NCBI RefSeq assembly: GCF_019977235.1
Contig: NZ_AP024646.1
Span: 4,402,001 to 4,466,000, forward strand
Direction of reading: 5' to 3'
Length of the DNA: 64,000 nt
Origin: Arthrobacter sp. StoSoilB5
Lineage (GTDB): Bacteria; Actinomycetota; Actinomycetes; Actinomycetales; Micrococcaceae
Part shown: piece after piece, positions 1-64,000 of the stretch
Layout of the letters: the number at the start of each line of letters is the position of its first letter
Position numbering within the stretch: position 1 is the first letter of the stretch
Translations under genes and position numbers: made by a program
The notes under the pieces: generated by a model
What the model saw: the letters and a program-made list of their open reading frames with translations, nothing else
Databases searched by the model: none
Told to the model about the DNA's origin: nothing

Positions 1-773
1 GGGCGGGCACCCAGTCCGCGCTCGGCAGCGTTCTTGTCGCCATAGAAGCGAAGCCCCCCGGAGGCGAATACGCGCTCGGGGACATCGTTGATCCACCAGT
101 TGACGAGGTCGAAGTGGTGGGAGGCTTTGTGGATGAGCAGGCCGCCGGAGTTCTTCTTCTCACGGTGCCAGCGGCGGAAGTAGTCCGCGCCGTGCACAGT
201 GTCCAGCACCCAGCTGAAATCGATGGACGTGACCTTGCCGATCACGCCGTTCTGGATGATCTCCTTGAGCGCGGTGTTACGGGGCGAGTAACGGTAGTTG
301 AACGTGACGACGACGTTCCGACGGGTTTCTGCCACGGCGGCGGTGATGCGGCGGCAGCCCTCAACATCGATCGTCAACGGCTTTTCAACCACGACGTCGG
401 CACCCGCCTCGAGCGCTTCGACGATGTAGTCCGCGTGGGTGTAGTCGGGCGTTGTGACAATGACGCGCTCGATGCCGTTGGCCTGGATAAACTCCGTTAG
501 CTTTGCCGGCTCGAAGGATGCCACTGGCCCGGCGCCGCCCAATTCCTTGATGAGTTCCTGGTAAAACTCCACGCGGCCTTGGTTCACGTCTGAGAGCGCG
601 ACGAGGTCAGCCACGTCTGCGTGCTGCCCATAGATCGCGCGAATGTACATGTCGGAGCGGCCACCGGTGCCGATAAGGGCAATACGGGTCCTATGACGGA
701 CAGTGCCTGCGTCGGCCGAGGCGGAAGTCTCGGCCGCGGATGAATGGGTCTCGGCGGTGTCGACGTTGACCAT
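1..773 (-). CDS. Gfo/Idh/MocA family oxidoreductase (3' end outside window)
   Basis: This is an NAD(P)-dependent oxidoreductase of the Gfo/Idh/MocA family, usually acting on sugars, inositols or their derivatives. About 257 codons are present and the gene runs off the left edge. After a Ser/Ala/Glu-rich leader of about 30 residues comes a Rossmann fold with IALIGTGGRS at residues 31-40, then the family EKP motif at 130-132. The ATG at 773 follows a good ribosome binding site (AAAGGGG). It diverges from a LacI regulator across a near-perfect operator at 840-857, so that regulator probably controls it. The substrate cannot be told from the sequence. The family call is firm. Confidence 0.9.
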   Translation of the reverse strand, partial: MVNVDTAETHSSAAETSASADAGTVRHRTRIALIGTGGRSDMYIRAIYGQHADVADLVALSDVNQGRVEFYQELIKELGGAGPVASFEPAKLTEFIQANGIERVIVTTPDYTHADYIVEALEAGADVVVEKPLTIDVEGCRRITAAVAETRRNVVVTFNYRYSPRNTALKEIIQNGVIGKVTSIDFSWVLDTVHGADYFRRWHREKKNSGGLLIHKASHHFDLVNWWINDVPERVFASGGLRFYGDKNAAERGLGAR

Positions 774-839
774 GGGAATGCCCCTTTCAAAAGGCAGAAG
801 TGAACCGCTTGACGGCCCGGCGTGATCTGGGAAGAATCA

Positions 840-857
840 TGAGAAAGCGTTTTCTCA
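840..857. promoter_or_regulatory. LacI-type operator in divergent promoter region
   Basis: TGAGAAAGCGTTTTCTCA is an 18-bp inverted repeat with 7-bp perfect arms and a central CG, the usual shape of a LacI-family operator. It sits between the oxidoreductase (starts at 773) and the LacI regulator (starts at 953), so one site could control both genes. Binding by the neighbouring regulator is inferred. Confidence 0.75.
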
Positions 858-952
858 GAGCGTTATAAGCTTTGTATCAAGACTCTGGCGGTTCCGTCAA
901 CCATTGCCCCAACGCAGGGGCAGCACGCGGACAGCCAACCGGAAGGGGCAAC

Positions 953-1984
953 ATGGCACGGAGGAACACCAATCGGCGCGTTGGCATCGCCGACGTCGCG
1001 GAGATGGCCGGCGTCTCGCACGCCACAGTGTCCCGCGTCATGAACGGTAACGCCGCCGTGGATCCCGGCATCGCCGCCCGCGTCCGGGCCGCAGCAACCG
1101 AACTCAAATACCAGCCCAACCCCGTCGGACGAAGCCTGGCCTTGGGGAAGACCGACACCATCGGCATTGTTGTCCCGGATCTGGCCAACCCCACCTTCCA
1201 GGCCATCCTGCGCGGGCTCAGCATTGCAGCAGCCCAGGACGGCTACCGCGTTCTGATCGCGGACTCCTCCGAGGTAACCAGCGAGGAAGCAATCCTTGCC
1301 GGAGAAGCCCGTCGCCGCTGTGATGGAGTAGTGCTCTGTGCACCCCGCATGAGCGATGCCGAACTTGAAGAACTGGCACCTACCCTGCACCCCTTGGTAC
1401 TGATCAACCGCACCACGGTGGCCACCAACACTCCAAGCCTCAGCGTCGACTACGGCCAAGGCATCCAGGAACTGGCACAGCACCTCGTGACCTTGGGTCA
1501 CCGACGCCTTGCCTTCCTCTCCGGCCCGGAGCACAGCGCATCCAACCGCCAGCGGCTGGTTGGCCTGGAGCAATTCCGGAAGGAACACCCGGAGATCGAG
1601 CTCCAGATGCTCCACGGCGGATCCAACTTCGATTCCGGCCATGAATCAACAGAGGCCATCATCGCCAGTGGGGCCACGGGCATCCTGGCCTTTAACGATC
1701 TCGTCGCCATGGGCTTGCTGAGCGGCCTGCACGAGCGTGGAGTGCGGGTACCGCAGGACATCTCGGTGACGGGCTTCGACGATATCCCGTTCGCCAAGTA
1801 CACAACTCCCCCACTGACCACCGCCGCCGTGCCCATCAACGAGCTCGGGAGCCTGGCGTGGCGCAGGATGCGGGAGCAGATCCAGCAAGCAGGCGAGTCG
1901 ACCACGCAGGCCCAGGATGAATTTTCCCCGCGGATGGAAATCCGCAAGAGCACTGCAGCCCCGGCACTCAACCCCGCGAGGTGA
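953..1984 (+). CDS. LacI-family transcriptional regulator
   Basis: A 343-residue LacI/GalR repressor. The N-terminal helix-turn-helix and hinge (GIADVAEMAGVSHATVSRVM, about residues 10-29) are followed by a periplasmic-binding-protein-like effector domain ending in the family motif GFDDIPFAKY. I chose the ATG at 953 because it follows GGAAGGGG and puts the helix-turn-helix at the N-terminus; an in-frame extension to 872 would run into the operator region. It diverges from a sugar-type oxidoreductase and probably represses it through the palindrome at 840-857. The inducer is unknown. A strong hairpin follows directly after the stop. Confidence 0.93.
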   Translation: MARRNTNRRVGIADVAEMAGVSHATVSRVMNGNAAVDPGIAARVRAAATELKYQPNPVGRSLALGKTDTIGIVVPDLANPTFQAILRGLSIAAAQDGYRVLIADSSEVTSEEAILAGEARRRCDGVVLCAPRMSDAELEELAPTLHPLVLINRTTVATNTPSLSVDYGQGIQELAQHLVTLGHRRLAFLSGPEHSASNRQRLVGLEQFRKEHPEIELQMLHGGSNFDSGHESTEAIIASGATGILAFNDLVAMGLLSGLHERGVRVPQDISVTGFDDIPFAKYTTPPLTTAAVPINELGSLAWRRMREQIQQAGESTTQAQDEFSPRMEIRKSTAAPALNPAR

Positions 1985-1987
1985 CAT

Positions 1988-2022
1988 TTAATGCCAATGT
2001 TCCCGAGGAACATTGGCATTAA
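1988..2022. terminator. Bidirectional hairpin between convergent genes
   Basis: A perfect 16-bp inverted repeat (TTAATGCCAATGTTCC and its complement) encloses a 3-nt loop. It lies just after the LacI stop and just before the 3' end of the convergent GntR gene. A/T bases at both stem feet would suit termination in either direction. Confidence 0.75.
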
Positions 2023-2025
2023 TTG

Positions 2026-2724
2026 TCATCTCGGCGCGTGTTCCGACCCCAGTCCGGCCTCTTTGTAGAAGCCTTCGATGTGGGCGGCCACAAGCTCCGC
2101 CGCCCGGCCGCCGTCGTTCGCGTTCACAGCCGCAAGAATCGCGCGGTGTTCCGCTCGAAGCCTGCCTGAAGTGGCATTCCAGTCGGGAAGGTTTCCAGTG
2201 AGCTTCCCGGCGTAGTTTTCGATTGCCCCACGCAGTGACGCCATCATGGCGCTGACCACGGTATTCCCGGCAGCCTGTGCCAGGGCGACGTGGAACCGGG
2301 CGTCGAGCGCCAGGAACGTTTCGATGTCCGGACTATGGTCCATTTGCTCGAGCAGGGCAGCAGCCTCATCGAGGGCCGGGGCGCCAACCTTGGCCCGCGC
2401 CGCTGCCCATGATTCGAGCAGCACGCGGGTCTCCACGATGTCGGCCACTGGAAGGTGGCGCGTTGCCACGTGGAGGCGGAGCGTGGAGCCCAACGCTGAG
2501 CCGGGCTCAGCAATCACTACGGTCCCTGCGTCCTTTCCCGAACCAACGCCCGCACGGACAACACCCATTGCCTCGAGAATCCTCACGGCCTCACGCACGG
2601 AGGTCCGCGAAACCTGCAGTTGCTCCGCCAGGGCCCGCTCGCCCGGGAGGCGTCCTCCGAGGGCGAGGTGGCCATCGGATAGCTGCTCTTCTATCCACTG
2701 CAGGACTAGTTCGTGGGTACGCAT
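2026..2724 (-). CDS. GntR/FadR-family regulator of the lactate gene
   Basis: A 232-residue FadR-subfamily GntR regulator. A winged helix-turn-helix (LPGERALAEQLQVSRTSVRE, about residues 26-45) is followed by a Gly-rich wing and an all-helical FCD effector domain. It diverges from lldD, and the space between them holds three TGGT-N3-ACCA palindromes, the recognition shape of FadR-type regulators. It is therefore probably an LldR/PdhR-like lactate-responsive repressor of lldD that also controls itself. The function is inferred from neighbourhood and operators; the family is certain. Confidence 0.9.
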   Translation of the reverse strand: MRTHELVLQWIEEQLSDGHLALGGRLPGERALAEQLQVSRTSVREAVRILEAMGVVRAGVGSGKDAGTVVIAEPGSALGSTLRLHVATRHLPVADIVETRVLLESWAAARAKVGAPALDEAAALLEQMDHSPDIETFLALDARFHVALAQAAGNTVVSAMMASLRGAIENYAGKLTGNLPDWNATSGRLRAEHRAILAAVNANDGGRAAELVAAHIEGFYKEAGLGSEHAPR

Positions 2725-2740
2725 AACGGAATACTAGTTG

Positions 2741-2757
2741 ATGTGGTCCAACCACAT
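2741..2757. promoter_or_regulatory. FadR-type operator 1
   Basis: ATGTGGT-CCA-ACCACAT is a perfect palindrome with 7-bp arms and matches TGGT-N3-ACCA. It lies just upstream of the GntR gene start at 2724, so it is the site nearest the regulator. Confidence 0.8.
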
Positions 2758-2766
2758 GGCTTACAG

Positions 2767-2781
2767 TGTGGTTAGACCACA
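2767..2781. promoter_or_regulatory. FadR-type operator 2
   Basis: TGTGGT-TAG-ACCACA is a perfect palindrome with 6-bp arms, centred 25 bp from operator 1. It lies midway between the divergent GntR and lldD genes. Confidence 0.8.
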
Positions 2782-2794
2782 GTGGTAGGACCAC
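2782..2794. promoter_or_regulatory. FadR-type operator 3
   Basis: GTGGT-AGG-ACCAC is a perfect palindrome directly abutting operator 2, with centres 14 bp apart. It ends about 20 bp before the lldD start, so a bound repressor could also block translation initiation or early elongation. Confidence 0.75.
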
Positions 2795-2814
2795 AGAATT
2801 CAAGGGAGAACCGC

Positions 2815-4146
2815 ATGACCGACACCCTCGATCCGAAGCTCACAGCCGCCCCGGCCAATGCCGGCAGCGACCAAAACGTAAGCCGCCCACCCCAGCCGAC
2901 GCCCGCCGTCGTGCGTCCTCCCGCACTGAAGCGGCGCATCCCCAAAGTGTCGGACCTGGCGCCGCTCATGCAGTTCAAGAAGCCCGAATTCAGCAAGGCC
3001 GCCCGACTGAAGCGCGCCAGCACCATCTGGGAGCTGCGCGACATCGCCAAGCGCCGCACTCCGCAGGCCCCCTTCGACTACACCGACGGCGCCGCTGAAG
3101 CCGAGATCACGCTGCGCAGGGCCCGTCAGGCGTTCCAGGACATTGAGTTCCGACCCGGGATCCTTCGCAACGTTTCCAGGATCGACCTCCGCACCGACAT
3201 CCTGGGTAAGGAATCGCGCCTCCCCTTCGGGATCGCACCCACCGGATTCACGCGCATGATGCAGTCCGAAGGCGAATACGCAGGCTCGCAGGCCGCGGAA
3301 GCAGCGGGTATCCCCTACACGCTGTCCACGATGGGCACGGCCTCGATCGAAGATGTCGCGGCTGCCGCTCCGAATGGCCGGAACTGGTTCCAGCTGTATT
3401 TGTGGACGGACCGTGACCGCTCGCTGGAGCTGATTGAGCGCGCCGCCAAAGCAGGCAACGATACCCTCATGGTCACCGTGGACACCGCGGTTGCCGGCGC
3501 CCGCCTGCGCGATGTCCGCAACGGCATGACCATCCCGCCGGCATTGACCCTGAAGACAGTCCTTGACGCGTCGTACCGCCCGGCATGGTGGTTCAACTTC
3601 CTGACGCATGAGCCGCTGACCTTCGCCTCGCTCTCGCGGTATACGGGAACAGTGGCGGACCTGATCAACTCGATGTTCGACCCCACGTTGACCTACGAGG
3701 ACCTCGACTGGCTGCGCGAAACCTGGAAGGGCAAGCTCGTGGTCAAGGGCATCCAGACCGTGGAGGACGCCCGCAAGGTGGTGGACCACGGCGCCGATGG
3801 CATCGTCCTGTCCAACCACGGCGGCCGCCAGTTGGATCGGGCGCCTATCCCGTTCCATTTGCTGCCTGAAGTTTCGGCCGCCCTGAAGGCGGACAACAGC
3901 AAGGCCGCGATCATGTTGGATACGGGCATCATGAGCGGCGCGGATATCGTGGCAGGCCTGGCCTTGGGCGCCGACTTCGCCTTGATCGGCCGCGCATACC
4001 TCTACGGACTCATGGCCGGCGGACGCGAAGGCGTGGACCGTACCATCCAGATCCTGGAGAAGGACATGACCCGGACAATGGCACTGCTGGGCGTCACAAA
4101 GATCTCGGAACTGAACCCGGACCACGTGCGGCTTCTGCAGCGCTAA
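2815..4146 (+). CDS. lldD: L-lactate dehydrogenase (FMN-dependent, quinone-linked)
   Basis: FMN-dependent alpha-hydroxy-acid dehydrogenase of 443 residues that oxidises L-lactate to pyruvate and passes electrons to the respiratory chain. The FMN-binding barrel begins near residue 75 ([13 protein letters not shown]). The active-site segment [13 protein letters not shown] has its catalytic His near residue 335, and the C-terminal phosphate-binding part has [12 protein letters not shown] and GRAYLYGL. The N-terminus carries about 65 extra residues rich in Pro, Ala and Lys. The ATG at 2815 follows AAGGGAGAA; an earlier ATG at 2782 would lie inside operator 3. Control by the divergent GntR regulator through three operators is inferred. 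Other hydroxy acids are possible substrates. Confidence 0.9.
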
Positions 4147-4162
4147 AGGCACCCATGCGGGT

Positions 4163-4206
4163 CGCAGCTAAGCGCGTTTTGAGGGCTCAAAACGCGCTTA
4201 GCTGCG
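4163..4206. terminator. 21-bp perfect inverted repeat between convergent genes
   Basis: Arms 4163-4183 and 4186-4206 are exactly complementary over 21 bp with only two bases between them. The repeat sits 16 bp after lldD and 19 bp before the 3' end of gdhA, so it can end both transcripts. A run of T and A in each arm substitutes for a classic U tail. Confidence 0.75.
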
Positions 4207-4225
4207 TATTAGTTGGGTAAGGGGG

Positions 4226-5677
<1,452 letters not shown>

Positions 5678-5785
5678 TTAACACAACCGTAGAAAAACCC
5701 CGGAAACGCAGGGAAACTTGACCCTAACAACACCTCACAAGGTGTCGAAGATCACGTTATTCGACCCTACTGGGTGGGGCGGTTC

Positions 5786-6364
5786 CTAGCGCTTTCGACC
5801 GAACTTGGGGAGATTGGGAAGGTTCGGGAGGTTGGCCAGCAGATCTGCGGCTCTGGTGGCAGCGCGGCCCACAGTCCGGCCAATCTGCTGCGGGACGGTG
5901 TCATCCGATGCCGGATCGACGGAGAGTGGCGTCCCACTCGAGTGGACTTTCACGGCCTGGCCAATGGCGTCGGCCCGCGTTGGGATGACATCCGGAATTG
6001 TGTCGGCAGGTTTCACAACCGACGCAGCGGCCACTGCTTCAGCGGCGGCCACGGGTTCCTGGGCTGCGTCCACGGAAGGTCCGACGGCGGTGGAAGCCGA
6101 GGGTCCGACGTCGAAAGTTTCCAGCCAACTGGCGACGCCGGCAAGCGGCTTGGGGTTCAGCGCGTAGTAGCGCTTCTGTCCCTGGGCGCGCATGCTGACG
6201 AGGTCAGCCTCGCGGAGCACCTTCAGATGCTTGGAGATCGTGGGCTGGCTTGCAGCCAGTTCTTCCACCAGTTCGCCTACAGCTTTATCCCCAGAGCGGA
6301 GTGAAACCAGGATATCTCGCCTGGTTGCCTCAGCTATGACGGCAAATACGTCGTCAGTCACCAT
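5786..6364 (-). CDS. ArsR-family winged-helix regulator with long C-terminal tail
   Basis: A 192-residue protein. Residues 1-75 are an ArsR-type winged helix (IAEATRRDILVSLRSGDKAV, then SQPTISKHLKVLREADLV and the wing QGQKRYYAL). The following 115 residues are Ala/Val-rich and end in a repeated LPN segment (NLPNLPNLPKFGRKR), whose role I cannot assign. No metal-binding ELCV-type Cys motif is present, so metal sensing is unlikely. The start is uncertain: ATG 6364 is very close to a GGGAGG, and the GTG immediately after it, at 6361, is better spaced. Targets are unknown. Confidence 0.8.
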   Translation of the reverse strand: MVTDDVFAVIAEATRRDILVSLRSGDKAVGELVEELAASQPTISKHLKVLREADLVSMRAQGQKRYYALNPKPLAGVASWLETFDVGPSASTAVGPSVDAAQEPVAAAEAVAAASVVKPADTIPDVIPTRADAIGQAVKVHSSGTPLSVDPASDDTVPQQIGRTVGRAATRAADLLANLPNLPNLPKFGRKR

Positions 6365-6520
6365 GCCTCCCACCCTAGCGACATATACGCCAAATGGCAT
6401 CCCTGTTTCGTGCCGCGACGGGGACGGATCGTTGACCCAACATGGGGCCGGTGCTACAACGGAGTCACGGTCCGTCCGGGCTGCCAGGCCCCGGCCGCCA
6501 ATCGCTCGGGGTGCAAGGCC

Positions 6521-6997
6521 ATGACTGACTATTTCCGACGTCAAATGTTTAACATCATCGCCGCGGTATTCCTGGCACTTTTCGTGTTCGTTTGGGCTGC
6601 CGTCCTGTTGCGCGTCGGAACCTGGGTGCCCACCGGCGGTGCGGTTGCCCCTGAACTCAATGGTGCCCTTGTGACAGCTGCAGGCGTCCTCGCCACGTCC
6701 CTGAGTTCCCTGACGGCATCCGCACTGGGCTTTACGATTTCCGAGGTTAAAAGGGACCAAGCCGAGGCTGGCCAGCCCAGCCCTCTTGTCAGCCCCACCG
6801 AGGTGGCCAACCGACTCTCTGGCCGGGTGATCTTCGCGATCATGGTCTACATGACCATGGGCATGCTGGTGTTGGTGCTGTGGCTGTTCAAAGGGCAAGC
6901 GTCCACGGACCTCATCGGCGCGTTTGCCTTGTCCTTGCTGGGATGGCTCGTGGGGGCAGCGGGCGTGGTGTTCCAGACGGAGAAGACCGGGCCGTAG
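6521..6997 (+). CDS. Small integral membrane protein, function unknown
   Basis: A 158-residue protein with about four hydrophobic segments: residues 9-30 (NIIAAVFLALFVFVWAAVLL), 45-65, 103-123 (VIFAIMVYMTMGMLVLVLWL) and 130-150. A short charged loop (SEVKRDQAEAG) lies in the middle. I recognise no catalytic motif. The ATG at 6521 is preceded by a GGGG tract; the longer frame to 6410 overlaps the divergent ArsR regulator. It may be controlled by that regulator, but only position suggests this. Confidence 0.7.
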   Translation: MTDYFRRQMFNIIAAVFLALFVFVWAAVLLRVGTWVPTGGAVAPELNGALVTAAGVLATSLSSLTASALGFTISEVKRDQAEAGQPSPLVSPTEVANRLSGRVIFAIMVYMTMGMLVLVLWLFKGQASTDLIGAFALSLLGWLVGAAGVVFQTEKTGP

Positions 6998-7046
6998 CAG
7001 GGTTGGGACGGTCGAATGGACCCCGAACAGCCTGGTCCACGAACAG

Positions 7047-8273
7047 CTAGTCGAACCAGGGATCCAGCCCGTACAAGGGGAATATCTCCTTGCGCGTAGC
7101 AATGACCGTCCGGTCCACCTCGTCTGCGGGGTCGTATCCAACTTCCCAGGAACGCCACCAGACGTCCACGTCATCGCTCATCGACTCCGGCGCCCAAACG
7201 CCGTAAGCCTCCCTGACATAGGTCCGCCAGGCCTCGGGAACGGGCGTGCTCAACGGGACCGGCCGCTGCGTCACCATCCCGATCAGATGGCTCCACGCGC
7301 GCGGCACAACACCCGTGATGTCATAGCCGCCTCCGCCGGTGGCTATCCACCGGTTTTCGCAGTACCTGGCGGCAAGGCTGGCGACGGCGCTGGCCGCCTC
7401 CCGCTGGCCGTCGACGCTGAGGTTGAGGTGCGTCAGCGGATCCAGGCGGTGCGAGTCACAGCCGTGCTGGCTGACAATCACCTCGGGATTGAACGCGCCA
7501 ACCAGCTGCGGCACCACCGCATGGAAAGCGCGCAGCCACGCGGCATCCCCCGTGAACGCCGGCAGCGCCACGTTCACAGCCGTCCCGGGCGCATCCGGGC
7601 CCCCCGTTTCATTCGCGAAACCCGTTCCCGGAAAGAGCGTGAGCCCCGATTCATGCAATGAAATGGTCATAACGCGGGGGTCATTCCAAAAAATGCTTTG
7701 CGTCCCATCGCCGTGGTGGGCGTCGACGTCGATACTCACGACGCGCCGCACACCGCCGTCCAGAAGCCGCTGGATGGCGATTGCGACGTCGTTATAGACG
7801 CAGAAGCCGCTGGCCCTTTCCCGCGCGGCATGATGCAATCCACCGCTGAAATTCACGGCGCGGACGGCTTGGCCAGAGAGGAGGGATTCAGCAGCCAACA
7901 GGGAACCGCCAGCGAGTCGGGCGCTGGCCTCGTGCATGCCGGCAAATGCGGGATCATCCTCGGTTCCGAGGCCCCGGTCTTCCTCGGGCATGGACGGATC
8001 CTGGCTGACGCGGCGCACCGCCTCGACGTACTCCGCGCTGTGCACCGAGCAAAGTTCGACGTCGGTGGCCAACTCAGGCGCCTCCACCGCCACATGGCTG
8101 TGGTCGAAAAGGCCTAGGGACTCCGCGAGCCTGGCCGTCAGTTCCAACCGCTGCGGGGCCATAGGATGGCTGGGACCAAAGTTGTAAGCAGTCATGGCTG
8201 GGTCCCACACCACCGTCGTTGGCAGTGCGGATCGCGTAATGCTGGAAGCAGTTGTTCCAAGCCCGGAGTTCAT
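7047..8273 (-). CDS. acuC: AcuC-like histone-deacetylase-fold protein
   Basis: A 408-residue zinc-dependent deacetylase of the arginase/deacetylase fold, AcuC type. Motifs visible in order are FSGGLHHA (about 145), IDVDAHHGDGTQ (about 178) with the metal-binding Asp/His, STHLNLS-like LTHLNLS (about 280) and TGGGGYD (about 305). In Bacillus subtilis AcuC removes acetyl groups from acetyl-CoA synthetase, and an acs gene lies 28 kb away in this window. The link here is inference. The start at 8273 keeps the first beta strand (TVVWDP); a later ATG at 8195 would remove it. Confidence 0.88.
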   Translation of the reverse strand: MNSGLGTTASSITRSALPTTVVWDPAMTAYNFGPSHPMAPQRLELTARLAESLGLFDHSHVAVEAPELATDVELCSVHSAEYVEAVRRVSQDPSMPEEDRGLGTEDDPAFAGMHEASARLAGGSLLAAESLLSGQAVRAVNFSGGLHHAARERASGFCVYNDVAIAIQRLLDGGVRRVVSIDVDAHHGDGTQSIFWNDPRVMTISLHESGLTLFPGTGFANETGGPDAPGTAVNVALPAFTGDAAWLRAFHAVVPQLVGAFNPEVIVSQHGCDSHRLDPLTHLNLSVDGQREAASAVASLAARYCENRWIATGGGGYDITGVVPRAWSHLIGMVTQRPVPLSTPVPEAWRTYVREAYGVWAPESMSDDVDVWWRSWEVGYDPADEVDRTVIATRKEIFPLYGLDPWFD

Positions 8274-8375
8274 CCAGAACAGGCTACCTGAGGCCGCACT
8301 GGACCACCGCCCGGTTACGCCGCAGGAATAGTGGTTTACTACTCAGGAAAGCATGTTCAACCGAGGAAGAACCCC

Positions 8376-9809
8376 ATGTCTCAAAGCCAGACGCGCTCCA
8401 CGAGCCCGGCCAACTGGCATCCCGGCCAGCAGGAACGTGAAGGTCTGTGGATTTTCACACGTGCGCGCGACTTCATCGACAACATCGCCAACACATCCCC
8501 GGCCCGTTTGGCCCTGGTCGCTTTCGCCGTGGTGATCCTGCTCTTCACAGGGTTGTTGTCCCTGCCGTTTTCCTCGGCTTCCGGCGAACCTACCCCCCTG
8601 CACCAGTCCATGTTCACGGCCGTTTCGAGTGTCTGTGTGACCGGCCTGACCGTGGTTTCCACCGCAACCCACTGGTCCTTCCTCGGCCAGCTCATTATTT
8701 TGGTGGGCATCTTTGTGGGCGGCCTCGGCACCTTGACCTTGGCGTCCCTGCTGGCGCTCATGGTCAGCAAGCGGCTTGGTGTCCGGGGCAAGCTCATCGC
8801 CCAGGAGGCCATGAACAATGCTGGCAGGCTGGGTGAAGTGGGTACCCTGCTACGCATCGTCATCGTGACCTCCGTGGTGATCGAGGGTGCCTTGGCGCTG
8901 GCCCTCGTCCCACGCTTCATGCTCCTTGGGGAGCCCTTCTGGCAATCGGTTTGGCACGGAGTCTTCTACTCGATTTCGTCCTTCAACAATGCCGGCTTTA
9001 CGCCGCACTCGGACGGAATTGTCCCCTACGAGACCGATCTCTGGATCCTGGTACCGCTCATGCTCGGCGTGTTCCTTGGCAGCCTCGGTTTCCCGGTAGT
9101 GATGGTGCTCCAGCAGAACGGCCTGAACTGGAAGAAGTGGAACCTCCACACCAAGCTCACCATCCAGGTGTCTTTCATCCTGCTGCTCGCCGGCACGGTC
9201 CTATGGGCCCTCATGGAATGGGACAACGTGCGGACCATCGCGCACATGGAATTCGGCGACAAGCTTATTCATTCCCTCTTTGCTTCCGTGATGACGCGTT
9301 CAGGCGGGTTCAATCTGGTGGACCAGAACCACATGGAATCCACCACGATGCTCCTCACGGATGCCCTCATGTTTGCCGGTGGCGGCTCGGCGTCCACGGC
9401 GGGCGGCATCAAGGTCACCACGATTGCGGTCATGTTCCTCGCCATCGTTGCCGAGGCCCGTGGCGATGCCGACGTGAAGGTATACGGCCGCACTATTCCC
9501 CAAGGCACCATGCGGGTGGCTATTTCGGTGATTGTTGCCGGCGCCACCCTTGTCTCGGTCGCGGCGTTCCTGCTGCTGTCCATCAGCGGCGCATCACTGG
9601 ACCGGGTGCTCTTTGAAACCATCTCCGCCTTTGCCACCGTGGGATTGAGCACGAACCTCAGCGCCGAGCTGCCGCCGTCGGGCGTTTACGTCCTGACCGC
9701 CTTGATGTTCGCAGGCCGCGTCGGCACCGTAACCCTCGCTGCCGGCCTGGCCCTGCGCCAACGCAGCCAGCTTTACCACTACCCGGAAGAGAGGCCAATC
9801 ATTGGCTAG
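8376..9809 (+). CDS. ktrB: Potassium uptake membrane subunit KtrB/TrkH family
   Basis: A 477-residue K+ (or Na+/K+) transporter of the Trk/Ktr/HKT family. The four pore-loop repeats are visible with their selectivity-filter glycines: SVCVTGLTV, SSFNNAGFTPH, MTRSGGFNLV and AFATVGLSTN, each between transmembrane pairs. A soluble N-terminal segment of about 45 residues precedes the first membrane helix. The ATG at 8376 follows GAGGAAG; the longer frame from 8331 has no better signal. It overlaps ktrA by 8 bases, so the two subunits are co-translated. Confidence 0.93.
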   Translation: MSQSQTRSTSPANWHPGQQEREGLWIFTRARDFIDNIANTSPARLALVAFAVVILLFTGLLSLPFSSASGEPTPLHQSMFTAVSSVCVTGLTVVSTATHWSFLGQLIILVGIFVGGLGTLTLASLLALMVSKRLGVRGKLIAQEAMNNAGRLGEVGTLLRIVIVTSVVIEGALALALVPRFMLLGEPFWQSVWHGVFYSISSFNNAGFTPHSDGIVPYETDLWILVPLMLGVFLGSLGFPVVMVLQQNGLNWKKWNLHTKLTIQVSFILLLAGTVLWALMEWDNVRTIAHMEFGDKLIHSLFASVMTRSGGFNLVDQNHMESTTMLLTDALMFAGGGSASTAGGIKVTTIAVMFLAIVAEARGDADVKVYGRTIPQGTMRVAISVIVAGATLVSVAAFLLLSISGASLDRVLFETISAFATVGLSTNLSAELPPSGVYVLTALMFAGRVGTVTLAAGLALRQRSQLYHYPEERPIIG

Positions 9810-10488
9810 TACCACAGGGGCGGCGAACCGCCCCGCCCACAACGCACCAGTGCTGGTCATTGGCCTTGGCCGGTTTGGATCGGCCACTGCCGAGCAACTG
9901 GTCAAGCAAGGCCGGGAAGTCCTGGCAATCGAGCGCGACCGCACTCTCGTCCAGAAATGGGCGCCCGTACTCACCCACGTGGTGGAGGCAGACGCCACCA
10001 ACATCGATGCCCTGCGCCAACTGGGGGCGCAGGAGTTCAGCTCGGCCGTGGTGGGTGTGGGCACATCGATCGAATCCTCGGTGCTCATCACGGTGAACCT
10101 GGTGGACCTGGGGATCCAGCATCTGTGGGTCAAGGCGATCACGCCTTCGCACGGAAAGATCCTCAGCAGGATCGGCGCCAACCACGTGATCTACCCGGAG
10201 GCCGATGCCGGCGTCCGGGCAGCACACTTGGTATCCGGGCGAATGCTGGACTTCATCGAGTTCGATGACGATTACGCAATCGTCAAGATGTATCCGCCCA
10301 AGGAGACCGTGGGCTTCACGCTGGAAGAGTCCAAGGTCCGCTCCAAATACGGCGTGACGATCGTAGGCGTGAAGACCCCCGGGGAGGACTTCACCTACGC
10401 GCGGCCCGAGACCAAGGTGTCCGGGCACGACATGTTGATCGTGTCCGGGCACGTCGATCTCCTGGAGCGCTTCGCGGCACGGCCCTAG
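9802..10488 (+). CDS. ktrA: Potassium uptake regulatory subunit KtrA/TrkA
   Basis: A 228-residue cytoplasmic RCK protein that gates KtrB. The N-terminal nucleotide-binding Rossmann fold shows VLVIGLGRFGSATAEQL (residues 17-33) and the acidic strand end AIERD. The C-terminal TrkA_C domain occupies roughly residues 145-228; in this family it can bind c-di-AMP. The start is TTG at 9802, inside the last codons of ktrB, after GGAAGAGAGG. A 58-bp tandem repeat begins at its stop codon. Confidence 0.92.
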   Translation: MASTTGAANRPAHNAPVLVIGLGRFGSATAEQLVKQGREVLAIERDRTLVQKWAPVLTHVVEADATNIDALRQLGAQEFSSAVVGVGTSIESSVLITVNLVDLGIQHLWVKAITPSHGKILSRIGANHVIYPEADAGVRAAHLVSGRMLDFIEFDDDYAIVKMYPPKETVGFTLEESKVRSKYGVTIVGVKTPGEDFTYARPETKVSGHDMLIVSGHVDLLERFAARP

Positions 10489-10730
10489 GGTGCGGTTGCT
10501 TTGGGCCCACGACCGCAGGGTTCCCTGGCCGAGCTTGCGAGGCTAGGGTGCGGTTGCTTTGGGCCCACGACCGCAGGGTTCCCTGGCCGAGCTTGCGAGG
10601 CTAGGGTGCGGTTGCTTTGGGCCCACGACCGCAGGGTTCCCTGGCCGAGCTTGCGAGGCTAGGGTGCGGTTGCTTTGGGCCCACGACCGCAGGGTTCCCT
10701 GGCCGAGCTTGCGAGGCTAGGGTGCGGTTG
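10485..10730. repeat. 58-bp tandem repeat, 4.2 copies
   Basis: Four full units start at 10485, 10543, 10601 and 10659, followed by a 14-base partial unit at 10717-10730. The copies look identical. Each unit contains an 8-bp hairpin, CCCTGGCC pairing with GGCTAGGG through one G-U pair across the unit boundary, and TGCGGT/ACCGCA arms around GGGCCC. The first unit includes the ktrA stop codon, so the array fills the whole gap between convergent ktrA and proC. Confidence 0.95.
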
Positions 10731-10734
10731 GGGA

Positions 10735-11565
10735 TTAGCCCAGCTGTTTAGTGATCTCTGCTGCGCGGTTGGCAGCCGCACGGGCGCCATCGGCGATGAT
10801 CCTGGGGATCCCGCCGTCGTCGAAAGCTGCGATAGCCCGCTCGGTGGTGCCGTTCGGGCTGGTCACGGCGACGCGCAGCGCAGTGGGGTCCGCACCAGGC
10901 TCCGCCAGCATGAACCCGGCGCCTGCCACCGTTTCGCGGGCCAGCATGAGGGACAATTCGGCGTCCAGTCCCAGCTCGACGCCCGCCGCTGCCATGGCCT
11001 CAGCCAGATAGAACGCGTATGCGGGGCCGGAACCGCTGATGGCGGACAAAGCGTCCACCTGCTCTTCGGGCACCTCCACAACCGTGCCGGCACCTGCCAG
11101 CGCGGCCTTCACCCGTTCAAGCTGTTCGGGCGTGCAGTGAGTTCCGGGCGAGACGGAAACGACGCCGCGGCCCAGCCTGGCGGGGGTGTTCGGCATGGCT
11201 CGGATCACCGGCTGCCCTTCCGGGAGGGCGGCTTCAAGCTGTGCGATGGAAACCGCAGCGGCCACGCTCACAACAACAGTGTCCTTGGCGAGTGCCGGGC
11301 TGATTTCCCGTGCAAGGTCTGCAATGCCAACTGGCTTGACGCCAAGGATGACCATGCCGGAACCCTTGGTGGCAAGCTTATTGTTTTCCGGCTCTTCCTC
11401 GCCGGCGATCGCCATAACGCCATGGCGCTGCGCAAGTTCTTCTGCGCGCTCGGTTCGTCGGACGGTGGCGACGACGTCGGATGGGTCAGTCCCGGCGGCA
11501 AGGAGACCTGCCAGGATTGCCTCGTTCATGGATCCACAGCCAAGGAATGCGATTCGGTTGCTCAT
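10735..11565 (-). CDS. proC: Pyrroline-5-carboxylate reductase
   Basis: A 276-residue enzyme for the last step of proline synthesis, reducing pyrroline-5-carboxylate with NAD(P)H. The N-terminal nucleotide fold begins IAFLGCGSMNEAIL (residues 5-18). The C-terminal dimerisation domain has AISGSGPAYAFYLAEAM and TSPNGTTERAIAAFDD, which match the ProC signature. I chose the ATG at 11565 because the product then starts at the family N-terminus; the longer frame to 11649 adds unrelated residues. Gene order with the TIM-barrel and Ppx/GppA genes upstream resembles the mycobacterial proC neighbourhood. Confidence 0.93.
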   Translation of the reverse strand: MSNRIAFLGCGSMNEAILAGLLAAGTDPSDVVATVRRTERAEELAQRHGVMAIAGEEEPENNKLATKGSGMVILGVKPVGIADLAREISPALAKDTVVVSVAAAVSIAQLEAALPEGQPVIRAMPNTPARLGRGVVSVSPGTHCTPEQLERVKAALAGAGTVVEVPEEQVDALSAISGSGPAYAFYLAEAMAAAGVELGLDAELSLMLARETVAGAGFMLAEPGADPTALRVAVTSPNGTTERAIAAFDDGGIPRIIADGARAAANRAAEITKQLG

Positions 11566-11662
11566 TGCACCATCATGGCAGTTTGCCCATGGAGGGGTCG
11601 AACGGCATCCACATTCACAGCTGGTTCCCAAGATTATTGCAGGCAGCACCCATCCTTGGTCC

Positions 11663-11678
11663 GTAACTTAGTAGTTAC
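11663..11678. promoter_or_regulatory. Palindrome upstream of proC
   Basis: GTAACT-TAGT-AGTTAC is a perfect palindrome with 6-bp arms about 100 bp upstream of proC. It could be a repressor site, but no regulator gene lies next to it. Confidence 0.35.
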
Positions 11679-11726
11679 CTCATTGAGGGTGCGAGTGATG
11701 AGGCGGGCATGGGGATGTCCGCCAGC

Positions 11727-11780
11727 AGCACCGGTGGCCGGGCGGGTTTTCCCCCATTTCCCGATTCGGCCGCCGGTGCT
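11727..11780. terminator. Long-stem hairpin between TIM-barrel gene and proC
   Basis: A 14-bp stem (AGCACCGGTGGCCG with CGGCCGCCGGTGCT, one G-U pair) encloses 26 bases. The T-rich tail lies on the + side, but the flanking genes run on the - strand, so the direction of any termination is unclear. Confidence 0.4.
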
Positions 11781-11811
11781 TTCGCTTTTAATGATTGTGG
11801 GAGCGTACTAG

Positions 11812-12645
11812 CTAGTTGTCGTGCGAACGCACCAGCGGGATGCTGAGGTGCTGCCGTGCGAAACGAAGCGTCTCCGCCAACATTTCCTCGCGTTCACCAG
11901 CCACTTTGGCCTTGCGGGTAGAGATCTCCGCCACCACAACACCGTTGAAGCCATTGGATGCAAGGTGTTGGAGGGCATCTGCACATTGCTGCGTGCCAGT
12001 GCCCGGAACCAAGTGTTCGTCCTTGCCGGAACCTGAACCATCCGTGAGGTGAACGTGGCGGAGTTTGTTCCCCAACGCCTGGATTGCTTCCAAACTGTTG
12101 GCCCCCGCAGTGGCCGCGTGCGAGAAATCCCAAGTGACGTCGTCGTAATCCTGTCCCAAGGGATCCCAGTGCGGCAGGTAGGCAACAGCCTCCCGTCCAC
12201 GGACGCGCCAGGGGTACATGTTCTCGACTGCGATGTGCACCTGGTACATCGCAGCGATCTCCCGAACACCGGCAGCGAAGTTCTCGGCGTAGTTCGATTG
12301 CCAGCGGAACGGTGGGTGGACCACCACGGTGTCGCAGCCCACCTCCCTTGCCATCTGGCAGGATTTCTCGATCTTGTTCCATGCCGCTCCCCACACTTGC
12401 TGGGTCAGCAGCAGCGTGGGCGCGTGAATGGAAACGATCTGCTGGTGGTACCGATGGCTCAGCTGGATGAGGGCGTCAGGATTCTGGCTCACGGCGTTGT
12501 TGGTGACCATGACCTCCACGCCTTCATAACCGAGGTCCTGGGCCACAGCGAAAGCGTCATGGACGCTCAACGGATACACGGACGCGCTGGACAGCGCCAC
12601 CGGGATATGGCGGTTATTTTCAACAGGCTCGACGTCGGTGCTCAT
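11812..12645 (-). CDS. Sugar phosphate isomerase/epimerase-like TIM-barrel protein
   Basis: A 277-residue AP-endonuclease-2 type TIM barrel. The metal-binding positions expected in this family appear in order: EGVEVMV near residue 40, SIHAP near 72, VVVHPPF near 107, AVENMYP near 140, DFSHAA near 173, HVHLTDG near 198 and VVAEIST near 240. The reaction is unknown. Its start lies one base after the stop of the Ppx/GppA gene, so the two are co-transcribed. Mycobacteria have the same gene between Ppx/GppA and proC, which suggests a conserved but uncharacterised role. Confidence 0.85.
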   Translation of the reverse strand: MSTDVEPVENNRHIPVALSSASVYPLSVHDAFAVAQDLGYEGVEVMVTNNAVSQNPDALIQLSHRYHQQIVSIHAPTLLLTQQVWGAAWNKIEKSCQMAREVGCDTVVVHPPFRWQSNYAENFAAGVREIAAMYQVHIAVENMYPWRVRGREAVAYLPHWDPLGQDYDDVTWDFSHAATAGANSLEAIQALGNKLRHVHLTDGSGSGKDEHLVPGTGTQQCADALQHLASNGFNGVVVAEISTRKAKVAGEREEMLAETLRFARQHLSIPLVRSHDN

Positions 12646-12646
12646 C

Positions 12647-13768
12647 TCAGGAAGCCAGCCCGCCTGCCATAGGGGCCGGGATTGGTGCGGGTGCAGGGTT
12701 ATTTACCGGCACAGGGAATTCCTCAAAGGTGGTCTGGGGCTCGTCGCTGTCCGTCTTCTTGTCGCCTTCCTTGCCTGCTTTTTTCTTGGACTTGTCCTTC
12801 TTGCGCTTCCCGACGTGCGGCGCGGGATCCACGGCTTCTTCGAAGACCAACTGGTCCAGTCGGCGAAGGATCAGCCCTTCGCGCAGAGCCCACGGGCAGA
12901 TTTCCATTTTAGGGAATTCGAAGAGTTCCAGCGCGGCTTCTGCCACCAAGGCACCAGCCAGCAATTGGCGGGCCCGCGCGTCCGAAACGCCGGGGAGATA
13001 CAAGCGGTCCTCAACTTTCATGGCGGATATGCGCTGGGCCCACAGACCAAGATCGGCGGCGTGGAGTTCCCGTTTCACGTAAGGACCAGCTCCGCTGGGG
13101 GCTGCACCAGCGATCCGTGCAAGCGAGCGGAACGTCTTGGAGGTCCCGGCCACCAGGTTGGCGCGGCCGAGCTCGTGAAAATTACGGACAACCGGTTTGA
13201 GCGTGGAACGGATGTAACGCCTCAACTCCTTGACACTCTTGGCACTGGGTGGATCGTCATGGAGCCAATCCCGTGTGAGCCGGCTTGCCCCCAGGGGAAC
13301 AGACGTAGCAAACTCCGGGAGTTCGTCTGTACCGTAGGCCATTTCGAACGAGCCTCCGCCGATGTCCAGGTCCAGAATGGGACCGGCACCCCACCCATAC
13401 CAACGGCGAACGGCAAAGAAGGTCATGGAGGCTTCTTCGCTGCCCGTGAGCTCCTGGAGAGTCACCGTGGTCTCATGCTTGACCCGTGCCAGGACCTCGG
13501 CGCCGTTGGTTGCCTCACGGATTGCCGACGTACAAAAGGCCAGCAGATCCTCGGCCTTGTGGCGTGCTGCGAATTCCCACGCCTCCAGGACGAACTCAAT
13601 CAGCTCGTTCTGGCCGTCATCATTGATGTTGCCATCACCATCCAGGTATTGCACCAGGGAAAGGGGGCGCTTGTGGGAGGCGAAAGCCACGGGGCGTGCG
13701 CCGGGATGGGCATCCACGAGCAGCAGGTGGACGGTGTTTGAACCGATGTCGAGAACGCCAAGACGCAT
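12647..13768 (-). CDS. Ppx/GppA exopolyphosphatase/guanosine pentaphosphatase family
   Basis: A 373-residue actin-fold phosphatase. The phosphate-binding loops are visible: LGVLDIGSNTVHLLLVD at the N-terminus and DLDIGGGSFEMAYG near residue 135, followed by SVPLGASRLTRDWL. These proteins hydrolyse polyphosphate or pppGpp. The last 60 residues are an unusual Lys-rich stretch (GKRKKDKSKKKAGKEGDKK) and then a Pro/Ala tail, suggesting binding to a polyanion. I chose the ATG at 13768 because MRLGVLDIG is the family N-terminus. It is coupled to the TIM-barrel gene downstream. Confidence 0.9.
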   Translation of the reverse strand: MRLGVLDIGSNTVHLLLVDAHPGARPVAFASHKRPLSLVQYLDGDGNINDDGQNELIEFVLEAWEFAARHKAEDLLAFCTSAIREATNGAEVLARVKHETTVTLQELTGSEEASMTFFAVRRWYGWGAGPILDLDIGGGSFEMAYGTDELPEFATSVPLGASRLTRDWLHDDPPSAKSVKELRRYIRSTLKPVVRNFHELGRANLVAGTSKTFRSLARIAGAAPSGAGPYVKRELHAADLGLWAQRISAMKVEDRLYLPGVSDARARQLLAGALVAEAALELFEFPKMEICPWALREGLILRRLDQLVFEEAVDPAPHVGKRKKDKSKKKAGKEGDKKTDSDEPQTTFEEFPVPVNNPAPAPIPAPMAGGLAS

Positions 13769-13857
13769 TCTGCCATTATTCACCGATTCGAAGCCGGGAA
13801 AGCAACTTGGCGTCCACGTTTCGCGGACACGTGCGCGCCTCGCGTCCTGGATGCCAG

Positions 13858-14292
13858 CTATTCTGTTGGCTCCCCGGCTTCGTCTGCCCGTTTGAAGTCG
13901 CGCCGGATGTTGGCGATCCCTTCAGGATCGATCTCGAAGCCAAATTCGCTGCCGGGGTTGATGACCATACCCAGTTCGTCGCCGATGTTACCGAGAATCG
14001 CCGAGCCCATGGTGCCCAGAACATGCGGGGCAGCTTCCAGGAAACGTGCGTCCACGCGGCTCGGGTGGCTGAAAACCGCTAGGACTGGCTGGCCATCGGC
14101 GTTTGAGAGGACCAGTGGCTCTACGGCAGAATCCGGTCCGTCCACCGCTTCAGAACTGACCAGGTAGACCTCGTTGTTCAGGAAAGCAAGGATGACGTCT
14201 ACCGGGTTGGCGTCCGGATGTTCGGCCAAGGCAAGCTTGGCTTCGAGGTCATTCAAGGGTTCGTTGTCCGGTGAAACCGTCTGTTCAGTCAT
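13858..14292 (-). CDS. SseB-like family protein
   Basis: A 144-residue acidic protein resembling the N-terminal domain of SseB-type proteins (ALAEHPDANPVDVILAFLNNEV, then the hydrophobic ILGNIGDELGMVINPGSE). No catalytic residues are evident. It lies between topA and the Ppx/GppA gene on the same strand, with 75 bp to topA. Its role is unknown; the family call is moderate. Confidence 0.65.
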   Translation of the reverse strand: MTEQTVSPDNEPLNDLEAKLALAEHPDANPVDVILAFLNNEVYLVSSEAVDGPDSAVEPLVLSNADGQPVLAVFSHPSRVDARFLEAAPHVLGTMGSAILGNIGDELGMVINPGSEFGFEIDPEGIANIRRDFKRADEAGEPTE

Positions 14293-14310
14293 GCTTCTAC
14301 TCGACCACGA

Positions 14311-14349
14311 TGCCGTCCGGGACGCAATTCGCTAGCTTCCCGGACGGCA
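14311..14349. terminator. Hairpin downstream of topA
   Basis: A 12-bp perfect stem (TGCCGTCCGGGA with its complement) encloses 15 bases just after the topA stop. No T tract follows it on the - strand, so it may stabilise the transcript end rather than terminate on its own. Confidence 0.5.
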
Positions 14350-14367
14350 CCCTGCCGTGTTGCTGCC

Positions 14368-17091
14368 CTACTTCTTGGCGGTGGCCTTCTTGGCTGGCGC
14401 CTTGCGGGTGGTGGTCCGCTTGACGGGACCCTTGGCCCGCTTCTCGGCAAGAAGTTCGACGGCGCGTTCCCGTGTTAGCTCCTCAAGGGAGGTTGAGCGC
14501 GGGACCGTGATGTTAGTGACGCCATCAGTGATGTACGGACCGAAACGGCCCTCCTTCACGACAATGTTTTTCTCCGAGACGGGGTCCGGGCCGAACTCGG
14601 CGAGCGGCGGCACGGCGGCACGGGCACCACGCTGCTTGGGCTGTGAATAGATCTCCAAGGCCTGTTCCAGGGTGATGGTGAAGATCTCTTCTTCGGATCC
14701 GATGGAGCGGGAGTCTGTGCCCTTCTTCAGGTAAGGTCCGAACCGGCCGTTCTGGACCGTGATGACGTTTCCTTCGGCATCCTCACCAAGGACCCGGGGC
14801 AAGCTCATGAGTTGCAGGGCCTCATCCAAAGTGACGCTGTCCACGGTCATGGACTTGAACAGCGAGCCTGTGCGTGGCTTGGCTTTCACCGGCTTCTTGG
14901 GCGGCTTGGGCTTGCCGTTCTTGTAGTACTCAACTGGCTGGTTTGCCAGCTGTTCCTCTGTCATCTCGGGGATGATCTCGGTGACGTAAGCGCCGTAGCG
15001 GCCGTTCTTGGCCACCACCGTGTGTCCTGTGTGGGGGTCCGTTCCGAGGACCCGTTCCTCGGGAGCAGCCGTTTCCATGAGTTCAATGGCCTTGGCGGCC
15101 GTCAGTTCATCAGGAGCCAGTTCCTCGGGGACATTGGCCCGTGCGGATTCCACCACCTCGCCGGTCTTCTCATCAATGGTGGGGATGCTGCTTTCCAGGT
15201 ACGGACCGAACTTGCCCACACGCAGGGTGATGCCTTCCGCGATCGGCACGGAGTTGATCTCGCGTGCATCGATTTCGCCGAGGTTGTTCACGATGCTCAG
15301 CAGGCCTGGGTCTGCGTCTTCACCGTAGTAGAAGTGCTTAAGCCAAGCAGCGCCAACAGCCTGTCCATTGGCGATCTTGTCAAGGTCGCCTTCCATGTCT
15401 GCCGTGAACTCGTAGTCCACGTAGTCCGTGAAGTGCTGCTCCAGCAAGCGGATCACCGAGAAAGCGATCCAGCTGGGAACCAGCGCAGAACCTTGCTTCC
15501 GAACATAACCGCGATCCTGGATGGTGGAAATCGTGGAGGCGTATGTGGACGGACGGCCGATGCCCTTCTTTTCCAGCTCAGCTGTCAACGAGGCTTCAGT
15601 GTAGCGCGGGGGCGGCGACGTCTCATGGCCCACAGCCACGATGTCCGAGGCCTTCAGGGAGTCATCCTTGGCCACGTTGGGCAGACGGCGGGCTTCATCG
15701 GAGTCGTCGTCTCCGCGGCTCTCGTCCTTGCCCTCCTCATAAGCGGCGAGGAATCCGGGGAAGGTGATGACGGTACCCGAGGCCGAGAATTCGGCGTCGC
15801 GTCCGTCAGTTGCCACGGCACCCAGGCGGATGGTGGCCGTCGAGCCCTTGGCGTCGGCCATCTGCGATGCGACCGTGCGCTTCCAGATGAGCTCGTACAG
15901 GCGGAATTCGTCTCCGCTGAGCTGCTTGGCCACTTGGGCAGGAGTGCGGAACGAGTCACCTGCCGGACGGATGGCTTCGTGGGCCTCTTGCGCGTTTGCA
16001 GCTTTGTTGGCGTACACGCGGGGGCTTTGGGGCACGTACTCGGGGCCGTAGAGCTCCGCGGCCTGCCTGCGGGCTGCTGTCACAGCTTCATCGCTCAAGG
16101 CAGAGGAGTCCGTACGCATATAGGTGATATAGCCGTTTTCGTACAGGCGCTGGGCTACCTGCATGGTGCTCTTCGAGGAGAACCTGAGCTTTCGGCCAGC
16201 TTCCTGCTGCAACGTGGAGGTGGTGAACGGCGCGGCAGGACGGCGGGTGTACGGCTTGGTGTCTACAGAGCGAACGCGGAAATCGGCGTCCTGCAGCCCC
16301 GCAGCCAAAGACGTGGCGAGTTCCTCGTTGAGGTGCACCACGTTGGAGGATGTCAGCTGACCATTGTCGTTAAAGTCACGACCGCTGGCCACCTTGGAAC
16401 CGTCCACCGCGGCGAGCTTCGCTTTGAACGATCCCGAGTCGGCGCCGAACTGGCCGGTCAGGTCCCAATAGGACGCCGCCCGGAAAGCCATACGTTCGCG
16501 TTCGCGATCGACCACCATGCGGGTGACCACGGACTGCACACGGCCAGCGGAGAGTCCTCTGGCAACCTTGCGCCACAGAACCGGCGAGATTTCGTAACCG
16601 TAGAGCCGGTCCAGGATACGCCGGGTCTCCTGGGCATCAACCAGGGCGGTGTCGACGTCGCGCAGGTTGTCCATGGCACGGTGAATCGCTTCCTTGGTGA
16701 TTTCGCCGAAGGTCATGCGATACACGGGAACCTTGGGTTTGAGCACCTCAAGGAGGTGCCACGCGATGGCCTCGCCCTCGCGGTCCCCATCGGTTGCGAG
16801 ATAGAGCGCGTCAGCGTCTTTCAGCTGGGCCTTGAGCTCGGCGACCTTCTTCTTCTTGTCCGGCGATACGACGTAGTACGGCTTGAAGTCGTTCTCGATA
16901 TCGACGGCGAACTTGCCCAGCGAGGTCTTCTTGAGTTCTGCAGGGAGGTCTGATGGCTGCGGGAGGTCCCGGATATGGCCGATGGAAGCCTCGACGATGA
17001 AGCCCTCGCCAAGGTACTTGGCGATGGTCTTGCTCTTGGCCGGAGACTCCACGATCACGAGTTTCTTGCCGGTTTTTGCCTTGCTGGGCAC
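14368..17091 (-). CDS. topA: DNA topoisomerase I
   Basis: A 907-residue type IA topoisomerase that relaxes negative supercoils. The Toprim domain starts KLVIVESPAKSKTIAKYLG and contains the metal-binding DGDREGEAIAWHL near residue 110. The active-site Tyr is in GYITYMRTDSSALS near 330. Instead of Cys4 zinc fingers, the C-terminus has Topo_C-type repeats (KNGRYGAYVTE, QNGRFGPYLKK, KEGRFGPYITD) and a Lys/Ala-rich tail, as in mycobacterial TopA. The start is GTG at 17091 with AGGAG four bases upstream. Confidence 0.96.
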   Translation of the reverse strand: MPSKAKTGKKLVIVESPAKSKTIAKYLGEGFIVEASIGHIRDLPQPSDLPAELKKTSLGKFAVDIENDFKPYYVVSPDKKKKVAELKAQLKDADALYLATDGDREGEAIAWHLLEVLKPKVPVYRMTFGEITKEAIHRAMDNLRDVDTALVDAQETRRILDRLYGYEISPVLWRKVARGLSAGRVQSVVTRMVVDRERERMAFRAASYWDLTGQFGADSGSFKAKLAAVDGSKVASGRDFNDNGQLTSSNVVHLNEELATSLAAGLQDADFRVRSVDTKPYTRRPAAPFTTSTLQQEAGRKLRFSSKSTMQVAQRLYENGYITYMRTDSSALSDEAVTAARRQAAELYGPEYVPQSPRVYANKAANAQEAHEAIRPAGDSFRTPAQVAKQLSGDEFRLYELIWKRTVASQMADAKGSTATIRLGAVATDGRDAEFSASGTVITFPGFLAAYEEGKDESRGDDDSDEARRLPNVAKDDSLKASDIVAVGHETSPPPRYTEASLTAELEKKGIGRPSTYASTISTIQDRGYVRKQGSALVPSWIAFSVIRLLEQHFTDYVDYEFTADMEGDLDKIANGQAVGAAWLKHFYYGEDADPGLLSIVNNLGEIDAREINSVPIAEGITLRVGKFGPYLESSIPTIDEKTGEVVESARANVPEELAPDELTAAKAIELMETAAPEERVLGTDPHTGHTVVAKNGRYGAYVTEIIPEMTEEQLANQPVEYYKNGKPKPPKKPVKAKPRTGSLFKSMTVDSVTLDEALQLMSLPRVLGEDAEGNVITVQNGRFGPYLKKGTDSRSIGSEEEIFTITLEQALEIYSQPKQRGARAAVPPLAEFGPDPVSEKNIVVKEGRFGPYITDGVTNITVPRSTSLEELTRERAVELLAEKRAKGPVKRTTTRKAPAKKATAKK

Positions 17092-17204
17092 GGTGCTCCT
17101 ACAGAAAAAATGTGTAATTGGGCTGGTGCCCATATTGGCCTAGTTCACCATAGATTGCAGAATCCTGCGTTTTGGCGTGGAAATCCGAGGGCCTGGCCAG
17201 GCCC

Positions 17205-17915
17205 CTAATGCCCAGGTGCCAGGCGGTCATCCGGGATCATCGACCAAAGAGTAGCAACTCGCTCGGCGCCTTGCGGGATCTGGGTTGGGTCATCGAGTTC
17301 ATACTCCCGCAGGACCTCCCGGATCCGCTCTGAAAGCTCCTTGCGCTGCTGGTTGGTCAAGTACAGCAGGTTGCTCGCCAGCACCACCGACACCGGCTCT
17401 TCCGCCGCTTCGCCACGTTGCCGGCGCTCTCCCCGTGCCCTGGCGAAAGCGGAGGCCCTGCGCCGGAAGGCATCCAGCTCAAGATCGACCACCGCGATCT
17501 CCGGACTGGCTACGCTGCCGCCTGAAATCGTGAAGTCGGTTCCGGCGGCTTTCCATCGGCGTTCCCTTGCGTCGCCGGCATTTTCCGCAGGGGCAACGAT
17601 GCCCCATTTCTGGAGCGCACGGAGGTGGTAGCTCATGGCGCTGGGGGTTAGCCCCGTGCGGGCCGCGAGCTCAGTGGCCGTGTGGCTTACCTGCGTGGCG
17701 TAGAGCTCGGAAATGACCTCGAGACGGGCAGCGTGCGCCAACGCGCGGATAGCCTTGGGATCGGTAATCTCAACCGTTTTCTCAGCCCTCTTGCGCCGCG
17801 GGGCATCGCCTGACGCCTGGGGTGCCTCGTTGTTCGCAATCACTTCACCAGTGTAATCAGGGTCACTAACTGCGGGCTTGGTGCGGGGTGCGCGCGGGGG
17901 CCGTGCACTGTTCAT
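17205..17915 (-). CDS. ArsR-type helix-turn-helix regulator
   Basis: A 236-residue regulator. The winged helix spans about residues 52-120 (KAIRALAHAARLEVISELYA, then GLTPSAMSYHLRALQKWGIV). The N-terminal 45 residues are basic and Pro-rich. The C-terminal part is helical and very rich in Arg/Glu (RRRASAFARARGERRQRGEA). Its ATG overlaps the stop of the methyltransferase gene by 4 bases and has GGAGG seven bases upstream, so the two are translated together. The effector is unknown. Confidence 0.8.
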   Translation of the reverse strand: MNSARPPRAPRTKPAVSDPDYTGEVIANNEAPQASGDAPRRKRAEKTVEITDPKAIRALAHAARLEVISELYATQVSHTATELAARTGLTPSAMSYHLRALQKWGIVAPAENAGDARERRWKAAGTDFTISGGSVASPEIAVVDLELDAFRRRASAFARARGERRQRGEAAEEPVSVVLASNLLYLTNQQRKELSERIREVLREYELDDPTQIPQGAERVATLWSMIPDDRLAPGH

Positions 17916-19561
17916 GCGGACGCCTCCTTGGCATCGGGAAGGAGGAAGCCATCCAGGACGAGATTCCGCACTTCGGCAAGAAGCCCTTCGCGGAAGGCCA
18001 CTGAGTCGAAGTCGTCTGCACCTCCCAGCAGTGCCTCCAAGGCTCCGATTATCTGCCGAACGGACAATTGGCCATCACAAGCAGAAACAAAGCCCGCCAG
18101 CTCGGTGCTGAGCAAGTTTGTTCGGCGAAGGCCAGCCCCCTGCCGCAGGAGGATCACGCCTGGATGCACGGCTCCAGGACGCTGGTGGCGCTCTTCTGTG
18201 ACGTCATCGGCCACCACAAGGTGCGCATCAGGCAAGCTGCTGCCGGCAAGCCAATCAGCGCGCTCCACGGCCGCGTTTAAATGCGGTCCGATGGGCTGCT
18301 CAATGGGGTAGGTAATTTCCTCAAAGCGGCTGAGGCGTGTTCCGTTCGAAGTTTGTGGGCGACGCAGCCAGATCATGCCAAAGCCGATGCCCTCGACGTC
18401 CCTTGAGGCGAAGTCGTCGATGTATGCAGCGTACGACTCTTGATAGTGACTGCGGTCCCGGTTCTCCGAGGAGTCCTGCAACCAGGTCTCTGCGTACTGC
18501 TCCGGGCCCACCTGCTCGCGTTGAATGAACCAAACATCCATACCCGAACCATGAAGCCACGACGAGGGCCGGTCATGCCACTCTGTCCCTTTAACGATCT
18601 CCCAATTTCCCAACATCTGGGCTGTGCCGCCAGGTTCCAGGATGTCAGCCAGGTTCCGCACCAAGGAAGCGACGATCTCATCGCCCGGGAGACCGCCGTC
18701 CCGGTAGGTGAATTGATCAGCGGAGGATTCGCCAGTGCTGCGGGGGGTAATGACAAAGGGCGGGTTGGAGACAACGAGGCCGAAGCGTTCCCCGGCCACC
18801 GGTTCCAGCAGCGAGCCCAGGCGCAGGCTGACGCGCTCTTCCAGGTTGTCCGGATCCAGGTCCAGTTCCGGAGCATTGAGCATCAGATTGAAACGGGTGA
18901 AGGCCAGCGCCCTGTCAGAAATGTCTGTTGCCGTCACGTGTTCGCAGTGGTGCAGCAAGTGGAACGTCTGGATGCCGCACCCTGTCCCGAGATCCAGCGC
19001 ACGCTGTGTGTGCTGCCTGATGGTGGTTTGGACAAGGGTTGTTGAAGCCCGCCCTATCCCCAGCACGTGATCGTGCCTCAAAACCCCGTCTTGTTGGTGG
19101 GCAGCGAGATCGCTGGCCACCCAGAGCTCCGCTCCCGCGCTGCCGTCTTCATTGGCCTCCCAGCCGTAAGGACGCAAGTCCACCTTGGCCCGGGCAACAC
19201 CGGCTTCCAAGGTGATGAGTCCCAGCCGGGCGAGGCCTTGGGCGCCCACGGTGGGCAACGCAAAGTCAACATCGGACGGGGATTGCGGGACAGCAAGCAA
19301 CCACAGCCGAACTATGACGGACAGCGCACGGGCGGATTCCCCGCCGTCCTTGGATAACCGTTCGCTGACCAGCAACGCTGGAATGATCTGGTCCCTGCTC
19401 AGTGCCGCGGAGGCGGATTCCCCCAAAAGTTCCGCCACGCCGTCGACCGTGTATGAGATGGCGCGAAGGTCAGAGGCGAGCGACACCAGGAGCTCCGGAT
19501 GGTCGCTCCGCGGGGCGTTGTCTGTAGTGCCGGCGGTGAATGTTTGAGGGGTTTGAGTCAC
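17912..19561 (-). CDS. Class I SAM-dependent methyltransferase
   Basis: A 549-residue methyltransferase. The central Rossmann domain has the SAM motif LDLGTGCGIQTF near residue 185 and the catalytic motif VSNPPFV near 260. NPPF/Y is typical of enzymes that methylate amide or exocyclic nitrogens (PrmC, PrmB, N6-adenine). About 170 residues precede the domain and 200 follow it, as in an actinobacterial family whose substrate I do not know. The start is GTG at 19561, with no strong ribosome binding site. It overlaps the downstream ArsR gene. Confidence 0.82.
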   Translation of the reverse strand: MTQTPQTFTAGTTDNAPRSDHPELLVSLASDLRAISYTVDGVAELLGESASAALSRDQIIPALLVSERLSKDGGESARALSVIVRLWLLAVPQSPSDVDFALPTVGAQGLARLGLITLEAGVARAKVDLRPYGWEANEDGSAGAELWVASDLAAHQQDGVLRHDHVLGIGRASTTLVQTTIRQHTQRALDLGTGCGIQTFHLLHHCEHVTATDISDRALAFTRFNLMLNAPELDLDPDNLEERVSLRLGSLLEPVAGERFGLVVSNPPFVITPRSTGESSADQFTYRDGGLPGDEIVASLVRNLADILEPGGTAQMLGNWEIVKGTEWHDRPSSWLHGSGMDVWFIQREQVGPEQYAETWLQDSSENRDRSHYQESYAAYIDDFASRDVEGIGFGMIWLRRPQTSNGTRLSRFEEITYPIEQPIGPHLNAAVERADWLAGSSLPDAHLVVADDVTEERHQRPGAVHPGVILLRQGAGLRRTNLLSTELAGFVSACDGQLSVRQIIGALEALLGGADDFDSVAFREGLLAEVRNLVLDGFLLPDAKEASA

Positions 19562-19654
19562 ATTGCAAGTCTATGGGGGGCCACTTGGTGGCAGACATCC
19601 GCCGTTGGGACTATGTGGACAAAACCTTGGTGTGGGACCCGGTAGCGTTGAAGC

Positions 19655-20098
19655 ATGCTCAACCTCTCCTCCACAGGGCGTCGCGCAGGCTTTGTTGTCA
19701 TTGCTGCGGGGACGCTGCTGGCCGCCTCAGCTTGCCAGGGCCCTGTCAGCATCGAACATGCGGATGTACCGGCATGGAAAGACAAAGTCCTTCCCGACGC
19801 CAGCACAGTGACATTGGAGGATTCCGGCAAGATCCTGAACCGGGACCCGCTGGTCAAGGAGTCACCCAGCGTTCCCGCCGGTAACTACACGCTCACCATG
19901 GCTTGTGACGGCGGAGGAAAGGTTTTCTTCGCCGTCTCTTCCGGTGGAAAGCAAATCGCCGACGCGGGAGCCGCATGCAACGGCAGCCTTGAAGTGGTGA
20001 AGATCAAAGTCCCCGCCACGGCTGGCCTCAGCATCTCTACAAGTAGCGTGGACGCCCCGTTGATTTTCGCCTATCAGCTGGTGCCGTCCGCAAATTAG
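19655..20098 (+). CDS. Putative lipoprotein, paralog of the next gene
   Basis: A 147-residue exported protein. A twin-Arg-containing n-region and hydrophobic core lead to the lipobox LAASAC, with the lipid-modified Cys at residue 27. The mature part is beta-rich and contains paired Cys (ACDGGGKVFF and GAACNGSLE) in a C-terminal module of about 80 residues. The same module is in the next gene (AGNYTLTMAC here, GGTYAVTLAC there). The function is unknown. It is the first of two genes on the + strand. Confidence 0.75.
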   Translation: MLNLSSTGRRAGFVVIAAGTLLAASACQGPVSIEHADVPAWKDKVLPDASTVTLEDSGKILNRDPLVKESPSVPAGNYTLTMACDGGGKVFFAVSSGGKQIADAGAACNGSLEVVKIKVPATAGLSISTSSVDAPLIFAYQLVPSAN

Positions 20099-20149
20099 CC
20101 CTGTCCCGCACCCCTTTGGCGGGCCTCCAGGCCAGCGTAGAGTCAACGT

Positions 20150-20683
20150 ATGGGCAGCAAGGTGGCTGGCTCGGTTATGTCCAGACGGCTGGCAAGTGCC
20201 GCCGTCGGACTGCTGCTCGTGCTGTGTGGCTCACTGACGGCGTGCGAGTACACCTACGACGAAGGCGGGCGGGCAGATTCCAGCCCCACGGAGGGCACCG
20301 GCAACAACGTGGTGCTTCCTCCCGACCCAGCCTTGGAGCAAACCGTCACAGGCGAGGCCCTCGAAGAGTGGGCCAAAGCCGCCTTGCCGGAATCGCAAGG
20401 GCAATCGTTCTATTCGAGCAGCGGCTTCCTGAAGTCCGGCGAATCCAGAACTGAACAAACCGTGCAGTTGCCCGGCGGAACGTACGCGGTGACTCTGGCA
20501 TGCCGCGGCACCAGGCGGGTTTCCTTCGCCGTCAGCGTGGGTGAGACGGAATTGGTTGACCTGACTTTGGGATGCGCGAATGCCCGGGTAAGCGTGGTGC
20601 AGTTGGAAAAGGACGCCATCCTGGCCATCACTGTGGGCGCCAGATCCGACGCGAACTTCGCCTATCGGGTCAGCCGGCTTTGA
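20150..20683 (+). CDS. Putative lipoprotein, paralog of the previous gene
   Basis: A 177-residue exported protein with lipobox GSLTAC (Cys near residue 32) and an acidic linker. The C-terminal module matches the preceding lipoprotein: GGTYAVTLACRG, then VSFAVSVG, LGCANARVSVVQLEKDA and ANFAYRVS correspond to AGNYTLTMACDG, VFFAVSSG, AACNGSLEVVKIKVPA and LIFAYQLV. The pair therefore arose by tandem duplication. The start could instead be the ATG at 20177. No function can be assigned. Confidence 0.75.
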   Translation: MGSKVAGSVMSRRLASAAVGLLLVLCGSLTACEYTYDEGGRADSSPTEGTGNNVVLPPDPALEQTVTGEALEEWAKAALPESQGQSFYSSSGFLKSGESRTEQTVQLPGGTYAVTLACRGTRRVSFAVSVGETELVDLTLGCANARVSVVQLEKDAILAITVGARSDANFAYRVSRL

Positions 20684-20695
20684 TTGCGCTGCACC

Positions 20696-21592
20696 TCAGG
20701 CGGCTTCGCAGCCTCCGGGGCAACGAAGGGTTTCAGGACTCGAGGCACACTCTGCACAGTAAAGAGTCAGTGTGCGGCAGCTCAGGTTGGAGCAATTCTC
20801 GAACTTGTTGGTGGGCGCGGCGCAGCGAACGCACTCGCCGATGGTCTTTGCTTCTTCGCTGAACTCCACGTGCATGCGTTTGTCGAAAACGTAGAGCGAG
20901 CCCTCCCAGAGGCCCTTGTCCTTGAACGTTTCGCCGTAGCGGACTATCCCGCCGTCGAGCTGGTACACCTCTTTGAAACCCCTGTTGACCATCAGGCTTG
21001 AGAGCACCTCGCAACGGATGCCGCCCGTGCAGTAAGTAACCACCGGCTTGTCCTTGAGAGCGTCATACTTGCCGGATTCGAGTTCCTTGATGAAGTCGTG
21101 GGTCGTAGCGACATCCGGGACGATGGCATCCTTGAATTTGCCGATCTGCGCTTCAAAAGCGTTGCGGCCATCGAAGAACACCACCTCTTCGCCCTCCGCT
21201 TTCTTCGCGTCCACCAGTGAGTGAAGTTCCTCGGGCTGCAGATGTTGGCCTCCGCCCACCACACCGTTTTCGTCGACCTTCAGCTCGCCGGGAGCCCCGA
21301 AGGAAACTATTTCGTCGCGGACCTTAACGCTGAGGCGGGGGAAATCGGCAGCCCCGCCCTCGGACCACTTGAAATCGATGTCGTGGAAGCCCTTGTACTC
21401 GCGGGTGGTTTTCACGTACTGCTTCATGTTGTTCAGTTCGCCGCCAACCGTGGCGTTAATGCCGTCCTTCGAGATCAGGATCCGGCCCCTGAGGCCCAAT
21501 TTCTCGCAGAGGGCACGCTGCCACAGACGCACGGCGTCGGGATCGGCGATCGGGGTAAAGCCATAAAAGAGAACAATTCGGTTCAAAGCCAC
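20696..21592 (-). CDS. trhO: tRNA uridine(34) hydroxylase, rhodanese fold
   Basis: A 298-residue TrhO/YceA protein, which hydroxylates U34 of certain tRNAs to 5-hydroxyuridine. The N-terminal acylphosphatase-like domain ([29 protein letters not shown]) is followed by a rhodanese domain with the active-site loop [11 protein letters not shown]. The C-terminal Cys-rich tail ([34 protein letters not shown]) could bind zinc. The start at 21592 fits the family N-terminus. It converges on the lipoprotein pair with only 12 bp between. Confidence 0.9.
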
Positions 21593-21750
21593 TGTTAAAG
21601 GGTACTTGCTGTACTAAAATCGCCGCCCGCCCGCGACTAGTTCAACGCCCATGGGTGCGTTCCAGTCGTCGAAGTCACAATTTCATAAGCAAGGATTCTT
21701 CCGCTGACCGGGCTCTGTTGCTTGAACGAGCGCTGGCATAGTCTCTCTAC

Positions 21751-22446
21751 ATGAGTCCAGACGCCTTGGTTGAAGACATCGCGCACCTCTTGGAAGTCTG
21801 GGTGGCCGGTTGGACCGGCTGCCGGGGCTATGAGTCACGACAAGAGGGACGCTTCCCTGCCGCGCTGCGCGCCGATAAAACCGGTGACTGGGAGTACTTC
21901 GCCCATGATCCGTCCGACGAAGAGTTCGCCGCCCTTGCTGCGAAGACCGCAGAAGCCGATACACGGATTCTGACGATACTTACCAATGACGTCCAGCGTT
22001 ATAAGTACTTGGCCGAACAGCATGGCCTGAACGTCAACTCGGCCTCCCAGACCATGATGATTGTGGACATGGAGACCCAGGATGCAGAGGATCCTTGGCT
22101 CCCGGATGACGATCTGGAAGTTACCACTTCAGAATCCAACGGAGTCCACCACGCCGTGGTCCACTCGGGAGAGCAAGTTGCTGCCAGCGGCCGGGTGTTC
22201 GTGGTGGACGGCACGGCAGTCTTCGACAAGATCGTTACTGAACCTGCATTTCAGCGGCGTGGTCTGGGAAGCTTCATCATGAAAGCCCTCGCCGCCCAGG
22301 CCTTCGAGCACGACGTCGAAAATGGCCTCCTCCTCGCTTCCTTGGACGGCCAGAAACTCTATTCCCACCTGGGATGGGACGTTGTATGCCACGTTCTGAT
22401 GATGTCAGTCAGCGCCGGTGAGGGTTCGGACCTTTCCGTAGCGTGA
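21751..22446 (+). CDS. GNAT-family N-acetyltransferase
   Basis: A 231-residue protein whose C-terminal half is a GNAT fold. The acetyl-CoA-binding motif is FQRRGLGSFIMKALAAQAFE near residue 168, followed by ALYSHLGW-like KLYSHLGWDVV. The N-terminal half (residues 1-110) is an extra domain with no motif I recognise. The substrate is unknown. It stands alone, with a 79-bp gap to the helicase gene. Confidence 0.82.
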   Translation: MSPDALVEDIAHLLEVWVAGWTGCRGYESRQEGRFPAALRADKTGDWEYFAHDPSDEEFAALAAKTAEADTRILTILTNDVQRYKYLAEQHGLNVNSASQTMMIVDMETQDAEDPWLPDDDLEVTTSESNGVHHAVVHSGEQVAASGRVFVVDGTAVFDKIVTEPAFQRRGLGSFIMKALAAQAFEHDVENGLLLASLDGQKLYSHLGWDVVCHVLMMSVSAGEGSDLSVA

Positions 22447-22525
22447 CACCCGTTGTTGGGCGGTCGTTTGCGACGGCGGCCAACAGGTGCCGCCGTCGGC
22501 CCGCCCGGCACAGTGACAGAATGAT

Positions 22526-24871
22526 TTGGTGGCTGCACCCAATTCGCTGATCTCACTGCTGGGCCGGACTCCGGACCCGGAGCAGTTGCGCCACGTCCAC
22601 ACCATTCCTGCACGCAAGGCCGTCAACGAACCGTGGCCCGATTGGGTTCACCCCGATATCGTCCAGGCTTACGGCACTTTGGGTATCCATGAACCGTACC
22701 GTCACCAGATCCAGGCGGCAGGACTTGCCCACTCAGGCCAGCACGTGGTGATCGCCACCGGCACTGCCTCCGGAAAATCGCTCGCCTATCAATTGCCGGC
22801 GCTGGACGCCATCCACCGCTCCGAGCTCCGTGTCTTGTCCGAGCCCGGGAAGATCCACGACGACGGCGCCGTGACACTGTATTTGTCCCCCACCAAGGCA
22901 CTGGCCGCAGACCAATTGGCAGCAATTCGTTCCCTGAAGCTTCCTACAGTCCGCGCAGAAACGTACGACGGCGACACCGACGTCGCGTCGCGCCGTTGGA
23001 TCCGCGATCACGCCAATTTCATCCTTGCCAACCCGGACATGCTGCACTTTGGGATCCTGCCAAACCACACGTGGTGGGCACGCTTCTTCCGAAGGCTGCG
23101 CTATGTGATCGTGGACGAGGCGCACAGTTACCGCGGCGTGTTTGGCTCGCACGTAGCCAACCTCATGAGGCGTCTTCGACGGATCTGCGCCTACTACGGC
23201 GCCGGAACCTCCTTTCCTGAACCCGTATTTATCGCCGCTTCTGCCACTGCCTCCGAGCCGGGCGTCTCCTTCGGACGGCTCATCGGTGCCCCGGTCAGGG
23301 AAGTTTCGGAAGACTGTTCTCCGCATGGCTCTACGACCGTGGCGTTCTGGGAGCCCGCCTTGACAGACGTCAAGGGTGAAAACGGGGCCAAGCAACGGCG
23401 GACCGCGGTGGCCGAGACTGCTGACATCCTGGCAAACCTTGTTTCCTCCCGTGTACGGACCATTGCCTTTATCAAGTCCCGGCGCGGCGCTGAGTCGATT
23501 TCGTCCATCACCAAACGGCTGCTGGACGAGGTGGATCCCAGCCTGCCCAGCCGTGTGGCCGCCTACCGTTCCGGCTATCTTCCCGAAGAGCGGCGTGCCC
23601 TGGAACAGGCCTTGCGGTCCGGACAGCTGTTGGGGGTTTCCAGTACCTCTGCCTTGGAACTCGGCATCGATATCTCCGGGCTTGACGCGGTTTTGGTTGC
23701 CGGTTGGCCCGGGACCAGGGCCTCGCTCTTTCAGCAGATTGGACGAGCTGGAAGAGCCGGCCAGGACGCCATCGCGGCGTTCGTGGCAAGCGATGACCCC
23801 TTGGACACGTACCTTGTGAACCATCCGGAAGCCATCTTCGATGTGTCCGTCGAAGCCACTGTGTTTGATCCAGGAAACCCTTACGTTCTGGGGCCACACC
23901 TGTGCGCCGCAGCAGCCGAGTTGCCAGTGGGTCCCGCTGAACTCGAACTCTTCGGGCCCACGGCCGAAAGCCTCCTAGACCGGCTGGTTCTTCAGGGCTA
24001 TCTCCGCAAACGGCCCGCGGGCTGGTTCTGGACCCATCCGGAGAGCGCAGCCGGGATGGTGAACCTGCGCGCCGATGGAGGGGGCCCTGTGAGCATCGTC
24101 GACGCCGAGACAGGTTCCCTTCTGGGGACGATGGACTCGCCGCAGACCCACTACCAGGCCCACACCGGGGCGATCTATGTCCACCAGGGCGATAGCTACC
24201 TGGTGGAGGAACTCAACGAGGCCGACCACTGCGTCATGGTGAGGCGCGTGAATCCGGACTTTTACACCACGGCGAGGGATGTAACCCAGATCGAGGTCCT
24301 GGAGACCTCGCGCTCGGTCCAGTGGGGCGACATCACTGCGCATTTCGGGGACGTAAAGGTCACAACCCAAGTGGTTTCCTTTCAGCGCAAGGCATTGATT
24401 TCCAACGAGATCCTGGGCGAGGAACCGCTCGATCTCGGGGCCAGGGATCTGTTCACCAAGGCCGTCTGGTTCGTGGTGGACAACCGGTCACTGCACGGTG
24501 CAGGGCTGGTGGAAGCGCAGTTTCCCGGTGCCCTGCATGCCGCGGAACACGCGGCAATCGGCCTCCTTCCGTTGGTGGCGTCCAGTGACCGTTGGGACAT
24601 TGGGGGTGTCTCCACTGCCCTGCATGCCGACACCGGGGTACCGACTATCTTCGTCTACGACGGGCACCCCGGCGGCGCCGGATTTGCCGAGCGCGGCTTT
24701 GAAAAGGCCAAGGTCTGGCTTACGGCGACCCGGGAGGCCATCAAGTCCTGCGAATGCGAAGCCGGCTGCCCGTCCTGTGTGCAGTCGCCCAAATGCGGCA
24801 ACAAGAACAACCCACTGGACAAGGCAGCCGCCATCACACTCCTTGATGTCCTCTTGAAAGACGCCATCTAG
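22526..24871 (+). CDS. DEAH-box helicase of the Tad-neighbourhood (MrfA/Hrq1-like) type
   Basis: A 781-residue superfamily 2 helicase. It has motif I ATGTASGKSLAY, motif II VDEAH, SAT-like ASATASEP, and QIGRAGRAGQ as motif VI. The C-terminal DUF1998 region ends with a four-Cys site (CECEAGCPSCVQSPKCG) likely to hold zinc or iron. Proteins of this form act in DNA repair in Bacillus (MrfA). In actinobacteria the gene is regularly next to the Tad pilus genes, as here, where it converges on them. The start is TTG 22526 or GTG 22529; neither has a clear ribosome binding site. Confidence 0.88.
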   Translation: MVAAPNSLISLLGRTPDPEQLRHVHTIPARKAVNEPWPDWVHPDIVQAYGTLGIHEPYRHQIQAAGLAHSGQHVVIATGTASGKSLAYQLPALDAIHRSELRVLSEPGKIHDDGAVTLYLSPTKALAADQLAAIRSLKLPTVRAETYDGDTDVASRRWIRDHANFILANPDMLHFGILPNHTWWARFFRRLRYVIVDEAHSYRGVFGSHVANLMRRLRRICAYYGAGTSFPEPVFIAASATASEPGVSFGRLIGAPVREVSEDCSPHGSTTVAFWEPALTDVKGENGAKQRRTAVAETADILANLVSSRVRTIAFIKSRRGAESISSITKRLLDEVDPSLPSRVAAYRSGYLPEERRALEQALRSGQLLGVSSTSALELGIDISGLDAVLVAGWPGTRASLFQQIGRAGRAGQDAIAAFVASDDPLDTYLVNHPEAIFDVSVEATVFDPGNPYVLGPHLCAAAAELPVGPAELELFGPTAESLLDRLVLQGYLRKRPAGWFWTHPESAAGMVNLRADGGGPVSIVDAETGSLLGTMDSPQTHYQAHTGAIYVHQGDSYLVEELNEADHCVMVRRVNPDFYTTARDVTQIEVLETSRSVQWGDITAHFGDVKVTTQVVSFQRKALISNEILGEEPLDLGARDLFTKAVWFVVDNRSLHGAGLVEAQFPGALHAAEHAAIGLLPLVASSDRWDIGGVSTALHADTGVPTIFVYDGHPGGAGFAERGFEKAKVWLTATREAIKSCECEAGCPSCVQSPKCGNKNNPLDKAAAITLLDVLLKDAI

Positions 24872-24914
24872 GTTTGGGCTATCCCTGCCAACTCCGCGGC
24901 CCACGCATGCTTGG

Positions 24915-25319
24915 CTAGGGCGGCGGACCAGCACGTGCCCTGCCGGTAGCCACACCGAGTAGGAACGGCCGCTCCAACTCGGTGGCGACTTCCGCGACCT
25001 CACCCCCGACGACCTCGCAGGCAGTCAACGTGGCACCGTGCTGTTCCACCACGCTGGCCGCCACAGCACAGGGTTCACCCGAAGATATTCCGCGCGCTGC
25101 ATCCGCTGCTGCGAGTGCTGCAAGGTCTGCTGCAGAGGCAGCCCGCGACGCCATGACCCCCGCCTGGGCCAGGAGGAGCACCCCGGCAAGCAAGGCCATA
25201 ACTGCGAACGCCAGTACCAGCGCCAGCACCGTGCCGGATCCTTTCTCAGGTTGTGGCTCTTCAGGAGGACCCTCCATGGTGGGTACCCGCAAGCTGCGGC
25301 CCCTCACGACGGAACCCAT
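24915..25319 (-). CDS. TadE-like pseudopilin of the helicase/secretion neighbourhood
   Basis: A 134-residue last gene of the Tad operon. A positively charged leader ending EKGSG precedes a hydrophobic helix (TVLALVLAFAVMALLAGVLL), as in type IV pilin-like proteins, but the usual Glu at position +5 is replaced by Leu. The C-terminal part has two Cys (PCAVAASVVEQHGATLTAC). It corresponds to the Rv3654c-type protein of mycobacteria. The start is uncertain: ATG 25319 overlaps tadE by 16 bases; ATG 25277 would shorten the leader by 14 residues. Confidence 0.78.
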   Translation of the reverse strand: MGSVVRGRSLRVPTMEGPPEEPQPEKGSGTVLALVLAFAVMALLAGVLLLAQAGVMASRAASAADLAALAAADAARGISSGEPCAVAASVVEQHGATLTACEVVGGEVAEVATELERPFLLGVATGRARAGPPP

Positions 25320-25792
25320 CGGCTCCCCACAGCTCCCACAGCTCCCACAGCGGCATCCTCCGTCGGAACACCGCGCGCCGCTGCTCCCGGCGTTCCACGT
25401 ACTACTGCGGCCTCGGGCGTTTCACCGCGAGCCGATGCCGAAGCCGTCAGTGTCCAGGGGATCAATGACCCCAGCGAGCCTCCTACGGCTGCGGAGGCTG
25501 TCACCGTCACCCAACGCCCGTCGCTTGTGACCCCTGTGGTGGCACCTTCACCGGCCAAGCGCCTGACGATTCCCTGAACTTGGACGGTAGTCTCGCCCCG
25601 CGCCATGCCTCGAGCACCGGCCCTGGCCGCTTCCTCCAACCTGAGCTGGGTTATCCCTGCTGCACCGGCCGACAACAAGAAGGCCAGCAACAAAATGACC
25701 GCTGGCAGGGCAACGGCGAACTCAGCTGTTACGGCACCTCCTTCCCTCTCCCCTGTGGCCGCTTCTGTCGTGACCGGCACCAACAAGGTCAT
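25304..25792 (-). CDS. tadE: TadE-family minor pseudopilin
   Basis: A 162-residue TadE-like protein. The prepilin motif is EREGG-AVTAEF, with Glu at +5 of the predicted mature protein, followed by the hydrophobic helix AVALPAVILLLAFLLSAGAA. The C-terminus has a short repeat VGAVGAVG encoded by 9-bp DNA repeats. The ATG at 25792 overlaps the pilin stop by 4 bases (ATGA), which settles the start; the much longer open frame upstream is not used. It probably sits in or primes the Flp-type pilus. Confidence 0.82.
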   Translation of the reverse strand: MTLLVPVTTEAATGEREGGAVTAEFAVALPAVILLLAFLLSAGAAGITQLRLEEAARAGARGMARGETTVQVQGIVRRLAGEGATTGVTSDGRWVTVTASAAVGGSLGSLIPWTLTASASARGETPEAAVVRGTPGAAARGVPTEDAAVGAVGAVGSRWVPS

Positions 25793-26193
25793 GGCAAGGA
25801 CAACGCCGTGCGAACAAGGTTGAGCAGGAACCCCCGGACTTCCTCGCTGCGGAGGATAACCACCAGCAAACCAGCAAGGCCCACCGCCGCGAGCGTTGCT
25901 ATGGCGTACTCCGCTGTTGCCATTCCGCCTTCGGAGCCTATGAGACGCGTCTGTCTGAGATTGGTCTGCCGCCGTACACCGTTGCGGACGCGCCTGCGCA
26001 CATTTTTTGTCCGGGTTATCCGACGCCACAGGTTGTCCAACTGCACGCACATACCGGTCTCCTGTTGTGCGCCCCCAGGCTTGCCACTCACGTGCCCCGG
26101 GGATACCACTCCGGGAGGAGTTGCTGCGAGCGCAAGCGAACCGTTCTGTCCGGTATTGCGGCGGCCGGGAAGCGTGTTGGATCGAGTTTCCAT
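25789..26193 (-). CDS. DUF4244 Flp-type pilin candidate
   Basis: A 134-residue protein whose C-terminal 50 residues match DUF4244. The prepilin site is SEGG-MATAEYAIATLAAVG, with Glu-Tyr at +5/+6 as in Flp pilins. After cleavage a short mature hydrophobic peptide of about 45 residues ending FLLNLVRTALSLP remains, so this is likely the major pilin. The leader of about 90 residues is much longer than in classic Flp. The ATG at 26193 follows AAAGGAA with good spacing. A gap of 188 bp separates it from tadC, which may hold its own promoter. Confidence 0.8.
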   Translation of the reverse strand: METRSNTLPGRRNTGQNGSLALAATPPGVVSPGHVSGKPGGAQQETGMCVQLDNLWRRITRTKNVRRRVRNGVRRQTNLRQTRLIGSEGGMATAEYAIATLAAVGLAGLLVVILRSEEVRGFLLNLVRTALSLP

Positions 26194-26331
26194 AGTGTGT
26201 TCCTTTCGCGGGAAGCCCGGCAGATCCGCCGGATGAAAACGACTCTTCCGTGAGTGGGACCAACTCTGAAGGGACGGGTTCCGCCAAGTGGATAAACCCT
26301 TGCTTTGACGGGTTTGTGGAGGAAAAGAGGG

Positions 26332-26367
26332 CTGGCTATCCTGCAGGCGCTGGCTATCCTGCAGGCG
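26332..26367. repeat. 18-bp direct repeat, two copies, ahead of the pilin gene
   Basis: Two identical 18-bp units (26332-26349 and 26350-26367) lie in the 188-bp gap between tadC and the pilin gene. Each contains the 8-bp palindrome CCTGCAGG. Its position in the likely pilin leader makes a regulatory role possible; nothing else supports one. Confidence 0.7.
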
Positions 26368-26381
26368 CTGGCCCTGGCGGC

Positions 26382-26984
26382 TCATCCAGCCGGCAGCATG
26401 GCGATGAGTACGGGCACGATTCCAAGGCAAATAAAGGCTGGCAAGGAACACAGTCCAAGGGGAACCACAAGCTTTACTCCCAAGGCGGCGGCCCGCTTCT
26501 CCGCGGCACGGAATTGCTCGCGGCGCTCTCTGGCCGCTTGTGCATAGAGAATGGAAGCAGAGGGCGCACCGGTCAAGGCGGCGAAAGCAAGCGCATCCTT
26601 CAAACGCGCTACTTCCGGCTCATGCTGCGTAGGGGTTCGCCACGCGGTGTCCCAATCAGCCCCCATGGCGAGCGCGGCGACGACGGGTCGGAGATCCTGA
26701 CTGATTTTCGGTGTGGAGCTATAGGAAATCAATTCCAGCGCCCGCCCTATCCCGGCACCTGCATCCAGCATGGAAGCTACGAGCTCGAGCATCATAGCCG
26801 TGTCCCTAAGCCCGTCCCCAGCGGTGAGGGTATCCGGTTGCTCATGGGGATCACCCCTGGAGTCGCGGTCCCCAGTCAGTCTCGCCTGCAGTTGGCCGCG
26901 AAGCGTCGCTGGCCTGGTGAATCCGGCAAGGGCTGCCAGAGCCAGTACACCTACCAGCGCAAGCAACTGAAATCCCATCATCAT
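26382..26984 (-). CDS. tadC: TadC-like inner membrane protein (T2SSF domain)
   Basis: A 200-residue type II secretion F-domain protein, one half of the Tad platform. A membrane segment at the N-terminus (FQLLALVGVLALAALAGF) is followed by the helical F domain (MLELVASMLDAGAGIGRALE, about residues 65-85) and two C-terminal hydrophobic stretches (KLVVPLGLCSLPAFICLGIVP). The ATG at 26984 overlaps the tadB stop by 4 bases. It anchors the pilus machine with TadB and receives the ATPase TadA. Confidence 0.85.
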   Translation of the reverse strand: MMMGFQLLALVGVLALAALAGFTRPATLRGQLQARLTGDRDSRGDPHEQPDTLTAGDGLRDTAMMLELVASMLDAGAGIGRALELISYSSTPKISQDLRPVVAALAMGADWDTAWRTPTQHEPEVARLKDALAFAALTGAPSASILYAQAARERREQFRAAEKRAAALGVKLVVPLGLCSLPAFICLGIVPVLIAMLPAG

Positions 26985-27799
26985 GTGGCCCCTACAGCGG
27001 AGGCGACGAGCCGGGAGGACCATACCCGCCCTGCCACGGTCAGCAAGAGGCCCATGATTAAGGTGGCCACTCCGAGGAAGTTACCCAGCAGGATTCCCAA
27101 AGGGTCAACGCCCAAAGCCATCCCGAGGGCCAGGCCAAGGACCGGGAGCCAGGACAACAGCCTGACAGTCGCTTTGGGTCCAGCGAGGGCGGTTTGACGT
27201 GCTGCTTCTGAATCCTCCTCGGCTTCGAGTTGTGCTGCGAAGCGCGTGAGGAGATCTGCAAGTGGACAGCCGCTGGTTTCGGCTACATCCAGGCATGCAG
27301 CAAGTTCCATCCAGATTCGGCGTTCTGTGCTGCCTCGGCCTGGATAGACCTTTGCGGACGTCGTGCGAATAGCTTCAGCGGGGGAATTTCCCATGGCTGA
27401 GCCTGCCCGCGCCGCGGCCAGCACCTTGATAGCTTCTGCAGAAACTACTGGAGCCGCGTGGTGGGGTGGGACCCTTGACGTAGCATCCAGGCCGGGCCAG
27501 GAGCTATTGACGAGCCACAACTCTTCCCAGAGCCATGACTGTCCGCGTCCTCCCCGCAGGAGGGCAGCGAGCTGTTGTACCAACACCACAAGGGGTAGGG
27601 TTTCCACCCGTTTCGACCACCAAAGCCCGGCCCACGGCCCTTTGCTGGCTCCTTGGGCACCATGGCCTCTCCGGACCCCGGTGCCGCCCATGGTTGAAGG
27701 CTTGGCGAGCCTTGCCCGCTTTCTCCGGGCGTCGGCCAGCGGCAGCTTGAGCTCGATCCATGCCGCCACCGCCAGCGCGAGAACAAGGGAGGGGATCAT
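26981..27799 (-). CDS. tadB: TadB-like inner membrane protein (T2SSF domain)
   Basis: A 272-residue F-domain protein. The order is a short N-terminal membrane helix, a basic Gly-rich linker, the helical domain (ELAACLDVAETSGCPLADLLTRFAAQL, about residues 160-190) and C-terminal membrane helices (LSWLPVLGLALGMALG, LGVATLIMGLLLTVAG). It is linked on both sides by ATGA overlaps, upstream to tadA and downstream to tadC. Confidence 0.85.
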   Translation of the reverse strand: MIPSLVLALAVAAWIELKLPLADARRKRARLAKPSTMGGTGVRRGHGAQGASKGPWAGLWWSKRVETLPLVVLVQQLAALLRGGRGQSWLWEELWLVNSSWPGLDATSRVPPHHAAPVVSAEAIKVLAAARAGSAMGNSPAEAIRTTSAKVYPGRGSTERRIWMELAACLDVAETSGCPLADLLTRFAAQLEAEEDSEAARQTALAGPKATVRLLSWLPVLGLALGMALGVDPLGILLGNFLGVATLIMGLLLTVAGRVWSSRLVASAVGAT

Positions 27800-29094
27800 T
27801 CGTAGCCGATCATTGTGGGTGCATCAAAGCCAACGGGCAAACACCATGCAGTCGTATCCTCCTCCCGGGGTGAACTGGCAGAGAGCCTCGCATTCAGGTC
27901 CGGCCAGGCTGGTCCACGCACCAGACCTTCGGGCCCCCATCTCAATGCCGTAACAACCCTTTGGCCATCCAAGGACTCCGTCAGTACCCCGATTGAGCCG
28001 ACTTTTCGCCCCAAAGGCGTGCGTTCCACGTGAATCACAACGTCCAGTGCACTTGAGACCTGCAACTTCACGGCCTCAGCGTTCAATCCTGCGAGCGCGC
28101 CGAGGGCTGTCAGCCGCGCCGGCACAGCTTCAGCGGTGTTGGCGTGGATTGTTCCTCCACCGCCTGTGTGTCCCGTATTGAGCGCCGTGAGCAGTTCGCG
28201 GACCTCGGCGCCCCTGCACTCCCCCACAATCAGCCGGTCCGGTCGCATACGCAAGGCCTGACGGACCAGTTCGCCAAGGTCCAGGGCCCCACCTCCCTCA
28301 AGGTTTCCGTGGCGGGATTCAAGCGCTACCACATGCGGATGGACCGGGTTGAGCTCAGCGGCGTCCTCAATCAATACCAAGCGCTCGGATGGGTGGCTCA
28401 ATCCGAGCATGGTGGACAGGAGCGTTGTTTTCCCGGATCCAGTGGCGCCGCTGATCAGGAAGCTCAGCCGTCGCTCCACGATGGCATGGAGAAGGGCCTC
28501 GATGTGCTCGTTGAACATGCCACCTTCGCGCAGCTCAGCCATAGTGAAGGTTTCTTCGCGTCGAATTCGAATGGACAGCAGAGTCCCTGAGGTCGAGATC
28601 GGCGCCAGCACTGCATGTACGCGATAGCCACCTTTGAGCCTGACATCCACGCATGGAGAACCATCGTCCAAGCGGCGGCCGCCCGCCGAGACCAGTCTGG
28701 CGGCAAGCGCCCTGATCTGTCCTTCAGAATCGAACTGCACGGAAGACCGTTCCAGGCCTTGCCCGCGGTCCATCCATACAGAGTCTGGACCGTTGACGAA
28801 GATGTCTGTGACAGAGGGGTCATGGGCAAGCTGCTGGAGCGGCCCGAGGCCATTCAATTCCGCATTGATGGACTCCGCGGCCGCCAATGCTCCGGCAGTA
28901 CCCAGCAGCTTGCCACTTGCCTGGACGGCGGCAGCAACGGCAGATGGTGTGACCGGCCCATTCCCGGCAAGGACAGACTCCCGCACGGTTTCGAGAAGCA
29001 TGGAGTCCAACCGGCGGCTTCGGCTGCGGCGCCCTCCTCTCAGCGGCGTGCCCGTCCGCGGCCATCCCTGAGCGCCCTTCTCCGGACTGCTCAT
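27796..29094 (-). CDS. tadA: TadA/CpaF-type secretion ATPase
   Basis: A 432-residue hexameric ATPase that powers pilus assembly. Walker A is ISGATGSGKTTLLSTML near residue 228; LVLIEDAAEL is the Asp box; ALRMRPDRLIVGECRG carries Walker B; and TGHTGGGGTIHAN is the His box. This agrees with the TadA/CpaF family rather than the retraction ATPases. Its ATG overlaps the CpaE-like gene by 4 bases. Confidence 0.93.
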   Translation of the reverse strand: MSSPEKGAQGWPRTGTPLRGGRRSRSRRLDSMLLETVRESVLAGNGPVTPSAVAAAVQASGKLLGTAGALAAAESINAELNGLGPLQQLAHDPSVTDIFVNGPDSVWMDRGQGLERSSVQFDSEGQIRALAARLVSAGGRRLDDGSPCVDVRLKGGYRVHAVLAPISTSGTLLSIRIRREETFTMAELREGGMFNEHIEALLHAIVERRLSFLISGATGSGKTTLLSTMLGLSHPSERLVLIEDAAELNPVHPHVVALESRHGNLEGGGALDLGELVRQALRMRPDRLIVGECRGAEVRELLTALNTGHTGGGGTIHANTAEAVPARLTALGALAGLNAEAVKLQVSSALDVVIHVERTPLGRKVGSIGVLTESLDGQRVVTALRWGPEGLVRGPAWPDLNARLSASSPREEDTTAWCLPVGFDAPTMIGYE

Positions 29095-30209
29095 TCAAAA
29101 GCGCCGTTCAATTCAAGGACGCCCTGGGCAAAACGGTTCACGGACTTGCGACGGCCCATTTCAAGCAGCCGCCCGAGTTCCGTCCCTGCTGCCACTCCGC
29201 GAATCTCCGGCACGATCCCCAATAGTGGCAGCGCAAGTGACTCGGCAATGAGTTGTGCGTCAACGGCCGAGGGGCCGCTGCCTCGGAGCACCAATCCCGC
29301 CTCTACGGGTGGCAGTTCGTTGAGGATGCGTGCCGCGGCGACGGCTGGCTTGAGGTGCGCTCGGGTCACCAACAGGATCTTCTCGCAGTCCCAGGCAAAT
29401 GCCCGCAGGCCCTCCCCGCTTCGTCCGATGTCCACCACGATGAGTTCGAAGCTGCGTCGCGCGGAATCCATGACAGCGGCCACAGAACCAGCATCCGGTG
29501 CAGTGAACGCTTCCCGTGTACCCGGCCACGAAAGGAACGCGAAGCCTCCCGCCACAGGCAGGGAATCGCGGAATTGGACGGGATCAATACTTCCCCGTGT
29601 TTCGGCGAAATCCGGCCAGCGCAAGCCAGCCAGCTCTTGGACAGTGATTGCCAATTCCAGGCCCCCGCCCCACGGGTCGCCGTCTACCAGCATGGTGCTG
29701 ATGCCATGGCCCGCCGCTGCCTGGGCAAGCCAAATGGCTGCCGTCGAAGCCCCGGCCCCGCCGCAGCCTCCCACGATCCCCATGACGATTCCGCCAGGTT
29801 CCGGCGATCCGGACACACTCAGGTACTCGGCCAACCAGTTCGCCGCCTCTGGAAGGACAGCTACGCGCTCTGCGCCCAACGCAGCGGCCAGTCGCCAAAG
29901 GTCGTCGCCTTCAATGGACCTGCCCAATAAGACCGTGGGCGCCTGTCTTCGTGGCGGCAGCTCGCGAATGTCGCTGCCTACCAGGACAACGTCGGCGCCA
30001 TCCCAAACGTGCAGTGCCTCTCCGACGTCGGTGGCCACCTGGAGGCTGCCACCTGCTGCCGCGACGATCCGTCGCGCCTCCTCCTGAAGGTAGGCGTCGC
30101 CGGTGACGAGGAGGATGCCGGCAGCTTCACGCGGCGTCCATGAGTCCTCCGTGGCCTGCCGCATAGGTTGGTTGCTGGACCGTCTGTGCCGAAGATGTCG
30201 CTTGGTCAT
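29091..30209 (-). CDS. CpaE-like ATPase of the Tad locus
   Basis: A 372-residue protein, first gene of the Tad operon. The N-terminal 130 residues form a receiver-like domain (GILLVTGDAYLQEEARRIVA, DVVLVGSDIREL). The rest is a MinD/ParA-type ATPase fold with the deviant Walker A loop GIVGGCGGAGASTAAIWLA and ELIVVDIGRSG as Walker B. CpaE proteins place the pilus machine in the cell. The start is probably ATG 30209, with GGGAAAG before it; ATG 30164 is possible. The longer frame to 30425 overlaps the divergent polymerase gene. Confidence 0.85.
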   Translation of the reverse strand: MTKRHLRHRRSSNQPMRQATEDSWTPREAAGILLVTGDAYLQEEARRIVAAAGGSLQVATDVGEALHVWDGADVVLVGSDIRELPPRRQAPTVLLGRSIEGDDLWRLAAALGAERVAVLPEAANWLAEYLSVSGSPEPGGIVMGIVGGCGGAGASTAAIWLAQAAAGHGISTMLVDGDPWGGGLELAITVQELAGLRWPDFAETRGSIDPVQFRDSLPVAGGFAFLSWPGTREAFTAPDAGSVAAVMDSARRSFELIVVDIGRSGEGLRAFAWDCEKILLVTRAHLKPAVAAARILNELPPVEAGLVLRGSGPSAVDAQLIAESLALPLLGIVPEIRGVAAGTELGRLLEMGRRKSVNRFAQGVLELNGAFE

Positions 30210-30324
30210 GAAGCCACTTTCCCGGCGTAGATGGCCATGACATAAGCTCCCAATCAACCCATGTGGACAATCCAGCCCAAGCAGGGGGTGTGGAGGAACA
30301 GTTGATGCACTCGCACAGGGCAGA

Positions 30325-32025
30325 ATGGACACCATGTATTTGCTGCTCGCCGCCCATCCGGACGGCGCAGCCATACAAAGAGTCTCTCCCACAGGGAAGG
30401 CCACGACGGATGCGCGCGTGGTCACCCGGGATGAGCTGCCCGGCGTCGTCCGTGAACTGGAAAGCCAGCGGCCCCGCTGGGTGTGGCATCGTGCGCAGGA
30501 CTGCTACCCGGAGCTCCTGATGCACGGCGTGAAGCTGGAGCGTTGCCACGATCTCGCTCTCTGCGGAGCTATCCTGGCGCACTCCTCTTTCACGGCACAC
30601 ACAGACTACGCAAAGAACGCTGAAAAGCTCACGCAGGACGATGACACGACGCCGCCCCGCGCGCTGCAGCCCCCGCCCCCACCCTCCGATCAAGGGGCGC
30701 TCTTCGACGACTTCAGGCCGACATCCACAAGTCCAGGGCTCGCCGAACTGCGGGATGAGTTTGCAGCGCAACAGCACGCGATTGCCCAGGTCACCGCAGA
30801 CGACCAACGGAAGCAACGCCTGCAATTGCTGCTTGCGGCCGAGTCCGCCTGTGCCATCGTTGCGGTGGAAATGCAACACGCCGGTGTCCCGTGGCGGGAG
30901 GAGGTGCACGAGCAGATTCTTGCCGACGTACTCGGGCCCCGTCCGCCACTTGGCCATAGGCCCCGGGCACTTGAGGTGCTGTGCAACGAACTGCGGAATA
31001 TCCTCAATTCACCGGGCCTGAACCCGGACTCCCCCCAGGACCTGATGCGGGCGCTGCATCGGAACGGAATCGAGGTCAAAAGCACACGGCAATGGGAGCT
31101 TCAAGAGTCCAAACACCCCGCGATCCAGCCCCTGCTCGCATATAAGAAGCTGTCCCGGCTGCACACCGCAAATGGTTGGGCCTGGCTGGATGCCTGGGTC
31201 CACGATGGCCGGTTCCACCCCGAATATGTGGTGGGGGGCGTAGTGTCCGGCAGGTGGGCTTCCCGTGGTGGCGGTGCGCTGCAGATTCCCAGGAATATCC
31301 GTGCCGCAGTCCATGCGGACCCTGGCCACAAGCTCATCGTCGCCGATGCCTCGCAACTGGAACCGCGCGTCCTTGTAGCGCTTGCCCAGGACGCAAAAAT
31401 GGCCGAGGCCGCCCGCGACAAGGACCTTTACGCCGGTATCGCGGCCCAAGGCTTCGGTGGGGATCGGTCCAAGGCGAAGGTTGCGCTGCTCGGCGCCATT
31501 TACGGCGCAACCACCGGTGAATCGGGCAGGCTCATGCCGCAGCTGGCACGTACTTATCCGCGTGCCGTGGGCTTTGTGGAGCAGGCAGCCAGGGAAGGCG
31601 AAGCCGGGCGGACCGTCACCACCCGTTTGGGACGAAGCAGCCCACCACCGTCCACCGGCTGGTTGCGAAGCCAGCAGTCCACCACTGCCGAGGAACAGCG
31701 GCGAGCCGACAACCTGGCGCGCTCCCGTGGCCGGTTCACGCGGAACTTCGTAGTTCAGGGCTCCGCCGCGGAATGGGCCTCGTGCTGGTTGGCGGAATTA
31801 CGACGACGGCTGCGGGCCTTGCACGCCGAAGGCTCACCCTCAGGGGAACTCGTCTTCTTCCTCCACGACGAAGTGATGGTCCATGCCCCGAACGAAGCCG
31901 TGGATGCCTGCATCCAAGCGATCGAGGAGTCCGCAAACGCAGCGAAAGAGCTCATGTTCGGCCGGATTCCGGTCGAATTCCCGGTGAGTGTCGCCGTCGT
32001 CGATTCTTACGACAAAGCGAAGTAG
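30325..32025 (+). CDS. PolA-like DNA polymerase with N-terminal exonuclease-like region
   Basis: A 566-residue family A polymerase-like protein. Motif A is KLIVADASQLEPRVLVALA near residue 340, the O-helix region is RSKAKVALLGAIYGATTGES, and motif C is FLHDEVMVHAP with the His-Asp-Glu triad near residue 520. The N-terminal 200 residues are short and lack clear DEDD exonuclease residues. Annotations of this actinobacterial family usually read 3'-5' exonuclease/DNA polymerase; the cell role is unknown. The ATG at 30325 follows AGGG; ATG 30334 is an alternative. It diverges from the Tad operon. Confidence 0.85.
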   Translation: MDTMYLLLAAHPDGAAIQRVSPTGKATTDARVVTRDELPGVVRELESQRPRWVWHRAQDCYPELLMHGVKLERCHDLALCGAILAHSSFTAHTDYAKNAEKLTQDDDTTPPRALQPPPPPSDQGALFDDFRPTSTSPGLAELRDEFAAQQHAIAQVTADDQRKQRLQLLLAAESACAIVAVEMQHAGVPWREEVHEQILADVLGPRPPLGHRPRALEVLCNELRNILNSPGLNPDSPQDLMRALHRNGIEVKSTRQWELQESKHPAIQPLLAYKKLSRLHTANGWAWLDAWVHDGRFHPEYVVGGVVSGRWASRGGGALQIPRNIRAAVHADPGHKLIVADASQLEPRVLVALAQDAKMAEAARDKDLYAGIAAQGFGGDRSKAKVALLGAIYGATTGESGRLMPQLARTYPRAVGFVEQAAREGEAGRTVTTRLGRSSPPPSTGWLRSQQSTTAEEQRRADNLARSRGRFTRNFVVQGSAAEWASCWLAELRRRLRALHAEGSPSGELVFFLHDEVMVHAPNEAVDACIQAIEESANAAKELMFGRIPVEFPVSVAVVDSYDKAK

Positions 32026-32068
32026 GCACCTGCTTGTCCACCCCGGCTGTCAGGGGGAAACTGGCCAC

Positions 32069-32989
32069 GTGGGCTCCGAGGTGCGTGATTCCCTGGAATC
32101 GTACATAGCCTTCCAACTTGCAGAGCTGGAGGGCTGCTTGCCGCTGGTTGCCGCCGCTGACCAGGAAGCCGTCCACGGCGCCCGGCTGGCACTTCGGCGG
32201 CTCCGTTCTGTCCTTTCATGCTACAAATCCGTTCTACCCGACCTCAAGGAGGCCACCGGTCGGGATATCCGATGGCTGGCGCGATCCCTCGGCGAAGCCC
32301 GTGATGCATACGTTCTGTCCCAGCGTTTGATGTTGTGGCTGGCTGCCTCAGAGCACTGGCTGTCGCCGGACGCCATCCAAGAAGCCGTTGACCAGCTCCT
32401 GGCCAGCAGTAATGGGATGGCAACGCGTGTAGGGACGGGAAGGCGATGGCAGGGCATCGTCCGTGCGACCCGTCAGACCTTCCTTCCCAATACCGAGCCC
32501 TCGGCGGTAGCCGAAAATGAGAACCGTCCCAGTCTTCTCGAAGTGGTCAACCTCCTCCAGCCGCTCTGGGAGACGGTACAGAAAAGCTTGGAGGCTGCGC
32601 AGGGAAGTTTGAAGGCTGCGCAGGGAAGCTCGGACACGGCGGGCGCGCATGCCGTTGAAGCGGAGGACAACGAACTGCTCCATGGCGCGCGAAAGGACAT
32701 CAAGGTATTGCGGTACTCTGTGGAGGCGGTGGCCAATGTCCTGGGGGCAGGTGCCACGGCCATCATCCAACCGTCCATGGTCCTGCAGCGCCTTCTCGGT
32801 GAACAGCACGACAGCGTGACTGGCCAGGAATGGATAAGGAACCTTGCAGAAATGCCCGGTGTCGAGCTTTTGGATATTGAGGCCCTTCAAAGCATGGAAC
32901 AGCGTCGGATCGCAGAGGCCGAAGTGGGTCTCCGGGCAGCCTTACTTAGCTCCCCCATCCCTGAGCCTCGCCAAGTGCTGCTGGGTTGA
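32069..32989 (+). CDS. CHAD-domain protein
   Basis: A 306-residue helical CHAD protein; these bind inorganic polyphosphate. Two half-domains each carry the conserved His and basic residues: VHGARLALRRLRSVLSCYKS near residue 37 and LLHGARKDIKVLRYSVEAV near 205. Between them is a duplicated SLEAAQGSLKAAQGS encoded by a 21-bp DNA repeat. No CYTH domain is attached. The start is probably GTG 32069, 43 bases after the polymerase stop, although AGGGGG is spaced a little far; the frame stays open into the polymerase gene. Confidence 0.8.
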   Translation: MGSEVRDSLESYIAFQLAELEGCLPLVAAADQEAVHGARLALRRLRSVLSCYKSVLPDLKEATGRDIRWLARSLGEARDAYVLSQRLMLWLAASEHWLSPDAIQEAVDQLLASSNGMATRVGTGRRWQGIVRATRQTFLPNTEPSAVAENENRPSLLEVVNLLQPLWETVQKSLEAAQGSLKAAQGSSDTAGAHAVEAEDNELLHGARKDIKVLRYSVEAVANVLGAGATAIIQPSMVLQRLLGEQHDSVTGQEWIRNLAEMPGVELLDIEALQSMEQRRIAEAEVGLRAALLSSPIPEPRQVLLG

Positions 32990-33210
32990 TCATCCGGCGC
33001 GATTGGTCATGAACCCGCAAGCGCCGCAGATTAGCTGCCACCCTCCGCTCAAGCCAGTCATATCTCGCAGTGTGATGGTGGATGACCCTTGCATGACAGG
33101 TACCACCGAGTAACTTTATTTCCCGCTGGCTTCTGGATACGTTCTCTACGTGGGCCCGGCACACCGGCCCCGCACTGTTGCAAGGAAGCACCAAGGGGGA
33201 CAGCAAAAAA

Positions 33211-33411
33211 ATGGCTGGCAGGTTCGAAATTCTCAAAGACAGCGACGGCTCGTACCGGTTCCGCCTTACCGCGGCGGACGGAACGGTTGTAGCGGAGTCA
33301 CCAACGTTCAAGCATCTCAAGGGCGTGGTGGATGGCATCAATGCAGTGCGTGAAAACGCCGCAACGGGGCTGATCGTGGACCGCTCGACGGCGAACCGCA
33401 GGGCCGCCTGA
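33211..33411 (+). CDS. DUF1508 (YegP-like) small protein
   Basis: A 66-residue protein made of a single DUF1508 unit (GRFEILKDSDGSYRFRLTAADG, then ESPTFKHLKGVVDGINAVREN). E. coli YegP has two such units. Its function is not known. The ATG at 33211 follows AAGGGGGA. The 221 bp upstream hold no other gene I can see. Confidence 0.85.
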   Translation: MAGRFEILKDSDGSYRFRLTAADGTVVAESPTFKHLKGVVDGINAVRENAATGLIVDRSTANRRAA

Positions 33412-33432
33412 GGGGCACCTGCGGCGGAGCTG

Positions 33433-34110
33433 CTAAAGCTGGATCGCGTGTAGCTTGTCCTGGTCCCAGGGGACCGTCCAGCCGAGTTCATCGAACAACC
33501 CGCTGAGGACCATCCCGGTGAAGCCCCAGACCACGAGTCCGTTGACGGTGAAGCCTGGACTTGAGAACGTACGGCCGAATCGGGAAATAGTGGCGGTAAC
33601 CCGGTTGACGGGGTCCAGGAGATCCCGGACCGGTACCCGGAACACCTGGGCTGACTCTGCGTAATCGACTACGCGAACTGGCGATGGCGAGTCCCACCAT
33701 GCAAGTACGGGTGTCACCCGAAAATTGCTGCGGATGAGCCCCAGCTCGGGGATGACGCCCAGCACCTTTACACCGCTGACATCCAGCCCGGTCTCTTCAA
33801 CTGCCTCACGCAAGGCGGCAGACACCACGGAGTCGTCCTCCGGATCCACGCTGCCGCCGGGAAAAGCTACTTGGCCGGGGTGGTCGTCCAGGGTGTGAGC
33901 CCGTTCAAGCAGGAGAACATCGAGGTCAGCCGGGGCAAAAGGGCGTCCGGATTCGGCGGGGACGTTGTCCAGCACACCAAAGAGCATGAGCACGGCTGCG
34001 GCGCGGTTGGTTTCGGGCGTGACGGGCAACTGCGCCCAGTGTGAAGAATGCTGCTGCTCGCCGGCCTCAAAACGGGCTACTAATTTGGCGAGGTCCTCGA
34101 ACGCGGTCAC
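33433..34110 (-). CDS. NUDIX hydrolase, CoA pyrophosphatase-like
   Basis: A 225-residue NUDIX protein. The UPF0035-type segment [22 protein letters not shown] leads into the NUDIX box [25 protein letters not shown], as in NudL-type CoA pyrophosphatases that cut CoA to 4'-phosphopantetheine and ADP. The start is GTG at 34110, overlapping the nth stop by 4 bases (GTGA). Mycobacteria keep the same nudix-nth pairing. Confidence 0.88.
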
Positions 34111-34901
34111 CCGGGCCTCCTCTGCGATTCCATCCGGATCTCCGCAGCCCTGTGCGTCTCGGCGAGCAACTTCTCCAACAGTGCCTCATTGCCCGGCGCG
34201 AGCTCGTATTTCAACAACTTTGCGGCCTTAACAGGGTCTGTCTCACCCTCGCCATAGCTGGGACACAAACTCGCGACAGGACACGCGCCACATGCGGGTT
34301 TTTTAGCATGGCATATCCTGCGGCCATGAAAGACCACGCGGTGCGAAAGCATGGTCCAGTCCCGTGGTTCGAAGAGCTCTGCGACGTCGAACTCGATCTT
34401 GACGGGATCGTCGGATACCGTCCACCCAAAACGGCGAGCCAGCCTGCCGAAGTGGGTGTCCACGGTAATTCCGGGGACACCAAAAGCGTTCCCGAGGACC
34501 ACGTTGGCTGTTTTACGGCCGACACCCGGGAGTGTCACAAGGTCCTCGAGGCGGCCTGGAACCTCGCCGTCGTACTCGTCAACCAATCGTGTACTGAGAG
34601 CCAGGATGTTCCTGGCTTTTGCCCTGAAGAATCCCGTGGGTTGCAGGATTGATTCCAACTCCGCAGGGTCCGCTTCCGCCAAGGCACGGGCGTCAGGGTA
34701 GCGGGCAAACAGGATCTTGGTGACCTGGTTGACCAATACATCCGTGGTCTGGGCTGAGAGCACCGTGGCCACCACAAGCTCAAACGGGTTCCGGAAATCC
34801 AGCTCGGCGTGAGCATAAGGGTATTTGTCAGCCAGGACCCTGTTAATCCTGCGTGCCCGGCGTTTTACGGCGAGCGGGGAACCAGCTTCAGCGATGGTCA
34901 C
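34107..34901 (-). CDS. nth: Endonuclease III
   Basis: A 264-residue bifunctional DNA glycosylase/AP lyase for oxidised pyrimidines. The helix-hairpin-helix [18 protein letters not shown] contains the catalytic Lys, and [11 protein letters not shown] contains the catalytic Asp. The C-terminal iron-sulfur cluster ligands are C-X6-C-X2-C-X5-C in [18 protein letters not shown]. The start is GTG at 34901, ten bases after the stop of the membrane protein gene; the longer frame to 35060 overlaps that gene and is not like the family. Confidence 0.95.
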
Positions 34902-34911
34902 AGCGTCGTTC

Positions 34912-36333
34912 TCAGCCGCGTTCGATGTTGCTGAGCTCCCGCAGGACCCCAACCTTGCCGTCGGTATCCTGAACCAGGAATTCGTGGCCACGGTCCTCCA
35001 GTGCGAGGACCCAACCTCCTGGCTCAATGGTGAAGGCCGGAGCACCCGTCCGTTCGTCATATGCGGTTCGGGGCTGGGCTACGGCAAACCAAAAGGCTTC
35101 GTAGGCGGGCGAGGAGTCGGAATCATCCGAACGGCTGGACGGATCAACGGTGGCGCCAATGGAGTCGCTGACCGTGCGCGTATCCGCAGACACGATGGGC
35201 GTGGCCATAGTGGCAGCCCATGCACGCTCATTAGCGGGCTGCGCGGCACTTGGCTGCTGGGCTGCGGGCTGCTGGGCTTCAGGCTGCGCGGCACTTGGCT
35301 GCTGCGGGTGCTGGCTCGTGGCGGGTGCCTGTGCCGGTGACCGCCTTTCTCCAGGTTCACTCACGAGAACGTCGGGCTCGGCAGGCGAAGGCTCGGCGTG
35401 CGCAGCCGGGGCTGAGGCTGGGGCAGCAGGTGCGGGGGCGGCAGCCTGGGGTTCCGCAGCAGGCTTGCCGTCAGCCGGGTGCACGACGGCGGGGTGCACG
35501 ACGGCGGGGCCACCAGTGGGGGCCGGAGCAACGGGCTCGGACGTGGCTGGCGGAGCATATGGGCTGGCGCTGGAAGGACCTGCACCCGGTGCCTGATAAC
35601 CCGGCGCCTGGTACCCCTGCGCACCCGGAGCCTGGTATCCCCGCGCCTGTGAGCCGGGCGCCTGGGGGCCTTGCGCCTGGTACGCCGGCGTCGAGGGTCC
35701 GGTGGACGGCTTGGCCGCCTTAGGTTCTTTGGGAGGCTTGGGAGCAGCGGGCTTGCGGGTGGGAATCGCGGCTTGGCGGGCTACAACGTGGGCCGGAGTT
35801 TCCGGGCGACCCTTGAAATCGGCCGACAACCACGGCAGGTGCGGGGCCAAAACGGTGCCCGCCAGCAAGGCCACGGAACCTACCAACCCCAGCAGGACAC
35901 TGCCGTTGAAGGAATCGACGATTGTCAGGAAGAACAGCGCCACCGCGAAGGCAGCGGTCACTGAAGCGAACTGGTCAATCGAGAGCGAGCCAACGCGGAC
36001 GATTGTCCCCGGCTGCAACCGACGGGCGATGAACAACGCCACCACCACCAACGGCAGGATGATCCCCAGGAGCAGGAAGAAAAGGCTGCCCACGTTCCAA
36101 AGATTGAAACGACCACCGAACATTGGCAGGAGCGATGCGATGAACATCAGGAGTGCGGAACCGAAAACCGTGAGGTCCCGGATGGTGAAAGGGCCGGCGA
36201 CGGCGTCGTATTTGGTGGGCGCGCCTGACGCGGGATTCGATGCAGTGGTGGCACCGGCGTCGTGCGCCTTTCCAGCCGCAGTGTCCGGTCCCGTCGGATG
36301 TGAGTCGTGCGGGCCTGGGCTCAGCTGGTTCAT
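34912..36333 (-). CDS. Pro/Ala/Gln-rich membrane protein, function unknown
   Basis: A 473-residue protein. After a hydrophilic 50-residue N-terminus, about four membrane helices occupy residues 52-165 ([40 protein letters not shown] and two more). A low-complexity region of about 220 residues follows, with YQAPG repeats ([18 protein letters not shown]) and Pro/Ala/Gln runs. The last 60 residues are a folded-looking module ([31 protein letters not shown]) resembling a small beta barrel. The ATG at 36333 has AAGGAG upstream. It heads the operon with nth and the NUDIX gene. Confidence 0.75.
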
Positions 36334-36791
36334 CTATTTCTCCTTCGTACGGCGGCGCCTTGGACAATCCGGACCGGTATTCTCCGCGTGCTTCCACGGA
36401 AAACCGGACACACCTGAAGATGCGTCCCAAGACTTATTCAGCCTATGCCACCCCACTGACAGTCTTCTAGCTGAAAACGGCCAAGCTGCTCCGTCCACAG
36501 CAAACTCCAAGGTGCCTTACAGTTCCGGGCCGCCTTACAGCCAAGCAACGGCAGCTGCCGTCATGTAAACGGTTCCTGACGGTCCAACCCGCCATTCGTC
36601 GCCGAATCCGTACCGCTCGCTGACCGTTTTGTGACCACGCACACGTAGGACCTCCCGAAGCGATAGGGTTGAAGGCGGACAGCACTCTGCGGATCCTCCG
36701 CGCGGGACGCACAAGGCCGGTTAACGGCTGGGGTGCGCATCCTGCAGGCGGCGTCCGCGGCAGCAAAGATCGATGAATAATGAGGTTCACC
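36334..36791. other. Intergenic region upstream of acs
   Basis: These 458 bp hold no gene I can support. They must contain divergent promoters for the membrane-protein operon and acs. TGTGA-CCACGC-ACACG at 36630-36645 resembles a degenerate Crp/GlxR half-site, and TAGGGT at about 36665 could be a -10 element for acs. Neither is strong evidence. Confidence 0.4.
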
Positions 36792-38837
36792 ATGTCCCAG
36801 GACACCCCCGGATCCACGGCCACCGCTGCAGCTTCAACTGCTCACAACGGTGACGCCCCACACGTCGAGGCCCTCGAGAATCTTCTTCACGAGAACCGCA
36901 AGTTCGCGCCGTCGGCAGAGTTCGCCGCCAATGCCGTGGCCACCGCAGATGTTTACAAAGAGGCCGAAGCGGACCGTCCCGCGTTCTGGGCCAAGCGGGC
37001 CCGTGAACTGCTGACCTGGGACAAAGACTTCACCGAGGCCCTTGATTGGTCCAACCCGCCGTTCGCCAAGTGGTTCGTGGGCGGTGAGGTCAACGCTGCG
37101 TACAACGCGCTGGACCGGCACGTGGAAAACGGCTTGGGCGATCGCGTCGCCATTTACTTCGAAGGTGAACCCGGCGACACCCGCACCTACACCTACGCGG
37201 AGCTGACCGAAGAGGTCAAGAAGGCCGCCAATGCGTTCGAGTCGCTCGGTGTTGCCAAGGGTGACCGCGTGGCCGTGTACCTGCCCATGATTCCCGAAGC
37301 CGTCATCACGCTGCTGGCCTGCGCCAGGATCGGGGCCGTGCACTCGGTCGTGTTCGGTGGATTCTCCGCTGACGCGTTGCGTTCCCGGATCGAGGACGCC
37401 GAAGCCAAGCTCGTTGTCACCGCCGATGGCACCTACCGCCGCGGCAAGCCCAGCGCGCTGAAGCCCGCCGTGGACGAAGCCCTGTCCAAAGCGGGTCACA
37501 CTGTGAACAACGTCGTGGTGGTCAAGCGCAACGGCGAGGACGTCAACTGGGTAGAAGGCCGCGACCTCTGGTGGAGCGACACGGTGGATAAAGCCTCCAC
37601 CGAGCACACCGCCGTCGGGCATGACTCCGAACACCCGCTGTTCATCCTGTACACCTCCGGCACCACCGGCAAGCCCAAGGGCATCCTGCACACCACCGGC
37701 GGGTACCTCACCCAGACCGCCTACACGCACAAGGCCGTATTCGACCTCCACCCCGAAACCGACGTGTACTGGTGCACCGCCGACGTCGGATGGGTCACCG
37801 GACACTCCTACGTCACCTACGCCCCGCTCATCAACGGCGCCACCCAGGTCATGTACGAAGGCACCCCGGACTCCCCGCACCAGGGCCGCTGGTGGGAAAT
37901 CGTGGAAAAGTACAAAGTCTCCATCCTCTACACCGCCCCCACCGCGATCCGCACCTTCATGAAATGGGGGCGGGAGATCCCGGGCAAATACGATCTGTCC
38001 TCCATCCGTGTCCTGGGTTCTGTGGGGGAACCCATCAACCCGGAAGCCTGGATGTGGTACCGCGAAGTCATCGGCGGCAACGCCGGCGCCAACGGTGAAC
38101 GCAAAGAGAACCCCGCACCGATCGTGGACACCTGGTGGCAGACCGAAACCGGCGCCCAGATGATCGCCCCGCTGCCCGGCGTCACCGCCACCAAGCCCGG
38201 CTCCGCGCAGGTCCCTCTGCCCGGCATCGCCGTGGACGTCGTGGACGAAACCGGCCAGTCCGTGGCCAACGGCGAAGGCGGCTACCTCGTGGTCCGTGAA
38301 CCGTGGCCATCCATGCTCCGCGGCATCTGGGGCGACCCCGAACGGTTCAAGGACACCTACTGGTCCCGTTTCGAGGCCATGTACTTCGCCGGCGACGGCG
38401 CCAAGAAGGACGAAGACGGCGACGTCTGGCTCCTGGGCCGCGTGGACGACGTCATGAACGTCTCAGGCCACCGCCTCTCCACCACGGAGATCGAGTCGGC
38501 CCTCGTCTCGCACCCCTCCGTCGCTGAAGCGGCCGTGGTCGGTGCTGCTGACGAGACCACTGGCCAGGCGATCGTCGCGTTCGTCATCCTCCGCGGTGAC
38601 GCCGTGAACAACGGCGACGAAACCGTGCTGGAACTGCGAAACCACGTGGGCAAGGAAATCGGCCCGATCGCCAAGCCCAAGCAGCTGCTCATCGTCCCGG
38701 AACTGCCCAAGACCCGCTCCGGCAAGATCGTCCGCCGTCTCCTCAAAGACATCGCAGAAGGCCGCGACACCGGCGACGCCACCACCCTCGCCGACCCCGG
38801 CATTATGACCCAGATTGCCGAATCGCTTCGCAAGTAG
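36792..38837 (+). CDS. acs: Acetyl-CoA synthetase (AMP-forming)
   Basis: A 681-residue enzyme that activates acetate to acetyl-CoA. The adenylation motifs are [19 protein letters not shown] near residue 280, [11 protein letters not shown] near 445 and [16 protein letters not shown] near 545. The C-terminal [13 protein letters not shown] has the conserved Lys that is acetylated to switch the enzyme off in many bacteria. The ATG at 36792 follows GAGG with a 6-base spacer. It is followed by a GC-rich hairpin. Confidence 0.95.
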
Positions 38838-38856
38838 CGTCCCGCAGACTCGAAGA

Positions 38857-38898
38857 ACGACGGCGCCGCTCGCCTCCCAAGGTGGGCGGCGCCGTCGT
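38857..38898. terminator. Hairpin downstream of acs
   Basis: A 13-bp perfect stem (ACGACGGCGCCGC with its complement) encloses 16 bases, 20 bp after the acs stop. There is no T tract, so this is a terminator by position and stem strength only. Confidence 0.55.
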
Positions 38899-39016
38899 GC
38901 GTTCAAACGCATCGCGACGACGCCGCGACTGCATTTGCCACCCGGCAGCAGCACCGCGCCCTAGACTGGAGCCAGAATCAGCCCCACGTTTGATGAGGCT
39001 CTCCAGAAAGGCCTTG

Positions 39017-39814
39017 ATGCTTCAGGCAGCACGCCACTCCGCCATCATCGATGCCGTCCAGCGCGAGCGCGTTGTACGGGTATCGGACCTCGCCCAGTTG
39101 CTGGGTGTCTCCCCTATGACCGTCCGGCGCGATATAGAAGCCCTCGAAGAAACCGGCCGGGTGGAGCGTATCCACGGCGGGGCCAAACTCCCCGGCGATG
39201 CCAGCACCCACGAGCCCGGCTTTGAACTCAAATCCACACAGCTGACCGCAGAAAAGCATGCCATTGCGGTCGAGGCCGCCTCGCTTGTCCACGAAGGCAT
39301 GGCGATCGGGCTCAGCGCAGGAACCACCACGTGGGCGCTGGCACAGGAGCTCGTCCATGGTCCCCGGATCACAGTGGTTACCAACTCGGTGCGGATTGCC
39401 GACATCTTCCATCACGGGTCATCGTCAGGGCCGGCCCGGTTCGGCTCCACGGTGATCCTGATTGGTGGCGAGCGCACGCCGTCGGACGCGCTGGTGGGGC
39501 CGATCGCCACGTCCTCGCTCAAGCAGCTTCATCTGGACGTCCTGTTCCTGGGTGTCCACGGCATGGACGCACAGGCAGGTTTCACTACCCCCAACCTGCT
39601 CGAGGCCGAAACAGACCGGGCGTTCATGGCATCGGCCCGCAGCACTGTGGTTCTCGCCGACTACAGCAAATGGGGTGTAGTCGGCATAGCCTCCATCGCC
39701 CAGTTGGAAGAAGCCGACGAGCTCATCACCGATTCAAACCTGGGTGAGGATGCCCGCCGCGTACTCGCCGAGAATGTTGCGAAGCTGAGAATCGCCGACG
39801 TCCAGGCCAAGTAG
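39017..39814 (+). CDS. DeoR/GlpR-family transcriptional regulator
   Basis: A 265-residue DeoR-type regulator. The N-terminal helix-turn-helix is RVVRVSDLAQLLGVSPMTVRRDIEALE (about residues 16-42), followed by the family segment RIHGGA. The C-terminal DeoRC sugar-phosphate-binding domain has GLSAGTTTWALA, VTNSVRIAD, GGERTPSDALVG and ADYSKWG. The ATG at 39017 has AAAGG with good spacing; ATG 38993 is an alternative. No sugar operon is adjacent, so its target is unknown. TAGACT at about 38962 could be the -10 of its promoter. Confidence 0.9.
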   Translation: MLQAARHSAIIDAVQRERVVRVSDLAQLLGVSPMTVRRDIEALEETGRVERIHGGAKLPGDASTHEPGFELKSTQLTAEKHAIAVEAASLVHEGMAIGLSAGTTTWALAQELVHGPRITVVTNSVRIADIFHHGSSSGPARFGSTVILIGGERTPSDALVGPIATSSLKQLHLDVLFLGVHGMDAQAGFTTPNLLEAETDRAFMASARSTVVLADYSKWGVVGIASIAQLEEADELITDSNLGEDARRVLAENVAKLRIADVQAK

Positions 39815-39901
39815 GCTCTCATACCGCGGGTGGAGGCCTGCCCGGGGAGTTCAGCCGCGGGACTGAGGACTTGGCAGGGGCCCGGGAGCCAAGCTGGATC
39901 C

Positions 39902-40651
39902 ATGAACACCATTCTCCATGCCCGGCAACTCACCAAGCACTACCCCGGCAGCATCGCGCTCGATCACGTGGACTTCGCCGCAATTGCGGGTGAATCCATT
40001 GCCATCATCGGGCCCTCGGGTTCCGGTAAGACCACCCTTTTGCACTGCCTCGCCGGGATTTTGAGGCCCGACGCCGGTACTGTGACCTTGAGCTCGGCCG
40101 CCGGTCCGATCCAGTTGGATTCCCTCGGAGATGGGGCGCTTTCCCGCCTCCGCCGGGAGGAATTCGGTTTCGTCTTCCAGCAGGGCATGCTGCTGCCGGA
40201 ACTGACTGCCGTGGAGAACGTCGCCCTGGCGCTCATGCTGAACGGCACCGACCGCACTACGGCCGAAACCCGCGCCGCAGAGTGGCTCGGTGCCCTTGGA
40301 CTGGCAGGAATGGAACAGCGCCGGCTGGGCGAGCTCTCCGGCGGGCAAGTCCAACGCGTCGCCATCGCCCGTGCCCAAGTCACTGGTGCCCGGGTTGTGT
40401 TTGCGGATGAACCCACGGGCGCCCTGGATTCGGCAACGTCCAACGAAGTCCTGGACGTGCTGCTGGGCTCGGTTGCAGCCAATGGGCGGACCCTGCTGGT
40501 TGTGACGCACGATCCCAACGTGGCCGCACGCTGCCAACGCGTAGTGGAGTTGCGCGACGGAAGGATCGTGGCGGACAGCGGCAGCGCGGTTGCCGCTCCT
40601 GTCCAGGCGGCTCCCGCGACCACCAGTTTCAAGGGAGCCTTCAATGTCTAG
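39902..40651 (+). CDS. ABC transporter ATP-binding protein (MacB/LolD type)
   Basis: A 249-residue ATPase subunit. Walker A is IIGPSGSGKTTLLHCLAG (about residues 38-55), the Q-loop is FGFVFQQGMLLPELT, the signature is LGELSGGQVQRVAIARA, Walker B is VVFADEPTGALD, and the switch His is in LLVVTHDPN. The EPTGALD motif is typical of the LolD/FtsE/MacB group that works with FtsX-like permeases, and such a permease follows with an 8-base overlap. Confidence 0.93.
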   Translation: MNTILHARQLTKHYPGSIALDHVDFAAIAGESIAIIGPSGSGKTTLLHCLAGILRPDAGTVTLSSAAGPIQLDSLGDGALSRLRREEFGFVFQQGMLLPELTAVENVALALMLNGTDRTTAETRAAEWLGALGLAGMEQRRLGELSGGQVQRVAIARAQVTGARVVFADEPTGALDSATSNEVLDVLLGSVAANGRTLLVVTHDPNVAARCQRVVELRDGRIVADSGSAVAAPVQAAPATTSFKGAFNV

Positions 40652-42023
40652 CCTCAGCATGGCCCTGCGACTCACGCCCTATCTGGCCCGAAGCAACAGC
40701 ATCCGCGAAGCCGGCCTGCACCAACCCAGACTGCGCGACGCAGGGTTGCCGATCCTCGCGTTTGGGACGGTCACCGCGCTGCTGCTCACCGTGGCGGGCG
40801 GTTCACAGGTTTTCTGGTCCTGGTCCGACGATATCGCCGGCACCTACCAAGCCTTGGCCGTCGTCGCCGTGGTCCTGCTCGTCATTCCGTTGCTGACGCT
40901 CGGCGCGTCAGCGGCGCGACTTGCCGCCCGGCGTCGTGATGACCGTTTAGCGTCCCTCCGCCTGCTGGGCGCCAATAGCGCAACGGTCGTCTGGATGACC
41001 GTTATTGAATCGACCGTCCTGGCTGCTGTCGGCGCTGTGGCGGGCGCGGGGCTGTACACCTGCGCGGCACCGTTCCTCGGGCTGCTCCAGTTCCGTGGCC
41101 AAGCGATCGGCAGTCACGCGTGGTTGTCAGTGCCGTCCATCCTGGCCTGCATCCTGGCGGTCTGCCTGCTTGCCGCAACGAGCGCGGCGCTTGGCTTGCG
41201 CAAGGTGGTGGTAACGCCGCTTGGCGTCCGGACCAGGCAAACGGCCGACGGCGCGCACTGGGTCCGTGGGCTCATCGCGGCTGTGGTGGTGGTTTTCGGA
41301 GTAGTGGCCATGGGCATGCTCAGCAGCTTTGGCGCATTCATTGTGATCATCGCCGTCATGGGTGGCTGCTTTGGCCTGGCACTGCTGGCGCTGAACCTCA
41401 TGGGTCCTTGGATCCTGCGGTTGCGGGCGTCCGCGCAGCTCAAGCGGGCCAAGCGGCCCGAACAACTGCTGGCAGCACGGACCGTGCTGGAGAGTCCCAA
41501 GGAATCGTGGCGACAGGTTGGGGGCGTCGCGATGACCAGTTTCGTGGGAGTGCTCGTGGGCGTCGGCATGGCCGTGGCTGACACGATGGGCGGGAGCCCG
41601 TCGGATGAAACCACGCTGCTCGTCCGCGATATCAACACTGGGGTGATGATCACCCTGTTGGGCTCGTTCTTGATGGTGGCGTGTTCCGCCGGCGTGAACC
41701 AGGCCGCGGCCGTGCTCGATCGTGCCGCGAGCATTGTGGCACTGGACCGTGTGGGGATGCCGCCGAAAGTCATGGTGGCTGCGCGCGTCAAGGCTGTGAT
41801 GTCACCGCTGTTCCTGGTGGCCGGAATCTCCTCAGCCGCTGCAGGTGTCCTGGTTTTGCCGTTGGCGGGCCCTGCCTTCTTGACCAAGCCCGTGGTTTTC
41901 CTGACCGTCGGGGGAGTTTTTGCGGCCGGATTTCTGCTGGTCCGGCTGGCCATCGCCGCTGGCACCGCCCAGATCAGCCAAGTACTTGCCCGTCCCGAAC
42001 GCTACGCCAACATGGACTCATAG
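40644..42023 (+). CDS. FtsX-like ABC permease
   Basis: A 459-residue permease with about eight membrane helices in two groups: residues 35-215 and 240-450. ARLAARRRDDRLASLRLLGA in the first half and LDRAASIVALDRVGMPPKVM in the second are the cytoplasmic coupling segments typical of FtsX domains, so the fold is an internal duplication. No large MacB extracellular domain is present. The ATG at 40644 follows AGGGAG and lies inside the ATPase gene end. The cargo is unknown; peptides or antibiotics are possible. Confidence 0.85.
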   Translation: MSSLSMALRLTPYLARSNSIREAGLHQPRLRDAGLPILAFGTVTALLLTVAGGSQVFWSWSDDIAGTYQALAVVAVVLLVIPLLTLGASAARLAARRRDDRLASLRLLGANSATVVWMTVIESTVLAAVGAVAGAGLYTCAAPFLGLLQFRGQAIGSHAWLSVPSILACILAVCLLAATSAALGLRKVVVTPLGVRTRQTADGAHWVRGLIAAVVVVFGVVAMGMLSSFGAFIVIIAVMGGCFGLALLALNLMGPWILRLRASAQLKRAKRPEQLLAARTVLESPKESWRQVGGVAMTSFVGVLVGVGMAVADTMGGSPSDETTLLVRDINTGVMITLLGSFLMVACSAGVNQAAAVLDRAASIVALDRVGMPPKVMVAARVKAVMSPLFLVAGISSAAAGVLVLPLAGPAFLTKPVVFLTVGGVFAAGFLLVRLAIAAGTAQISQVLARPERYANMDS

Positions 42024-42035
42024 CCCCCGGTCGCT

Positions 42036-42300
42036 CTCTCACATCCGGACGCCTTTCAGGCGATGCGCTCTCACATCCGGACGCCTTTCAGGCGATGCTC
42101 TCTCACATCCGGACGCCTTTCAGGCGATGCGCTCTCACATCCGGACGCCTTTCAGGCGATGCGCTCTCACATCCGGACGCATTTCAGGCGATGCGCTCTC
42201 ACATCCAAGCCCAACCCGGCAGGATGTGAGAGAACATCCGCGCCAACCCGGCAGGATGTGAGAGAACATCCGCGCCAGCCCGGCAGGATGTGAGAGAACT
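42036..42300. repeat. 32-bp-period repeat cluster A, two facing blocks
   Basis: CTCTCACATCC recurs at 42036, 42068, 42100, 42132, 42164 and 42196, exactly 32 bp apart. Five complete units share an inner hairpin CGCCT-TTC-AGGCG, apart from one C-to-A change in the fifth. From 42222 the block is inverted: GGATGTGAGAG occurs at 42222, 42254 and 42286, again every 32 bp, with a different inner segment. The region fills the gap between convergent genes. Confidence 0.95.
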
Positions 42301-42308
42301 TTGGAAGC

Positions 42309-43328
42309 CTACTTGCAGCCGCAGGACTGGCGCACGATCAACTCGGTGGGCAGGATGCTGTGCTGCAGTGCCTCGCCCCGGCCATCCCCCACCAGCGCCC
42401 GAACGGCGGCTTCAGCCATGGCCTCCACGGGTTGCGCCACGGTGGTCAACGCCGGCCAACTGTATTCGGAATCAAGGGAACCGTCGAAGGACACCAAGGC
42501 CATGTCATCAGGCACCCGAACGCCCGCCTCGTGGAGGGCGCGGAGGATTCCGATAGCCTGCATGTCGTTGCTGGCAAAGATCGCAGTGGGCCGATTGGCC
42601 ATGGCGAGGAAACGCTTGCCTACCTCGTAGCCGCCCGGCCGGCTGAATTCGCCGTGGAGCATGGGGCCATCCGGCAGTCCTGCGTCACGCAAAGTTCTAA
42701 GCCAGCCCACTTCACGTCCGTCGAGTTGGTTGCCTGTGTTTGTTCCGATGGCCAGTCCAATGTTTGTGTGGCCATGGCCTATGAGGTGCTCGACAGCTGC
42801 GCGCGCGCCTGCTTCAAGGTCCACGCCAACGCTGGTAAATCCCGGGGGCGAACCGGCATTGTTCAGCAACACGGACGGGATTTCCGAGGCTTCAAGGTCT
42901 GTCAGATCGGGATCGAACACGCAGCTTGCCAGGAACACTCCGTCCACTTGCCGTGCGGCCAGGTTGCGGATATTCTGCCGCTCCTTGGCCAGGCTGCCGC
43001 CTGAGTTGGTGAGAACCATGCCGTACCCAAGTTCTGCCGCAGCATCTTCAACAGCGTGGGCGAGCTGCGAGAAGAAGGGATTGGTATTGTCCGGAACAAT
43101 CACGCCGACGGTTTCGCTTGAACCGAGCTTCAGCGCCCGGGCCGCAGCGTTGGGACGGTAGCCCAGGATACGGATGGCGTCGCGCACTTTGGCTTCCGTC
43201 GTCGGGGCCACGTTCTTGGGCCCCCCGTTCACTACGTAACTCACGACGGCGGTACTCACCCCGGCGTACCGGGCCACGTCCTTGCGTGTTACCGGTCCGC
43301 GCGGGGTTTGTACTGCCGAAGTTGTCAT
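42309..43328 (-). CDS. LacI-family regulator of the alpha-galactoside cluster
   Basis: A 339-residue LacI/GalR regulator. The helix-turn-helix is VTRKDVARYAGVSTAVVSYVVNGG (about residues 13-36), and the effector domain has GVIVPDNTNPFFSQLAHAVE and ALVSFDGSLDSEYSWPALTTV. It ends in CGCK. The gene sits just downstream of the oxidoreductase on the same strand, 14 bp apart, and near the sugar ABC operon. It is the best candidate to bind the CG-centred sites at 44619-44630 and 44682-44701. Confidence 0.92.
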   Translation of the reverse strand: MTTSAVQTPRGPVTRKDVARYAGVSTAVVSYVVNGGPKNVAPTTEAKVRDAIRILGYRPNAAARALKLGSSETVGVIVPDNTNPFFSQLAHAVEDAAAELGYGMVLTNSGGSLAKERQNIRNLAARQVDGVFLASCVFDPDLTDLEASEIPSVLLNNAGSPPGFTSVGVDLEAGARAAVEHLIGHGHTNIGLAIGTNTGNQLDGREVGWLRTLRDAGLPDGPMLHGEFSRPGGYEVGKRFLAMANRPTAIFASNDMQAIGILRALHEAGVRVPDDMALVSFDGSLDSEYSWPALTTVAQPVEAMAEAAVRALVGDGRGEALQHSILPTELIVRQSCGCK

Positions 43329-43342
43329 GAGGTAAATGCTAG

Positions 43343-44542
43343 CTATTCCGAGGGGGCGTCGCCGAAGTCGCGGATAGGAAGGCGTTCGCCACCGCGGAGG
43401 GCGGATTCATGGGCGACGATTCCGGGCAAGGTGAACCGGGCCGCAACCCAAGCGTTCACGGGCGGCAAGGTCCGGTTGTTGACCGCAGTGACAAAGTCGT
43501 CCACCAGGAATTGGTGGCTGCCTTCATGGCCATTGGGTGCCCCGAGGAATTCTTCCGGAAGCCGTGACTGGTCGTGCACGGGTGCCAGGCCCGAGATGAA
43601 GGCGTCCCGCAGTTCGGGTGCGACGTCCGCGAGGGACGGGTCATCTGCGGACATGGTTGGCTTGGTCTCCACTTGCTCAGACACGTCCTGCACAGAAGAT
43701 TTGTCCTGCCACACCGTGGTGGTTGCGAGCTGCTCGAAACTGGCTTCCGTGCCAAAGAAGCGGAAGCGGGACTCGCGTAGATGCGAGGGATAGCCGACTC
43801 GGCGCATCTCATTGGTGCGCATCGCACCGCCGTCGTTCATTTCGAACAAGGCCGTGGCATTCGAGAAGTCGTTGGCAAACATGCTGACGTCCTTGTCGAA
43901 GACGCCGTCTCCGCGATCATCCTTGACGCCAATGCAACTAACGCTGACAGCGTGGTTTGGTACTGCGCCGAGGACTCCGCCGATCGCGTGGGTCGGATAC
44001 AGCATGGGCGGGTAGCTCGCCGTTTCCTTCCACCGTTCGCCGCCGCTGTACTGGTAGGCCTCGTAGAAACCCAGGTCCATGTCGTGGACGTAGTCGCCTT
44101 CGGTGTAGAAGATCCGGCCAAACTTCCCCGCCGCATGCTGTTGCCTGGCGAAGACCGTTGCCGGGTTGTAGTAGCTTGTCTCCCCCATCGCGTAGACAAG
44201 CTTGGTGTCGCGCACGGCCTGGATGATCCGTTCGATTTCGGCTTCGGAGATCGCCATGGGCACGGCTGAGTACACGTGCTTGCCGGCGCGCAGCGCCCGC
44301 TCGACGAGAGGACCGTGGGTCCATCGCTGCGTGAAGATGGCGACAGCATCGACGTCGGACTCCAGGAGTTCCTCAAAACTTCCCAACACACCATCAAGGC
44401 CCCAGCGTTCCTGAGCCGCTGTGGCCCGCTCGGGTAGTTCATCCACCGCGTAAACGGCACTGACACCGGGGTGGAGCTTGAAGAGGTGCGCAAACTGGCT
44501 GCCGAACTGCCCGACACCTAGAACACCGATCGAAAACGTCAT
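43343..44542 (-). CDS. Gfo/Idh/MocA family oxidoreductase
   Basis: A 399-residue oxidoreductase. The Rossmann motif IGVLGVGQFGSQFAH is at residues 5-19. At the position of the usual EKP motif the sequence reads YSAVPMAIS (about 95-103), so the family Lys is missing; this is unusual and may mean a changed reaction. SYYNPATVFARQQ and GDYVHDM follow. The ATG at 44542 has AGGGAAGG upstream. It diverges from the sugar ABC importer, so it probably acts on the imported sugar or a derivative of it. Confidence 0.87.
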   Translation of the reverse strand: MTFSIGVLGVGQFGSQFAHLFKLHPGVSAVYAVDELPERATAAQERWGLDGVLGSFEELLESDVDAVAIFTQRWTHGPLVERALRAGKHVYSAVPMAISEAEIERIIQAVRDTKLVYAMGETSYYNPATVFARQQHAAGKFGRIFYTEGDYVHDMDLGFYEAYQYSGGERWKETASYPPMLYPTHAIGGVLGAVPNHAVSVSCIGVKDDRGDGVFDKDVSMFANDFSNATALFEMNDGGAMRTNEMRRVGYPSHLRESRFRFFGTEASFEQLATTTVWQDKSSVQDVSEQVETKPTMSADDPSLADVAPELRDAFISGLAPVHDQSRLPEEFLGAPNGHEGSHQFLVDDFVTAVNNRTLPPVNAWVAARFTLPGIVAHESALRGGERLPIRDFGDAPSE

Positions 44543-44618
44543 CGTTTGCCTTCCCTGAAGCTGACTCGGCAGCAGTTGTAGTGGCCCCTCATTAGGCTCG
44601 CTTGAGTCTTTCACCGCG

Positions 44619-44630
44619 ATCTACACGAGT
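44619..44630. promoter_or_regulatory. Possible LacI-type half operator 1
   Basis: ATCTACACGAGT is the reverse complement of ACTCGTGTAGAT found at 44688-44699. The shared 12-mer, centred on CG, lies upstream of the oxidoreductase gene in the divergent promoter region. Confidence 0.55.
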
Positions 44631-44681
44631 CAACAGTTTGGACATAAACGAACAAATAATCCCAAAAAGCTTGCTTCCCTC

Positions 44682-44701
44682 GAATCTACTCGTGTAGATT
44701 C
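44682..44701. promoter_or_regulatory. LacI-type operator 2 before the sugar ABC operon
   Basis: GAATCTACTCGTGTAGATTC has 8-bp perfect arms around a 4-bp centre containing CG. It lies about 45 bp upstream of the first permease gene, in the position of a promoter-blocking operator. Confidence 0.75.
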
Positions 44702-44744
44702 TAGTCCAGTTGTTACCCCCATCACAGTCAGGAAAGGGTCGACG

Positions 44745-45719
44745 ATGACCACGCTAACCAAGCAACCGGGCAACGCCGCACGGCGCTCAGCCAGGAACCT
44801 CCTAGGCCGGCAACCTCGCAAGCTGCAACCTGCCAAGCGCAGCATGACAAGCCGCCTCGGTGACCTGAAGATCGCACTCTTCTTCATCTTCCCCGCCGTG
44901 ATCGGCTTCGTGGCGTTCTTTCTGATCCCCACAATTCGCGGCATCTACCTCAGCTTCACTGAGTACAGCATCCTGGGCGAACCCACCTGGATCGGGTTGG
45001 AGAACTACACCGCGATCTTCGCCGACGAACTGTTCTGGAACGCCATGGGGGTGACAATCCAGTACGTTGTCCTGAACATCGGCTTCCAGACGGTGATCGC
45101 GCTGGGCCTCGCACTTCTAATGCACCGGGTGGCCAAATCCACGTTCATCCGAGGCGCACTCCTGCTGCCCTTCCTGGTGGCCAACGTCATCGTCGCCCTG
45201 CTGTGGTTCTGGATGCTGGACTACCAGCTGGGCATCGTCAACGAGATCATGAGCTGGGTGGGCCTCCCCCGCGTCGCCTTCTTCGGCAGTGAGCAATGGG
45301 CGATTCCCACCATCGCTTTCGTGAACGTATGGCGCCACATGGGGTACACGGCCCTCCTGATCTTCGCCGGCCTCCAAGCCATCCCGAACCACCTGTATGA
45401 GGTAGCAAACCTCGACGGCGCGTCCCCGGCCCGGACGTTCTGGAGCGTCACCATGCCGCTGCTGCGCCCCGTGTTGGTACTGGTGCTCGTGGTCACCGTG
45501 ATCGGTTCCTTCCAAGTCTTTGACACTGTTGCCGTGACAACCAACGGTGGACCCGTCAACGCCTCCCGCGTGATCCAGATGTACATCTACCAAAAAGCCT
45601 TCGGCGAATCCGATTTCGGCTACGCCTCCGCATTGTCCGTGATCCTGTTCGTCATTCTCGCCCTGGTGGCCTTCGTGCAAATGAAGTTCCTCAAGGGCAA
45701 CGAATCGGACCTGGACTAA
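44745..45719 (+). CDS. Sugar ABC transporter permease (MalF type)
   Basis: A 324-residue permease of the carbohydrate CUT1 group, with a basic N-terminus and six membrane helices from residue 43. The ATPase-contact motif is EVANLDGASPARTFWSVTMPLL near residue 225, which is the EAA loop. The ATG follows AGGAAAGGG. It is the first gene of a three-component importer without its own ATPase; CUT1 systems often share a MsiK-type ATPase encoded elsewhere. Confidence 0.93.
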   Translation: MTTLTKQPGNAARRSARNLLGRQPRKLQPAKRSMTSRLGDLKIALFFIFPAVIGFVAFFLIPTIRGIYLSFTEYSILGEPTWIGLENYTAIFADELFWNAMGVTIQYVVLNIGFQTVIALGLALLMHRVAKSTFIRGALLLPFLVANVIVALLWFWMLDYQLGIVNEIMSWVGLPRVAFFGSEQWAIPTIAFVNVWRHMGYTALLIFAGLQAIPNHLYEVANLDGASPARTFWSVTMPLLRPVLVLVLVVTVIGSFQVFDTVAVTTNGGPVNASRVIQMYIYQKAFGESDFGYASALSVILFVILALVAFVQMKFLKGNESDLD

Positions 45720-45746
45720 GCCGGATTTGGAATAAGGAGAGCCGCC

Positions 45747-46694
45747 ATGACCACCTCAACCGCACCCCGCAAGAATGCCTCCCGCCAGAATTCCCGGAGC
45801 TCCGGTTTGTCCCCCAAGAAGCCCATCAATTGGCGCCGGGCTGGCGCCTGGGTGCTGGTCGCCGTCGCCGTCGCCGTGACCATTGCCCCGTTCCTCTGGA
45901 TGCTGCGGACTGCCCTGTCCAGCAACAGTGCGCTCGCATCAAACGCCGGAAACCTCCTCCCGGCCGACTTCAGCTGGGGCGCCTTCAAGCGCGTACTTGG
46001 CCTGCAAACCATCGACGAAGCGATCGCCGACGGCGGCTCCGGTGCCGCCATCAATTTCTGGCTCTACCTCCGCAACTCCGTCATCTTCGCCACCATCACC
46101 ACCGCCGGCCAGGTGTTCTTCAGCGCCATGGCCGCCTACGCCTTCGCCCGATTGCGCTGGCCGGGCCGGAACAAAGTGTTCGCCGTGTTCCTGACCACCA
46201 TGATGGTTCCACCGATCTTCACGGCGCTGCCCAACTTCCTCATGATCAAGAACCTCGGGCTGCTCAACACCATGGCCGGAATGTCCCTGCCGTTCCTGTT
46301 CATGACCCCGTTCGCCATCTTCTTCCTGCGCCAGTTCTTCCTCAGCATGTCCCGCGAGGTCGAGGAAGCGGCAATGCTCGACGGCGCCAAGCACCTGCGC
46401 ATCTTCTTCCAGATTGTGCTTCCAAACGCCGCCGCCCCCATCGCCACCCTGGCGCTGCTGACCTTCATCGGGCAGTGGAACGAGTACTTCTGGCCGCTGC
46501 TTGTGGGCCAGGACGAGAGCGTCCGGGTGCTCACCGTGGGCCTCAGTGTCTTCAAATCGCAGTCCCCGCAAGGTGCCCTCGACTGGTCCGGACTCATGGC
46601 CGGAACTCTCGTCGCTGCACTGCCCATCTTCCTTCTCTTCATCGCCTTCGGCAAGAAGGTCGTCAACTCCATCGGATTCTCCGGAATCAAGTAA
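45747..46694 (+). CDS. Sugar ABC transporter permease (MalG type)
   Basis: A 315-residue second CUT1 permease. The EAA loop is EEAAMLDGAKHLRIFFQIVLPN near residue 210, and the C-terminus is the usual GKKVVNSIGFSGIK-like end. Its ATG has AAGGAGA at ideal spacing, 28 bp after the first permease. It pairs with the first permease to form the channel. Confidence 0.93.
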   Translation: MTTSTAPRKNASRQNSRSSGLSPKKPINWRRAGAWVLVAVAVAVTIAPFLWMLRTALSSNSALASNAGNLLPADFSWGAFKRVLGLQTIDEAIADGGSGAAINFWLYLRNSVIFATITTAGQVFFSAMAAYAFARLRWPGRNKVFAVFLTTMMVPPIFTALPNFLMIKNLGLLNTMAGMSLPFLFMTPFAIFFLRQFFLSMSREVEEAAMLDGAKHLRIFFQIVLPNAAAPIATLALLTFIGQWNEYFWPLLVGQDESVRVLTVGLSVFKSQSPQGALDWSGLMAGTLVAALPIFLLFIAFGKKVVNSIGFSGIK

Positions 46695-46721
46695 CCCGCA
46701 CTCCCCAACGAAAGGTTCGTC

Positions 46722-48062
46722 ATGAAGAAAACCCTCGGCGTCGCCGCTGCTGCCGCCGCCATCGCCCTAACAATGTCCGCCTGTGGCGGCTCCGCCCCTG
46801 CTTCCTCCGAGGCCAAGGGGGAAATCAACTACTGGCTCTGGGACGCCAACCAGCTCCCCGCCTACCAACAGTGCGCGGACGATTTCACCAAGGCCAACCC
46901 GGACATCAAGGTCAAGATCACCCAGCGCGGCTGGGACGACTACTGGACCACCCTGACCAACGGCTTCGTCGCCGGCACCGCCCCGGATGTCTTCACTGAC
47001 CACCTGGCCAAGTACCCCGAGTTCGCCTCCAAGAAGCAGCTGCTCTCCCTTGACGACGCCGTCAAGAACGACAAGCTCGACATGGACATCTACAACGAGG
47101 GCCTCGCGGACCTGTGGGTTGCCGAAGACGGCAAGCGCTACGGCCTGCCCAAGGACTGGGACACCGTTGCCATGTTCTACAACAAGAAACTCATCACCGA
47201 CGCCGGATACACCGAGGAACAGCTGAAGAACCTTGACTGGAACCCGCAGGACGGCGGCAGCTACGAAAAGGCCATCGCCCACCTAACCGTGGACAAGAAC
47301 GGCAAGCGCGGCGACGAGGCCGGCTTCGACAAGAACAACGTCGCCGTTTACGGCCTCGGCCTCGAAAACTCCGGCGCCGGAACGGGCCAGACGCAATGGA
47401 GTTTCCTGAGCGCCACCACAGGCTGGACCCACACGGACAAGAACCCGTGGGGCAAGAAATTCAACTACGACGACCCGAAGTTCCAGGAGACCATCACGTG
47501 GTGGGCCGGCCTGGTCGAGAAGGGTTACATGCCCAAGCTCGAGACCACCGTCGGCGCCAAGTTGCCCGAAAGTTTCGCCGCCGGCAAGGCCGCCATCCAC
47601 ACCAACGGTTCATGGATGATCGGCCAGTACACCAGCTACAAGGGTGTGGAAACAGGCATCGCCCCCACCCCCAAGGGACCCGACGGCAAGCGCGCCAGCA
47701 TGTTCAACGGGCTGGCCGACTCTATCTGGGCCGGCACCAAGAACCCCGTGGCCTCCGTCAAATGGGTGGAATACCTCGCCTCGGCCAAGTGCCAGGACGT
47801 AGTGGCCTCCAAGGCCGTCGTCTTCCCCGCCATCAAGAGCTCCTCCGAAAAGGCAGCCGAGGCATTCAAGGCCAAGGGCACCGACGTCTCAGCCTTCACC
47901 ACCCACGTCGCGAAGGGAACCACGTTCCTCCTGCCAATCACTGATAATGCGGCCAAGATCGAGGGCATCATGAAGCCCGCCATGGACGCCGTCGTCTCCG
48001 GCAAGAAGCCCGCCAGCTCCTTGACCGAGGCCAACAACCAGGTCAACTCCATCTTCAAGTAA
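46722..48062 (+). CDS. Sugar-binding lipoprotein of the ABC importer
   Basis: A 446-residue extracellular solute-binding protein (family 1). The signal peptide ends in the lipobox TMSAC with Cys 21. The mature part begins with INYWLWDANQLPAYQQCADDF and has ADLWVAEDGKRYGLPKDWDTVAMFYNK, which is typical of maltose/raffinose-type binding proteins. The gene follows the permeases by 27 bp. Since an alpha-galactosidase comes next, the ligand is probably an alpha-galactoside such as melibiose or raffinose. Confidence 0.92.
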   Translation: MKKTLGVAAAAAAIALTMSACGGSAPASSEAKGEINYWLWDANQLPAYQQCADDFTKANPDIKVKITQRGWDDYWTTLTNGFVAGTAPDVFTDHLAKYPEFASKKQLLSLDDAVKNDKLDMDIYNEGLADLWVAEDGKRYGLPKDWDTVAMFYNKKLITDAGYTEEQLKNLDWNPQDGGSYEKAIAHLTVDKNGKRGDEAGFDKNNVAVYGLGLENSGAGTGQTQWSFLSATTGWTHTDKNPWGKKFNYDDPKFQETITWWAGLVEKGYMPKLETTVGAKLPESFAAGKAAIHTNGSWMIGQYTSYKGVETGIAPTPKGPDGKRASMFNGLADSIWAGTKNPVASVKWVEYLASAKCQDVVASKAVVFPAIKSSSEKAAEAFKAKGTDVSAFTTHVAKGTTFLLPITDNAAKIEGIMKPAMDAVVSGKKPASSLTEANNQVNSIFK

Positions 48063-48070
48063 ACCTCCCG

Positions 48071-48129
48071 TTGTGAGGCCTGCTCTGCGCGAATAAATAC
48101 TCACTTGGGCCGCAAAGCAGGCCTCACAA
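48071..48129 (+). terminator. Hairpin between binding protein and alpha-galactosidase genes
   Basis: A 19-bp stem with one mismatch (48071-48089 with 48111-48129) encloses 21 bases just after the binding-protein stop. It could reduce read-through so that the binding protein, needed in excess, is made more than the enzyme downstream. Confidence 0.6.
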
Positions 48130-48174
48130 GTCCACCCAGCGCCCCACCCGCCATCTTTGAAAGCGACTCAACCC

Positions 48175-50391
48175 ATGCACCCGCTCCATCTCCGTTCCGC
48201 CGGTACCAGCCTGGTGATCAGCACTCACCGAGGAGAGGCCGAAATATCCCACTGGGGAGCAGACCTGGGCGACGCCCTTCCCGACCTTTCCATCCTTAAT
48301 GAGCCCATCCCTCCCTCTGCAATCGATGCCAACGTACCCGCAGGACTCCTCCCCCAGGCCTCCTCCTCGTGGCAAGGCCGGACGGGGTTGCGCGGACACC
48401 GTTTCACGGACGGCGTCCCCGGCTACGACTTCTCTGTACGGCTGCGCGTGGTGAGTGCGACGGCGGACGGCAGCGCCGCCGTCGGGTCCGCCGAAGACGG
48501 GTCGTCAGCGGTGATCGTTCAGTCAGATCCCGACGCCGGTATCACCGTCACGAGCAACCTCACCTTGCACCCGGGCGGGCTGTTGGAACTGCGGCACACA
48601 GTGACCAACGACGCCACGTCGCCCTTCCAAGTGGATGAATTGGCAACGATGCTCCCGGTGGCGCCGGACGCCGTCGAGCTTTTGGACCTCACTGGCCGCT
48701 GGTGCCGCGAACGGCACCCACAACGCAGGGCCATCCAGCAAGGAACCTGGGTCCGCACTGGCCGGCATGGCCGCACCGGACACGATTCCTCGCTGCTGCT
48801 CGCGGCCGGAACCGCAGGCTTTGGCAACCGGCAGGGCAAGGTCTGGGCCACACACTTGGCGTGGAGCGGAAACCACGAGCAATTCGCTGACAACGTGGCC
48901 GATGGCCGAACAATGATCGGCGGGTCCGAACTCCTTGGTCCCGCAGAAGTAGTGCTGCAGCCCGGTGAAAGCTACACGACGCCTGCGTTGTTTGCCGCCT
49001 ACTCGGACCGCGGTCTGGACGGCATCAGCGAAGCCTTCTACAGCTGGTTCCGGTCCCGCCCGCATCACGTGGACGTCGCTGGAAAGCCGCGGCCAGTTGT
49101 CCTCAACACCTGGGAAGCGGTGTACTTCGATCACAACCTGGAGACCCTGATCGAGCTGGCTGAGTCTGCCGCGGACCTTGGCGTTGAGCGGTTCGTGCTC
49201 GACGACGGGTGGTTCCGGGGACGCCGCGACGACCACGCAGGGCTGGGCGATTGGTACGTGGATGAGGCAGTCTGGCCCTCAGGCCTGACGCCCCTGATTG
49301 ATGCGGTGACCTCCCGCGGGATGGAGTTCGGGCTGTGGGTTGAACCGGAAATGGTGAACCTCGATTCCGACATCGCCCGCGCACATCCCGAGTGGATCGT
49401 TGGGCCATCTGCCCTGTCATTCAAGGACGGAGGACGGCTGCCGCTTGAATGGCGACACCAGCACATCATCGACCTCGTGAACCCCGAGGCCTGGCAGTAC
49501 ATTTTTGATCGTATTGACACCCTGCTGCGGGAAAACAACATCAGCTATCTCAAATGGGACCAAAACCGGGACCTCGTGGAGCACGGCCATGCGGGCCGTT
49601 CGTCGGTGCATGAACAAACCCTTGCCGCCTACCGGCTCCTCGATGCCCTCCGCGCAGCGCACCCGGGTGTCGAGATCGAGAGTTGCTCCTCCGGCGGCGC
49701 ACGAGTGGACCTCGGGATCCTGGAACGCACCGACCGGATCTGGGCCTCGGACTGCAACGACGCCCTGGAGCGGCAAACCATCCAGCGCTGGACCGGCATT
49801 GTGGTACCCCCGGAGTTGGTGGGCGGGCACATTGGACCCACTACCTCGCACACCACGGCCCGCACGCATGATTTGTCGTTCCGCGCGATCACGGCACTGT
49901 TCGGGCACTTCGGCATGGAGTGGGACATCCGCGAAGTCCAGGGACCTGAGCGCGAAGAACTCAAGCGCTTTATCGCCCTCTACAAGGAGCACCGGGGGTT
50001 GATCCACAGCGGAAAAATGGTGCGGGCAGATGTGCCGGACGAGTCGATGATGTTGCACGGTGTTGTGGCCGACACCGGGGTGCACGACGACGGTACTGCA
50101 GTGGGCGCCACGGCAGCCCTCTTCGCCGTGGTCAAGACCAGGACTGGTTTTGCGGAGCAGCCCGGACGTGTAGCCATTCCGGGGCTGGAAGCCTCCCGTT
50201 CCTATCGCGTGGAAGCGATCTTCCCGGCCCCGGTGGATGCCGACTACGGGCACACGGTCATCGAGGCCCAGCCGGTTGCCTGGCTGGCCAACGGTGCTGT
50301 GGCAACGGGACGTTTCCTGGGTGAGGTGGGACTGCCCATGCCCGTGTTGAACCCCGAGCACGCGCTTTTGCTGCGGTTCACAGCCCTCTAA
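48175..50391 (+). CDS. Alpha-galactosidase, GH36
   Basis: A 738-residue GH36 enzyme that removes terminal alpha-galactose. The N-terminal beta-sandwich is followed by the TIM barrel. The nucleophile is Asp 462 in YLKWDQNRD; the acid/base is Asp 526 in SDCNDALERQ; CSSGGARVDLGIL is the substrate loop. There is no signal peptide, so it acts in the cytoplasm on imported sugars. I chose the ATG at 48175; a TTG at 48157 is also in frame. It lies in the same operon as the importer. Confidence 0.93.
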   Translation: MHPLHLRSAGTSLVISTHRGEAEISHWGADLGDALPDLSILNEPIPPSAIDANVPAGLLPQASSSWQGRTGLRGHRFTDGVPGYDFSVRLRVVSATADGSAAVGSAEDGSSAVIVQSDPDAGITVTSNLTLHPGGLLELRHTVTNDATSPFQVDELATMLPVAPDAVELLDLTGRWCRERHPQRRAIQQGTWVRTGRHGRTGHDSSLLLAAGTAGFGNRQGKVWATHLAWSGNHEQFADNVADGRTMIGGSELLGPAEVVLQPGESYTTPALFAAYSDRGLDGISEAFYSWFRSRPHHVDVAGKPRPVVLNTWEAVYFDHNLETLIELAESAADLGVERFVLDDGWFRGRRDDHAGLGDWYVDEAVWPSGLTPLIDAVTSRGMEFGLWVEPEMVNLDSDIARAHPEWIVGPSALSFKDGGRLPLEWRHQHIIDLVNPEAWQYIFDRIDTLLRENNISYLKWDQNRDLVEHGHAGRSSVHEQTLAAYRLLDALRAAHPGVEIESCSSGGARVDLGILERTDRIWASDCNDALERQTIQRWTGIVVPPELVGGHIGPTTSHTTARTHDLSFRAITALFGHFGMEWDIREVQGPEREELKRFIALYKEHRGLIHSGKMVRADVPDESMMLHGVVADTGVHDDGTAVGATAALFAVVKTRTGFAEQPGRVAIPGLEASRSYRVEAIFPAPVDADYGHTVIEAQPVAWLANGAVATGRFLGEVGLPMPVLNPEHALLLRFTAL

Positions 50392-50395
50392 CCTT

Positions 50396-50470
50396 CTCTC
50401 ACATCCCAAGGGCTTCCCGGGAATCCTCAATCACATCCCAACGGCTTCCCGGGAATCCTCTATCACATCC
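50396..50470. repeat. 32-bp-period repeat cluster B
   Basis: TCACATCC occurs at 50399, 50431 and 50463, exactly 32 bp apart; the first copy reads CTCTCACATCC. The inner segment contains the palindrome TTCCCGGGAA and differs from clusters A and C. The array fills the gap between the convergent alpha-galactosidase and aroQ genes and runs almost to the aroQ stop. Confidence 0.9.
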
Positions 50471-50476
50471 GCCGAA

Positions 50477-50941
50477 CTACGCCGTTTCAGCCAGGTAGTC
50501 GATGGCCAGCTTGTACCCAAGCACGCCCGCGCCCACGATGATCGCGTTGCACACGCCGGACAAGTACGAGTGGTGCCGGAACTCTTCGCGCTGATGAACG
50601 TTGGTGATGTGTACTTCGACGGCGGGCAGCTGAACTGCGGCGAGGGCGTCACGAAGTGCCACTGACGTGTGTGTGAAGGCACCGGCATTGATGACGATTC
50701 CCGCCGCGGTTCCGCGCGCTGCATGGATGGCGTCGAGGAGGTCCCCTTCGTGGTTGGACTGAACGCAGTCCACCGTGAAGCCGTGGGCGGCCGCAGCTGA
50801 CATGGCAAGCTGCTCGACGTCGGCGAGCGTGGAAGTCCCGTACTTCTCGGGCTCCCTGGTTCCCAAAAGGTTAAGGTTCGGTCCGTTGATCACAAGGATG
50901 GTGCCGCGACCAGATTCGGTGGCGGGGGTGGCTTCAGTCAT
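50477..50941 (-). CDS. aroQ: Type II 3-dehydroquinate dehydratase
   Basis: A 154-residue enzyme of the shikimate pathway. The active-site Tyr loop is [34 protein letters not shown] carries binding residues, [16 protein letters not shown] has the family signature, and the catalytic His is in [20 protein letters not shown] 16-residue extension precedes the fold. The ATG at 50941 follows GGGAG closely. No other shikimate gene is next to it. Confidence 0.95.
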
Positions 50942-50991
50942 GGCTCCCAATCTATAGGCGTTGGGAGATTGTCCGGGAATTGCCGTCAAAG

Positions 50992-52179
50992 TTACTTTCG
51001 GGTGCACTGCCCGGGCGAAACCGGAGCGCTAAGTCCCGGAGCTTGGGCAGCAACGGGCTGGATGTCCTCCATGGTGAGTGCAAAGCCAAGTGCAGCATCG
51101 GTGGTGGTCTTGGCAAAGATCAAACCGGCTACCTGCCCTTGCATGGTGAGCAGTGGTCCACCGGAATTGCCCGGTTGGACGTCGCCTGCGAGCTTGTAGA
51201 CCAATTCCGGGGAAGGATTGCTGCCATAAATATCAGGAACAAGGATGGTCGAAATCCCTTGGACAGTTGCCGGTTTGGACTGGAACGGACCACCGTGCGG
51301 GTAGCCCGCAAAGGCTGCAGGGCTGCCAGCGGCCAGGTCGGTGCTCAAGGGAAGCGGAGCGGATGAAAGTCCGTCCACGGCCAAAACCGCGATATCCCGC
51401 TGGGAGTCGAAGTAGACCACCCGACCCGGCAACGCGCCGCCGTCGGGAATTTCCACCACCGGTTGCGACACGCCCGCAACAACGTGCGCATTGGTCACGA
51501 CGCGCCCGGGCGAGACCACAAATCCGGAACCCGTCTGGTTCTGGCCGCATTCAAAGGCCGTGCCCGCGATCTTCAGTACGGACTCGGCAGCCTGGTTCAG
51601 GGCTGGAGTGTCAGTGGACTCGTTGGGAACCGGAACCGGCGTCGCTGGGCCGAAGCCTTCAATCAACTTGGGAATACCGTCGCCAATCACCGTAGATCGC
51701 AACTGGGCCATAGTGGTTTTGACCGGCGTAGGAGTCAAGGAATCGATGTATCGAATGACCCGTGATTCAGCCAGCTGCTGCGAGACGAACGGCACGCCCA
51801 GCGAACTGATACTGAACGCCAGCATGGACATCACCAGCGCCGAAACCACCACGCTGACAACGCCACCAATCAACCGGTCAGCGGCGTGCAACGGCTTGAT
51901 CCGCACAGCATGGCGGACTTTTCGCCCGATCATGGTTCCCAGCCCGTGGCCTAAAGCAATGAGTACGACGGCGGCACCCACCGTGGCGGTCAGCCTCCAG
52001 CCGCTATCGCTCACCCAGCCGCTCACGAGCGGAACTGCTACAAAAGCAGCAATCGCACCAACCACAAAACCGGCAATTCCGCCGAGTGTCACCAGGAAGC
52101 CATTGCGGAGGCCATAGATCAGGTAGGACAGCAGCATCAAGATCAATGCCAAATCCAAAATGGTCAAGCCAAACACCAA
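50992..52179 (-). CDS. marP: MarP-like membrane serine protease
   Basis: A 395-residue protease. The N-terminal CvpA-like region has four membrane helices (residues 1-130). The extracellular chymotrypsin-fold domain has His 232 (VTNAHVV), Asp 262 (RDIAVLAVD) and Ser 339 (GNSGGPLL) as the catalytic triad. Two Cys ([11 protein letters not shown] and PGQC) could form the disulfide that tunes MarP. In mycobacteria MarP protects against acid and acts on the cell-wall hydrolase RipA. The gene lies near nth and crp there too. Confidence 0.9.
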
Positions 52180-52411
52180 TGCTCCTTGTAGCCGGGTAGC
52201 GCCAATTGTAGTTGGGCACCCTGACAGGAAACCGTTAGTCCCGTCACCATATGGGTCCGCCCTCCGGGTCTAATCGCCCCTCAAACCGGGGCCGATGAGG
52301 ACAAAAACCGCGCCGTTTCAGCGTTTCGCCTGCCAAGTACGTCACAGAAGCTTAAAAATTCTGAAACAATGGCTGGAGCGCCACGACCGAAACTTATATT
52401 CAGGAGATTTC

Positions 52412-53089
52412 ATGGACATCGAGGTATTGCGCCGCGCACCCCTCTTCGCCACCCTTGACGACGACGCATTCCGCTTGCTGACGGACGAACTCACCGAGGT
52501 GGACCTCTCACGTGGGGCATCAGTGTTCCGCGAAGGCGACCAGGGTGACCAGCTTTACTTCATCGTTTCCGGCAAGGTAAAGCTCGGCCGCACCTCCCCC
52601 GATGGCCGCGAGTCCCTGTTGGCCATCCTCGGCCCGGGAGAACTCTTCGGCGAAATGGCGTTGTTCGACCCCAGCCCCCGCACCGCCACGGCCACCGCCG
52701 TCTCGGAAACGCGCCTGGCCGGACTGAAGAACGAAAGCCTCAACGCGCTGCTCCGCACACGTCCCGAGGTTTCCGCGCAGCTGCTGCAGGCCCTCGCCCG
52801 CCGGCTCCGCCGCACGAACGATTCGCTCTCCGACCTCGTCTTCTCGGACGTCCCGGGCCGCGTTGCCAAGGCACTCCTGGATCTGGCTGACCGCTTTGGC
52901 CGTCCGGCCACCGACGGAGTCCTGGTTGCCCATGAACTTACCCAGGAAGAGCTGGCCCAGCTGGTTGGCGCTTCCCGCGAAACCGTCAACAAGGCACTGG
53001 CCGAGTTCGTCCAGCGCGGTTGGCTGCGCCTGGAAGCTCGCGCCGTCGTCATTCTCGACATGCAGCGCCTACGCCAGCGTTCGCGCTGA
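52412..53089 (+). CDS. crp: Crp/GlxR-type cAMP-responsive regulator
   Basis: A 225-residue Crp/Fnr-family regulator. The cyclic-nucleotide-binding domain has GDQLYFIVSGKVKLG and the phosphate cassette GPGELFGEMALFDPSPRTATATA (about residues 78-100), with the Arg and Thr expected for cAMP contact. The helix-turn-helix is TQEELAQLVGASRETVNKALAEF near residue 172. The ATG at 52412 has AGGAG upstream. It is very likely the global regulator GlxR/Crp. A strong terminator follows it. Confidence 0.95.
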   Translation: MDIEVLRRAPLFATLDDDAFRLLTDELTEVDLSRGASVFREGDQGDQLYFIVSGKVKLGRTSPDGRESLLAILGPGELFGEMALFDPSPRTATATAVSETRLAGLKNESLNALLRTRPEVSAQLLQALARRLRRTNDSLSDLVFSDVPGRVAKALLDLADRFGRPATDGVLVAHELTQEELAQLVGASRETVNKALAEFVQRGWLRLEARAVVILDMQRLRQRSR

Positions 53090-53102
53090 TTTATCGAAGC
53101 GA

Positions 53103-53141
53103 AAAGCCGCCCCAGTGATGAACTGGGGCGGCTTTTTTCTT
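53103..53141 (+). terminator. Intrinsic terminator of crp
   Basis: A 14-bp perfect stem (AAAGCCGCCCCAGT with its complement), a 5-base loop and TTTTTTCTT follow the crp stop by 13 bp. This is a textbook intrinsic terminator. Confidence 0.93.
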
Positions 53142-53146
53142 CGTGC

Positions 53147-53195
53147 GTGAGAGAACATCGTCCAAAACCCGTCGGGACGTGAGAGAACATCCGAA
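53147..53195. repeat. 32-bp-period repeat cluster C
   Basis: GTGAGAGAACATC starts at 53147 and 53179, exactly 32 bp apart. On the other strand this reads GATGTTCTCTCAC, the same core as in cluster A. The inner segment differs from clusters A and B. It lies after the crp terminator, between convergent crp and a NUDIX gene. Confidence 0.85.
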
Positions 53196-53231
53196 AGGGT
53201 GGTGACGGACTGACTAGCTCAGCGGACTGGC

Positions 53232-54143
53232 CTAGCGCTCCCGCTGCGGTTCTCCGGCTACGGTTCTGGCGGCTTCGACCTCGAGCATCAGCACTCCGCC
53301 TTCGTCTACCAGGTTGGGTTGGTACACGTGGGCCTTGCGCTTGTAGCTCAGGTAGGCGATGCAGCCGTTGGCATGGGCCATTTTTTCGAGCATGATTTCG
53401 GACCCGGGGACCAGAAGTTGGCCGAGGGTGAGTCCGACGGTGTTTTCCTGGGCTATTTCGTCGCCGAGGGCCGTGGTATCGCGGAGGGCGATGGCTTCCG
53501 CGGCGCACACCCAGCGACCCCAGACCCCCTTGCTGCCCAGGATGCTGGGCTGCTGGTTCACCGGGACGGTAGCGGCGAAATAGCGGGTGTTGAAACGGGT
53601 GTGCGCGAAGTCGGGGCTAAGCCAGTTGACCAGGGGCTTCAGGAGGTCCGTGCGCAGTGAAAGGCCACGCTTGGCGAGCACTTCGCTGAAGGACTTCTCC
53701 TGGCTGGACACAGCTTCCCGGGCTTTCATCCACTCCACCGTGGAGTTGGCCTCCACCGTAGAGGAAGCGTCGGGGCCGGCAAGGAGGACGCCGGTTTCCT
53801 CGAAGAGTTCGCGGATGGCGCCCACCACGTGACGGCGGGCGAGTCCGACGTCGTCCGTTCCCAAGTGCTCGGCCCAATACTGCGGTGAGGGACCCAACCA
53901 ACCGACGGGGTCGTCGTCGGACGGGTCCAGGGACCCACCGGGGAACGCAACGACACCCAGCGGCGAGGAGCCTGGCCTGTAACCAAGCCAGGTCTCCAGG
54001 CCGGTGGGTGAGTCCCGCAAGAGGACAACCGATGATGCGTAGCGGGCGGCCCTGGGGGTCCGCTCGCCGAGCTCAAGCCAGTTTCGTGCCGCCCCTTCGA
54101 GTGCCGGAGGGAGTGCGAACAGGCGGCGGGCAAGCTGCGGCAA
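53232..54143 (-). CDS. NUDIX hydrolase (long form)
   Basis: A 303-residue NUDIX protein. The NUDIX box is interrupted: PGGSLDPSDDD near residue 70 and AIRELFEETGVLL near 108 are separated by an insert of about 30 residues, as in NUDT19-like CoA/nucleotide hydrolases. The start is TTG at 54143 with a weak ribosome binding site, 17 bases after the RidA stop, so it is translated in the same operon. The substrate is unknown. Confidence 0.8.
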   Translation of the reverse strand: MPQLARRLFALPPALEGAARNWLELGERTPRAARYASSVVLLRDSPTGLETWLGYRPGSSPLGVVAFPGGSLDPSDDDPVGWLGPSPQYWAEHLGTDDVGLARRHVVGAIRELFEETGVLLAGPDASSTVEANSTVEWMKAREAVSSQEKSFSEVLAKRGLSLRTDLLKPLVNWLSPDFAHTRFNTRYFAATVPVNQQPSILGSKGVWGRWVCAAEAIALRDTTALGDEIAQENTVGLTLGQLLVPGSEIMLEKMAHANGCIAYLSYKRKAHVYQPNLVDEGGVLMLEVEAARTVAGEPQRER

Positions 54144-54160
54144 TTGTGTGAACCGGTTCC

Positions 54161-54697
54161 TTAGCTGAATTCAGCGATGAGCTCGACTTCGACGGGAGAG
54201 TCGAGTGGCAAGACGGAAACGCCGACGGCGGAGCGTGCATGCTTGCCGGCGTCGCCCAATACCTGGCCCAGGAGTTCGGAGGCACCATTGATGACTCCGG
54301 GCTGGCCGGTAAAAGTGGGCTCGGATGCAACAAAGCCCACTACCTTGACGATGCGGGTGATGCGGTCGAGGTCGCCGATGACGCTCTTGACGGCGGCGAG
54401 GGCGTTGATCGCACAAATAGCGGCGTAACGCTTGGCGTCCTCGGGATCGACGGTGGGCTCGTCGGAGGCACCCAGCTCGCCGAGGGAGACCTTGCCCGTA
54501 GCTTCGAGTTTGCCCTTAATAAAGGGCAGCTGGCCGGACGTGTAAACGTAGTTGCCGGAGACGATGGCCGGCACGTAGTCGGCAACAGGTACGGCGACCT
54601 CTGGAAGGGTCAAGCCGAGCTCGGCGAGACGCTGCTCAACAGCCGACGTCGGAGCGCCGGATTCCGCGGCAGACGTGGTTTCTGCGGGGGTTGTCAT
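54161..54697 (-). CDS. RidA/YjgF-family protein
   Basis: A 178-residue RidA-like protein. The fold is VYTSGQLPFIKGKLEATGKVS, then DAKRYAAICAINALAAVKSVIGDLDRITRIVKVVGFV and the end SVLPLDSPVEVELIAEF. Classic RidA has an Arg for imine deamination in the segment RSAVGVSVLPLDSPVEVE; ARSAVGV here keeps it. The N-terminal 20 residues are a Thr/Ser/Ala extension. It is the second gene of a DUF4177-RidA-NUDIX operon. Confidence 0.85.
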   Translation of the reverse strand: MTTPAETTSAAESGAPTSAVEQRLAELGLTLPEVAVPVADYVPAIVSGNYVYTSGQLPFIKGKLEATGKVSLGELGASDEPTVDPEDAKRYAAICAINALAAVKSVIGDLDRITRIVKVVGFVASEPTFTGQPGVINGASELLGQVLGDAGKHARSAVGVSVLPLDSPVEVELIAEFS

Positions 54698-54699
54698 AG

Positions 54700-54855
54700 T
54701 TACTGCTTCTCCCTCTTCAGGTATGCAACAAGGCCTTTGCCATCGGGTCCACCGACGACCTGGACAAGCTCCCAACCGTCCTCGCCCCACTGGTCCAGGA
54801 TCTGCTTCGTGGCGTGGATAATGAGCGGAATCGTGGCGTACTCCCATTTGGTCAT
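54700..54855 (-). CDS. DUF4177 small protein
   Basis: A 51-residue protein, MTKWEYATIPLI followed by ILDQWGEDGWELVQVV, typical of DUF4177. The function is unknown. It is upstream of the RidA gene with only 2 bp between, so they are co-translated. Its ATG at 54855 is 37 bp from the divergent PBP gene, so the two promoters must overlap each other's genes. Confidence 0.85.
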   Translation of the reverse strand: MTKWEYATIPLIIHATKQILDQWGEDGWELVQVVGGPDGKGLVAYLKREKQ

Positions 54856-54892
54856 GACAGAAAGCCTAGCCCTTGCCGGTAAAGTGGAAAAC

Positions 54893-57190
54893 ATGGTGAC
54901 TCGCAAGAACCCCATATTCGACACTGCCACCACCCTCGGAAAGATTTTAGGTTTCCTTGGCGTGAGCGCGATTTGTGGCGTCCTGGTGGCGGGCCTTTTG
55001 GTCCCCGCAGCCGCCGTTTCGGGCAGTGCCGCAAGTGGTTCAATCCAGTTCTTTGACACTCTGCCGGCAGAGCTGCAGGTGGACCCGCCGAGCCAGAACA
55101 CAACGATTCTGGCGAAGGACGGTACACCGATTGCATCGATCTACGCTGAGAACCGGACCAAGGTTCCGCTGGATCAAATGAGCCCGTTCATCAAGGACGC
55201 TGTCATCGCTATCGAGGACAGCCGTTTTTATGAACACGGCGGCATCGACACCACCGGCATCATGCGAGCCATCGTGAGCACCGCCCGCGGCAACAAGCAG
55301 GGCGCTTCCACCATTACGCAGCAATACGTTAACAACGTCATCAACGAATCGCTGGTGGCATCCGGCAAGGACGAAGACGTCAAGCTGAACGGCCTGAACA
55401 AGGGTGTCGGCGATAAGCTCCGCGAGATGAAGTTGGCTATCGCCCTGGAGAAGAAGTTCTCCAAGGAGCAGATCCTTGAGGGCTACCTCAACATCGTCTT
55501 CTTCAACCGTGACGCCTACGGCATTGAAGCTGCCTCCAAGTTCTTCTTCAGCACTTCTGCCAAGGATCTGACACTTCCGCAGGCAGCCTTGCTGGCCGGT
55601 TTGGTGAACAGCCCGTCCGCCTTCGATCCGATCACCAACCCGGATAACTCGAAGAAGCGCCGCGACCTTGTGCTGGCCGCCATGGTCAACCAGCACAAGA
55701 TCACCCGGGCCGAGTACGACGAAGCGGTGGCCACGCCTGTCACCACCAAGGTCACCCCCGCACGCCAGGGTTGCGCGTACGCCACCATGGCTCCATATTT
55801 CTGCGACTACGTGCTCCACTTGCTCTTGAACAACCCGGCGTATGGCGAGACCTCCGACGAACGCGAGAAGCGCGTCATGCGTGGCGGCCTTACCATCCGG
55901 ACCACCCTCGATCCCACCGCGCAGACCGTTGCCCAGCAGCAGGTTGACGGGACAGCGGGCGCCAATCCGGACAAGTGGGGTGCCTCGATCGTCTCGGTCC
56001 AGCCGGGCACCGGCCAGATCGTAAGCATGGCCCAGAACACTGTTTGGCTCCCTCAAGAGGGCAAGTTCGATCAGACCCAGAACTTCAATGTGGACGTGCT
56101 CGATGCCGAGGGCAACGACCTCAACGGCATTGGTGGCTTCCAGCCCGGCTCTACGATGAAGCCGTTTACGTTCGCTGAATGGCTGAACGAGGGCAAGTCA
56201 ATGAATACGACCATCAACGCTTCGGTCCGTAGGTACCCCCAGAACTTCCGGTGGAGAAACACCTGTCCTGCCCCCACTGTTGGCTGGTATGACGCCACCA
56301 ACGGCACTTTCGACCTGCAGAACTCCGACGAGGGTTACTACAGAAACATGACGGTCCTCTACGGCCTCATGAACTCCATCAACACAGCCACCTTTGCTTC
56401 GGCTTCCCAGCTGGACCTGTGTGGCATCCAGGGCATTGTTGATGCCACGGGCATCCATGGGGGCCTGCCCGCGCGGGATGATGCCGGCAAGATTACGGAT
56501 CCCAATCCGAAGGTGCCCATGACCACTCTGGGTAACCTCATTGGTTCCACCCAGACTGCGCCCCTCACCATGGCCAGCGCCTTCGCCACGTTCGCTGCCG
56601 ATGGCAAGTACTGCGAGCCAATCGCCATCACCTCGGTAAAGGACCAGTCGGGTGCCGATCTCCCGGCGCAATCGTCCAACTGCAAGGATGCCGTCAAACC
56701 TGAAGTTGCCCGGGGCGTGGCGTATGCCATGCAGGAAGTCTTGAACGCCGGTTCGGGTTCACTGATCCGGCCGGCTCTTTCCACCCGAAACAACTTCCCG
56801 GTAGCCGCCAAGACCGGTACCAACGACACCAACGGTTCCACCTGGGTCGTCGGCTACACCACCGGGTTGGCAACGGCTTCCTGGTTCGGTGACCCCCTGG
56901 GCGACCAGAAGCGTCCCGGACGTAACCTGACCGTCAACGGCAAGTTCTACCAGTCCATCGACGGTTACATGATTGCTGGTCCGCAGTTCACCAACTACAT
57001 GCTGTCCGTAGCCCCTGCATATGGAACCAACCCGTTCCAGCAGCCGCCGTCCAACCTCCTCGGAGCCCCTGCTCCACAGCGCAGTACGGCGCCAGCACCC
57101 ACGCAGAACAATCCCGCCCCCTCGCCTGCCCCTACCGGCAACGGTGGCAATACCGGGAATGGCAACGGCAACGGCCCTGGCAAGGATTAG
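54893..57190 (+). CDS. Class A penicillin-binding protein (bifunctional)
   Basis: A 765-residue peptidoglycan synthase. One membrane helix (residues 15-45) leads to the glycosyltransferase domain with the catalytic Glu in IEDSRFYEHGG and the motifs ASTITQQYVNN and GYLNIVFFNRDAYG. The transpeptidase domain has the nucleophile motif PGSTMKPF (SXXK), NSINTATF (SXN) and AAKTGTND (KTG). The last 60 residues are Pro/Asn/Gly-rich. The start is ATG 54893 or GTG 54896. It resembles mycobacterial PonA2 and is followed, as there, by a metallophosphoesterase. Confidence 0.94.
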   Translation: MVTRKNPIFDTATTLGKILGFLGVSAICGVLVAGLLVPAAAVSGSAASGSIQFFDTLPAELQVDPPSQNTTILAKDGTPIASIYAENRTKVPLDQMSPFIKDAVIAIEDSRFYEHGGIDTTGIMRAIVSTARGNKQGASTITQQYVNNVINESLVASGKDEDVKLNGLNKGVGDKLREMKLAIALEKKFSKEQILEGYLNIVFFNRDAYGIEAASKFFFSTSAKDLTLPQAALLAGLVNSPSAFDPITNPDNSKKRRDLVLAAMVNQHKITRAEYDEAVATPVTTKVTPARQGCAYATMAPYFCDYVLHLLLNNPAYGETSDEREKRVMRGGLTIRTTLDPTAQTVAQQQVDGTAGANPDKWGASIVSVQPGTGQIVSMAQNTVWLPQEGKFDQTQNFNVDVLDAEGNDLNGIGGFQPGSTMKPFTFAEWLNEGKSMNTTINASVRRYPQNFRWRNTCPAPTVGWYDATNGTFDLQNSDEGYYRNMTVLYGLMNSINTATFASASQLDLCGIQGIVDATGIHGGLPARDDAGKITDPNPKVPMTTLGNLIGSTQTAPLTMASAFATFAADGKYCEPIAITSVKDQSGADLPAQSSNCKDAVKPEVARGVAYAMQEVLNAGSGSLIRPALSTRNNFPVAAKTGTNDTNGSTWVVGYTTGLATASWFGDPLGDQKRPGRNLTVNGKFYQSIDGYMIAGPQFTNYMLSVAPAYGTNPFQQPPSNLLGAPAPQRSTAPAPTQNNPAPSPAPTGNGGNTGNGNGNGPGKD

Positions 57191-57192
57191 CC

Positions 57193-58140
57193 GTGACCTT
57201 CGGTGATTCCCTGGCAAACCGCGTCCGCACTATCGGGCGCGGTTTCGCCGTCACTACGGCCCTCGGTGCCACTGCCGGCGCGGCAGCTGCTGCATACGGT
57301 TGGTGGGAAAAGGACCAGTTCGAAGTCCGCCATGAGACTCTCCCCATCCTCCCCGAAGGTTCGGAGCCGTTCCGCGTACTGCACCTGAGCGATATCCATT
57401 TCGTTCCGGGACAGGACAAGAAAACCCAGTGGCTGCAGTCTTTAGTCGATTTGAAGCCCGATCTTGTGGTCAACACAGGCGACAACCTCAGCCACGCACA
57501 GGCCGTCGATCCGCTGATTACCGCGCTCCGGCCCCTCATGGAATTTCCCGGCGTCTTCGTCCCGGGCTCCAACGACTACTACGCGCCCAGAATCAAGAAC
57601 CCTGCCGGCTACTTCCGCGGACCGTCGAAGCTCAGGACCGACCCGATCAAGCTCGACTGGCCCAGGTTGCGGTCTGCGTTCGGCATGGGAGGCTGGATCG
57701 ACCTCACAAACCGCGCCCAGTCGGTGGTGCTGAATGGCCTGCGTTTCGATTTCTCGGGCGTCGATGATCCCCACTTGAAGCGCGAACGTTATGCCGGTTG
57801 GCCCCGTGGCACCGTGAACCAGGATGCCCGTCCGCACCTCAGGGTCGCCGTTATCCATGCGCCGTACCAGCGCGTGCTGGACCACTTCACCGAAGCCGAG
57901 GCCGATCTGATCCTCGCCGGACATACCCACGGCGGCCAGATTTGCATCCCTGGTTACGGCGCTCTCGTCTCCAATTGCGATCTCCCGACGTGGCGGGCCA
58001 AGGGCCTCCACGATTGGGAAAGCGACGGATTCACGACGCCGGTGAACGTCTCAGGCGGCATTGGCACCTCGCGCTACGCCCCAGTTCGGATCGCTTGCCG
58101 CCCGGAAGCGGTACTGCTCACCCTCACGGCCCGCAGCTAA
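57193..58140 (+). CDS. Metallophosphoesterase, membrane-anchored
   Basis: A 315-residue calcineurin-like phosphoesterase. After one N-terminal hydrophobic segment (FAVTTALGATAGAAAAAYG) come the metal-binding motifs LHLSDIHFV, VVNTGDNLSH, PGSNDYY, AVIHAPY and LAGHTHGGQICIPGYG. The start is GTG at 57193, directly after the PBP stop, so the two are coupled. The same PBP-phosphoesterase pair is found in mycobacteria; a role in lipid-linked wall precursors is possible but not shown. Confidence 0.9.
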   Translation: MTFGDSLANRVRTIGRGFAVTTALGATAGAAAAAYGWWEKDQFEVRHETLPILPEGSEPFRVLHLSDIHFVPGQDKKTQWLQSLVDLKPDLVVNTGDNLSHAQAVDPLITALRPLMEFPGVFVPGSNDYYAPRIKNPAGYFRGPSKLRTDPIKLDWPRLRSAFGMGGWIDLTNRAQSVVLNGLRFDFSGVDDPHLKRERYAGWPRGTVNQDARPHLRVAVIHAPYQRVLDHFTEAEADLILAGHTHGGQICIPGYGALVSNCDLPTWRAKGLHDWESDGFTTPVNVSGGIGTSRYAPVRIACRPEAVLLTLTARS

Positions 58141-58203
58141 AACCTCACGGACCATTACGAACCTCAATAACTGGGGAACTTTCCACATAGCAAAGTGTGG
58201 TCC

Positions 58204-58219
58204 TGTGAAACGAATCACG
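58204..58219. promoter_or_regulatory. Candidate Crp/GlxR site upstream of the ABC exporter
   Basis: TGTGA-AACGAA-TCACG differs in only one base from the consensus TGTGA-N6-TCACA. It lies 73 bp before the exporter gene and just upstream of TAGGGT at about 58228, a plausible -10. The crp gene is 5 kb to the left. Confidence 0.6.
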
Positions 58220-58291
58220 GCATGGCATAGGGTAGTTGCTACGGGAAACTACCTCCGCACCATCTGAAGATCCAGCTGTTGAGAAGCGGGC

Positions 58292-60091
58292 ATGTCCAAA
58301 CAAACGTCATTCTTCACATCCGTCGGCCGCCTGTACCCTCATGTACGGCCCATCCTCCCCCGGCTTTTCATGGGCCTCCTCTGCGCCCTGCTCGCCAGCA
58401 TCGTCGCGCTGACCATCCCGCAAGTGTTGCGTGTTTTGGTCAACAACTCGCTGCAACCCGGCGGTGACCCAGGCGCCGTCTGGATTGCCGCCGTCGTGAT
58501 TCTTGCGCTTGGTGTGGCTGAGGCCGGACTTGTGGCCTTGAGGCGGCAGTTCGTTATCAACCCGGCCACCACGGTTGAGACCAGGATGCGCGTATCGCTG
58601 TATGGTCACCTCCAGCAACTCACAGTGTCTTTCCATGACCGCTGGGGTTCCGGGCAGTTGCTGTCCCGGGCCATGACGGACCTGAGCTTTTTGCGCCGCT
58701 GGATGGCGTTCGGGGCAATCATGCTGGTGGTCACCACGTTGACGGTGATCATTGGCGTCGGAGTTATGTTCTCCATGAGTTGGCAGTTGGCGCTGATCTT
58801 CCTTGGCGCGGCGGTGCCGATCATGGTCAACTCCTTCCGCTTCCGCCGCCGCTTCAGCCTGGTCACGCGCCTCAGCCAGGACCAGGCGGGCGACCTCGCC
58901 ACCACCGTGGAAGAGTCCGTCCATGGCATTCGCGTCTTGAAAGCATTCGGCCGCAGCCGCGAAGCGCTGGAGAATTTCAACGGCCAGGCAGAAGAGCTGC
59001 GGCAGACCGAAATCGCCAAGGCCAAGCAGCAAGCCGGTTTCACGCTGGTGGTCACGTTGCTGCCTGAGCTGGCGCTGGGCGTCGGCCTGGTGGTAGGCAT
59101 CATGCTCGCGGCCACCGGCCAGCTGAGTATCGGTTCGCTCGTTGCGTTCTTCGCGACTGCTGCCGTCGTGGCTACTCCCGTGGAATTTTCGGGCATGCTC
59201 CTGGCCATGGCGCTCACTGCCAAGACTGCGCTGGACCGACACTTCGAAGTCATGGATACCGAGAACACCATCACCTCGCCGGCCCAGCCCGCAGTGCCGG
59301 AGACCGTGAAGGGCGCCCTCCGCTTTGAGCATGCGGGCTTCGGATTCGACGACGGCGGGACGCTCCTGCACGACGTCACCCTGGACATTCGGCCGGGCGA
59401 AACAATGGCGCTAGTGGGCATTACCGGCAGTGGCAAGAGCGCCTTACTCCAACTGGTGCCGCGTCTATACGACGTCACGGAGGGCGCCGTGAGCATCGAT
59501 GGCGTCGACGTCCGCGATTACGACATTGAGGAACTCCGCCGGATCGTGGCGGTCGCTTTCGAGGACACCACACTGTTCTCCAGCTCAGTACGGGACAACG
59601 TCCTGCTCGGCGCCCCTGAGCCCAGCGACGCAGCGCTTGACCAGGCTTTGGACGTAGCACAGGCCCAGTTCGCCTACTCCCTGCCAGAGGGCGTGGACAC
59701 CCTGATTGGCGAGGAAGGCTTGAGCCTGTCCGGTGGCCAGCGGCAGCGCATCGCCCTCGCCCGGGCCATCGCCGCGAAGCCGAAAGTCCTGGTCCTGGAC
59801 GATCCCCTCTCCGCGCTGGACGTGAACACCGAAGAGCGCGTGGAAGCCCATCTGCGTGAGGTCCTGCACAAGACGACCACGCTGATCGTCGCGCACCGTC
59901 CTTCCACGGTGGCATTGGCGGACCGGGTCGCCTTGCTCGAAAACGGAACCATCACCGCCGTCGGGACCCACACGGAACTGTTGGCTGAAAACCCACATTA
60001 CCGTTACGTCATCGCAAGCCTGGATACGGGTCCGAGGGACCTGGACAGTGAACTGGACGAGCTCGAAGACGCCCAGGAGGCCCGCCGGTGA
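58292..60091 (+). CDS. Heterodimeric ABC exporter, subunit 1 (degenerate-site type)
   Basis: A 599-residue fused permease/ATPase. Six membrane helices occupy residues 15-300. In the ATPase part are Walker [15 protein letters not shown] near residue 375, the canonical signature [16 protein letters not shown], Walker [14 protein letters not shown] and the switch His in LIVAHRPS. Walker B ends in Asp-Asp rather than Asp-Glu, so the catalytic Glu is replaced. The ATG at 58292 follows GAGAAGCGGG. Its stop overlaps the second subunit by 4 bases. Confidence 0.93.
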
Positions 60092-61920
60092 GCGCCACAA
60101 CTTTTGGAACTGCCAACGAGGACAACACGCTCCTGACCAAAGCGGACAGCAAAGCAGTACGACGCCGGTCGCTGACCTTGCTTGCCTCGCTGATCCGCCC
60201 GGTGCGGCTGCGTTTCTGGGTGACAATCGTGATGGTGGTGGTTTCGCAGCTCACCCGGGTGGCGGGGCCAGCCCTGATCGCCTTTGGCATCGACGCCGCG
60301 TTGCCCGCTTTGCAAGCCGGTGACAACGGCCCGCTTGTACTCGCCGGTGCGTTGTACTTGGCCGCAGCGGTCGCCACGGCCGCAATGACAGCCCTGTATG
60401 TAACGTCCACGGCCCAACTGAGCCAGGCCATGCTGTTGGACCTCCGGGTCCGCGTGTTCAGGCACACCCAGCGGTTGAGCCTGGAATTCCATGAGAAGTA
60501 CACGTCCGGCCGCATCATCGCCCGTCAAACCTCGGATCTTGAGGCGCTCCGGGAATTGTTGGACTCCGGTGTGAGCTCCCTGGCGTCGGGCATGCTGTTT
60601 ATGCTCTTCACTGCCTTCACGGTGTTTGCCTTGGACTGGCGCAGTGGATTGATCATGCTTGCGGCGGGTGTGCCCATGTTCTTGCTCGCGCGCTGGTACC
60701 AAAAGCATTCACAGATCGCGTTCCGGGAATCCCGGGTTGTTTCAGCGCGGTTGATCGTACACTTCGTGGAGACCATGACCGGCATCCGTGCAGTGAAGGC
60801 CTTCCGCAAGGAGCGCGAGAACGCTGACCGCTATGGTGCGTTGGCTGAGGACTACCGCAAGAACACCGTCCGCTCCATCAACCTCAACGGCATCTTCCAG
60901 CCTGGACTGGTGCTGATCGGCAACGTGTGTGTGGCGGCGGTCCTGTTGTTCGGCGGGTTCAGGGTGCTCAGCGGTGACCTCGCCGTAGGCGTCCTTCTGG
61001 CCCTCATCCTCTCCACCAAGCGCTTCTTCCAGCCGGTGGACCAGATGGCCATGTTCTACAACTCCTTCCAGAGCGCACAGGCGGCACTGGAAAAAGTATC
61101 CGGGCTCCTGGAGGAAGTGCCCACCGTCCGGCCGCCAAAGAATCCTGTCCCGCTGAAGAGTTCGCGCGGCGAGATCGACTTCAGAGGCGTGCAGTTCGGG
61201 TACAGCGATGGCAAGGTGGTTGTGCCCAAACTGGACCTGCACATTCCGGCTGGCCAAACTGTTGCCTTGGTTGGACAGACGGGCGCCGGTAAATCCACCT
61301 TGGCCAAACTCGTTGCGCGCTTCTACGACGTCACGTCCGGCGCCATCACTTTGGACGGCGTTGACCTCCGCGACCTTGCTACTACCGACCTTCGCCGGGC
61401 AGTGGTCATGGTGACGCAGGAAGCCTTCCTTTTCAGCGGCTCCGTGGCTGAGAACATTGCGCTGGGCCGGCCCGAAGCTTCGCGTGAAGAAGTGGAGGCT
61501 GCGGCTAAAGCAGTGGGCGCGCATGAATTCATCATGAGTTTGCCCGAGGGATATGACACGGATGTCAATAAGCGCGGAGGGCGCGTCTCATCGGGCCAGC
61601 GCCAACTGATCGGATTCGCCCGGGCTTTCCTCGCCGCGCCTGCTGTCCTGATCCTGGATGAAGCAACATCCTCCCTGGATATTCCTTCCGAACGGATGGT
61701 TCAGGCAGGGCTCGCCCACCTTCTGGAGGGTGTCGCTGGCCAGAACGCTGCCCGCACCGCCATCATCATTGCCCACCGTCTCTCCACTGTGGAGACGGCA
61801 GACAGGGTACTGGTGGTCCACGATGGACGGATTGTTGAGGACGGAACACCGGCGGAACTGATAGCTGGTGGCGGCCAGTTTGCCCGGCTCCACGGGGCAT
61901 GGCGGGACTCGCTCGTGTGA
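60088..61920 (+). CDS. Heterodimeric ABC exporter, subunit 2
   Basis: A 610-residue fused permease/ATPase with six membrane helices (about residues 40-330). Walker A is [14 protein letters not shown], Walker B with intact Glu is [12 protein letters not shown], and the switch His is in [10 protein letters not shown]. The signature is altered, VSSGQRQ instead of LSGGQ. This pairs with the altered Walker B of subunit 1 to give one weak and one active ATP site, as in TM287/288-type exporters. The start is GTG at 60088. The cargo is unknown. Confidence 0.93.
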
Positions 61921-61995
61921 GGAGTGACACCTCCTCCTCGATTTCGCATCCCGCAGTGATTCAGCTATCCTTGAACAGTTGCTTTCGCAGCGGAT

Positions 61996-62072
<77 letters not shown>

Positions 62073-62078
62073 AACACG

Positions 62079-62109
62079 AAAATGGCGCCGAGGAATCGGC
62101 GCCATTTTT
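62079..62109 (+). terminator. Terminator after tRNA-Pro
   Basis: A 13-bp perfect stem (AAAATGGCGCCGA with its complement) encloses GGAA and ends in TTTTT, 6 bases after the tRNA. Confidence 0.9.
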
Positions 62110-62178
62110 CGTTTGTCCGGATCTATTCGAGCTTCTACCAATGACGCGCATCTTCACAAGCGCCACACATCCCCGCAT

Positions 62179-62202
62179 GCGACACCGACATACGGGTGTC
62201 GC
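62179..62202. other. Small palindrome in the tRNA-peptide gap
   Basis: GCGACACC-N8-GGTGTCGC is a perfect inverted repeat, and GGGTGTCGCC appears again at about 62230. The rest of the 62110-62277 stretch shows no gene I can support. Confidence 0.4.
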
Positions 62203-62277
62203 CAACCCGTTTCTGGTGCTTGGGCGAATATGGGTGTCGCCGCCACCGGCCTGTTGACCCGCACCCTTGTAAAGGGG

Positions 62278-62320
62278 CAAAAGAAAACCCCGGAGCATCG
62301 CTCGTCACGCTCCGGGGTTT
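62278..62320 (-). terminator. Intrinsic terminator of the secreted peptide gene
   Basis: A 12-bp perfect stem (62285-62296 with 62309-62320) encloses 12 bases and, read on the - strand, is followed by TTTTCTTTTG. It lies 17 bp after the stop of the peptide gene, so that gene is its own transcription unit. Confidence 0.85.
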
Positions 62321-62337
62321 CCAGCAGTACTACTGAT

Positions 62338-62538
62338 TTACATAGGATCCGGCCAATTGCCGATGGAAGACGTGGTAGGTACCGTTGTGGTGCCGGACCG
62401 CATAGGATCGGGCCAGTTACCAATAGCACTTACCGTGCTGGAGTCTGCCGCCGCAGCAGCCGAGACGACTGCGGGAGCCGCAACCGTAAAAGCGAGAGCG
62501 CCTGCCAAGGCCACAGAAGCGGCCATTTTCTTGAACAT
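62338..62538 (-). CDS. Secreted small peptide precursor with two IGNWPDPM segments
   Basis: A 66-residue precursor. MFKK and a long hydrophobic stretch (residues 5-26) form a signal peptide, with likely cleavage after Ala 27 or Ala 31. The remaining 35-39 residues contain IGNWPDPM twice, at 39-46 and at the extreme C-terminus 59-66, 20 residues apart and separated by a Thr/Ser/Pro-rich linker. No other domain is present. The ATG at 62538 follows GGGGAA with good spacing; a TTG four codons earlier is less likely. It has its own terminator and diverges from an XRE/TPR regulator. I do not recognise it from any described family; a signalling peptide is the inference. Confidence 0.8.
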   Translation of the reverse strand: MFKKMAASVALAGALAFTVAAPAVVSAAAAADSSTVSAIGNWPDPMRSGTTTVPTTSSIGNWPDPM

Positions 62539-62595
62539 ATTGTTCCCCAATGCGAGTCGGATTCGTTACGGAAATTGCACGGTCCCTGTTGACAT

Positions 62596-62609
62596 ACATT
62601 GTAAAATGT
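62596..62609. promoter_or_regulatory. Palindrome over the peptide promoter
   Basis: ACATT-GTAA-AATGT is a perfect inverted repeat. On the - strand it overlaps TACAAT (62603-62598), a likely -10 for the peptide gene, with TTGACA at 62628-62623 as -35 (19-base spacer). On the + strand it contains TAAAAT, a possible -10 for the regulator gene. It is the best candidate operator in the divergent region. Confidence 0.5.
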
Positions 62610-62662
62610 TTTCCACAGAGACTGTCAAGGTTTTGGTGAAAAGACACCTGTAGGAGGACCCC

Positions 62663-63949
62663 GTGGGAAACGGATTCGGCGAGAAGCTACGTGCCGAACG
62701 GCTCGAACGCGGGTTGACGCAGGCAGAACTGGGCAAAAACCTGTATTCCCCGAGCTACATTTCGCTGCTTGAAACAGGTAGGCGCGAGCCTACTGCCGAG
62801 GTCATCGAAGAGCTGGCGCGCAGGCTGGAGCTGGCTCCAAAGGCTCTGGAAGCCTGGAGCCAACCCGTTTCCGTGAGCGATGCCGAGTACGTGCTGGCCG
62901 GCTTGTACGCACGGCAAGCCTGGGACCTACGCGATTACCAGCTCGCAGCAAGCCATGCAGCCACCGCCGCACAGATCGCCCTCGAGGCAAAGAACAACAG
63001 CGCCTGGTGGAATATGACCTACATGCAGGCCGAGTGTGTGATGAAGCAAGGCCAGCTAAAGGAATGCCAGCAGATTGTTGAGCACTTGCTGGAACATCCC
63101 ATGGCCACGGAATCCGCGGGCCTTGGCGTGCGGGCCTGGCAGATGCTCGCCGCCGTCTGTCACGGACAAGGTCAGCTGGCCACCGCCGTCGAGCATGCAA
63201 AGAAAGCCGTGCAGCTGAGCGAGCAGCTGCCCAAGGGATCCACGCTGATCATCGGTGCGCACCGCGCGCTGATCGGCGCCCTCGCGGAGAGCGGCAAGCT
63301 GGACGAAGCATGGCAGTACTGCCTTACGATGATCGAGCACATGGACGAGCACTCCATGTCCCAGCTGGCCGGCGAAGTCGCGTGGGTGGTGGGAAACGTT
63401 GCTTTCATGCGCCACGACTACGTGGAGGGCATCAAGCACCACGAGCGCGCGGCCAAGCTGCTCTCCCCCGCCAACGACATCGAACTGTGGGCCCGTTTCA
63501 ATAAGGCATCGGCTGCTGTCAGGTTGTCCTCCGGCATTGTTGAGCCCGAAACCCTGTCCGCGATTGAACGTGCCGAGCTCGCGCTATCCATCGTCGGCGG
63601 AAACAAGACGGACCAGTTGGAAGTGGCCTTCATCCGCGCCCGTTGGCTATACCTGACCGGCGATATTCCGGCCGCGGTGGACAAGCTTCGCGAGATCTAC
63701 AAGGACCGCAAGGTGTTGGCCCGCCACACGGCTGGTGAAGTTTCGCTGCTGCTGGGCAAGTCCTTGAAGGCCGCCGGTGAAACCACGGAAGCGCTGCACT
63801 ATCTGGAAGAGGCCCAGAACGACTTCAGTGCAGCCGGCGCATCGGACCGGGTGCAGCAAGCCATGGATGCGGTCCTGGAGATCCGCCTCGCGGAACGCCG
63901 CGCCGCAGCCACGCACCCTGAGCACACGGAGCACTCCGAGGCCAGTTAG
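62663..63949 (+). CDS. XRE-family regulator with TPR domain
   Basis: A 428-residue protein. Residues 5-60 are an XRE helix-turn-helix (LRAERLERGLTQAELGKNLY, then SPSYISLLETGRREPTAEVI). The rest is helical TPR-like repeats, for example AYVLAGLYARQAWDLRDYQLAASHAATAA, LAAVCHGQGQLATAVEHAKKAVQLSE, ALIGALAESGKLDEAW and SLLLGKSLKAAGETTEALHYLEEAQ. This layout equals that of peptide-sensing RRNPP regulators (Rgg, PlcR, NprR). The start is GTG at 62663 after TAGGAGG. It diverges from the small secreted peptide gene and ends in a 20-bp hairpin. Confidence 0.9.
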   Translation: MGNGFGEKLRAERLERGLTQAELGKNLYSPSYISLLETGRREPTAEVIEELARRLELAPKALEAWSQPVSVSDAEYVLAGLYARQAWDLRDYQLAASHAATAAQIALEAKNNSAWWNMTYMQAECVMKQGQLKECQQIVEHLLEHPMATESAGLGVRAWQMLAAVCHGQGQLATAVEHAKKAVQLSEQLPKGSTLIIGAHRALIGALAESGKLDEAWQYCLTMIEHMDEHSMSQLAGEVAWVVGNVAFMRHDYVEGIKHHERAAKLLSPANDIELWARFNKASAAVRLSSGIVEPETLSAIERAELALSIVGGNKTDQLEVAFIRARWLYLTGDIPAAVDKLREIYKDRKVLARHTAGEVSLLLGKSLKAAGETTEALHYLEEAQNDFSAAGASDRVQQAMDAVLEIRLAERRAAATHPEHTEHSEAS

Positions 63950-63954
63950 CTTCC

Positions 63955-63999
63955 AACGCAGGCAGCCCCGGACCTTCGCGGTCCGGGGCTGCCTGCGTT
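63955..63999 (+). terminator. Strong hairpin after the XRE/TPR gene
   Basis: Arms 63955-63974 and 63980-63999 are perfectly complementary over 20 bp around TTCGC. The window ends before any T tract can be judged. Confidence 0.8.
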
Positions 64000-64000
64000 A

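Follow-up and report, generated by a model that had tools for sequence, protein, structure and literature searches.

The divergent gene pair studied here lies in the window, i.e., the whole 64,000-nucleotide stretch of Arthrobacter sp. StoSoilB5 DNA that was analysed, and encodes a small secreted precursor and an XRE/TPR regulator. The two genes probably constitute a peptide-signalling circuit working like the RRNPP systems of Bacillota. Such a pair had been proposed, from its RRNPP-type architecture, in a sequence-only reading of the same DNA, and the proposal is now supported at the comparative level by the covariation of the repeated unit of the precursor with a patch of the regulator TPR domain, and by the test of this covariation on a held-out set. 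The mode of action presented below draws on the RRNPP analogy and on the covariation, and it is in this sense that we infer binding, processing, import and targets.

The precursor, its repeated unit and the divergent regulator

The precursor gene (62338–62538, minus strand; ATG at 62538, stop codon at 62338–62340) codes for 66 amino acids, and 57 homologs were found in the protein database. The N-terminal signal peptide (residues 1 to about 28; 62455–62538, minus strand) was recognized by eye, by its Lys-rich start, hydrophobic stretch and Ala-rich sites of the signal-peptidase type, and with the help of the alignment of the 57 homologs, the cleavage site being a predicted one. The unit IGNWPDPM occurs at residues 39–46 (62401–62424, minus strand) and again at residues 59–66 (62341–62364, minus strand), where it forms the exact C-terminus. 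In the 57-homolog alignment, which includes a few short or shifted sequences without a full second unit, G40, N41, W42 and P45 were invariant and the remaining unit positions were at least 90% conserved. The precursor profile, when searched against the genome, also gave a weak match (E = 0.0018) at G000:C1:4228114-4228203, where its first 30 positions aligned inside a 227-residue open frame and no WP unit was matched.

The regulator, i.e., the proposed receptor, is a protein of 428 amino acids encoded at 62663–63949 on the plus strand. Pfam recognized at its N-terminus an XRE-type helix-turn-helix (HTH) domain (PF13560, E = 8.2e-12; PF01381, E = 5.5e-11), which in agreement with the structure model covers residues 4–64 (62672–62854, plus strand), and C-terminal TPR repeats (PF13424, E = 6.1e-10). 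The TPR superhelix, which would provide the peptide-binding groove, spans residues 70–417 (62870–63913, plus strand) according to Pfam, the structure model and the fold search. The claims made from the sequence alone, namely a secreted precursor with a signal peptide, two copies of IGNWPDPM with the second at the very C-terminus, and divergence from a 428-residue XRE plus TPR regulator, were all borne out by these analyses.

The model used was alignment-based (pLDDT 88.6, helices at 71–417) and replaced a single-sequence one (pLDDT 76.7) in which the HTH was mostly below 50. Concerning the likeness to RRNPP receptors, the Pfam RNPP_C family scored 11.9 bits on the regulator versus a cut-off of 26.5. 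PlcR was the best profile match among natural chains of the PDB (E = 1.8e-11, positions 4–194, i.e., the HTH and part of the TPR domain), along with matches to many unrelated TPR/HTH chains, so that the relation in sequence to a characterised receptor is a weak one. In the fold search with the alignment-based model, Rap, NprR and PlcR were within the top 50, with PlcR (3u3w) at Foldseek rank 12. This fold match is not specific for RRNPP receptors, because other TPR proteins score equal or higher: with neither model did RRNPP receptors stand above all other TPR proteins, and Rgg, ComR and PrgX were absent among the matches listed for both models. The closest named relative of the regulator was from Arthrobacter sp. 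StoSoilB13; the host genome has 5.3 Mb.

The regulator was present, with E values of 1e-150 or better, in 199 of the 206 genomes of the genus and in 192 of the 195 of good quality. The sequence-only reading had suggested looking in the divergent frames of homologous regulators for secreted ORFs ended by repeats. When the upstream regions were read, a divergent WP-type precursor adjoined the regulator at 163/163 orthologous loci, with the NWPDPM repeat kept among the orthologs. These loci comprise 156 of the same genus (48 in L001–L048, six in L108–L113 and 102 in L316–L417) and seven of a sister genus (L049–L054 and L114); their export signals were recognized by eye, and a crude scan with controls was also applied to 54 of them. 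As it occurs at every orthologous locus, the pair is more than a chance arrangement. The number of units per precursor varied from one to six, L108 having a single altered unit (SGNWPYPV), and the precursor ended at a unit in 53 of 61 orthologs and in 97 of 101 members of the newer set described below.

The unit itself is under strong constraint. In 164 pairs of unit copies taken within the 61 ortholog precursors, 374 of about 740 synonymous sites differed (pS 0.505), as compared to 3 of about 3196 nonsynonymous sites (pN 0.0009). It follows from this high pS and near-zero pN that the copies are old and have been held identical at the protein level. The two copies of the window precursor are themselves encoded by unlike codons, with four synonymous and no nonsynonymous differences. 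The linkers were variable (75 different ones among 100). The copies of a precursor change together: all of them had residue 1 in common in 58/58 multi-copy precursors and residue 8 in 57/58 (shuffle means 19 and 38, respectively), and residue 1 was also common to all copies in 95 of the 97 multi-copy precursors of the new set.

Covariation between the unit and the TPR patch

The occurrence of I, V or T as residue 1 of the unit corresponded, in 60/60 orthologs (L108 was excluded for its degenerate unit), to M-Q-L-H-G, I-Q-W-Q-G or M/L-H-L-Q-R, respectively, at receptor positions 127, 129, 132, 167 and 168. Among the 212 variable columns of the receptor, the most informative ones on residue 1 were 127, 167, 132, 165, 164, 166, 129, 168 and 131. 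The tracking residues 127, 129 and 132 are encoded within codons 127–132 (63041–63058, plus strand), and residues 167 and 168, together with the weaker 164–166, within codons 164–168 (63152–63166, plus strand). In the structure model they sit at the turns of two adjacent TPR repeats (helices 112–128/132–144 and 152–168/172–186).

The residue-1 rule was fixed before reading 102 new loci (80 fetched for this and 22 already retrieved), all of them from relatives and without the T type. Of the 101 loci read by script, 100 were callable and the rule was correct in 99, as compared to about 72 for a constant guess of I; the other locus, L394, was read by eye and agreed too. The sole miss, L354, combines I and T units in its precursor (I, I, I, T). 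In the combined sets, leaving out the mixed and T rows, I or V units agreed with receptor columns 127, 132 and 167 in 151/151 cases. The covariation of the unit with the TPR patch, together with the held-out test, constitutes comparative evidence for ligand and receptor.

The sole uncallable locus, L361, combines the receptor residues M-Q-L-Q-G with units of both kinds (V, V, V, I) in its precursor, and is an apparent evolutionary intermediate between the I and V types. A covariation of residue 8 was also considered and rejected as only partial, since aliphatic residues at 174 or 180 occur also with M8 units (e.g., L111, L112, L021 and L036).

Shared descent by itself could produce an association of this kind, if the types were clade markers and the repeat were kept for an unrelated reason. 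The best tree, with nine switches, lends something to this explanation, as only two independent pairs of switches have good branch support, a number insufficient for a sign test. On the other hand, the tracking columns cluster in two neighbouring TPR turns and, in a tree built without receptor columns 115–185, I-type receptors with I-type peptides recur inside the V and T clades (L021/L036, with moderate branch support, L017–L020, L022 and L040). Besides, the intermediate receptor of L361 faces a mixed precursor. Shared descent alone is thus considered a highly improbable account of the covariation.

Intergenic region, neighbourhood and proposed circuit

That each gene has its own terminator, as claimed earlier, agrees with the presence of two strong hairpins, one after the precursor gene (62283–62322, minus strand, −30.3 kcal/mol, z −4.6, followed by CTTTTG) and another, of terminator type, after the regulator gene (63955–63999, plus strand, −46.9 kcal/mol, z −9.7). 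A simple terminator scan flagged neither of them, because the stem of the peptide gene is followed by only four T and the window ends before any T run on the regulator side.

The intergenic region contains a block (62589–62629) conserved in 53 aligned orthologous regions, with two facing TTGACA hexamers, at 62589–62594 (plus strand) and 62623–62628 (minus strand), and a palindrome between them. The pattern TTGACA-y-ACATTGTAAAAT-nnn-TTCCACAG-n-G-n-CTGTCAAG was near-invariant in the alignment, and its flanks were variable. The palindrome, ACATT-GTAA-AATGT (62596–62609), is a candidate operator. It had been described as perfect and as covering the −10 of the peptide gene: the position held, since it extends over the −10-like TACAAT of the putative peptide promoter (62598–62603, with a 19-base spacer, by eye), but the symmetry is imperfect, with two 5-bp arms around the four bases GTAA. 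The palindrome also falls within the spacer of the regulator-side TTGACA. A promoter scan gave no consensus promoter in the intergenic region.

At one mismatch or less the palindrome occurs as a single copy in the genome. No second copy was found in the genome, either of the palindrome at that limit or of the 30-base block with up to three mismatches, and an operator-based regulon search of the genome gave no targets beyond the precursor/regulator pair. As the palindrome is single, the target in the strictest sense would be the pair, and other targets would need diverged sites. We infer that the pair is autoregulated via the predicted operator.

It seems reasonable to envisage the circuit as follows. 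The precursor would leave the cell via Sec and be processed to short peptides based on xGNWPDPx, the presence of several units per chain giving a higher peptide yield. The peptide would re-enter the cell via an oligopeptide importer and bind to the concave TPR groove, where the covariation would place its residue 1 near receptor residues 127–132 and 164–168. The regulator would sit on the palindrome, a conserved site lying between promoters predicted to face and overlap each other, and the binding of the peptide would switch the transcription of both precursor and regulator.

The covariation is silent concerning the side of the membrane on which the unit and the TPR patch meet. Furthermore, the genome encodes 12 proteins with SBP_bac_5 matches over the cut-off (peptide-type solute-binding proteins), and none of them is located within the 19 kb around the locus. 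Both observations would suit a system of export self-sensing, in which cytosolic binding of the precursor, or of its units, would let the regulator report secretion capacity or precursor level, the secreted form having no receptor role. We consider this unlikely: the short units, the varied linkers and the mostly exact C-terminal unit resemble a precursor built to be cut after export, and the genome does have importers of the right type at other positions.

Two adjacent exporter-type ABC genes were recognized by Pfam beside the pair (58292–61920 in the window). They could fit an antimicrobial peptide, so one may think of a precursor that is an antimicrobial, an adhesin or some other product, controlled by a regulator that senses something else. 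This is very unlikely in view of the covariation of the unit with the TPR patch of that regulator, held-out set included. Moreover, the ABC genes were beside the regulator in seven of nine compared Micrococcaceae regions, and they were missing in L264, where the precursor and the regulator remain, and in L267, the region of which is not syntenic. On the other side, genes resembling purC and purD (names given by eye) were present in eight of the nine regions, and no modification enzyme was noticed among the neighbours, of which the ABC pair was run against Pfam. Taken separately, the absence from L264 also rules out the ABC exporters as obligate partners of the pair. The preferred reading is still that of a two-gene signalling circuit.

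The wider family and comparison with known systems

The same genome contains a second pair, about 160 kb from the locus and outside the window (in G000:C1:4294000-4311000). It consists of a TPR-only receptor-like gene (L272:7565-8629), coding for a protein of 355 amino acids in which no HTH was found, and a divergent precursor (L094:1504-1677, minus strand) with IGWWPN twice, the second time at the C-terminus. The TPR-only gene and a GGDEF-EAL gene (L272:8629-10188) overlap, stop codon on start, and the gene beside them on the other side codes for a GAF histidine kinase. Twelve related loci were compared: a GGDEF-EAL gene occurred within the stretch read in 11, and a C-terminal WP precursor was recognized by pattern in 10. 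These observations point to a second peptide signal that may feed cyclic-di-GMP.

Within the taxonomic family, regulator matches at E 0.001 were obtained in 174 of 295 genomes; for about 30 of these the E value was above 1e-5. From this list, 49 divergent loci were chosen by hand. A clear WP-type precursor was present in 23 and a likely one, by a lax pattern, in four (L085, L087, L093 and L097). No peptide was visible in two passes at the other 22, and this counts against universality of the pairing. L091 was excluded from the 49 because its stretch begins at the edge of a contig, and the start that had been assumed for the gene was not the correct one; L310, from the same contig, was re-read and showed no clear precursor. 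Ten of the 22 loci belong to one genus (L069–L071, L073, L074, L077, L082–L084 and L104) and keep the regulator, which suggests either loss of the precursor or its location elsewhere; L064 and L067, of that same genus, do carry a precursor. The units of the divergent loci vary with the receptor (AVGIWPNS, VGNWPDA, PGNWPDS, PGIWPDS, TGNWPN, VWIWPD), and the multi-copy ones include VGDWPH and AVGNWPDRFYSVTP, each in up to eight copies.

The regulator/peptide family extends well beyond Micrococcaceae. Regulators at E 1e-20 or better were found in 43/347 of the order sample, 64/296 of the class sample (profile A2) and 34/296 of the phylum sample (profile A3), all three samples including genomes of the window's own genus. 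In 80 named loci (Jiangella, Streptomyces, Nonomuraea, Microbispora, Actinoallomurus, Cellulomonas and others), a divergent signal-peptide ORF was present in 62, a rate that is not unbiased since the loci were fetched with A3, the 19 rows of which came from precursor-showing loci; 55 of these ORFs end exactly in CC. The other-strand control gave 15, or 17 with slightly wider limits, and was contaminated by likely real signal, as 10 of the 17 were themselves CC precursors. These ten, upstream in the regulator's own direction and with CC near the end, were L196, L198–L202, L204, L205, L213 and L214, mostly from Cellulomonas, and two of them are also among the 62 loci with a divergent ORF.

In the phylum set (26 loci, leaving out L281 and L302, too short to scan), a divergent signal-peptide ORF was found in 16, versus four on the other strand. 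WP appeared in the last few residues in 10 of the 26 (ANWPHH, ANWPKH, SAGWPKH, AKWPWG, APWPHCC, APWPPCC and others) and FP instead in three more. The crude scan for a divergent signal-peptide ORF (≤400 bp) was positive in 54/54 orthologs and in 24/49 and 27/36 of two other locus sets. The other strand gave 9, 6 and 7 positives in these sets, and 3-base-block shuffles gave on average 8.8, 7.9 and 6.1; as these controls are not zero, an isolated hit at a locus that is not an ortholog may be a false one. With moderate confidence, WP and CC precursors can be taken as one family, because of the homology between their receptors, the gene layout that they mostly have in common, and the presence of both motifs in several precursors (L149, L152, L156, L293 and L298).

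We find it somewhat more likely than not that there is an Actinomycetota-wide peptide language, in which XRE/TPR receptors would face WPxx/CC precursors, and HTH-less TPR receptors would face GWWPN-type peptides beside GGDEF-EAL genes, tying sensing to cyclic-di-GMP; for the NWPDP peptide, the residue-1 code would already be readable from five receptor residues. The codes of the proposed language are NWPDPM in Arthrobacter relatives, the APWPHCC type in distant members of the phylum, and CC in Streptomyces, Nonomuraea and Jiangella. If true, a peptide code common to soil actinobacteria would make it possible to steer gene expression by synthetic, inexpensive and strain-specific means; Streptomyces and other genera bearing relatives are known for their natural products. 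The joint change of signal and receptor could also be studied here as in a natural laboratory, given switches that involve three to five receptor residues and the apparent intermediate L361.

Concerning the literature, actinobacterial signals are described as typically small molecules in passages of PMC10075063. Sections of a quorum-sensing review of the phylum (PMC4748050) present cyclic or modified peptides and gamma-butyrolactones as signals, and show no RRNPP-like system. RRNPP systems are treated as a Firmicutes family in passages of PMC10075063 and PMC9765709, and are placed in Firmicutes, or in Gram-positives with Firmicutes examples, in parts of PMC13220807; a term search in PMC12700828 gave no match for actinobacterial terms. 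In open-access full text (subscription journals and preprints were outside the scope), no report of RRNPP-like peptide pheromones in actinobacteria was found among the papers listed, and the search for the peptide motif gave only an unrelated match (sensor coils). Within that scope, the earlier statement that no described actinobacterial system with this peptide was known still holds.

The pair is like PlcR–PapR of the Bacillus cereus group in having an XRE HTH plus TPR receptor with a small secreted precursor encoded beside it. Precursors of the PapR type carry the peptide at the C-terminus. The pair differs from PlcR–PapR in that the precursor is divergent and multi-copy, the TPR domain is longer, the phylum is different and the identity in the structural match is 14%. 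All RRNPP receptors but Rap have an N-terminal XRE-type HTH, and, unlike Rap, the regulator studied here has a DNA-binding domain. Duplicated Phr pheromones are described for Rap systems of Bacillus phages in PMC11343458, whereas the units in our precursors are identical or nearly so and number from one to six. Another difference from Rap–Phr is that the TPR-only paralog adjoins a GGDEF-EAL gene. The conserved WP core sets the pair apart from NprR–NprX and Rgg/ComR, and we know of no peptide motif common to those systems and this one. The proposed role in density signalling would be like that of actinobacterial gamma-butyrolactone signalling, in which the ligand is a small molecule and the receptors belong to another family. 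As judged from sequence comparison and analogy, the best reading of the pair appears to be that of an RRNPP-like circuit outside Bacillota.
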